In this document: positions 1-33,975 of the stretch, one piece after another | How positions within the stretch are numbered: position 1 is the stretch's first letter | Layout of the letters: the number at the start of each line of letters is the position of its first letter | Assembly: GCA_945901095.1 (NCBI GenBank) | Contig: CAMDKQ010000008.1 | Coordinates: 1-33,975 of the forward strand | DNA length: 33,975 nt | Origin: Bifidobacterium breve | Lineage (GTDB): Bacteria > Actinomycetota > Actinomycetes > S36-B12 | Direction: 5' to 3' | The notes under the pieces: generated by a model | Told to the model about the DNA's origin: nothing | Databases searched by the model: none | What the model saw: the letters and a program-made list of their open reading frames with translations, nothing else | Translations under genes and position numbers: made by a program

Positions 1-128
1 AGAACGGTGGCGTGGGTCTGGCCCCGTACCACGATATGGATTCCATGGTCTCTCCGGAACTCAAGGAGCAGATGACGGCACTTCAGGTCGGAATCATTGA
101 CGGTTCGGTGAGCGTCAAGAAGGGCTAG
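1..128 (+). CDS. BMP-family nucleoside-binding lipoprotein, C-terminal end (partial)
   Basis: Only the last 41 codons are in the window (reading frame from position 3, TAG at 126-128). The end reads ...LQVGIIDGSVSVKKG, the usual C-terminus of the Med/BMP (PnrA-like) substrate-binding lipoproteins, in which a GIIDGxIxV strand closes the second lobe. In this family the protein is lipid-anchored outside the membrane and delivers nucleosides to an RbsA/NupO-type ATPase with two permeases. Exactly those genes follow downstream, which supports the call. Signal peptide and lipobox lie outside the window, so ligand specificity cannot be read here. Confidence rests on the short tail plus the context. 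Confidence 0.8.
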   Translation, partial: NGGVGLAPYHDMDSMVSPELKEQMTALQVGIIDGSVSVKKG

Positions 129-153
129 TCGTAAGCCGGCTCCACGTGAGTCG

Positions 154-196
154 AGGGGAGGGTGGGGTTCGAGCACATCGAACCCCACCTTCTCCT
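154..196 (+). terminator. Strong stem-loop between binding protein and ABC ATPase (attenuator or processing site)
   Basis: A perfect 12-bp inverted repeat (GGTGGGGTTCGA at 161-172, complement at 178-189) with a 5-nt loop GCACA. It extends outward by seven more pairs including two G-U (154-160 with 190-196). No U-run follows, so a classical intrinsic terminator is not certain. It lies 25 bases after the lipoprotein stop and about 60 bases before the ATPase start. Such hairpins commonly lower readthrough, so that more binding protein than membrane components is made; this role is inferred. Confidence 0.75.
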
Positions 197-259
197 GTAT
201 CTGGCCGCCAATACGGATAGCGTGTCGTGCACGGTTAGCGAGCGACGAGAGGATGAGGT

Positions 260-1765
260 GTGGAACTTCAACTGCGGGGAATCACGAAGCGATTCCCCGG
301 GGTGCTCGCGAATGACGATGTGAGCCTCACCGCCCGATCCGGCACTGTGCTTGCCCTCATCGGCGAAAACGGCGCCGGCAAGAGCACCCTCATGAACGTG
401 CTGTCGGGCCTGTATCGATCGGATGCTGGCGAGATCCTCATCGATGGCGTTCATCAGACCTTCCGTGATCCGGGTGACGCGATCAAGGCGGGCATTGGGA
501 TGGTGCATCAGCACTTCATGCTCGTCCCAGTTTTTTCGGTATACGAGAACGTCATCCTCGGCGTGGAGCCCACCAAGGCCGGAGGTGTACTGAACCGGCG
601 CGAGGCACGCAGGGAGGTCAAGGAGATCTCGGAGCGCTACGGTCTCGCGGTCGATCCCGATGCAAAAATCGAGAATCTCCCCGTTGGTATCCAGCAGCGG
701 GTGGAGATCATAAAGGTACTGCTGCGGGGTGCGAAGATTCTCGTGTTCGACGAGCCGACAGCGGTACTCACCCCCCAGGAGGTCGAGGAGTTCTTCGGCA
801 TCGTTGCTGAGCTCAAAGCTCGCGGAGCGACGATTATCTTCATCACCCACAAGCTCAAGGAGGCCCTGGCGGTCGCCGATGACATCACGGTGTTGCGCGG
901 TGGCAGGGTCGTCGGTCACGCCGATCCGACAACTGCGACCCCGGAGGATCTCGCCGCGATGATGGTGGGTCGTGAGATCGACCTCACGGTCGACAAGGAA
1001 CCTGGCACCCCCGGGCGGACGATTCTCGAGCTCACGGATGTGACGATGGTCGATGACTACGGTCGCCCGCTCCTGAACAAGGTGAGCCTGTCGGTCGCGG
1101 CGGGCGAGATCGTCGGGGTCGCCGGCATCCAGGGCAATGGCCAGACGGAGCTCGTTGAGGCGATCACCGGGCTGCTCCCGATCTCAAGCGGGAGGGTCGA
1201 GTTCGACGGCGCGGATATCTCAAACAGGAGCGTCCGAGATCGCCACGTGCTGGGCATCGCCCACGTTCCCGAGGACCGAAACGACATGGGCATGGTCGGT
1301 TCATTCACGATCAAGGAGAACCTCGTCCTTGACTCCTACTATGCGGCGCCCTACTCCAAGGGCGGTCGCCTGCAGAAGGCGAGCATCCAGGAGTCGGCCC
1401 TCGCGCTCGTCGAGGCATACGACGTAAGGCCGCCGCTCATCGAGAATACGGGCGGCGCACTCTCGGGGGGCAATGCGCAGAAAATGATCGTGGCGCGCGA
1501 GTTCAGCCGCGATGTCCCGCTTGTCATCTGCGCGCAGCCGACCCGTGGCATCGACGTGGGCTCCATCGAGTACATCCACGAGCAGATCGTCCGCAAGCGA
1601 AACGAGGGTAAGGCGATCCTCATCGTTTCGACGGAGCTCGACGAGATCTTCGCGCTCTCCGACCGAATCATCGTCATGTATGACGGCAAGATCGTGGCCG
1701 AGCGTCTCGTAGGTGAGACCACCCCGACTGAGATTGGGCTCTTCATGGCAGGAAAAGGCTCGTGA
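260..1765 (+). CDS. ABC transporter ATPase, nucleoside/sugar type with two ABC domains
   Basis: Energises nucleoside import at the inner face of the membrane. The 501-aa protein has two fused ABC domains, as in NupO/YufO/RbsA proteins. Domain 1 has Walker A GENGAGKST (35-43), Q-loop in GMVHQHF (about 80-86), a family-type signature LPVGIQQR (about 140-147), Walker B LVFDEP (161-166) and switch His197. Domain 2 has a degenerate P-loop (GIQGNGQTE) but a good signature LSGGNAQK, and CAQPTRGID in place of a canonical Walker B, normal for this family's second half. The start is GTG 260, preceded by GAGAGGA at 247-253. The stop overlaps the next gene by 4 nt (GTGA). The adjacent BMP lipoprotein, permeases, cdd and deoA point to nucleosides rather than sugars. 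That assignment is contextual. Confidence 0.92.
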   Translation: MELQLRGITKRFPGVLANDDVSLTARSGTVLALIGENGAGKSTLMNVLSGLYRSDAGEILIDGVHQTFRDPGDAIKAGIGMVHQHFMLVPVFSVYENVILGVEPTKAGGVLNRREARREVKEISERYGLAVDPDAKIENLPVGIQQRVEIIKVLLRGAKILVFDEPTAVLTPQEVEEFFGIVAELKARGATIIFITHKLKEALAVADDITVLRGGRVVGHADPTTATPEDLAAMMVGREIDLTVDKEPGTPGRTILELTDVTMVDDYGRPLLNKVSLSVAAGEIVGVAGIQGNGQTELVEAITGLLPISSGRVEFDGADISNRSVRDRHVLGIAHVPEDRNDMGMVGSFTIKENLVLDSYYAAPYSKGGRLQKASIQESALALVEAYDVRPPLIENTGGALSGGNAQKMIVAREFSRDVPLVICAQPTRGIDVGSIEYIHEQIVRKRNEGKAILIVSTELDEIFALSDRIIVMYDGKIVAERLVGETTPTEIGLFMAGKGS

Positions 1766-2913
1766 CCGTCACTCAGACTCCGACGGAGGCCGAGCAGCGC
1801 GGTTTTGTGCAGCAGCTCACGACGAGTGTGAACTGGCGCACCGGGCTCCTTATTCCGTTCCTCGCCGTCGTGACTGCACTCCTCATCGGCATCGTTCTCA
1901 TCATGCTGACGGGTTCGAGTTTCGGTCAGGCGATGGACGCCTATGCGGCACTCCTGCAGGGGTCTGTGGGCTCGGTCAAGGCGATCTCGGAGACCCTCAC
2001 CGCCGCAACCCCCCTCATCTTGGCCGGTCTGTCCGTCGCGATCGCATTTAGGGCGGGCCTGTTTAATATCGGCGGCGAGGGGCAGATGCTCGTCGGCGGC
2101 ATGTGCGCGGTGTTCGTCGGCTTCAGCATCACCGGGCTGCCGATCTACGTCCACCTCCCCCTCGCGCTCCTCGCCGGCTTCATTGGCGGGGCCATCTGGG
2201 GCTTCATCCCGGGCATCCTCAAGGCGAAGACCGGTGCGCACGAGGTCATCGTCACGATCATGCTCAACTACATTGCTCTGCGGCTCGTCGACTTCTTCCT
2301 CAAGACTGAGCTCTTCCAGCGCGAGGGCCGCAACGACCCGGTCTCGAAGACGGTTGAGGCTTCGGCCCAGCTCACCCAGTTGCTCGGCTGGATGAATCCG
2401 GCATTGCGCGTGCACCTCGGGCTCATCGTGGCGCTCATCGCCGCTGGAGTGATCAACTGGCTGCTCTTCCGTACGACGACCGGCTTCGAATTCCGGGCCG
2501 TGGGCGCGAATCCGAATGCGGCCCGCTATGCCGGCATGTCGATCACCAAGGTCTACGTCCTCGTCATGATGATCGCCGGAGGCCTGGCGGGACTCGCCGG
2601 CTCCGGCCAGATCCTCGGTGTTCTGGATCGGGCCACTCCTGGGTTCTCATCGAACATCGGGTTCGACGGCATTGCTGTGGCCCTGCTCGGCAGGTCGAAC
2701 CCTTGGGGGGTCGTAGCTGCTGCTGTGCTCTTTGGCGGGCTGCGGGCGGGTGGGCAGCAAATGCAGGTGTCTGCTGATGTGGGGATTGACCTCATCGCCG
2801 TCATCCAGGCACTCATCATCATCTTTGTCGCAGCGCCCGCCCTCATCACTGCGCTGTACCGGCTCAAGACTCCCGCCGTCTCCACCCAGATCAGCAAGGG
2901 ATGGGCATCATGA
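1762..2913 (+). CDS. ABC transporter permease (BPD_transp_2 family), first subunit
   Basis: Membrane channel subunit of the nucleoside importer, 383 aa, GTG start overlapping the ATPase stop (GTGA). After a short cytoplasmic N-terminus come about 8-10 hydrophobic segments, the first around residues 30-55 (LIPFLAVVTALLIGIVLIM). Family motifs include FRAGLFNIGGEGQM (about 95-108) and the cytoplasmic loop AHEVIVTIMLNY (about 160-171), which contacts the ATPase in LIV/ribose-type systems. It pairs with the following, diverged permease to form a heterodimer, as in YufP/YufQ or NupP/NupQ. The 4-nt overlaps on both sides indicate translational coupling in one operon. Confidence 0.9.
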   Translation: MTVTQTPTEAEQRGFVQQLTTSVNWRTGLLIPFLAVVTALLIGIVLIMLTGSSFGQAMDAYAALLQGSVGSVKAISETLTAATPLILAGLSVAIAFRAGLFNIGGEGQMLVGGMCAVFVGFSITGLPIYVHLPLALLAGFIGGAIWGFIPGILKAKTGAHEVIVTIMLNYIALRLVDFFLKTELFQREGRNDPVSKTVEASAQLTQLLGWMNPALRVHLGLIVALIAAGVINWLLFRTTTGFEFRAVGANPNAARYAGMSITKVYVLVMMIAGGLAGLAGSGQILGVLDRATPGFSSNIGFDGIAVALLGRSNPWGVVAAAVLFGGLRAGGQQMQVSADVGIDLIAVIQALIIIFVAAPALITALYRLKTPAVSTQISKGWAS

Positions 2914-4205
2914 ACCAAGCGAGCGCCCCTGCGCCGCGCGAGAGCTACGAACTCACCGGCAAGCGCACGAAGGAGTTGACGAAGCGCCAGATTCGCAAAG
3001 CCCGCATCTCAGGAGTCGTCCTCCTTCTGCTTTCAGGGCTCGTCATGCTCGTGTTCGTCCCGGCGGTGAGCGGGGTCTCAACCTTCGGACTCAGCACCCC
3101 GGATGATGCCATTCAACTCGACTCCCTTGCAGTTCCGTCGGCGGGTTCGCTGTGGGTGCTGTCCTCGGTCCTTGCCTTCCTTGGCGCTACGCAGTTCTTT
3201 CGGGGGTTTCAGGGCAAGACGACGATCATCCTCGGCATATCGTTCGGCGTGTTCGCGATCGCCCTTATGGTGTGGGCCGCATCCGGCCAGGAGTTCTCCC
3301 TCATCAGCATGCTCGTCGCGACCGTCGCGCGCTCGACCCCGATCGCACTCGGTGCCCTGTCGGGCATCCTGTGCGAGCGCTCAGGCGTCGTGAACATCGG
3401 CATTGAGGGCATGCTGCTTGGCGGTGCATTCACAGGGGTCGTCATGGGCTCGCTCCTTGGCGGCTGGATAGGGCTGCTTTCCGCCACCCTCACCGGGGGG
3501 GTCCTCGCGCTGCTTCTCGCGGTGCTTGCCGTGAAGTTCCGGGTCGACCAGATCATCATTGGCGTCGTCATCAACATCCTCGTGCTCGGCCTCACCTCCT
3601 TCCTCACCGCCCAGGTGCTCGTGAAGAAGCCGGAGTTGAACGATGCCCCGATCTTTGCGGCAGTCAAGATCCCGATCTTGGGTGACATCCCGATCATTGG
3701 GCCGATGTTCTTCGACCAGACGATCATCGTGTACGGCATGTTCATCCTTATCGGGAGCGTGACGTATCTGCTCTTCCGAACCCGCTGGGGTCTGCGCACC
3801 CGAGCGGTCGGTGAGAACCCGAAGGCTGCTGACAGCCTCGGCGTGAGCGTGGCGAAGGTCCGCTACCTCGCGGTCATCTACGGCGGCATGGTCGGTGGCT
3901 TTGCTGGCGCTTGGTTCACCCTCGGCTCGGTCGGCAGATTCGACGAGAACATGACGGGTGGCCGCGGATTCATTGGACTGGCGGCAATGATCTTCGGGGC
4001 TTGGAACCCAATCGGAGCCTTCCTCGCCGCCCTCATCTTCGGGTTCTCGGAGTCGCTGCAGCAGAAATTCGCGCTGCTCGATATTCCGATCCCGAGTGAG
4101 TTCCTCGCCATGGCGCCGTATCTCGTGACGATCGTCGTCGTTGCTGGCGTTGTGGGCCGGGTGCGTCCGCCGGCTGCTGATGGCCAGCCGTACGAGAAGC
4201 AGTAG
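2910..4205 (+). CDS. ABC transporter permease (BPD_transp_2 family), second subunit
   Basis: Second channel subunit. From ATG 2910 it is 431 aa; an in-frame ATG at 2901 would add three residues. The later start is preferred because it forms the usual ATGA overlap with the upstream stop and has AAGGG at 2896-2900. A charged N-terminal tail of about 40 residues precedes the first membrane span (VVLLLLSGLVMLVFV). The hallmark CERSGVVNIGIEGMLLGG sits near the middle, and about ten hydrophobic segments can be counted. It is longer at the N-terminus than typical partners because of an extra pair of spans before the conserved core. It forms the importer pore with the preceding gene product. Confidence 0.9.
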   Translation: MNQASAPAPRESYELTGKRTKELTKRQIRKARISGVVLLLLSGLVMLVFVPAVSGVSTFGLSTPDDAIQLDSLAVPSAGSLWVLSSVLAFLGATQFFRGFQGKTTIILGISFGVFAIALMVWAASGQEFSLISMLVATVARSTPIALGALSGILCERSGVVNIGIEGMLLGGAFTGVVMGSLLGGWIGLLSATLTGGVLALLLAVLAVKFRVDQIIIGVVINILVLGLTSFLTAQVLVKKPELNDAPIFAAVKIPILGDIPIIGPMFFDQTIIVYGMFILIGSVTYLLFRTRWGLRTRAVGENPKAADSLGVSVAKVRYLAVIYGGMVGGFAGAWFTLGSVGRFDENMTGGRGFIGLAAMIFGAWNPIGAFLAALIFGFSESLQQKFALLDIPIPSEFLAMAPYLVTIVVVAGVVGRVRPPAADGQPYEKQ

Positions 4206-4207
4206 TG

Positions 4208-4627
4208 ATGGCTGACGTCGACTGGGATGCCCTCACCGCCGAGGCGGTGACCGTCATGCACCGCGCCTACGCCCCCTACTCCAAGTTCAAGGTCGGAGTC
4301 GCTGGGCTCATGGACGATGGCCGCATCGTCACCGGCTGCAATGTCGAGAACGCCTGCTACGGAATCGGCCTGTGCGCCGAGTGCGGCATGGTGTCGAATA
4401 TTCACGCGACTGGCGGTGGCACGCTCATGGCGATCGCGTGCGTCGATCAGCATGGTGATGCACTGATGCCGTGCGGGCGCTGTCGTCAGTTGCTCTGGGA
4501 GCACGGCCGGCCCACGAGCCTAATCCGCACCCCGGAGGGGATCTTGACCCTCGCCGACATCCTCCCGCAGGCGTTCGGCCCGCAGGATCTCATCGATCGA
4601 GCAGAGGATCGCATCCACCGTGGTTGA
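4208..4627 (+). CDS. cdd: Cytidine deaminase
   Basis: Deaminates cytidine and deoxycytidine to uridine and deoxyuridine. The 139-aa length suits the small homotetrameric zinc enzyme. Visible motifs are AYAPYSKFKVG near the N-terminus, CNVENACYG, the zinc/catalytic CAE (Cys ligand plus proton-shuttle Glu) and PCGRCRQ with the two further zinc cysteines. ATG 4208 is chosen; a GTG at 4205 would add one residue and overlap the permease stop by one base. It overlaps deoA by 8 nt. Its place directly behind the importer means imported cytidine is channelled to uridine, the substrate of the next enzyme. Confidence 0.95.
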   Translation: MADVDWDALTAEAVTVMHRAYAPYSKFKVGVAGLMDDGRIVTGCNVENACYGIGLCAECGMVSNIHATGGGTLMAIACVDQHGDALMPCGRCRQLLWEHGRPTSLIRTPEGILTLADILPQAFGPQDLIDRAEDRIHRG

Positions 4628-5909
4628 GCCGTACGCAGCAGTCGACATCATCCGGGCCAAGCGCGATCGGGGGGTGCTGAGCCCCGATCAGATCGACTGG
4701 GTGATTGATGCCTACGTTCGGGGCGTCGTTGCAGAGGAGCAAATGGCATCCCTTGCCATGGCGATCCTCCTCAATGGCATGGAAGAGGCCGAGATCGTTC
4801 GCTGGACCGATGCGATGATCCGCTCGGGGGAGCGGATGGACTTCACCACCCTCGAGCGGCCCACGGTCGACAAGCATTCGACGGGCGGTGTTGGGGACAA
4901 GATCACCCTTCCGCTCGTGCCGGTTGTCGCAGCGTGTGGCGCTGCCGTGCCGCAGCTCAGCGGCCGCGGCCTCGGGCATACCGGCGGAACCCTTGACAAA
5001 CTCGAGTCGATCCCGGGCTGGCGGGCAAACCTGAGCAATGACGAGATGTTCGAAGTGCTGCGGTCGTGCGGCGGTGTCATCTGCGCGGCCGGCCCGGGCC
5101 TGGCGCCCGCTGACAAGAAGCTCTATGCGCTCCGCGATGTGACCGGCACTGTCGAGGCGATCCCGCTCATTGCCTCGAGCATCATGAGCAAGAAGATCGC
5201 CGAGGGTGCCGGAGGCTTGGTTCTTGATGTGAAAACCGGATCCGGCGCCTTCATGTCTGACCCGGTTCAGGCGAAGCGGCTCGCTGAGACGATGGTGAGA
5301 ATTGGGCTCGATTCGGGGGTCAACACTCGTGCGCTGATTACGGCGATGGACGTCCCACTCGGCCTAACGGTCGGCAATGCCCTTGAGGTCCGTGAATCGG
5401 TCGAGGTGCTCGCGGGCGGTGGTCCGTCCGACGTCATTGAGCTCACGATCACCCTCGCCCGCGAGATGCTCGACCTCGCCGGCATCACCGGGGTCGACCC
5501 GGCGAAGACCCTGCAGGACGGTACGGCAATGGATGTCTGGAACCGGATGATCCGGCTACAGGGCGGCGATCCTGACGCTCCTTTGCCGACGGCGCCGCAC
5601 CGTCACCAAGTCGTGGCCGAAACTCGCGGCACCATGACCGAGCTCGATGCACTAAAGGTGGGTATCGCCGCATGGCGCCTTGGTGCCGGCCGGGCTCGTA
5701 AGGAGGATTCGGTGTCGGAGGGTGCCGGCATCGAAATCCATGCCAAGCCCGGCGATGCCGTCGCCGCCGGGATGCCCCTTCTCACCCTTCATACCGATGA
5801 CGAGCATCGTTTCACAACGGCTATGCAGGCGCTCGAGGGTGCCATCGCGATCGGCCCGGCGGGCGCGCACGTGAACAGGCTCCCCCTCATCCTCGAGCGC
5901 ATAAACTGA
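4620..5909 (+). CDS. deoA: Thymidine / pyrimidine-nucleoside phosphorylase
   Basis: Phosphorolyses thymidine or uridine to base plus (deoxy)ribose-1-phosphate. The 429 aa match the family length. Phosphate-loop motif KHSTGGVGDK is at 85-94, the signature GRGLGHTGGTLDKLE at about 115-129, and the pyrimidine-binding segment YALRDVTGTVEAIPLI with ASSIMSKK follows. The C-terminal alpha/beta domain is complete (IHAKPGDAV). GTG 4620 overlaps cdd by 8 nt, so it is probably translated by coupling. It is the last gene of the import/salvage operon. In related actinobacteria add usually lies close by, but here about 10 kb of accessory DNA intervenes. Whether it prefers thymidine or is a broad pyrimidine enzyme cannot be told. 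Confidence 0.95.
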   Translation: MVEPYAAVDIIRAKRDRGVLSPDQIDWVIDAYVRGVVAEEQMASLAMAILLNGMEEAEIVRWTDAMIRSGERMDFTTLERPTVDKHSTGGVGDKITLPLVPVVAACGAAVPQLSGRGLGHTGGTLDKLESIPGWRANLSNDEMFEVLRSCGGVICAAGPGLAPADKKLYALRDVTGTVEAIPLIASSIMSKKIAEGAGGLVLDVKTGSGAFMSDPVQAKRLAETMVRIGLDSGVNTRALITAMDVPLGLTVGNALEVRESVEVLAGGGPSDVIELTITLAREMLDLAGITGVDPAKTLQDGTAMDVWNRMIRLQGGDPDAPLPTAPHRHQVVAETRGTMTELDALKVGIAAWRLGAGRARKEDSVSEGAGIEIHAKPGDAVAAGMPLLTLHTDDEHRFTTAMQALEGAIAIGPAGAHVNRLPLILERIN

Positions 5910-5972
5910 CCGATAGATTTCGCTTCAACCGCCAGAGGCGTAATTGGCCGTGGCTCTGACAAGGAGACGACT

Positions 5973-6170
5973 ATGGAAACCGAGCATGCCGAGAAGACCC
6001 ACCCGATCGCAGGCTACATCTCAGCACTGGTCCTCGCCGGGCTCGTCTTTTGGCTCATGGCCGCGCTCAACACGAACGAGAAGGCCATCGTAGGCGTGCC
6101 GTTCCTGTTCGCCTGGGCCGTCATCTCGCTCATCATCTTCACCCGCCGCGGAGCAGGCGAGGAGCATTAG
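5973..6170 (+). CDS. Small two-span membrane protein
   Basis: 65-aa protein, family not recognised. ATG 5973 has an excellent ribosome site AAGGAG at 5961-5966. A hydrophilic N-terminus ([11 protein letters not shown]) is followed by two hydrophobic segments, about 13-30 and 41-56, ending in a positive, then acidic tail (TRRGAGEEH). This predicts a hairpin with both ends inside. It starts 63 bases after deoA and could be its last co-transcribed gene, perhaps an accessory to the importer; that is speculation. Its stop overlaps by 4 nt the end of the convergent DUF2256 gene. Confidence 0.75.
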
Positions 6171-6331
6171 GAGTCCCTGCGTGATTTCGGGGCGCGCTCA
6201 CGGCAGGCCTGTGAGCAGTACTTGACCGACTCCCAGTCCCGAGCCCACTTCTTGCGCCATTCGAAGGGCCGCTGGCATACCGCGCACTCTTTGGGCTGGA
6301 AGCCGTTCTTGGTGCGGGGGACCGGAGCCAT
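6167..6331 (-). CDS. DUF2256 small zinc-ribbon-like protein
   Basis: 54-aa gene on the minus strand (ATG at 6331-6329, TAA at 6169-6167). The product has the four-cysteine layout and aromatic core of DUF2256: [15 protein letters not shown] then [11 protein letters not shown], i.e. CxxC...CxxxC around [11 protein letters not shown]. The cysteines suggest a treble-clef or zinc-ribbon fold, with Arg/Lys-rich ends. The family's function is not established; members are often found near cryptochrome/photolyase-like or acetyltransferase genes, and no such neighbour is visible here. It converges on and overlaps the two-span membrane gene by 4 nt. A GTG at 6340 is an alternative start. Codon use and motif make it a convincing gene despite the size. 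Confidence 0.85.
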
Positions 6332-6441
6332 GGCCAGCACTCTAGATGGATGCTGAGAACATGCGGAGAACCCGGGGCAGGTCTACCGTTGGGACTGCTT
6401 CGCAAGGCGCGTAGCAGTCGCAGTGAACAAGGGAATACTCA

Positions 6442-6816
6442 GTGGATGAAAAAGGACTGCTAGAACTCTGGAATGTTAAGCGCACTCAGATCATCAGCGC
6501 CCAGATGGGCCCGACGATCATGCTCATCGCCATCCTCGTCCTCGCTGCGATCGGTGCATTCGACGGCGCAACGGACAGCGTCAGGTATCTCGCGATTGGT
6601 ATCGCCGCCGCAACGGGCATCCTCGCGATGATCACGCAGTACGCGACCATCCGTGAGGCCCAGTCGCTGGTCGCGGATCTGCAGAAGCTCGAGCAGCCAT
6701 CGGCGCTGTCGGTAAAGATTGCAGCATCGCGCTCGTTCCTGTCGCTGACCGCGCTCGCATTCATCGTCATCGGGGTCGGAATCTTCGCCCTCGTCGTGTG
6801 GGCAGTTCTCGGTTAG
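6442..6816 (+). CDS. Three-span membrane protein of unknown function
   Basis: 124 aa from GTG 6442. Three hydrophobic segments are visible: about 22-40 (MGPTIMLIAILVLAAIG), 47-66 (RYLAIGIAAATGILAMIT) and 98-123 (SFLSLTALAFIVIGVGIFA). An amphipathic stretch between the second and third is rich in charged and Leu residues (REAQSLVADLQKLEQ), which could form a short cytoplasmic coiled coil. I do not recognise the family. The next small membrane gene starts 5 nt downstream and a hairpin follows, so the two probably form one transcript. The function is open. Confidence 0.7.
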   Translation: MDEKGLLELWNVKRTQIISAQMGPTIMLIAILVLAAIGAFDGATDSVRYLAIGIAAATGILAMITQYATIREAQSLVADLQKLEQPSALSVKIAASRSFLSLTALAFIVIGVGIFALVVWAVLG

Positions 6817-6821
6817 TCACC

Positions 6822-6944
6822 ATGGCAGGGATCATTGTGGTGGCTATTTTTCTCGCCGTTGTCGTTCTCTTTGTCATTCGCTACGAGCGGCCCGCGGCCA
6901 ATCGTAAGAAGATGAGCGGTAGGGGCGGGGACTTCGAGTCGTAG
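6822..6944 (+). CDS. 40-aa single-span membrane peptide
   Basis: ATG 6822, TAG at 6942-6944. Residues 2-19 are an uninterrupted hydrophobic span (AGIIVVAIFLAVVVLFV), followed by a basic/polar tail (RYERPAANRKKMSGRGG). It starts 5 nt after the preceding membrane gene and ends 9 bases before a strong hairpin, which fits a final gene of a short operon. No clear Shine-Dalgarno is present, so it may rely on coupling. No family assignment is possible. Confidence 0.5.
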   Translation: MAGIIVVAIFLAVVVLFVIRYERPAANRKKMSGRGGDFES

Positions 6945-6953
6945 TCAAATAAG

Positions 6954-6994
6954 CGAGGCGTCGGTGTTGTTGAGTTAAGACACCGACGCTCTCG
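6954..6994 (+). terminator. Stem-loop terminator candidate
   Basis: A perfect 10-bp stem (GCGTCGGTGT at 6958-6967 with its complement at 6980-6989) is extended by CGAG/CTCG (6954-6957 with 6991-6994) across a bulged T6990. The loop is 12 nt. No clear U-tract follows. It sits right after the two small membrane genes and before a degraded coding region. Confidence 0.6.
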
Positions 6995-7016
6995 CATCAG
7001 GAGCCCAGCCGTTGGC

Positions 7017-7556
7017 TTGCTGCTCGCACCGATCGCCCTCGCAGCAAACTACGCACCTGAGTTGCCGCCGGCAACTGTCGGCGCGGTCAGCAGTCCGCAG
7101 GTAGCCACCGTAATCGGAGCGACTGGTTCAGGCGTCGTGCTCGTCAACGCCGCCGCGGCCGCTCGGGTAACCCCAACCGTCGTTGACACTCCGGGTGCAA
7201 CCGCTGCGGCCGCGCCGAAGGTGCCGGTCGCTGTCGGGCGAATCATCGTTGCCGAGGTCGATGCTCTGCAACCGAGCACCAAGATGGCGGTCACCATGCT
7301 CGTCGGTGGCAAGAAGGTGAATCTGGGTTCGGCGAGGACCGATGCAAACGGCAACTTGACGCTGCCCGGCAGGGATGCGCGGGGCGACGTTGACGAGGTG
7401 GCCGACTACCTCGGGATCGAGCGGCCGTTCGTGCTCGCAGCCCGCGACTACTACGGCGATTTCGGCGCTGAGATTGATGTGGACGAAGCAAGGGCGGCTT
7501 CGGTCGAAGCAAGTGAACATGCCCGCTGGGAGCGGCAGCAAGCTGCTCTCGCGTGA
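7017..7556 (+). pseudogene. Chimeric open frame: secreted-protein fragment joined to a DUF433-like antitoxin C-terminus
   Basis: The frame is open from 6945 but has no ATG; TTG 7017 or earlier non-standard starts are the only choices. Residues 1 to about 120 look like an Ala/Val/Thr-rich extracellular segment (APIALAANYAPEL..., then DANGNLTLPG, as in bacterial Ig-like repeats). From about residue 122 the composition changes to GDVDEVADYLGIERPFV...AARDYYGDFGAEID...WERQQAALA, resembling the C-terminal part of DUF433-type antitoxins. Its stop overlaps by 4 nt (GTGA) the start of a DUF5615-type toxin, the usual arrangement for such a pair. Neither half has a complete partner, so I read this as a deletion or insertion fusion, probably non-functional. 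The surface-protein identity is a guess; the antitoxin identity is moderately supported by context. Confidence 0.5.
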
Positions 7557-7908
7557 GGCTCGCCCTCGATCACCACTATTCCCCGTGATCGCGGTCGGCC
7601 TGCATGATCGAGGTCATGATGTGCATGCGGTCAGCGAACTCGGCTGGCAGTTCGAGGACGACGAGCCGCTGTTGGCGCGATGCAGTGCTGAAGGACTTGC
7701 ACTCGTGACGAACAACGTCGGGGACTTCGCCGTGATCGCTCAGCGATGGGCGGATGAGAGCCGGGTCCATGCAGGCCTGATCTTCACCTCTGATAACCAG
7801 TGGCCTCGGCGGAGGGACATGATCGGCAGATTCGTCGATGCCCTTGACACATTGCTGTCGGGCAACGCTGGCACGAGGAGTCTCGCCGGCCGCATTCACT
7901 GGCTGTGA
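7553..7908 (+). pseudogene. DUF5615 (PIN-like) toxin with a one-base frameshift
   Basis: GTG 7553 opens VRLALDHHYSP, the typical start of DUF5615 PIN-like nucleases, but meets TGA at 7586-7588. The rest continues in the next frame: VIAVGLHDRGHDVHAVSEL, then DDEPLLARC, ALVTNNVGDF, AGLIFTSDNQWPRR, to TGA 7908. Restoring one C in the CCCC run at 7581-7584 joins the halves exactly (YSP-VIA), so a single-base deletion explains it. The family is thought to be RNase-type toxins paired with DUF433-like antitoxins, and the preceding frame supplies such a C-terminus. Apart from the shift the C-terminal part appears complete, so the mutation is recent or an assembly error in a homopolymer. Confidence 0.8.
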
Positions 7909-8144
7909 CGAGCGAACTCATTGGACGATGAGAGGGCGGGGTTGTGACCCCAAAACATTGTGTTGCAGGATCGCGTAGCGACCGCATGGTCGAAAGCCAT
8001 CCGCCGGTCGGGGGAGCGCAGGGCGCGGCGAGCCCCGACTGCTGGTTCGCTGATACGCGGGTGCCAGCCACGTCTGCCCCACGATCGACGGGCTCCGGCT
8101 TGTCGCTGATGGTGGTCTGCGGTTTTCGCGGCTATTGAGCGTGC

Positions 8145-8363
8145 ATGACCGTTACCAGTGCCGCGGCCGACGCCCGGGCAGCCGTCGCTACCCGCCGTGA
8201 GCAGTTGGACGAGGTTCGGAGGCGCCACGGAGCCAGCAATCCGCGGCTCTTTGGATCCATCGCCCGCAGTGACTCCACCACGGGTAGCGACATCGACGTC
8301 CTCGTGGATCTCGACCCGGGAGCGGGACGGCCTGTGGGCAGAAAGCGCACCCGCGGGTGGTGA
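8145..8363 (+). pseudogene. Truncated MNT-type nucleotidyltransferase (antitoxin remnant)
   Basis: From ATG 8145 the product reads as the N-terminal half of a minimal nucleotidyltransferase: RREQLDEVRRRHGASNPRL, then the signature LFGSIARSDSTTGSDIDVLVDLD with the GS motif and two metal-binding aspartates. After DLDPGAG the homology stops and an unrelated tail (RPVGRKRTRGW) ends at TGA 8363. The third Asp strand and C-terminal helices are missing, so it cannot be catalytically complete. No HEPN partner follows. It resembles the nucleotidyltransferase half of the intact fusion at 12677, and may be a relic of a second MNT/HEPN locus. Confidence 0.7.
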
Positions 8364-8978
8364 CCCAACTAGCGATTCCGTTTCGCCTTCCAAGCGAGCA
8401 GCCTCTCGTGCGTAGCGTCGAGCAAGGGTGCCTTGATTCCGGCGTTCGGCGCGTGCCGCGTCCATCGCAAGGGCGCTGTAGACGCGCACCGATCCGGTGA
8501 GCTTCCCGCCATCACGGATGGCCACCCGAATACCGGAGGAGATCAGTCGCTGCCGCTTGAGGGTACGGAGCGGCGAGTGGCTTCGCGGAAGGTGACGAAT
8601 GACTGGAAGGCGTCCATCACGTCGGACGCTTCCGCGAATGGACACCTCAGTGGCATGGACCCTCCCGATCTGTCATTTGGACAGTTCCATTACGGGTGCT
8701 TAGCCTACCTAGGTCACCCCTCCCAGGCTTTCGCAAGTCCGCGATGGGGCGGCGGCGGCGTTGATCAGCAGGCGCTTGGCGTTGGGTAGGAGTTATTACG
8801 CGTCGCACCGGGACCCGGCTCTTTCCTGCTGGGCAGTCTACGACCGTGCTTCCGTCGAATGTGAGAACGTGCAACGGTGCAATTCGTGTGCGATCGGTAT
8901 CGGATCACGATTCCTCAGGATTGGCATGGTTCAGGTACTACCTAGCCACGTCGAAAGTGAATGGGGCGGGCGATCCGC

Positions 8979-9100
8979 CTACCCGATCTGTTCCAAGCGA
9001 ATGGCCATAAAGCTGTTGGGTTCAAGCACGGAGTCGCCGCTAGCGTCCTCCCAGCCTCTGACCGTCGGGCGGACAGCAATCAATTGCGCCGATGCGGGCC
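8979..9100 (-). pseudogene. Unidentified C-terminal coding fragment
   Basis: On the minus strand, just downstream of the broken DMT permease, a frame reads AQLIAVRPTVRGWEDASGD then SVLEPNSFMAIRLEQIG and stops at 8979. It looks like the natural C-terminus of a soluble protein but has no beginning: upstream the frame runs into the permease in an unrelated frame. I do not recognise the family. It may be the tail of a gene once following the SEC-C/DMT pair. Confidence 0.3.
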
Positions 9101-9109
9101 GGCGTGGGG

Positions 9110-9675
9110 TTAGCTGACTAAGGTGAGGGTGACCACCCCGGTGATGATGACGACCACCGCGATTACCTGCTGCCGCCCAGGCCGTTCGCGGAACAGCAGG
9201 TAGGCGGCGCCGCCGAGATCGGCGCGAAGAGCGATGCAGATGAGTGTGACGATGCGCGCCGGCAGGAGGATCCACTCGAGCGGCAGCTCACCGCTGATGT
9301 TGCCGGTGGCGAACAGGCCGATGCCGAAGTTGATGGCGCCGGTCGTGGCGATGAGTGCGGCTTTAGGGGGCTGCTCATTTTCGACGGGCACAGGATCGGG
9401 GCGACGACCCCGACCTTTCCGATGCGGAATGCGGCGTAGGCGAGGAGGAGTCCGCAGAGATTACCGAGCCCGCCGACGATGAGCCAGGTCGCTTTTGTGG
9501 CGTTTAGCTTTTCCGGGATGCCGCCGATGAAGAGCACCGGGGTGATGATGACGAGGCCGACCATCATCATTCCGGCGATGGCCGAGAGCGGCCCGATCAT
9601 GGGTACGAGACTCGATGATGCGAGGGTTCCGGCGGAGAAGAAAAATGCCGTGAGAAGACCGAACATGATGCTCAT
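9110..9675 (-). pseudogene. DMT/EamA-like permease, copy A, inactivated by two internal deletions
   Basis: Closely similar to the intact permease at 13590-14432. The N-terminus (MSIMFGLLTAFFFSAGTLAS...) runs to GVVAPILC, then frame is lost; a second frame resumes PVENEQPPKAALIATTG to GVVTLTLVS. Compared with the intact copy it lacks 127 bp between two GCACAGGATC repeats (a single copy remains at 9388-9397), lacks 149 bp between two AGCGA repeats (remaining copy 9230-9234), and has lost one A near 9210. The sum (843-127-149-1 = 566) equals the observed length exactly. About five of ten membrane spans are lost, so the product cannot work. It lies directly downstream of the intact SEC-C gene on the same strand. 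Confidence 0.93.
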
Positions 9676-9747
9676 GTGGGGTCAACCAACCGTCTCGCCG
9701 AATGTCCGCTGGTCAGCGGGGTGACGTTGACCCGTTCAGGCGGCTGC

Positions 9748-12381
9748 CTACTTCTCGAGGCCGAGCGCCGCTCGCAGACGCTTTGAGCTCATCGTGCCGA
9801 GCTCTTCCTCGTCCCGATCGAAGCTGGCCAGCAGCGCGATGAGGTCCGGCCTTCGGGTCGGGTCGGCCGCTGCCTCGCGGGGGGTCAGGCCCGAGAGGGC
9901 GGGAAGCTGATCGTCGAGCCATTTCTTCTCATACGTGCGGATGTACTCCTCGAGGACCGCGACCATCGCCGGATCGTTTTGGTCGAGCATCCCCGACTCA
10001 CTGTCGTCCGTCGGATGGCCCCCGCGCGCACGGATCGCGGCGGAATATTCGTCTTTCATGCTCGTGCGCTCATCCTTCACCACGACGAGGTCAGGGCACA
10101 GCGCGCGCAGCACCCCGAGAACCCTGTCCATCCGGTTGGTGCTGTTCGTCTGGATCGTGAGTTGCTTGTGGGCCCAGTTCAAGGTGGCTCGGATCTTCTG
10201 CTCGCCATGCGTGACGACGCACTCGTGCCAGGTGCGCTGTGACGTGGCCGTGGGCTTCTTGCCGGTGTCGACGGCCTCGTAGGTGTCGTCAAGCCCGGCC
10301 AGCAGTCGCTTGGTGTTTGTTACCGTCACGACGGCCTCGCACATGATGGATTCCTCGCCCTCGGTATTGACGATGGTGGGTGGGGCGTAGCGGCGTGACA
10401 GGAACTCGATGAGGTCGTACGGGTTAGGCTCGTCGTCAAGTAACTCAATGAGCGCATCGCGGTAGCGCAGATCGATGGGCTCGACGGCTCCGATGATCTG
10501 CATCATCGATCCCACCGTGACGATTCGGGTGCAGATGAGGCTTCCGGGTGTCACCATCTGACTCGCCGTACGCTCGACGATCTCGATCCGGTCGCCGGTG
10601 CGAAGATCGCGCAGCAGCATGCCGACGCCGGGAGTGGTCTCCAGGATCTCGAAGACCGAGCGATCGGCGAGGAGCCACTGCTCCGCGAGCAGGTACTCAT
10701 CCGCCGGGAGCAGGAATCCCCGCTGGGAGAGGAATTCCTCGAACGCGCCGCCCTCGAACATGAGTACATCCAGGACGAGCCCATCCTTGAGTGCCTCATC
10801 TATAGGTTGGTTTGGTCCCCATTGGGCGGACCAAACCTCGGCAAGTTCGATGACCTGCGGCTTCAGGGGACCGTCCACGACGAAGATGCTGGCCTTCGTG
10901 TAGAGCCACATGGCGCGCTCCTCGACCGGGAGTTGCTCACGATGTTGATGGCACTGCTTGTATTTTCGGCCTGACCCGCACCAGCAGCGGTCATTGCGAC
11001 CGATATCGTCACGAATCGGTGCACTGTAATGCTCGAGGGTCTGGCGGAGCGGGTCGTCGGCTTCGGCGCCTGCCCGGTTCAGGAGCGCGAGGCCGCGAGC
11101 AGCATCACCTCGGTCGCTCGCGAAGCGGGCGAGGTCGAACAGTGGCAGTGGCCACGATGGATCGAGGGATTCGGCTGAACTGAATACCTCCTCGGCCTCC
11201 TTGATCATCCCGAGCCGCTGGAGCGCCGTGGCCTGGAGCCACAGCAGGGCGACCCGCGCCTGCCTCGGCGCCAGTTCGGTGAGGGCGCCGGTGAAGACCG
11301 CGAGTACTGCCGCTCCCGCGACATCGACGCCCATGACTTCCTGCGAGAAGGACTCGGCGATACCTGGATCGGTGAGCCGGGAAAGGGTCTCGCGAGCCCC
11401 CGGGAACTGACCAAACCCCTCGAAGCCTCCGCTGGGGGAATCCCCCGCTTCCACGAGTGTCTCGAACTCCATGGTGAAGGCCGCGTAGAGGTCGAGCAGG
11501 GAAAGTAGCGCGTTGACCTCGACGTCACCGAGCCCGTAGCTCGCACTGAGTTCCTGCGAGGCGCCGGCTAGGTTCGCGGCCTTGAAGTCGAACCCGGCGC
11601 GTGCGAAATGCTCTTGGAAGACCGAAAGCCCAGCGAGTTGAAGCATCTCACCGATGGGCAGCGTCAGCCCGGTGAAGGAGCCGGGCAGGTCGACGCAGGA
11701 CTGCCAGATCGCGGCATCGATCTCAACCGGATGGCCGTGCTCGATGGCGAACTCGCGCATGAGTGCGACGATCTGCACCGATGGCGGGGTGACGGCACCC
11801 ACCGGCACCGCCTCGATGAGCCAGCCATCATCGGTCGCCTCGACAGAAACGAATTCGCCTGCAGTCGCCTTGATCCCGGTCAAGAAGCCGGTCGGCAGCA
11901 TCCACCCCATATCCGGTACGGACTGCGGCGGAATGCCGCGCGCATCCGTATCTCCCCGGGTGAGCATGCCAGCGATCGGCTCGATTGGCTGCCCGTCGGC
12001 GAGGAAGTGATACTCGTCGCGTTCTGTGAGCATGATGAGCGGGGCAAGGTCGGGGAGCAGTGCCAGCATGTCGAAGGCGACCTCGTCCTCGGTGAGCCGG
12101 TGGGTGAAGCGATGGCCGCTGAGCAGGGTGGGCAGGTGCGCCATGCGGTCGTCCACGAGGAAGTAAACGAGGTGCTCACCATCATCGTTGAGCGCATCTT
12201 CGACCCAGGCTTCGGGAGCGTCGTCGAAGTCGGGATCCATGTGGACGCCGTCCGCCCTGAGGGACTCGACGATCTCCTCCTCGGTGAGGGGCCCCCGCTC
12301 GGCGAGGAGGCGCGCGATCGCTTGGCCGTCGGTCTGCGCGGGTCGTCCGATCTTCTTGCTCACGCCGTCCTTCTTGCTCAT
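9748..12381 (-). CDS. Large SEC-C zinc-motif protein, 877 aa, function unknown
   Basis: Cytoplasmic multidomain protein. ATG 12381 (MSKKDGVSKKIGRPAQ) is taken as start; ATG 12414 would add 11 residues and neither has a strong ribosome site. The N-terminal part (about 20-110) resembles a winged-helix-like segment (AERGPLTEEEIVESLRADG). A helical, TPR-like stretch spans about 355-440 (LWLQATALQRLGMIKEAEEV). The SEC-C motif is DRCWCGSGRKYKQCHQH with Cys466, Cys468, Cys477 and His478 as likely zinc ligands. The C-terminal segment WLDDQLPALSGLTPREAAAD (from about 821) is a motif often found in actinobacterial SEC-C proteins and recalls antitoxin toxin-binding domains. SEC-C motifs bind ribosome or SecB in SecA; here the role is unknown. 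A decayed second copy lies at 14507-14695, and a DMT permease follows each copy. Confidence 0.8.
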   Translation of the reverse strand: MSKKDGVSKKIGRPAQTDGQAIARLLAERGPLTEEEIVESLRADGVHMDPDFDDAPEAWVEDALNDDGEHLVYFLVDDRMAHLPTLLSGHRFTHRLTEDEVAFDMLALLPDLAPLIMLTERDEYHFLADGQPIEPIAGMLTRGDTDARGIPPQSVPDMGWMLPTGFLTGIKATAGEFVSVEATDDGWLIEAVPVGAVTPPSVQIVALMREFAIEHGHPVEIDAAIWQSCVDLPGSFTGLTLPIGEMLQLAGLSVFQEHFARAGFDFKAANLAGASQELSASYGLGDVEVNALLSLLDLYAAFTMEFETLVEAGDSPSGGFEGFGQFPGARETLSRLTDPGIAESFSQEVMGVDVAGAAVLAVFTGALTELAPRQARVALLWLQATALQRLGMIKEAEEVFSSAESLDPSWPLPLFDLARFASDRGDAARGLALLNRAGAEADDPLRQTLEHYSAPIRDDIGRNDRCWCGSGRKYKQCHQHREQLPVEERAMWLYTKASIFVVDGPLKPQVIELAEVWSAQWGPNQPIDEALKDGLVLDVLMFEGGAFEEFLSQRGFLLPADEYLLAEQWLLADRSVFEILETTPGVGMLLRDLRTGDRIEIVERTASQMVTPGSLICTRIVTVGSMMQIIGAVEPIDLRYRDALIELLDDEPNPYDLIEFLSRRYAPPTIVNTEGEESIMCEAVVTVTNTKRLLAGLDDTYEAVDTGKKPTATSQRTWHECVVTHGEQKIRATLNWAHKQLTIQTNSTNRMDRVLGVLRALCPDLVVVKDERTSMKDEYSAAIRARGGHPTDDSESGMLDQNDPAMVAVLEEYIRTYEKKWLDDQLPALSGLTPREAAADPTRRPDLIALLASFDRDEEELGTMSSKRLRAALGLEK

Positions 12382-12477
12382 GCGAAGAAGAATACTGACG
12401 TGTCCATGCTGCATGATCCCGCTCTTCGGACTTCATTCGCGTACGGCGGACGAGTGACGTCAGACTGGGCACCCCTA

Positions 12478-12660
12478 AAGGAGGTGATCGCGCCTAAGAA
12501 CGGGATGAGTGCGCTCGCCGAATTCCTCCGCGCGCTTTCACTGCGGAGCCGGCCGCGAGTGGCGATTCGCGCTACGACGACTACCTCGCGGGCCTCGCCG
12601 GGCTCATGCCAGTCGGCCCGCTCAGCAACGAAGCAGAGGGCTAGCGAAAAGATACCCAAT
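12478..12660 (+). pseudogene. Possible decayed small gene with a near-perfect ribosome site
   Basis: AAAGGAGGTGAT at 12477-12488 matches the anti-Shine-Dalgarno almost fully. GTG 12485 or ATG 12506 could start a frame beginning VIAPKNGMSALAEFLRAL. Coding-like sequence then seems to shift frame, ending EPAASGDSRYDDYLAGLAG...LSNEAEG and TAG at about 12642. The two halves together look like a small degraded protein of about 50 residues, family unknown. Alternatively the ribosome-site match is chance. It lies between the SEC-C gene start and the HTH-MNT operator. Confidence 0.25.
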
Positions 12661-12668
12661 TAGGTATC
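12651..12668 (+). promoter_or_regulatory. Palindromic operator overlapping the -10 region of the HTH-MNT/HEPN operon
   Basis: Perfect inverted repeat GATACC-N6-GGTATC. Its right arm forms part of a plausible -10 (TATCGT, 12665-12670), placing transcription start at about 12677, the G of the GTG start, i.e. a leaderless mRNA. The downstream protein has an Xre-type helix-turn-helix, so autorepression by binding here is the simple inference. Confidence 0.65.
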
Positions 12669-12676
12669 GTACTTGT

Positions 12677-13186
12677 GTGTCGACCAGCAGCCTTATCCGT
12701 TCGGCCCGAATGAGTGTGGGCCTTTCGCAGCGCAGCCTCGCAGCGTCCGCGGGCACGAGCCAACCGGCGATTGCACGCTATGAGTCAGGGCGTGCCGAGC
12801 CGAGGGCCGACACTCTGGAACGAATCCTCGCCGCCTGCGGACAGCGGCTGTCGCTCGTTCCCGTGCCAGCAAGGACGGAGAATATTCCGGCGCGTGGGCC
12901 GATGGGCCGACTTCTTCGCAGGCACCATGGGGCCGTTCTCCTCGCAGTCGAGCGGGCGGGCCTTCGAAACCCGAGATTGTTCGGGTCGGTTGCGCGAGGC
13001 GAGGACCATCATGGAAGCGACATCGACATCCTCGTCGACCTCAGAGACGATTCCGACGTGCTTGCCATCTACGAGTTGCGAGAACTTCTCGTACCGATGC
13101 TCGGCGACCGGGTGGATGTGGCCTGCCCCGAAGTCCTCAGGAAGAAGGTGCTCGCGCGCGCAATTGAGGAAGCGGTCGCGCTGTGA
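12677..13186 (+). CDS. HTH-Xre / MNT nucleotidyltransferase fusion (antitoxin of a HEPN-MNT pair)
   Basis: 169 aa. Residues about 5-60 form an Xre helix-turn-helix (RMSVGLSQRSLAASAGTSQP, then AIARYESGRAEPRADTLERI). Residues 80-169 form a minimal nucleotidyltransferase with LFGSVARGEDHHGSDIDILV (GS at 103-104, Asp115 and Asp117) and the third acidic residue in DRVDVA (Asp147). In MntA/HepT systems the MNT protein neutralises the HEPN RNase by AMPylation. Here the antitoxin also carries its own DNA-binding domain, so it may be enzyme and repressor at once. GTG 12677 is chosen because HTH homology begins there, and a -10 and palindrome lie immediately upstream (leaderless). The stop overlaps the HEPN gene by 4 nt. 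Confidence 0.88.
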   Translation: MSTSSLIRSARMSVGLSQRSLAASAGTSQPAIARYESGRAEPRADTLERILAACGQRLSLVPVPARTENIPARGPMGRLLRRHHGAVLLAVERAGLRNPRLFGSVARGEDHHGSDIDILVDLRDDSDVLAIYELRELLVPMLGDRVDVACPEVLRKKVLARAIEEAVAL

Positions 13187-13527
13187 CCGGGCGTGCGGAG
13201 CGCGAGCGGTTCGAAGACATCCTTGAAGCGATCGCCGCCATACGACGTCACGAGGAGTTTCGATGCGCAGGCGCGTCGTCATTGCTAGCGGTCGATGCCG
13301 TGAAATATCAGCTCATTGCGATCGGCGAAGCAGTCGGTGAGGTCAGCCAAGCGTCACGCAATAGCCAGTCGAGCATTCCATGGTCTCGGATCAAGGGCAT
13401 GCGCAACCTCCTCACGCACCGACACCACGACATTGATCGGTCTATTGTGTGGCAGGTCGTCGATTCCCACTTGGCGCAACTTGAGACCGCGGTTCGAGAA
13501 CTGCTTGCCGATCAGCCCCGCTCGTGA
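13183..13527 (+). CDS. HEPN-domain protein (DUF86, HepT-like toxin)
   Basis: 114 aa, GTG start overlapping the MNT stop (GTGA). The helical HEPN fold is indicated by FEDILEAIAAIRRHEEF, VDAVKYQLIAIGEAVGEVS and the C-terminal IPWSRIKGMRNLLTH...DIDRSIVWQVV. The RNase motif RX4H is Arg74-NLLT-His79. The position two after the histidine, usually Tyr in HepT (RX4HXY, the AMPylated residue), is His81 here (HRHHDID). The toxin may be modified elsewhere, regulated differently, or weakened. No stop codons or shifts disturb the gene, in contrast to most other toxin genes nearby. It converges on the DMT permease gene 62 bases further on. Confidence 0.88.
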   Translation: MTGRAERERFEDILEAIAAIRRHEEFRCAGASSLLAVDAVKYQLIAIGEAVGEVSQASRNSQSSIPWSRIKGMRNLLTHRHHDIDRSIVWQVVDSHLAQLETAVRELLADQPRS

Positions 13528-13589
13528 GTTCGGTGGGGTACCTAGAGTGCGCAGGCGGCAGGAAGTCGGCAGTGGGCCGCAGAGAGGGG

Positions 13590-14432
13590 TCAGCTCACAA
13601 GGGTAAGCGTGACCACCCCGGTGACGATGATCACGACCGCGATCACCTGCTGCCGCCCAAGCCGTTCGCGGAACAGCAGGTAGGCGGCGACCGCCGAGAT
13701 CGGTGCGAAGAGCGACGCGAGCACCGCGGTGATCGCGACACTCTGCGCAGCGCCGGTCGTATAGGCGGCGTAGCCGAAGATCTCCGCGACGCCGGCGAGG
13801 AGGATGAGTGGGGCAGCCGGGCGGGTCATGCGGAACTTGCGCAGCAGGAGAAGGGGGATAGCGATGCAGATCAGCGTGACGATGCGCGCCGGCAGGAGGA
13901 TCCACTCGAGTGGCAACTCACCGCTGATCTTGCCGGTGGCGAACAGGCCGATGCCGAAGATGATCGCACCGGTCGTGGCGATGAGTGCAGCCTTGAGGGG
14001 CTGCTCATTCTCGACAGGCACAGGATCTGGCGCGATGGCGGCGAGCACGACACCGCCAACGATAAGGAGGAGTAGGAAGATGACGATTGGCGCGATGCTC
14101 TCGCCTGCAAGACCCGAGATGGTCGCTGCGATCGCACCTTCGGTGCACAGGATCGGGGCGACGACCCCAACCTTTCCGATGCGGAATGCGGCGTAGGCGA
14201 GCAGGAGTCCGCAGAGGTTGCCGAGCCCGCCGACGATGAGCCAGGTCGCGTTGGTGGCGTTGAGCTTTTCGGGGACTCCGTTGATGAAGATCATCGGGGT
14301 GATGATGACAAGGCCGACCATCATCATTCCGGCGATGGCGGAGAGCGGCCCGATCATGCGGACAAGGCGCGAGGAGGCGAGAGTACCGGCTGCGAAGAAT
14401 AATGCCGTGAGGAGGCCGAACAAGATGCTCAT
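13590..14432 (-). CDS. DMT-superfamily permease (EamA-like), intact copy B
   Basis: 280-aa integral membrane protein with about ten hydrophobic segments in two five-span halves, typical of drug/metabolite transporters. It begins MSILFGLLTALFFAAGTLASSRL and ends RQQVIAVVIIVTGVVTLTLVS. The characteristic end-of-half features (GGVVLAAIA, and AYLLFRERLGRQQVIAV) are present. Substrate unknown. ATG 14432 is chosen, as homology with copy A begins there. A remnant of a SEC-C gene lies immediately upstream on the same strand, mirroring copy A, where the SEC-C gene is intact and the permease broken. It ends facing the HEPN gene. Confidence 0.88.
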   Translation of the reverse strand: MSILFGLLTALFFAAGTLASSRLVRMIGPLSAIAGMMMVGLVIITPMIFINGVPEKLNATNATWLIVGGLGNLCGLLLAYAAFRIGKVGVVAPILCTEGAIAATISGLAGESIAPIVIFLLLLIVGGVVLAAIAPDPVPVENEQPLKAALIATTGAIIFGIGLFATGKISGELPLEWILLPARIVTLICIAIPLLLLRKFRMTRPAAPLILLAGVAEIFGYAAYTTGAAQSVAITAVLASLFAPISAVAAYLLFRERLGRQQVIAVVIIVTGVVTLTLVS

Positions 14433-14506
14433 TACCGTTGATCCAACCACCCAGCGCGACCGCCGTACGTCGGCGGGGTGGCGTTCAGCCCGTGTGTCGC
14501 GGCCTC

Positions 14507-14695
14507 CTTCTCGTCGCGATCGAAACTGGCGAGGAGCGAGATGAGGTCCTCCCTTCAAGTTGGGTCGGCCGCGACGAGGCCGTCCTTAAGTGCCTCGGCG
14601 GAGGGGCGGCTTGGTCCCCAGTGGGCGGTCCATAGTTCGACAAGCTCGATGATCTGCGCTCGGATGTGATTGCCGAACCTTTCACGGACGCTCAT
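14507..14695 (-). pseudogene. Remnant of a second SEC-C gene (copy B)
   Basis: Two short blocks match the intact SEC-C protein: AQIIELVELWTAHWGPSRP then AEALKDGLV (matching about residues 508-535 of the intact 877-aa form), joined to AADPT and, after a shift, DLISLLASFDRDE from its extreme C-terminus. About 900 bp of the middle and the first 500 or so codons are gone. ATG 14695 would give only a 40-odd-residue peptide ending at a TGA near the junction. Its position upstream of the intact permease mirrors the order in copy A. Confidence 0.85.
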
Positions 14696-14769
14696 GGTGG
14701 CCAGCGACGCCGCGGGTAGGCGACCGATTCTTGCGCTAGTTCCCGCAACACCGCGATATCCTTGCTGGT

Positions 14770-14982
14770 ATGACTGATATTCTCATTAGAAATGTACCCG
14801 ACGAAGTTGTGGCGGTGCTCAACGCCAACGCTCAATGCGCCGGTGTGACGAGAGCGGAGTATCTGCGCCGGGTTCTCGCCGAACAGCGAGGTCGGGCGCT
14901 GACACGCTAGCAACTCGACCGCTTCGCCGAACGTACCGCTGATTTGGGTAATCCCGAGGTGATGGCGGCCGCATGGCGGTGA
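14770..14982 (+). pseudogene. VapB-type ribbon-helix-helix antitoxin with in-frame amber stop
   Basis: From ATG 14770: MTDILIRNVPDEVVAVLNAN then AGVTRAEYLRRVLAEQRGR, a clear RHH antitoxin N-terminus. TAG at 14908-14910 interrupts it after 46 residues. The same frame continues QLDRFAERTADLGNPEVMAAAW to TGA 14982, the usual toxin-binding tail, giving 70 residues overall, normal for VapB. A truncated RHH protein could still bind DNA but would lack most of the toxin-neutralising tail. The intended end overlaps the vapC start by 10 nt, as in intact operons. Confidence 0.85.
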
Positions 14983-15380
14983 CCAACTGGCTCATCGACA
15001 AGTCAGCACTCAACCGCATCAACACCGCCAACGACGAGTGACTGGCGCGCATCCAACGCGGCCTTGCCAGGATATCGACCGTCACCCTGCTCGAGATCGG
15101 CTACTCCACTCGTAGTGGCTCTGATCACCGCGCCACGCTCGGTGAACCGCCGGTGTCATCGATGACGGTCGTGTACATCACTCCAGCGGTCGAAGCTCGC
15201 GCCATCGAGATTCAGATGCTGCTTGCGGACCGTGGGCAACACCGAGCACCGTCCATTCCTGATCTGCTCATCGCGGCGATCACCAACCAATACGTCGAGC
15301 GCCTCGACCTCTGATCCTTTGCGAATGTGCGAGTGCAGGACCACAACTGATTGGACGAGATCGCGCAGATCGCGCACTGC
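14973..15380 (+). pseudogene. VapC-type PIN toxin, nonsense-mutated and 3'-degraded
   Basis: ATG 14973 gives VTNWLIDKSALNRI, a PIN-domain start with its first acidic residue (LIDKSAL), then TGA at 15039-15041 where related proteins usually have Trp. The frame continues LARIQRGLARISTVTLLEIGYS...AIEIQMLLADRGQHRAPSIPDLLIAA, highly typical VapC sequence. After DLLIAA a deletion or rearrangement leads to TNQYVERLDL and stop at 15312-15314. A diverged trace of the end (VRVQDHN, stop, LDEIAQI) follows to about 15380. At least two lesions, so toxin activity is lost. Confidence 0.85.
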
Positions 15381-15711
15381 ACCAACGTCACCGATGCTGC
15401 GCTAGATAGCGCGCCGAGCCGCGACAGACTAGACCCGCCCCGTAACCGGCGGTCCCGGGTGGTGCCTGCATGGCGCACACAATCGTGCCGAAGTCGCGTG
15501 CTCGTGAAGGTGGCCGTCAGGGATGCGGGGCGGGGTTATGGTGCGGGGTGAAGCTCTCCGGGGTGGTGACGTGATGTCTTTATTGGCCGCCCGGCGTTGC
15601 ACGACGCAGAATTGGTTGCCGACGAAGTCCCCCAATCACTCGCCCGACATCTCAAACGAACTTCCGAATCAGGTCACTAGGCGGCCTCGAAACGGTTGAT
15701 ACGCGGGTAAA
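15381..15711. other. Stretch without an intact gene
   Basis: No supported gene. One frame at about 15576-15680 on the plus strand reads DVFIGRPALHDAELVADEVP then QSLARHLKRTSESGH and TAG 15678-15680. It has the look of a genuine C-terminus but no start or family can be assigned. The rest shows nothing I can interpret. Confidence 0.4.
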
Positions 15712-16018
15712 TTGGCTATCGCCATAGAGGTGTCGGACGTGTTCAGAGTTCTCAACGATGAGACGAGGCGTCTCATCCTCGAGATGCTCGAGGCGGCGAA
15801 CCGCTCGCTAAAATTACATGACGTTGGCCCGTCGCCAGTAAGGGCATCCGATGAGGATCTAATTGACCTATGTGGTAGCCGACCAACGCGCCGAATACGA
15901 CCGCCTGATCGCCGCGGGCGTGACGTTCACGCAGTGGCCGACCGACGTTGGCACCGTCTTGATGGCCGTGTTTGACGACAAGTCCGGCAATCTCATCCAG
16001 ATCCTCTCCCAGAAGTAG
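15712..16018 (+). pseudogene. Collapsed ArsR regulator / VOC (glyoxalase-like) gene pair
   Basis: The first part (15712 to about 15810) reads VFRVLNDETRRLILEMLEA, the N-terminus of an ArsR-type helix-turn-helix regulator. Homology stops there. From about 15863 a different frame reads LTYVVADQRAEYDRLIAAGV, then FTQWPTDVGTVLMAVFDD and KSGNLIQILSQK with TAG at 16016-16018, the C-terminus of a VOC-superfamily protein. In many actinobacteria such ArsR and VOC genes are adjacent, so a deletion removing most of both is the simplest reading. Neither fragment could fold as a full domain. Confidence 0.75.
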
Positions 16019-16209
16019 TGGACCGTGCCCCGTCCCGTCCCGTTCAGGAAGACCGAAGACGGTCGCGAAGCCGAAGAGTTGCGCGACGAGCTTCGCCGCC
16101 GACGACTCGGCGCACTTTGAGACGCTCAGGTGATGGGAGGTCTCGGTGCCTGGAGGGAGGGCGAGCCTGTCATTGCCCAACATCGGGCTGCGGAGGATAG
16201 GTTCAATGC
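16019..16209 (+). other. Leader region of add; possible 31-codon frame
   Basis: A short frame from GTG 16025 encodes VPRPVPFRKTEDGREAEELR then DELRRRRLGAL, ending at TGA about 16120. It is charged and helical in character and could be a relic or a tiny gene. No family recognised. GGAGG at 16192-16196 lies 13 bases before the add start, rather far for an optimal ribosome site. Confidence 0.3.
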
Positions 16210-17346
16210 ATGGTTGTCGATGGCGGTACTTACTCACCAGTCCCTACTGATCTCATCGTGCGTGCGCCCAAGGTGCTGCTGCACGACCACCTCGACGGCG
16301 GCCTGCGGCCCCAGACGGTGCTCGACCTCGCGGATGAGTTCGGCTATGCCGGCCTCCCTGCGCAGGATGCCGGCACCCTTGCGAAGTGGTTTGCCGATGC
16401 GGCGTACTCCGGCTCGCTCGAGCGCTATCTCGAGACCTTCAAGCACACGGTCGGAGTGACCCAGACCGAGGAGGCACTGCGCCGCGTTGCGCGCGAGTGC
16501 GCGGTCGATCTCGCCGCCGATGGCGTCGTCTACGCCGAGATCCGCTATGCCCCCGAGTTGCACGTCGAGCAGGGCCTCAACCTCAACCAGATCGTCGAGG
16601 CGGTGCTCGCCGGATTCTCCGAGGGCCAGCGCCAGGCCGAGAGCCAGGGTCATCGCATCCGGGTCGGGGTGCTCCTCACGGCGATGCGCACCGCTACCCA
16701 CTCACGCCAGATTGCCGAGCTCGCGGTGCAGTATCGCGATCTTGGGGTCGTCGGGTTTGACATCGCCGGCGCCGAGGCCGGCTTCCCGCCGACCCGTCAT
16801 CTCGATGCCTTCGAGTACCTACGCCGCGAGAACGCCCACTTCACCATCCACGCCGGTGAGGCATTCGGCCTGCCGTCGATCTGGGAGGCAATCCAGTGGT
16901 GCGGCGCCGACCGACTCGGCCACGGGGTGCGCATCGTCGACGACATCACGGTCGAGCCTGATGGCTCCGTGACACTCGGCCGGCTCGCCGCCTACGTCCG
17001 CGATCGACGCATTCCGCTGGAAATGTGCCCGTCGTCGAATATCCAGACGGGGGCCGCGGCGTCCATCGAGCAGCACCCGATCGGCCTGCTCCGGCGCCTG
17101 GGCTTTCGCGTGACAGTCAATACCGACAACCGGCTGATGTCGGGCACGTCAATGTCGCGCGAGATGGAACTGCTGAGCCAGGCCTTCGGCTACGGGCTGA
17201 ACGATCTGCAGTGGTTCACCCTCAATGCGATGAAGAGCGCGTTCCTTCCCTTCGATGAGCGGCTTACGATGATCAATGAACAGATCAAGCCGCAGTACTC
17301 GGCACTCAAGGCGGTTCTCGCGGACCGCCTCACAGGGAGGGAGTGA
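16210..17346 (+). CDS. add: Adenosine deaminase
   Basis: Converts adenosine or deoxyadenosine to inosine or deoxyinosine in the cytoplasm. 378 aa, a complete TIM-barrel amidohydrolase. Zinc and catalytic residues are all visible: HDHLDGG (His25, His27), IHAGE (His214, proton donor Glu217), GHGVRI (His238) and VNTDN (Asp306). The HDHLDGG variant is the common actinobacterial form of HxHxDG. ATG 16210 is used, since the preceding in-frame codons offer no better start. The next gene begins 3 bases after the stop. It supplies inosine for the phosphorylase at 25374. It is isolated from the cdd-deoA operon by decayed accessory DNA, so it needs its own promoter, which I could not pinpoint. Confidence 0.95.
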
Positions 17347-17349
17347 ACG

Positions 17350-17613
17350 ATGTCGCTTTTGGACGTTGTCGAATCGAATCAGGGGCATGTCAGCGATCTT
17401 CGCGAGAACCTTGGACGCGTCCGGTCGGCGCTCGACCGCACCGATGCCGTGCTCGAGGTGGCCGATGAGACCCTCGAGCGGGCCGAGGTCGCGATCAAGT
17501 CGAGCCGCACGTGGGGCCCGATCGTGCTCGCCGTGCTCGGTGCCGCTGTCGTGGGGGTTGGCGTCGTGATCGTCATGCGCAGGCGGAGCCATGCGGCGGA
17601 GGACACCGACTGA
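17350..17613 (+). CDS. Small membrane-anchored coiled-coil protein
   Basis: 87 aa, ATG 17350, three bases after add, hence probably co-transcribed. The N-terminal 50 residues are charged and heptad-like (GHVSDLRENLGRVRSALDR, then LEVADETLERAEVAIK), suggesting a coiled coil. One membrane span follows at about 55-76 (GPIVLAVLGAAVVGVGVVIV), then a basic stop-transfer RRR and acidic tail. Family not recognised; no enzymatic motif. Confidence 0.65.
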   Translation: MSLLDVVESNQGHVSDLRENLGRVRSALDRTDAVLEVADETLERAEVAIKSSRTWGPIVLAVLGAAVVGVGVVIVMRRRSHAAEDTD

Positions 17614-17632
17614 CGAGGTCGCGAGTCACCGG

Positions 17633-17676
17633 TTGACAGCCTTGACTTGATTGACAGCCTTTACTAGATTTTCGGC
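17633..17676 (+). promoter_or_regulatory. Promoter built on an 18-bp tandem repeat, leaderless start
   Basis: TTGACAGCCTTGACTTGA (17633-17650) is followed directly by TTGACAGCCTTTACTAGA (17651-17668), two mismatches. A promoter with -35 TTGACT (17642-17647), 17-bp spacer and -10 TAGATT (17665-17670) would start transcription at about 17677, the A of the next ATG. The repeat could also be an operator for the Xre-like antitoxin. Confidence 0.6.
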
Positions 17677-18234
17677 ATGAACGCCTTGGCCGAGAGGCTC
17701 GACGTCGAGATGAGCAGGGCGCTGGCCGATGCCCCAGCCTCACATATTGAGGCCGCGCTCGCGCTGCTGCTCGAGCTGCGCGGGCATGATCCGGCGGGTG
17801 ACCTCGCTCGTGGGGCCGATGCGCGCGAGCTCGCACGCGCTGTCTCTGGCCGCATGCTCGACGATTCGGCGCGCTGGCAGGAGCACCTCGGCGCCTGCTT
17901 CGATGCTGCTGGCGTGCGCGAGGTCCTCGGGGCGCCCGGCCGGCCGGTGAGCAAGCAGGCGGTCTCTCAGCGCCGGGGGCTGCTCGCGCTCACCACTGGC
18001 TCGGGGCGGGTCGTGTACCCGGCCTTCCAGTTCGACGGCCACGGCGTCGTTGCCGGCCTCGCCGAGGTTCTCGACCTGCTGCCTTCCGATCTAGTCTCGC
18101 GCTGGACGGTTGCGTCGTGGCTGGTGAGCGATGACGCAGACCTTGGGGCAACGCCGATTGCCGTGCTCCTGACCGGCCGTCTGCGTCCTGTGATGGAGGC
18201 CGCGTCCCGCTGGGCGACGGCATTGGATACCTGA
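17677..18234 (+). CDS. Xre/MbcA-type antitoxin of a RES toxin pair
   Basis: 185 aa from ATG 17677. The N-terminal third is Ala/Leu-rich and helical. The middle contains a helix-turn-helix-like segment EVLGAPGRPVSKQAVSQRR followed by GRVVYPAFQFDGHGVVAGLA and WTVASWLVSDDADLGATPIA, the pattern of Xre/MbcA-type antitoxins (DUF2384-like C-terminus) that accompany RES toxins. The next gene, 5 bases on, is a RES protein, fixing the assignment. It probably binds its own promoter repeat and blocks the RES active site. No leader: the ATG coincides with the predicted transcription start. Appears intact. Confidence 0.8.
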   Translation: MNALAERLDVEMSRALADAPASHIEAALALLLELRGHDPAGDLARGADARELARAVSGRMLDDSARWQEHLGACFDAAGVREVLGAPGRPVSKQAVSQRRGLLALTTGSGRVVYPAFQFDGHGVVAGLAEVLDLLPSDLVSRWTVASWLVSDDADLGATPIAVLLTGRLRPVMEAASRWATALDT

Positions 18235-18239
18235 CCGGC

Positions 18240-18878
18240 ATGATCGGCGTTGATGTGAAGGGCCGGGAGGTCTTCAGGCTGTTCTTGAGCCGCGATCCGA
18301 AGAGCGGCGCGAAGCGCCAGCCGTTCATGCACTCGTCGGTGCCGGCGCCATCTGCGGATCACCCGGAGAGCGGCCGATTTGATCTGCGCTCACCGAGGGG
18401 TACCTGCTATCTGTCCAGCGCACGTCTCGGCGCGTGGGTCGAGGTCTTCAGGGAAGCGCGCATGGTCGACCGTCGTGATGCCCGGTCACGCCGCATGATG
18501 CAGTCGCGGGTCCCGCGCCGGCTCGTCCTCGCCGACGCCACGAGCAGGTCAGCGATCTCCGACGGGGTAACACTCGACCTGCACGCAGGGTCGAATCGGA
18601 TTGACACTCAACGGTTCGCAGCCGCCATCGATGCGGATCCGGCATTTCGCGGCATCCAAGCGTGGCTACGGCACGACCCTTCAAAGTCGGCACACACGCT
18701 CGCACTCTTCGATGACGAGGGCGAGCACGCGCCGTACGGGTGGCGCTGGAACGTCACGATGACCGATCCGCTCGATGACCTCGAGCTGCTCACCGAGCTT
18801 GCCGCCTGCGGGCTCGGTGTGGCCGGGGTGCCACACGACCTGCCGGTGGTGAAGCCGGTGTCACGTCCTCGACGCTGA
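18240..18878 (+). CDS. RES-domain toxin (predicted NAD+-consuming)
   Basis: 212 aa. The RES signature is visible: GRFDLRSPRGTCYLS with Arg46 and Tyr57, then GAWVEVFRE with the acidic Glu68. Related RES toxins (MbcT, ParT) degrade NAD+ by phosphorolysis/hydrolysis or ADP-ribosylate a target. The C-terminal part (DDPFRG-like FRGIQAWLRHDP, then HTLALFDDEGE) is consistent with the rest of the fold, and the length is normal. The start ATG 18240 is 5 bases after the antitoxin stop. No disruption seen, unlike the VapC and DUF5615 toxins nearby. The exact chemistry is inferred from the family. Confidence 0.85.
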   Translation: MIGVDVKGREVFRLFLSRDPKSGAKRQPFMHSSVPAPSADHPESGRFDLRSPRGTCYLSSARLGAWVEVFREARMVDRRDARSRRMMQSRVPRRLVLADATSRSAISDGVTLDLHAGSNRIDTQRFAAAIDADPAFRGIQAWLRHDPSKSAHTLALFDDEGEHAPYGWRWNVTMTDPLDDLELLTELAACGLGVAGVPHDLPVVKPVSRPRR

Positions 18879-18885
18879 CCCGAGT

Positions 18886-18981
18886 TCATCCATCCCTGTC
18901 GACCCTGGCTTCGCTGAGTATGGCTTCGACTTCATCCGCGGGAATGCTCACTCGTGGAAGTTCGTCCAGCACTGCGGACAT
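18886..18981 (-). CDS. Possible 31-aa open frame
   Basis: On the minus strand ATG 18981 encodes MSAVLDELPRVSIPADEVEA then ILSEARVDRDG, stop at 18886-18888. The composition is coding-like (amphipathic, acidic), reminiscent of an antitoxin N-terminus, but too short to classify. It lies between the convergent RES and GNAT genes and could be a relic. Confidence 0.25.
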   Translation of the reverse strand: MSAVLDELPRVSIPADEVEAILSEARVDRDG

Positions 18982-19050
18982 TCTGGCACCCAAGGACGAT
19001 CGATCTGCTGTGGCACGTGTTGGCGATTAGGCGCGGATCGCGTGCGATGT

Positions 19051-19809
19051 TCAGTCGGGGAGCAGGTAGGTCCACGACTCCAGGGCCGGCTCGAAGCCCA
19101 GCCCCTCGTAGACGCGGCGGGCCGGGTTGCCGTCGGTGACTGCGAGGCCGAGCGTCTCGAATCCATCCGCGCACAGCATGGCCAGCGCGCGTCCGATGAG
19201 GGCCGCACCGAGGCCGGGCGTCGGCGACGCCGGATCACGCCAGACCTCGGTGATCCACGGGCCGCCGAACGGCACCGGCTCAGGCCGCAGACTGATGACG
19301 ATTGCCCCGACGACCCGCCCCTCGACGACGGCCAGCGTGGTCGACCGATGCACCGGCCCGAGCGCCTCACGCTCGACATAGGGCCGCAGCTCGGATTCGA
19401 TGAGGTCCTCGTCGTCACCGGGCTGGTGGTCGGGGTGGCCCGGTGCGTACGCGGCCTTCCAACTCGGCAGGATCTCAGCCCATGCGAACTCGGCGAAATC
19501 ACGGAAGGCCACACCGAGGCCCGCGGGCCTCGACGGCTCGTTCGAATCCGGATTCGGTCGAGTCCGCGCGACCATCACATGGACATGTCGCGTCGGAGTG
19601 GCTCCGCTCGCTCCCACGGCTGCCGCCAGCTGCGGATCAAGGGTCGACAGGTACCACCCCGGGCACTCGAGGGCCAGGGCGCGAGCCGCGTCATCGCTGC
19701 TTCGGCCGGGTGCCAGCTCGGCAAGGTCGGCCTGCTGGCGATGGCCGCGCCTGTTTGCGACGTACGAGATGACGCCGCCGCGCTTGTCAGTCAGCATCGT
19801 CCGGTACAT
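19051..19809 (-). CDS. GNAT-family N-acetyltransferase
   Basis: 252 aa. The C-terminal GNAT domain (about 110-252) shows the V-shaped strand segment TTLAVVEGRVVGAIVISLRP, the acetyl-CoA loop RDPASPTPGLGAALIGRAL (motif A; the glycine loop is GLGAAL rather than GxGxG/A in full) and motif B VTDGNPARRVYEGLGFEP. The N-terminal 100 residues may be a degenerate second GNAT half. Substrate unknown. ATG 19809 or the in-frame ATG 19797 could start it. It is monocistronic, convergent with the RES gene and followed upstream by a broken VapBC locus. Confidence 0.85.
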   Translation of the reverse strand: MYRTMLTDKRGGVISYVANRRGHRQQADLAELAPGRSSDDAARALALECPGWYLSTLDPQLAAAVGASGATPTRHVHVMVARTRPNPDSNEPSRPAGLGVAFRDFAEFAWAEILPSWKAAYAPGHPDHQPGDDEDLIESELRPYVEREALGPVHRSTTLAVVEGRVVGAIVISLRPEPVPFGGPWITEVWRDPASPTPGLGAALIGRALAMLCADGFETLGLAVTDGNPARRVYEGLGFEPALESWTYLLPD

Positions 19810-19844
19810 GACCGCAGATTACCGAGACCAGCGAGGAAGGGTAG

Positions 19845-20171
19845 CTAACGAATGAGCTCTATGCTGCAGCGCGGCCCGGACGCACGTGCAAGACGAGCAT
19901 CCTTTGTGAGAAGCGTGGCATCGAGAACCTCCGCGAGGGCGACGTACACCGCGTCCCAGCCTCGAACGTTGTGACGCAGTTCCTAGGCGCGTTCGAGGAA
20001 TGGACCATGGGGCACCCTCTGGCACGGCCATTCCCGAAGATCCAACATGGCCCTGCGAGCAGTGGTTTCGTCGATCAGCCCCCTGCGACTGAATCCGATG
20101 AGGACCCCGAGCACCTCAACGTCGACGATGTGCGGTGCGATCTGCCCTGGGGTGTGCTCTCGGTTGGCCAA
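19845..20171 (-). pseudogene. VapC-type PIN toxin, N-terminally truncated with a Trp-to-amber stop
   Basis: The frame reads IAPHIVDVEVLGVLIGFSRRG, RRAMLDLREWPCQRVPHGPF, LERA then TAG (19985-19983), continuing ELRHNVRGWDAVYVALAEVL and DATLLTKDARLARASG to stop at 19847-19845. Related VapC proteins have RAWELRHN here, so TGG became TAG. The beginning with the first catalytic Asp (VDAS-type) is absent: the frame enters from unrelated sequence near 20150, implying a deletion that also took the antitoxin's end. Clearly non-functional. Confidence 0.85.
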
Positions 20172-20343
20172 GGACCACGAAACTCGTCGAGCGGAGCCAC
20201 TGGCTCATGCTTGGGCGGGAGGCAAGCCTCGTTGCTTCCCTCCTGAGAAGTTCGGGAACGGATATTCCGTCTTCAGCAGCCTGCTGAGAGAGCGACTGGT
20301 ACACCGCATCATCGAGATCCCGAATCTGGACAGCCTTCGACAT
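20116..20343 (-). pseudogene. VapB/FitA-like ribbon-helix-helix antitoxin, 3' end lost
   Basis: From ATG 20343: MSKAVQIRDLDDAVYQSLSQ, then EDGISVPELLRREATRLASR and SMSQWLR, the RHH DNA-binding part of FitA-type VapB proteins. After SQWLRST the sequence departs (FVVLGQPRAHP...) and overlaps the VapC remnant in another frame. The toxin-binding tail is therefore missing, probably through the same deletion that removed the toxin's N-terminus. A truncated DNA-binding product could still be made. Confidence 0.8.
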
Positions 20344-20405
20344 GACGCGAGACTAACATGCAAGGTCGCATCAACCGATGCGATAACGCATCTCCCCTTT
20401 GGGGG

Positions 20406-21272
20406 CTACACGCCGAGCGGATGCCAGACGGTCTTCGTCTCCACGAATCCGCGAATCCTCGAAAGCGTTGCAGGCTCGTGCCAGTCCTCGTCAGGCGCCG
20501 CCCGTCGCACGCGCTTCACGGTGTCGGCCGCCGCGATCTCGAGCTCGGTCGCAAGGGCCGGGTCGGTGATGCCGGTGAGGTCGAGCGCGTTGACATCGGC
20601 ATGGCTGGCGAGCCACGGCATGATCTCGGCGGGATCGCCGGTGAGCACGTTGATGACCCCGCCGATGACATCGGAGGTCGCGAGCACCTCGGTGAGGGTG
20701 ATCGCCGGGAGCGGACGCTCGGTGCTCGCGATGACGACGCAGGCATTGCCGGTCACAATAATCGGCGCGATAACGCTCACCAGCCCGAGCAGACTTGATG
20801 CCTGCGGTGCGACGGCGACGACGACACCCGTGGGCTCGGGGATCGAGAAGTTGAAGTAGGGCCCGGCGACCGGATTCGTCGTGCCGAGCACCTGCGCCAC
20901 CTTGTCGGCCCAGCCGGCGTACCAGACCCATCGATCGATTGCGGCGTCGACGATACGCGGTGCGTCTAGGCCCACGACTCCCTCGGCGGACGCGATGTCG
21001 GCGATGAACTGGTCTCGGCGTCCCTCCATCACCTCGGCAATTCGGTAGAGCACCTGCCCCCGGTTGTACGCGGTCGCGGCACTCCAGGCTCCGAAGGACT
21101 TACGGGCGGCGAGGACCGCGTCGCGTCCGTCCTTGCGGCTTGCCTTCGCCGCATTTGCGAGAAAGTCGCCCTCGAAGTCGAGGACCTCGTAGGTGCGTCC
21201 GGACTCGCTGCGCGGAAAGGCGCCGCCCACGAAGAGCTTGTAGGTCTTTCGGACCTCGACCCGTTCGTTCAT
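20406..21272 (-). CDS. Short aldehyde-dehydrogenase-like protein without catalytic cysteine
   Basis: 288 aa, ATG overlapping the preceding dehydrogenase stop (ATGA). It retains the NAD-binding half: KLFVGGAFPRSESGRTYEV, the region PEPTGVVVAVAPQASSLLG and VIGGVINVLTGDPAE, then DLTGI in place of the usual FTGST. It ends with HEPATLSRIRGFVETKTVWH and has no LELGG glutamate or GQxC cysteine segment. Such shortened homologues occur next to a full-length enzyme in several actinobacterial deoC loci. It is not a frameshifted gene, since it has clean ends. It could be a structural or regulatory partner of the full-length enzyme. That role is inferred; own dehydrogenase activity is unlikely. Confidence 0.82.
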   Translation of the reverse strand: MNERVEVRKTYKLFVGGAFPRSESGRTYEVLDFEGDFLANAAKASRKDGRDAVLAARKSFGAWSAATAYNRGQVLYRIAEVMEGRRDQFIADIASAEGVVGLDAPRIVDAAIDRWVWYAGWADKVAQVLGTTNPVAGPYFNFSIPEPTGVVVAVAPQASSLLGLVSVIAPIIVTGNACVVIASTERPLPAITLTEVLATSDVIGGVINVLTGDPAEIMPWLASHADVNALDLTGITDPALATELEIAAADTVKRVRRAAPDEDWHEPATLSRIRGFVETKTVWHPLGV

Positions 21273-22723
21273 GAGTTTTGTCCTTCGTCATCGGTCTGCA
21301 GGTACGCCGCGAGTCCGGGGATCCCGCCCTCGCGTCCGAACCCGGATTCCTTGTATCCACCGAAGGGACTCGTGGGATCGAAGCGGTTAAAGGTGTTTGC
21401 CCAGACAACCCCGGCGCGCAGGCGGTTTGCCATCCACAGGATGCGGCTGCCCTTCTCGGTCCAAATGCCGGCCGAGAGACCGAAGGGCGTGTTGTTCGCC
21501 TTTTCGATCGCCTCGTCGGGTGTCCTGAAGGTGAGGACCGACAGGACTGGGCCGAAGATCTCCTCGCGCGCGATGCGATGCGCCTGGGTGACCGACGTGA
21601 AGATGGTGGGGGCGAACCAGTACCCGCGGTCAGGCAGTGTGCACTCCGGGCTCCAGCGCTCGGCGCCTTCCTGCTCGCCTGACTCAACGAGCTCGGTGAT
21701 GCGGGCAAGCTGCTCAGCAGAATTGATGGCACCGATGTCAGTGTTCTTGTCGAGAGGATCACCGAGGCGCAGCGTGCCGAGCCGGCGCTTGAGCGAATCG
21801 AGGACCTCCTCGGCGACCGACTCCTGGATGAGTAGTCGCGAACCGGCGCAGCACACGTGGCCCTGGTTGAAGAAGATGCCGTTGACGATGCCCTCGACAG
21901 CCTCGTCGATGGGGGCGTCGTCGAACACGATGTTCGCCGCCTTGCCGCCGAGCTCGAGGGTCAACCGCTTGTTCGTGCCCGCGACGGCCCGCTGGATCGA
22001 CTTGCCGACCTCAGTCGAGCCGGTGAAGGCGACCTTGTCGACACCCGGGTGCTCGACGAGCATTCGTCCGGTGTCGCCGGCCCCGGTGATGATGTTGACG
22101 ACGCCCGGGGGCAGATCGGCCTGCTGGCAGATATCGGCGAACGCCAGCGCAGTGAGCGACGTAGTCTCCGCCGGCTTCAGAACAACGGTGTTGCCTGCGG
22201 CGAGCGCGGGCGCGATTTTCCAGGCGAGCATGAGGAGCGGGAAGTTCCATGGGATGACCTGCGCCGCAACCCCGATGCTGCGCGGATTCGACCCGAGCCC
22301 GGCATGCTCGAGCTTGTCGGCCCAGCCGGCGTAGTAGAAGAAGTGCGCGGCGACGAGCGGCAGGTCGACGTCGCGTGACTCACGGATCGGCTTGCCGTTG
22401 TCGAGGGTTTCGAGGACGGCCAGCTCGCGGGATCGCTCCTGAATGAGGCGAGCGATGCGGAACAGGTACTTCGCCCGGTCACGTCCGGCCATCAGTCCCC
22501 ACGCCTGGCTGTGGGCTCGGCGAGCGGCGCTGACTGCCGCGTCGACGTCGGCTTGCCCAGCGATGGCGATCTCCGACAGCACCTCCTCGGTCGCGGGGTT
22601 CACGGTCTTGAACGAGCCACCATCGACCGGCGATGTGAACTCCCCGTTGATGAACAGCCCGTAGGACGACGCGATGTCGACGACCGCGCGGGATTCAGGC
22701 GCTGGTGCGTACTCGAAGGTCAT
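21269..22723 (-). CDS. Aldehyde dehydrogenase, full length
   Basis: 484 aa NAD(P)+-dependent enzyme. Active site: LTLELGGKAANI (Glu257) and FFNQGHVCCAGSR, where Cys291 is at the nucleophile position. The usual GQ before it is GH, a minor change. VAFTGSTEVGK (232-241) and PWNFPLLM (158-165) belong to the cofactor and structural sites. It starts 12 bases after deoC and overlaps the short homologue by 4 nt. Oxidation of the acetaldehyde released by DeoC is the natural role from context; a broader aldehyde range is possible. RBS at the start is weak, so coupling with deoC is likely. Confidence 0.93.
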   Translation of the reverse strand: MTFEYAPAPESRAVVDIASSYGLFINGEFTSPVDGGSFKTVNPATEEVLSEIAIAGQADVDAAVSAARRAHSQAWGLMAGRDRAKYLFRIARLIQERSRELAVLETLDNGKPIRESRDVDLPLVAAHFFYYAGWADKLEHAGLGSNPRSIGVAAQVIPWNFPLLMLAWKIAPALAAGNTVVLKPAETTSLTALAFADICQQADLPPGVVNIITGAGDTGRMLVEHPGVDKVAFTGSTEVGKSIQRAVAGTNKRLTLELGGKAANIVFDDAPIDEAVEGIVNGIFFNQGHVCCAGSRLLIQESVAEEVLDSLKRRLGTLRLGDPLDKNTDIGAINSAEQLARITELVESGEQEGAERWSPECTLPDRGYWFAPTIFTSVTQAHRIAREEIFGPVLSVLTFRTPDEAIEKANNTPFGLSAGIWTEKGSRILWMANRLRAGVVWANTFNRFDPTSPFGGYKESGFGREGGIPGLAAYLQTDDEGQNS

Positions 22724-22735
22724 TCGTGTGTCCTG

Positions 22736-23683
22736 TCAGTCGATCGTGACGTAATCGGGGCCCGAGTAATGGCCGGATGCCATGCGCTGACGCTGCTGGA
22801 GCAGGTCGTTCAGCAGGGTCGAGGCGCCGAACCTGAAGAGGTCGGGGGTGAGCCAGCGATCGCCGACGGTCTCGTTCACAATGACGAGGTATTTGATGGC
22901 GTCCTTGCTCGTGCGGATGCCACCGGCGGCCTTTACTCCGATGAGGCGGCCGGTCAATGCCTCGAAATCGCGGACCGCCTCAAGCATGACGAGGGCCACC
23001 GGTGGTGTGGCTGCGGGCACGACCTTGCCGGTCGAGGTCTTGATGAAGTCGGCGCCGGCCAGCATCGCGAGCCAACTCGCTCGGCGCACGTTGTCGAGGG
23101 TTCGAAGTTCCCCGGTCTCGAGGATGACCTTGAGGTGCGCGCCGCCGCAGACCTCCTTGACAGCCACGATCTCGTCGAACACCCGCTGGTATTCGCCGGA
23201 GAGAAAGGCGCCGCGGTCGATGACCATGTCAATCTCATCGGCGCCTGCGGCAACTGCGTCACGCGTATCGAGGAGCTTGACGGCGAGGCTCGCGCGTCCG
23301 CTCGGAAAGGCAGTCGCAACGGCAGCGACATGGACGCTGTCGCCAACCACTGATCGAGCTGCGGCAACGAGATCGCCGTAGACACACACGGCGGCCACCG
23401 GAGGCGCGCTGGGGTCCGTCGGGTCGGGGCGCAATGCTTTCGCGCACATGGCCCGCACCTTGCCGGGTGAATCCATGCCCTCGAGGGTTGTGAGGTCGAC
23501 CATGCGGATCGCAAGGTCGATCGCCCAGGACTTGGACGCAGCCTTCACTGATCGTGTCCCGAGCGACGCCGCCCGGGCAGCGGCCCCGACCTCGTCGACA
23601 CCCGGCAGGCCGTGGAGGAACTGCCGCAGCGAGGCAGCGGAAGTGGTGGCCCCTGCGAGGGCGGCCGGGAAAGTGACCGTCAT
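22736..23683 (-). CDS. deoC: Deoxyribose-phosphate aldolase
   Basis: Splits 2-deoxyribose-5-phosphate into glyceraldehyde-3-phosphate and acetaldehyde. 315 aa from ATG 23683; GTG at 23692 (overlapping the mutase stop) and 23701 are alternatives. Class I aldolase residues are visible: the Schiff-base Lys215 in DFIKTSTGK and the proton-relay Lys251 in GVKAAGGIR, plus AVCVYGD near residue 100 and DEIDMVIDRGAF. The length is slightly above the 220-260 of E. coli/Bacillus types because of an N-terminal helical extension typical of actinobacterial and eukaryotic forms. It lies between the sugar-phosphate mutase and aldehyde dehydrogenase, matching substrate flow. Confidence 0.94.
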   Translation of the reverse strand: MTVTFPAALAGATTSAASLRQFLHGLPGVDEVGAAARAASLGTRSVKAASKSWAIDLAIRMVDLTTLEGMDSPGKVRAMCAKALRPDPTDPSAPPVAAVCVYGDLVAAARSVVGDSVHVAAVATAFPSGRASLAVKLLDTRDAVAAGADEIDMVIDRGAFLSGEYQRVFDEIVAVKEVCGGAHLKVILETGELRTLDNVRRASWLAMLAGADFIKTSTGKVVPAATPPVALVMLEAVRDFEALTGRLIGVKAAGGIRTSKDAIKYLVIVNETVGDRWLTPDLFRFGASTLLNDLLQQRQRMASGHYSGPDYVTID

Positions 23684-23688
23684 GAGTG

Positions 23689-25374
23689 TCACTCTAGCCA
23701 CGGGGCGACGGCGTGGCGCAGGGCTTCCATCCGTCGCGCCGCCGAGGCGCGAGCCGTTTGTAGGTCAGCGCCGTTCGTGTTCTCGATGACCTCGAAGTAG
23801 CACTTGATCTTCGGCTCAGTGCCGCTTGGTCGGACGATGATGCGCGCACCGCCTACCAGGGAGAATCGAAGGCCGTCGGTTGGCGGCAGGCCATCGGTCG
23901 GCTCCTCGAGGTCGTCCATCCCAACGACGCCGATGCCCGCGATGCTCGCCGGTGGGTTCGCGCGGAGTCGCTGCATGATGTCGGTGATCCTCCCGAGATC
24001 ACTCACGCGGACGGACACTTGCGTGGTCGCATGAATGCCGTGCTCCCGGTCGAGGTCGTCGAGGACGTCGGTCAACGATCGACCGTCCTCCTTGAGTGCG
24101 GACGCCATCTCGATGACGAGGAGGGCAGCGGAGATACCGTCCTTGTCTCGCACGTGCAGCGGGTCGACGCAGTAGCCGAGCGCCTCCTCGTACCCATACT
24201 CGAGGCCGGGCACTCGGCCAATCCATTTGAACCCCGTGAGGGTTTGGGCGCTTGTTAGGCCGTGAGCAGCGGCGATCGCGTCAAGCATCGAAGACGAGAC
24301 GAGCGACCGGGCGAAGACCCCACTTGTTGCGCCGCGCTTGATCATCCACCAGCCGAGGAGGGAACCGACCTCGTCACCGGTGAGCATTCGCCATTCGCCG
24401 GGAGACCCTTGCACGGGGACTGCGACCGCGCATCGGTCAGCGTCGGGATCATTCGCGATGACAAGATCAGCAGAGGCGCGCTTGGCCTCACCGATCGCGA
24501 GGTCGATGGCGCCGGGCTCCTCGGGATTGGGGAACGCGACCGTCGGAAAGTCGGGGTCGGGCTCGAACTGGGCCTCGACGCGCATCGCGAGCGGGAACTC
24601 AGCACGTTCGAGGACTCGCTCAAAGGTCTCGCCGCCGACTCCGTGGAGCGGGGTGTAGACGACGTGGGCCCGGCTCGGTGAGTGCCTGCGGACGAGTGTG
24701 GCGACCTGCGCCACGTAGTCGTCGAGCACGTCATCGCCCAGCGTCGTCCAATCGTCACTCAACTGGATCAACGAGAGCGGTTGGCCTGCGACGGACGAGA
24801 TGTTGGCGCTGATCTCGGCATCCGCGGGCGGGACAATCTGGGAGCCCTCGCCGAGGTACACCTTGTAGCCGTTGTCCTGCGGCGGATTGTGGCTCGCCGT
24901 GACCATGACGCCGCCCGCGCAACCGAGGTGGCGGACTGCGTAGGCAAGAACCGGGGTGGGGAGTGGCCTTGGCAGCATGAGCGGGGTCAGACCTGCACCA
25001 GCGAAGACCATCGCTGAGTCGCGCGCGAACACATCGGAGTTATGGCGGGCATCGAACCCGATTGCCACGGCGCCGCCGCCCCGCTCACGCAGGTACTCGG
25101 CTAGGCCGGCCGCAGTCTGCATGACAACGACCCGGTTCATGCGATTGGGCCCGGGGCCAAGGCGACCGCGAAGGCCGGCGGTGCCGAACTCGAGGCGGGA
25201 GCCGAAGGCATCCGCGAGCTCTGCCTCGGCGGCCGGGTCGTGCGCCCGCGCCGCGTCGATGGTGCCCCGCAATTGAGACCGAGTGCGGTCGTCAGGATCC
25301 TCGTCCGCCCAGGCCAGCGCCGGTCCGATGAAGTGTGTGATCCCCCGGGGGAGTGGATCTGCGTCGCGGTCCAT
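23689..25374 (-). CDS. Alpha-D-phosphohexomutase family enzyme (likely phosphopentomutase role)
   Basis: 561 aa, ATG 25374 overlapping the PNP stop by one base (TGATG); the frame remains open further upstream but only inside PNP. Family motifs: LEFGTAGLRGRLG (about 61-73), phosphoserine loop TASHNPPQDNGYK (Ser161), metal loop DPDADR (309-314), and phosphate-binding RPSGTEPKIKCYFE near the C-terminus. Annotated homologues are called phosphomannomutase or phosphoglucomutase. Position between PNP and deoC indicates conversion of (deoxy)ribose-1-phosphate to the 5-phosphate, as shown for some PGM2-like members of this family. That specificity is an inference from gene order. Confidence 0.93.
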   Translation of the reverse strand: MDRDADPLPRGITHFIGPALAWADEDPDDRTRSQLRGTIDAARAHDPAAEAELADAFGSRLEFGTAGLRGRLGPGPNRMNRVVVMQTAAGLAEYLRERGGGAVAIGFDARHNSDVFARDSAMVFAGAGLTPLMLPRPLPTPVLAYAVRHLGCAGGVMVTASHNPPQDNGYKVYLGEGSQIVPPADAEISANISSVAGQPLSLIQLSDDWTTLGDDVLDDYVAQVATLVRRHSPSRAHVVYTPLHGVGGETFERVLERAEFPLAMRVEAQFEPDPDFPTVAFPNPEEPGAIDLAIGEAKRASADLVIANDPDADRCAVAVPVQGSPGEWRMLTGDEVGSLLGWWMIKRGATSGVFARSLVSSSMLDAIAAAHGLTSAQTLTGFKWIGRVPGLEYGYEEALGYCVDPLHVRDKDGISAALLVIEMASALKEDGRSLTDVLDDLDREHGIHATTQVSVRVSDLGRITDIMQRLRANPPASIAGIGVVGMDDLEEPTDGLPPTDGLRFSLVGGARIIVRPSGTEPKIKCYFEVIENTNGADLQTARASAARRMEALRHAVAPWLE

Positions 25375-26186
25375 CAAGCGTCCCGAAGCACCCGGGCCAG
25401 GAGATCGCCCATGCGAGCCGCGGCTGCCTGCCCCGCCTCGAGCACCTCTGCGTGGTTCAGTGCCTTGCCACTCATTCCGGCCGCGAGATTCGTCACGAGT
25501 GAAAGGCCAAGGATCTCCATTCCGAGCGACCGCGCGACGATCGCCTCGAGTGCCGTGCTCATGCCGACGAGGGTCCCGCCGAAGCTTCGCACCATCGTGA
25601 TCTCGGCGGGTGTCTCGTACATCGGGCCGGGGAACTGGGCATAGACCCCCTCTGGCAGCGAGGGCTCGATCTGGCGGCACAGCCCCCGCAGGCGCGGCGA
25701 GTAGAGGTCGGTGAGGTCGACGAAATGTGCTCCGTGGAGGGGGGACGCCCCAGTGAGGTTGATGTGGTCGCTGATGAGCACGGGTGTGCCAGGCGACCAC
25801 GCGGGGTCGAGGCCACCGCAGCCATTCGTGAGGACCATCGTCGTGCACCCGGCGGCGGCCGCCGTGCGCACCGCATGGGTCACGGCGTCAACACCGCGCT
25901 CCTCGTACAGATGCGTCCGGCCGAGGAACACGAGCACCCGGCTGCCGCCGGCGTCGATGCTGCGAACCCGACCGGCATGGCCCTCAACGGCAGGCGGCGC
26001 AAAATGGGGCAGGTCGGTCACCGCGAGGTCTGCGATGGTGGCGCCGAGCAGGTCCGCTGCAGAGACCCAACCGGATCCGAGCACGACCGCGACATCGTGT
26101 CGCTCGACTCCGGTGAGCGAGGCGAGTGTGGCTGCGGACTCGGCGGCCCTGAACTGCGCGGCGATCGTGGAGGGATGGTTGGTCAC
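25374..26186 (-). CDS. Purine-nucleoside phosphorylase (trimeric type)
   Basis: Phosphorolyses inosine/guanosine and deoxy forms to base plus (deoxy)ribose-1-phosphate. 270 aa from GTG 26186. Motifs: VVLGSGWVSAAD (phosphate site), the loop His in EGHAGR (His70), NGCGGL, GPMYETPAE with base-binding Glu191, GMSTALEAIVAR and VTNLAAG with Asn233; Glu and Asn together indicate 6-oxopurine specificity. It is the first gene of the minus-strand catabolic operon (PNP, mutase, deoC, two ALDH). Its product feeds the next enzyme. No obvious promoter or ribosome site stands out in the 76-base gap upstream. Confidence 0.94.
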   Translation of the reverse strand: MTNHPSTIAAQFRAAESAATLASLTGVERHDVAVVLGSGWVSAADLLGATIADLAVTDLPHFAPPAVEGHAGRVRSIDAGGSRVLVFLGRTHLYEERGVDAVTHAVRTAAAAGCTTMVLTNGCGGLDPAWSPGTPVLISDHINLTGASPLHGAHFVDLTDLYSPRLRGLCRQIEPSLPEGVYAQFPGPMYETPAEITMVRSFGGTLVGMSTALEAIVARSLGMEILGLSLVTNLAAGMSGKALNHAEVLEAGQAAAARMGDLLARVLRDA

Positions 26187-26262
26187 GGGACGAACCTACT
26201 CCGCTGGGGTCCCTGAATTCAGAAAATGCTCTCGGCGGAATGCGATCCCTCGGGGATGTTCG

Positions 26263-27660
26263 CTACTCGGCGGCGATGTGTAGCCGTCGCGCCGCCTCGG
26301 CGATCGAGCCGGACAGGCTCGGGTACACCGTGAACGTGAGCGCGAGCTGGTCGACGGTGAGTCGCTGATCGACAGCGAGGGTGAGCGCGTGGATGAGTTC
26401 GCTGGCGTGTGGGCCGACAACCACGGCACCGGCCACTATGCGCGTGCCCCGACGACAGATAATCTTCACGAAGCCGACGTCGATATCTTGCATCTTGGCC
26501 CGCGCATTCGTTGCGAGGGGGAGGAGCACGACGTCACCGCGGAGTGTCTCGTTGTCGAGGTTATGTTGGGTGAACCCGACCGTGGCGATCTCGGGGTCAG
26601 TGAACACGGTGCTCGACACCATGGTCCGATCGAGTGGGGTTACGGCATCGCCAAGCGCGTGCCACATCGCGATCCGACCCTGCATCGCCGCGACAGAGGC
26701 AAGCATGAGCACTCCGGTGCAGTCGCCTGCTGCGTAGATACCTCGCGCGGAGGTCCGCGAGACGCGGTCCACCGTGATGAATCCGGCGGTGTCGGTTGCG
26801 ACATCCGCCTCCATCAGCCCGAGTTCATCGGTGTTTGGGAGGGATCCGACGGCCATGAGCACATGTGAGCCAGCAATGACGCGTCCATCCGCGAGGGCAA
26901 CGTCGACGCCTGTTGGAGTGCGGATCGCACTCACCGCCCGAGACTGACCAACGATCTCAAGGCCGCGGCGGGCGTAGACCTCCTCGAGGACGCGTGCGGC
27001 ATCGGGATCCTCGCCGGGGAGCACCCGATCCCGCGAGGACACGAGCACCACGTTGCTTCCAAGGGCGTGGTAGGCGCTCGCGAACTCCGCGCCGGTCACG
27101 CCAGACCCAACGACAATGAGCCGCTCAGGCAGTTCAGGCAGGTCGTAAAGCTGCTCCCACGTGAGGATGCGCTCACCATCGGGCATGGCATCGGGCAGGG
27201 TTCGTGGCCGCGCACCTGTCGCGATGAGAATGGTTTCCGCGGAGATCTCGCGATTGGATTCGCCCGAGACACTGACGGTCTCAGGACCGCTGAGCCGCGC
27301 CCTTCCGCGAAGGAGGGTGACGCCCTCCCTGATGAGGCGCTCACGAATGTCGTCGCTCTGCGCGTGGGCGAGTTCCTTCACGCGTCCATTGACGGTGGCG
27401 AGGTCGACAGAGATTGAAGCATCGCGCGACTCGCTGCCATTGATGAGGACGCCGAGAGCGTGGCTCTCCTTGGTACGCGTGATGACGTCGGCGGTAGCGA
27501 TGAGTGTCTTACTGGGCACGCAGTCGGTGAGAACGGCAGACCCGCCGATGCCGTTGCGCTCGATGAGCGTCACCGCGGCGCCGAGTTGTCGGCCGACGAG
27601 GGCTGCCTCGTAGCCCGCGGGACCGCCACCGATCACCACCACGTCAGTCACGTCCGTCAT
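26263..27660 (-). CDS. lpdA: FAD-dependent NAD(P)H-quinone oxidoreductase (LpdA / Rv3303c type)
   Basis: 465 aa, class I pyridine nucleotide-disulfide oxidoreductase fold: FAD site VVVIGGGPAGYEAA (8-20), NAD(P) site RLIVVGSGVTGAEFASAY, second FAD motif GIYAAGDCTG, and a dimerisation domain ending LTFTVYPSLSGSIAEAARRL. The redox motif normally GGTCxxxGC is GGSAVLTDCVPSK: the first cysteine is Ala42, leaving only Cys47. Therefore it is not a true lipoamide dehydrogenase. The mycobacterial LpdA (Rv3303c), which also lacks the disulfide, reduces quinones. ATG 27660. Its proximity to the carboxylase genes resembles other actinobacterial genomes. A 22-bp motif lies 83 bp upstream. Confidence 0.9.
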   Translation of the reverse strand: MTDVTDVVVIGGGPAGYEAALVGRQLGAAVTLIERNGIGGSAVLTDCVPSKTLIATADVITRTKESHALGVLINGSESRDASISVDLATVNGRVKELAHAQSDDIRERLIREGVTLLRGRARLSGPETVSVSGESNREISAETILIATGARPRTLPDAMPDGERILTWEQLYDLPELPERLIVVGSGVTGAEFASAYHALGSNVVLVSSRDRVLPGEDPDAARVLEEVYARRGLEIVGQSRAVSAIRTPTGVDVALADGRVIAGSHVLMAVGSLPNTDELGLMEADVATDTAGFITVDRVSRTSARGIYAAGDCTGVLMLASVAAMQGRIAMWHALGDAVTPLDRTMVSSTVFTDPEIATVGFTQHNLDNETLRGDVVLLPLATNARAKMQDIDVGFVKIICRRGTRIVAGAVVVGPHASELIHALTLAVDQRLTVDQLALTFTVYPSLSGSIAEAARRLHIAAE

Positions 27661-27742
27661 CCTGTCGTATCTTGCACACGATTTCTACGGTGGTCCCGTT
27701 TGCGCACTCACCCATCCGAAGCCCCCGCCCGAGGCATTTCGT

Positions 27743-27764
27743 CCAGAATCCGGTTCAAATGACC
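27743..27764 (+). promoter_or_regulatory. 22-bp motif, copy 1 (upstream of lpdA)
   Basis: CCAGAATCCGG followed by TTCAAATGACC. It shares the layout CC(A/G)GAAnCC...CAAATGAC with two further copies at 29187 and 29228. It is 83 bp upstream of the lpdA start in non-coding DNA. A shared regulator-binding site is possible. Confidence 0.45.
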
Positions 27765-27826
27765 GATTGATGTCCGAAATGTCCGAATTAATGGTTACTT
27801 CATCCGTGAACCCCACGGGACGGAAC

Positions 27827-29110
27827 TTAGAAATCGCCTCCGAAGTCCCCGCCTCCGAAGTCCCCGCCTCCGAAGTCCCCGCCCCCGCCATCCCCGAATC
27901 CCCAGCCATCCGAGCCGCCGCCGATCCCAGCGGAATCTACGCCGCCGGCTCCGGACGTGATCCCAGGCATCGACCACATGCTGCTGATCATGGTTCCCAT
28001 CATGACGGCGGCCATGACGTTGCCGAAGGGCGAGTAGTAGCCCTGAGCATACGGAGCGTACTGAGGACCGGCCTGCCAATAGGGCTGCCTTCCGCTCGGG
28101 CCGTCAACCTCGCGCGCCATCGGGCTGTTCCCCGTCTCGACATCGGTTCGGCATGCGGCGCACATCGGGACATCTCGGGTCGTGAGGCCAGGCGCCTGCC
28201 ACTCGACATCGCTGACACTCGGGCCATGTCGCGGATCGACGAAGCAGGGCGCTCGCCGCTCCGGGAGCGGGCGGCCATTCGCGCGGGCCTCAAGGCAGGC
28301 CACGGCGAAGCGCCCATCCTCGAGGGAGGCGGTGATGGCTGCTGCGTCTCCAGGCGCGCGCATGGTGACAACTGACATCTTGGCGGTCTCGTAGTCATCA
28401 AGCGCGCGCTGCAGATCATCGCGGCTCGCTTCGTCCAGAGCGCTGCCGCTCACATCGAATTTGGCGAGTCGCTCGCCGTACTCGGTGACGTCCTCATCGA
28501 TCGCGCGCCTCACTTGAGCGAGTTGCAAGGCCTGCCGACGACGTCGCCGAATGACTACAACGACGAGGACCACCATCGCCCCAAGGAACAGGAGCAGGAG
28601 GAAACTAGTTTCCCCGGAACCCCCGCCATCGCTCGACGACGTCTCGGTTGCGCCATTGAACTCGGTATCGGCGAGGCTCACGAATTCAGTGAGGACGGCT
28701 GCGAGGCCGTTCTCTTTCTGGGCCCGGAACGCGGACGTGGCCAATCCCGAGACATCGCCCGAGGTGGAGCCGGCGCGAAAGTCATTGCCCACGACCACCC
28801 CGTAGATGCCGCCGATCCCGACAGCGTCCTTAAGTTCCACGAGGACTGAGCCGGGATCTGTACCCGCGGAGGAGGGGAGAACAGCGATGAAGATCGGCAA
28901 GCGGGTGTCGGAAATTTGGCTCGACAGCGCCGCGGCATCGGCAGCAGAGAGGGGGAGTTGGGCCGCAGGATCGACGTAGACCGAGGCGCCGCCGCGTAGA
29001 TCGGCCGCGGCCGAATCGATGGAGCCTGCCGCGAGGGCGATCGGAGCGCTGATACCGAGGGTGAGCGCGGCGGCAAGGAGCGTGGACCGGATGAGTGTCA
29101 TAGCTGGCAT
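27827..29110 (-). CDS. Secreted, membrane-anchored TPM-like protein with GGGDF tail
   Basis: 427 aa from ATG 29110 (GGTGGA a few bases upstream); ATG 29101 and GTG 29119 are alternatives. A signal peptide (TLIRSTLLAAALTLGISAPIALAAG) is followed by an extracellular alpha/beta domain (ASVYVDPAAQLPLSAAD ... GIGGIYGVVVGNDF) like TPM-type domains, a Ser/Gly linker, one membrane span (LLLLFLGAMVVLVVVVI) with RRRRR stop-transfer, and a cytoplasmic helical region. A cysteine cluster follows (RRAPCFVDPRHGP ... VPMCAACRTD), possibly zinc-binding, then a Tyr/Met/Pro segment and a Gly/Asp/Phe-rich C-terminus with GGGDF repeats. Function is unknown; similar proteins are widespread in actinobacteria. It is flanked by the 22-bp motifs. 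Confidence 0.8.
   Translation of the reverse strand: MPAMTLIRSTLLAAALTLGISAPIALAAGSIDSAAADLRGGASVYVDPAAQLPLSAADAAALSSQISDTRLPIFIAVLPSSAGTDPGSVLVELKDAVGIGGIYGVVVGNDFRAGSTSGDVSGLATSAFRAQKENGLAAVLTEFVSLADTEFNGATETSSSDGGGSGETSFLLLLFLGAMVVLVVVVIRRRRRQALQLAQVRRAIDEDVTEYGERLAKFDVSGSALDEASRDDLQRALDDYETAKMSVVTMRAPGDAAAITASLEDGRFAVACLEARANGRPLPERRAPCFVDPRHGPSVSDVEWQAPGLTTRDVPMCAACRTDVETGNSPMAREVDGPSGRQPYWQAGPQYAPYAQGYYSPFGNVMAAVMMGTMISSMWSMPGITSGAGGVDSAGIGGGSDGWGFGDGGGGDFGGGDFGGGDFGGDF
27836..27880 (-). repeat. Three perfect 15-bp tandem repeats coding for GGGDF
   Basis: The unit GCCTCCGAAGTCCCC (plus strand) occurs three times without mismatch at 27836, 27851 and 27866, inside the 3' end of the TPM-like gene. 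Being 15 bp it keeps the frame, so slippage would vary tail length. Confidence 0.9.
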
Positions 29111-29186
29111 GGAATCCACCGTACGCCCTCAATGGAGCCGGGATTGCACTGCGCAGCCGAACGCAGTCGATGACTGGACAGGATGA

Positions 29187-29208
29187 CCAGAAACCTATTC
29201 AAATGACG
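29187..29208 (+). promoter_or_regulatory. 22-bp motif, copy 2 (upstream of the TPM-like gene)
   Basis: CCAGAAACCTA followed by TTCAAATGACG, 77 bp upstream of the TPM-like start codon in non-coding DNA and 41 bp from copy 3, about four helical turns. Confidence 0.45.
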
Positions 29209-29227
29209 AGATTCTTGGCTGTTTGAG

Positions 29228-29249
29228 CCGGAATCCGGCGCAAATGACG
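29228..29249 (+). promoter_or_regulatory. 22-bp motif, copy 3
   Basis: CCGGAATCCGG followed by CGCAAATGACG. It has the same orientation as the other copies and lies between the carboxylase alpha gene and the TPM-like gene. Confidence 0.45.
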
Positions 29250-29277
29250 GGAGGTGGGGTCCGTCCTTGAACTGAAG

Positions 29278-31035
29278 TCAGTCCTTTATCTCGCACAGGA
29301 CCGTGCCTGATGAGACGGTCGCGCCCTTCTCCGCTGTGAGCCCGGCGACGGTGCCCGCCTTGTGAGCGGTGAGCGGTTGCTCCATCTTCATTGCCTCGAG
29401 GACAACGATGAGGTCTCCGACGGCGACGACGTCGCCTTCGCTCACCTCGACCTTGACGATCGTGCCTTGCATTGGGGCGGTGAGCGAATCCCCTGACGCA
29501 GCACCGGTTGCCTTCTTCGCCGTTCGCTTTGCCGGACCTGCACCCTTCGCTGGCGCGGCGCCGCCGGCACCGAGGCCCGCAGGCATCGTTACGGCGACGC
29601 GCTTGCCATTGACCTCCAGCACGATGGTCTCGCGCTCGTGATCACCCTCATCTGCGGAGGCGGACCCTGCATAAGCGGGGATCTGGTTGTCGAACTCAGT
29701 CTCGATCCAGCGGGTGTGAACGGTGAAGGCGTCGCCTGGGTTCGCGGGAGCGAAAGCTTGGTCACGCACGACCGCCCGGTGGAAGGTGAGCGCCGTGGCG
29801 ATGCCGTCGACCTCGAACTCGTCGAGCGCTCGCCGCGACCGCTCGAGCGCTTCGACTCGATCCCGGCCTGTGACGATGAGCTTGGCGAGGAGCGAGTCGA
29901 AGTTGCCGCCGATGACGTCGCCCGACTGGAATCCCGAGTCAACCCGGATCCCCGGACCACTCGGCGGCTTCCAGACAGTCAGGACGCCGGGGGCGGGGAG
30001 GAATCCGCGACCAGGATCCTCGCCATTGATGCGGAACTCGATCGAGTGACCCCGAAGGACTGGGTCGGCGTAGTCGATGACGCCGCCCTCCGCGATGCGG
30101 AACTGCTCTCGTACGAGGTCGATGCCGGCGACCTCCTCGGTCACCGGATGCTCAACCTGAAGCCGGGTATTGACCTCAAGGAACGAGATGGTGCCATCGA
30201 CGCCCACGAGGAACTCGCAGGTGCCGGCATTGGTGTAGCCGGCCTCCTTAAGGATCGCCTTGGACGATGCGTAGAGCTCATCGAGCTGGTGCTGGCTCAG
30301 GAACGGCGCAGGCGCCTCCTCTACGAGCTTTTGGTGCCTGCGCTGCAGTGAGCAGTCGCGAGTAGAGACGACGACGACATTGCCATGCTGGTCGGCAAGG
30401 CACTGGGTCTCGACGTGGCGCGGATTATCGAGATAGCGCTCGACGAAGCATTCGCCTCGGCCAAAAGCGGCAATGGCCTCGCGGACTGCTGAATCGAACA
30501 GATCCGGGATCTCCTCGATCGTCCGTGCGACCTTGAGGCCGCGCCCGCCGCCTCCGAACGCTGCCTTGATCGCGACGGGAAGCCCATACTCCTTGGCGAA
30601 GGCGATGATCTCATCGGCACCCTTCACCGGGTCGGCAGTGCCCGGCACCTGCGGGGCACCAGCCTTTTGGGCGATGTGGCGAGCCGACACCTTGTCGCCG
30701 AGTGACCTGATGGCGGCGGGCGGCGGCCCAATCCACGTGAGTCCTGCATCGATGACCGCCTGGGCGAAGTCGGCGTTCTCCGAGAGGAAGCCGTACCCGG
30801 GGTGGACGGCGTCGGCACCTGAGCGCGCGGCCGCATCGATGATCTTGTCGATGACGAGGTACGACTCAGCGGCCGTGCTGCCACCTAATGCGAATGCCTG
30901 GTCGGCGAGTTGCACGTGGAGCGCATCTCTGTCGGGATCGGCATACACAGCGACCGAGGCCAGACCTGCATCACGGCAGGCGCGGATGACTCGGATCGCG
31001 ATCTCTCCGCGGTTGGCGATGAGGACGGTACGCAC
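29278..31035 (-). CDS. Acetyl/propionyl-CoA carboxylase alpha subunit (biotin carboxylase + BCCP)
   Basis: 585 aa. Carboxylates its own biotin with ATP and bicarbonate. The N-terminal biotin carboxylase begins [23 protein letters not shown]-grasp glycine loop [10 protein letters not shown] (161-170), EKxxQRRHQK-like [15 protein letters not shown] (228-242), and catalytic [15 protein letters not shown] Ala/Lys-rich linker (about 480-505) leads to the biotinyl domain with EAMKMEQP, where Lys550 would be biotinylated. GTG 31035 is the start: AAAGGAG lies 5 bases upstream, and longer forms in frame lack homology. The BirA gene at the window end is the natural modifying enzyme. Substrate choice depends on the beta subunit. 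Confidence 0.95.
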
Positions 31036-31114
31036 ATGTGCTCCTTTGAGTCTGAGACCGGGCGCCAGCGACCTCCGTCGGTCAACATGCGCTAGGGAAG
31101 CGTAGCGATTCGAC

Positions 31115-31729
31115 TTACGTGGACGTCCACAGGTCGGGCCAACTGAGCCCAAGATCGCGCATGAGATCGCGCATCGTTGGCATGGAGATTCCGATGACGT
31201 TGCTCGGGTCGCCGACGATACGACGGATGAATGGCGCGCTCCGCCCGTCGAGGGTGAAGGCACCGGCAACATTGAGCGGCTCGCCGGTCGCGACGTAGCC
31301 GGTGATCTCCTCATCGCTGAGTTCGGCAAAACTGAGTCCGGTCGTGGTGGTGGTTCCCGTCGATCGGTTGCCGCGGATCGCCCAGTGTCCGGTGTGAAGG
31401 TGTCCGCTTCGCCCGGACATCGAGCGGATCCTCTCGATGGCGACCTCTGTGGTGAGTGGCTTGCCGTAGGCGATTCCGTCGAGGTCGAAGATGGAGTCGC
31501 AGCCGACGACGACCACGTCGTCGCGGCCGACGAAGTGAACCGCGACGTCCTGAGCCTTGGCCCGTGCAAGTGCAAGGGCGAGTTCGGCCGGTCCGATCGG
31601 CTGCAACTGCGCGCTGAGCGCATCCTCGTCGACCTGACTCACCTGGACGATCGGAGTGATCCCAGCCTCGGTGAGCACCTTTCTCCGCGCGGGTGAGGCT
31701 GAGGCGAGGACGAGCGTGACGCCAGTCAC
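31115..31729 (-). CDS. maf: Maf-family nucleotide pyrophosphatase
   Basis: 204 aa. House-cleaning NTP pyrophosphatase hydrolysing non-canonical or methylated nucleotides to monophosphates. It starts [20 protein letters not shown] (Ser/Arg phosphate loop), with [18 protein letters not shown] (catalytic Asp78) and [11 protein letters not shown] near the C-terminus. GTG 31729 overlaps the accE stop by 4 nt (GTGA), so the longer open frame upstream is rejected. Its location in a carboxylase operon is conserved in actinobacteria but functionally unexplained. The gap to the alpha chain is about 80 bases, with AAAGGAG before the latter. Confidence 0.93.
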
Positions 31730-31956
31730 CTCGGAAGGGTAGATGCGCGCCAAGCACCGAAGCCTGGGCGCTGGGCGGGGCGCACCTGCCGCGCCTTGCG
31801 CGCCCACAGGCTGAAGTGTGGCGCAGGCGGCGCCGCACGGCGCGACCGAGTGTTCACGGCTGCAATGTTCACTGCTGCAATGATCGCGGCGAGCTCCTCC
31901 TCGGATGGGTTTCCAGAGATGACCCGCAGCAGGGGAGGGCGCGACTCGGGGGTCAC
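31726..31956 (-). CDS. accE: Acyl-CoA carboxylase epsilon subunit
   Basis: 76 aa, GTG 31956, with 4-nt overlaps on both sides. The N-terminal [20 protein letters not shown] and C-terminal [11 protein letters not shown] are the two conserved blocks of AccE/PccE, the small actinobacterial subunit that bridges alpha and beta chains and boosts activity. The middle is poorly conserved. It carries a 15-bp tandem duplication (31852-31866 and 31867-31881, one mismatch) that encodes IAAVN twice, lengthening the N-terminal helix. Confidence 0.9.
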
Positions 31957-33551
31957 AGCGGAATGTTTCCGTGCTTGCGCGGAAGGCGACTACCGCGCTT
32001 GTTTCGCAAGGACCGCAGGGCGCGCACGATGATCGGTCGGGTCTCATGGGGGAAGATGACCCGGTCAATGTAGCCGCGCTCGGCCGCAACGTACGGGTTC
32101 GCAAGCGTGTCCTGGTACTCGTCGAGGAGCCGGGTTCGCTCAGCGGCGGGATCATGCGCAGCGGCGAGCTCTTTTCGGTACAGAATATTGACGGCCCCCT
32201 GGCCACCCATGACGGCGATCTCGGCGGTTGGCCACGCGAGGTTGATGTCGGCGCCGAGGTGCTTTGAGCCCATGACGTCGTAGGCGCCGCCATATGCCTT
32301 GCGGGTGATGAGCGTGACCAGCGGCACGGTGGCCTCGGCATAGGCGTAGATCAGCTTGGCGCCGCGTCGAATGATACCGTCCCACTCCTGGTCGGTGCCG
32401 GGCAGGAAGCCGGGGACATCGACGAGGGTGATGACGGGGATATTGAAGGCATCGCAGGTGCGGACGAATCTCGCGGCCTTCTCCGATGCGGAAATGTCCA
32501 GGGTGCCGGCGAACTGCATCGGCTGGTTCGCCACAACCCCGACTGAGTGGCCCTCGACTCGGCCGAATCCGCAGATGATGTTGGGCGCGAACAGCGCCTG
32601 CGTCTCGAGGAAGTCTCCATCGTCCAAGAGGTGCTCGATGAGACGGTGCATGTCATAGGGCTGGTTAGGGGAGTCCGGGATGAGGGTGTCGAGCTCGTAG
32701 TCGGCGTCGTTGAATTCGAGGTCCGCCTCGCCCTCGAATACGGGCGGGTCCTCGAGGTTGTTGCTCGGCAAATAGGAGAGCAGGGCTCGCAGGTAGTCGA
32801 GGGCGTCGGCCTCGTCGGCGGCGTTGTAGTGCGCGACGCCGGATTTCTGGTTGTGCGTGACCCCTCCGCCGAGCTCCTCCATCGCGACGTCCTCGCCGGT
32901 GACCGTCTTGATCACGTCGGGGCCGGTGATGAACATGTGCGAGGTTTTGTCGACCATGACGATGAAGTCGGTGATCGCGGGGGAGTAGACCGCACCACCG
33001 GCGCACGGGCCCATGATGAGGGAGATCTGCGGGATGACCCCGGATGCCTGGACATTCCGGCGGAAGATCTCGCCATAGAGGCCGAGTGATGCGACCCCCT
33101 CCTGGATTCGTGCTCCGCCTGAGTCATTGAGGCCGATGAGTGGGCAGCCAGTCTTGAGCGCTAGGTCCATCACCTTGACGATCTTTTCGCCAAACACCTC
33201 GCCCAGCGAACCGCCGAAGACGGTGAAATCCTGCGCGAAGACACAGACTGGGCGACCATCGATGGTCCCGTACCCGGTGATGACGCCGTCACCGTAGGGA
33301 CGATTCTTCTCCTGGCCGAAGTCGTTGGAGCGGTGACGGGCCAGGCCGTCGAGCTGCTGGAACGATTCCGGATCGAGGAGGGCTTCGATCCGCTGCATCG
33401 CGGTCATCTTGCCCTTGGCGTGCTGCTTGTCGACCGCTGCGGCGCGACGTCCGACCGCCTCGGCGCGCTTTTCGGCAAGGACTGCCGCCTTGCCCGCAGT
33501 CGATCGGCGATCCGGATCTGTCGGTCTGACTTGTTCGGTCACAGCACTCAT
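31953..33551 (-). CDS. pccB: Propionyl/acetyl-CoA carboxylase beta subunit (carboxyltransferase)
   Basis: 532 aa. Transfers the carboxyl group from biotin to the acyl-CoA. Two crotonase-like halves: [12 protein letters not shown] (141-152) and [12 protein letters not shown] form the first oxyanion hole, [19 protein letters not shown] and [20 protein letters not shown] the second. Residue Asp425 in [10 protein letters not shown] is the position known from Streptomyces PccB/AccB studies to favour propionyl-CoA when Asp. So methylmalonyl-CoA formation is likely, though acetyl-CoA may also be used. Start ATG 33551 has AGGAGG 5 bases upstream. It is the first gene of the carboxylase operon (pccB, accE, maf, alpha chain). 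Confidence 0.95.
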
Positions 33552-33583
33552 CGTTCCTCCTAGGTCAGGCGTACTTTAGTGGC
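33552..33583. promoter_or_regulatory. Compact divergent start region of pccB and birA
   Basis: Only 32 bases separate the two starts. It holds the pccB ribosome site (AGGAGG on the minus strand, within 33556-33562). On the plus strand TACTTT (33572-33577) is a plausible -10, placing the birA transcript start at the GTG itself (leaderless). The pccB promoter must therefore overlap birA coding sequence. Confidence 0.4.
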
Positions 33584-33975
33584 GTGACCATGTCGAGCGA
33601 GCGTGCTGGGTCCATCGACCGTCCCGGTTTGCATCGGGGCCGAATCACGACGTTGCTCGCTGAAGTCGGGTGGCCGCGGCCGCTGCCGGTCATCATCGAG
33701 ACAACGACGTCGACGAATTCCGAGGTGGCCCAGCTCGTGCAAGCCGGCGCCGCGGAGGGGGCCTGTGTTGTGGCGGAGGAGCAGACCGCTGGCCGGGGTC
33801 GGCAGGGCCGAGTTTGGGTGAGCCCGCCATCTGCTGGGCTGTGGATGTCGGTCCTCGTACGGCCCGGTGACGTGCCGAGATCCCGTTGGGGCTGGCTGTC
33901 ACTCCTCGCAGGCCTGGCGGTAGGCGATGCCATTACTGAACTCGGACGAGTTCCGGTGGGATTGAAGTGGCCGAA
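33584..33975 (+). CDS. birA: Biotin-[acetyl-CoA-carboxylase] ligase (partial, 3' end outside window)
   Basis: The first 130 codons are present, running off the end. Activates biotin to biotinyl-AMP and transfers it to the BCCP lysine. Motifs seen: ETTTSTNSEVAQLVQ (start of the catalytic domain), EEQTAGRGRQGRVWVSPPSA (adenylate-binding GRGRxG) and the beginning of GLKWP. There is no N-terminal helix-turn-helix, so it is the monofunctional type without a repressor domain. GTG 33584 or ATG 33590 may start it. Divergent from pccB; its substrate is the alpha chain at 29278-31035. Confidence 0.93.
   Translation, partial: MTMSSERAGSIDRPGLHRGRITTLLAEVGWPRPLPVIIETTTSTNSEVAQLVQAGAAEGACVVAEEQTAGRGRQGRVWVSPPSAGLWMSVLVRPGDVPRSRWGWLSLLAGLAVGDAITELGRVPVGLKWP

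Follow-up and report, generated by a model that had tools for sequence, protein, structure and literature searches.

Short-direct-repeat deletions in an EamA permease pseudogene and complementary gene losses in two neighboring cassettes

Deletions associated with short direct repeats have been surveyed in a reducing lineage of Streptococcus agalactiae, where repeats were found at 70% of the indels longer than 4 nt, with a median repeat length of 8 nt (PMC3637634). The underlying model of slipped misalignment, in which replication pauses and the nascent strand is re-paired at a new position, has been summarised in PMC4627823. The locus described here lies in a window of 33,975 nucleotides from an actinobacterial genome, the whole stretch of DNA that was analysed, and carries two copies of an EamA permease gene, one of which is broken. 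The repeats at its two large deletions, of 5-13 bp, are comparable in length to the S. agalactiae median. We consider it very probable that the locus comprises two diverged cassettes, with the permease of one broken by repeat deletions via slipped misalignment and the SEC-C gene of the other mostly lost.

Gaps and direct repeats in the broken permease copy

The intact permease (13590..14432, minus strand, 280 aa) matches Pfam EamA with E=1.6e-17 and shares 95-96% amino acid identity with its counterparts in G001 and G003, two congeneric genomes. It harbors two stretches of EamA (PF00892), scoring 64.5 bits against a curated cut-off of 28.2. The pseudogene (9110..9675, minus strand) is recognised from its alignment with 13590-14432, from an EamA match to its residual open reading frame (E=2e-6) and from ORF read-through. 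Global alignment of the two regions (9105-9690 vs 13585-14447) displays exactly three gaps in the pseudogene. In coordinates of the intact copy, these are 1 base at 13690, 149 bases at 13711 and 127 bases at 14016-14018 (equivalent placements). The lost single base is an A, and the gaps account for the full difference between the two lengths of 843 and 566 (843-127-149-1 = 566).

The endpoints of both large deletions are direct repeats of the undeleted sequence, with one unit left behind. In the intact permease, GCACAGGATC is present at 14018 and 14145, a spacing of 127, and the pseudogene retains a single unit at the junction 9388..9397. Similarly, AGCGA is present at 13711 and 13860, a spacing of 149, with one unit retained at 9230-9234, within the junction feature 9230..9237. 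Neither junction is assigned to a strand, nor is the site of the single-base loss (9209..9210). Each deletion length could have yielded about 490 different products in the intact gene; only the observed one has 10 bp of junction homology in the 127-bp class, and only the observed one has 5 bp in the 149-bp class. For random junctions over all deletion lengths of 50-300 bp, homology of at least 10 bp has P = 0.0002 and homology of at least 5 bp has P = 0.011. The first-pass annotation had described repeat-bounded losses of 127 bp and 149 bp, the missing A and the 566-bp arithmetic, and had named pairwise alignment of 9110-9675 with 13590-14432 as the check. The alignment bears this description out to the base, with gaps coinciding with the repeats and one unit at each junction. 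It additionally reveals 58 substitutions among the 566 common bases (89.8% identity between the copies), which that annotation did not mention.

The polarity of the change can be read from relatives. We compared G001 and G003 along with two outgroups, G031 and G023, which belong to the same family but to a different genus. Full-length permease orthologues are found in all four, at 90-91% DNA identity for G001 and G003 and at 67-68% for G031 and G023. All four keep the 127-bp stretch, the 149-bp stretch and the base at the lost-A site. Hence, the undeleted state is ancestral, and the three gaps reflect sequence lost from the 9110 copy instead of sequence gained by the intact one. In G001 as well as in G003, the shorter repeat is 8 bp long, with AGCGATGC at each of its two positions and a spacing of 149. 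For the longer repeat, G003 has the 12-bp sequence GCACAGGATCGG, at a spacing of 127. As these exceed the repeats of the intact neighbor, the ancestral repeats of the pseudogene may have been longer than the neighbor implies, namely 8 bp and 12-13 bp.

Two cassettes with complementary losses

Both cassettes lie on the minus strand. In cassette 1, the broken permease is accompanied by its upstream partner, an intact gene for an 888-aa SEC-C protein (9748..12414, minus strand; Pfam SEC-C E=5e-9), which is 85% identical at the amino acid level to that of G003, with a dN/dS of 0.29. In cassette 2, the partner of the intact permease is a SEC-C gene remnant of ~165 bp (14500..14664, minus strand). 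It consists of two pieces, joined at 14572/14573, whose counterparts in the G003 gene are separated by ~0.9 kb, and it is 88% identical to that gene vs 77-81% to the intact SEC-C gene in the window. G001 and G003 have a single cassette each, SEC-C gene then permease, with matching flanks. A different gene is thus degraded in each of the two cassettes, and one intact copy per gene remains. With both cassettes present, one gene of each kind would have been redundant. The permease of cassette 1 would then have been broken by the 127-bp and 149-bp short-direct-repeat deletions plus the one-base deletion, and cassette 2 would have lost most of its SEC-C gene. Redundancy would be the reason for these losses, and replication slippage the process behind the permease deletions.

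Compared with the G003 copy, which is 12% diverged, the junctions of the SEC-C remnant have only 0-3 bp of homology, and repeat slippage therefore does not appear to explain every loss at the locus. The same repeat mechanism had been considered for the remnant from 9-bp blastn overlaps at the downstream junctions, and was rejected when direct inspection reduced these overlaps. Loss of this gene may have taken another route, or its signal may be blurred by divergence. A role of the SEC-C protein in anti-phage defence was likewise rejected, as its PADLOC matches extend only over a short zinc motif. SEC-C genes (9748-12414; L030:241-2871) evolve faster than the adjacent permease, with a dN/dS of 0.29-0.41 vs 0.07-0.09.

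The space between the cassettes is occupied by two plus-strand genes. An antitoxin-like gene with HTH and MNT-type nucleotidyltransferase features (12714..13186) is proposed from PADLOC, in which the frame 12509-13186 matches HTH and PDC-S09, and from reading the sequence; it is followed by a HepT-like (HEPN) toxin gene (13183..13527; Pfam HepT-like E=2.6e-17). A truncated MNT antitoxin-like gene lies at 8147..8353 on the plus strand, and its G001 version is intact. Permease-adjacent toxin-antitoxin-like modules differ among the three genomes of this genus, and several are truncated (8147-8353, 12714-13527 and 14771-15314; L031:10906-11645; L030:3851-4809); their types are MNT/HepT and, by sequence reading, VapBC/PIN-like. 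The interval, which has a pyrimidine nucleoside phosphorylase gene at one end and an adenosine deaminase gene at the other, seems to be a turnover hotspot. In two genomes of another genus (L032:7576-9537 and L033:7930-9908), the permease directly adjoins the adenosine deaminase gene, without SEC-C. Hence, the SEC-C gene and the modules were probably inserted later, or were lost in those genomes.

The second cassette might have originated as a diverged allele imported beside the resident one, rather than as a tandem duplicate, with reciprocal loss following; such an origin would be compatible with slippage. The two permease copies in the window are as diverged as orthologues from different species (89.8% identity vs 91-92%), and neither is nearer to the other than to the G001 copy, with which they share 90.6% and 91.5% identity. 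Their sites are mosaic. Across the 16 informative sites, the pseudogene sides first with G001, next with the intact copy and finally once more with G001, and this arrangement in three runs (p = 0.003) points to tract exchange. Because these sites conflict in blocks, one common tree of the four permease copies was rejected as unjustified. Synonymous divergence of the G001 SEC-C gene is three times that of the adjacent permease (dS ~0.9 vs ~0.3), indicating that allelic exchange has probably taken place here, and suggesting that the G001 SEC-C allele was replaced. However, an old duplication, followed by loss in G001 and G003 and by gene conversion between the copies, would leave an identical pattern, and the informative sites number only 16. 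We give the import of a diverged cassette slightly less than an even chance, with such a duplication and conversion as the other candidate history. On a broader and more tentative view, this interval, flanked by the nucleoside phosphorylase gene and the adenosine deaminase gene, might be an allele-exchange hotspot in the genus, where diverged SEC-C/permease cassettes would arrive by recombination next to the resident one, swap short tracts with it and be trimmed by small deletions to one working copy per gene.

Source and age of the permease loss

The most likely source of the two permease deletions would be RecA-independent slipped misalignment during replication. A nascent strand pausing within one repeat would re-pair with the other repeat, at a distance of 127 or 149 bases, and thereby skip one repeat together with all intervening sequence. 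Homology of 5-13 bp with one copy left would equally be the product of double-strand breaks processed by microhomology end joining or single-strand annealing, and the junctions of the SEC-C remnant do resemble those of end joining. Yet a search of the 92%-complete genome found neither Ku (PF02735) nor LigD_N (PF13298), making classical end joining less likely. Single-strand annealing, in turn, usually relies on much longer repeats. We therefore regard an origin of the deletions in double-strand breaks as unlikely, and slippage as a better fit than the either/or of slippage and annealing proposed by the first-pass annotation, which was right in assigning the losses to short-repeat deletion while placing the two processes on an equal footing. 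A hairpin-aided variant of slippage was also considered, as an imperfect palindrome (13701-13752) extends over the left AGCGA. It was rejected, since neither deleted stretch has a better hairpin potential than shuffled sequence (z -0.2 and -0.5), which argues against any structural aid to slippage.

The distribution of substitutions over codon positions offers a view of when the permease was lost. Differences between the pseudogene and the intact copy are distributed 12/6/40 over the three positions, indicating that most of the divergence accrued while both copies were functional. The private substitutions of the pseudogene (n=25) follow a flatter pattern, 7/5/13, than those pooled from three intact genes (n=44), 4/3/37. 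Positions 1-2 thus account for 12 of 25 changes in the pseudogene and 7 of 44 in its intact relatives (Fisher p = 0.006), which indicates that constraint was relaxed for part of the pseudogene branch. A simple mixture estimate puts the neutral share of this branch at ~0.21 (interval 0.01-0.66), corresponding to roughly its last fifth. The permease loss postdates most of the divergence between the copies, yet it is not fresh.

The reading frame is disrupted relative to the intact homologue. Codons 1-96 are contiguous and in frame, and frameshifts follow, leaving a residual ORF of 170 aa (9163-9675). This frame is open, its first 96 residues match EamA, and the two large deletions total 276 bp, which is divisible by three, so that a working half-size transporter might be envisaged. 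Past residue 96, however, the product is mostly out of frame and not permease-like, and with constraint relaxed on the pseudogene's own branch we find such a function highly improbable.

The first-pass annotation had taken the repeat unit left at each junction to date the loss as recent and to rule out assembly noise. Retained units and clean junctions carry no dating information, and "recent" holds only by comparison with how far the copies have diverged, the private substitutions being already relaxed. An assembly error is unlikely, but to call it ruled out is too strong for a judgment from assembled sequence alone. The genome is in 338 contigs, and in so fragmented an assembly the missing stretches could in principle be artefacts. 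However, a single contig carries both copies. Repeats of 5-13 bp fall far below assembly k-mer length, and the 25 private substitutions, with their different codon-position pattern, mark the pseudogene as a separate sequence; together these make an artefact barely credible. Overall, that annotation had the facts right and the mechanism mostly right, overstated the dating and the exclusion of assembly error, and missed the second cassette with its complementary loss.

Comparison with known systems

Slippage and reciprocal loss are well-known processes, and the locus is a clean new example of ordinary biology that alters no general view. Its value lies in the loss of a redundant gene being recorded at base level, with the intact copy adjacent and relatives giving the direction of change. 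The complementary losses in the cassettes offer a small example of a duplicated or imported gene pair reverting to single copy. The permease deletions resemble bacterial short-direct-repeat deletions in their 127-149 bp spacing, in the one repeat left and in the loss of the intervening sequence. They display no substantial difference from known slipped-misalignment deletions, with two such events present here in one gene copy. As in reciprocal loss after duplication of a gene pair, each cassette has lost a different gene and one intact copy of each is left; in contrast to such duplicates, the cassettes described here may derive from import of a diverged allele.
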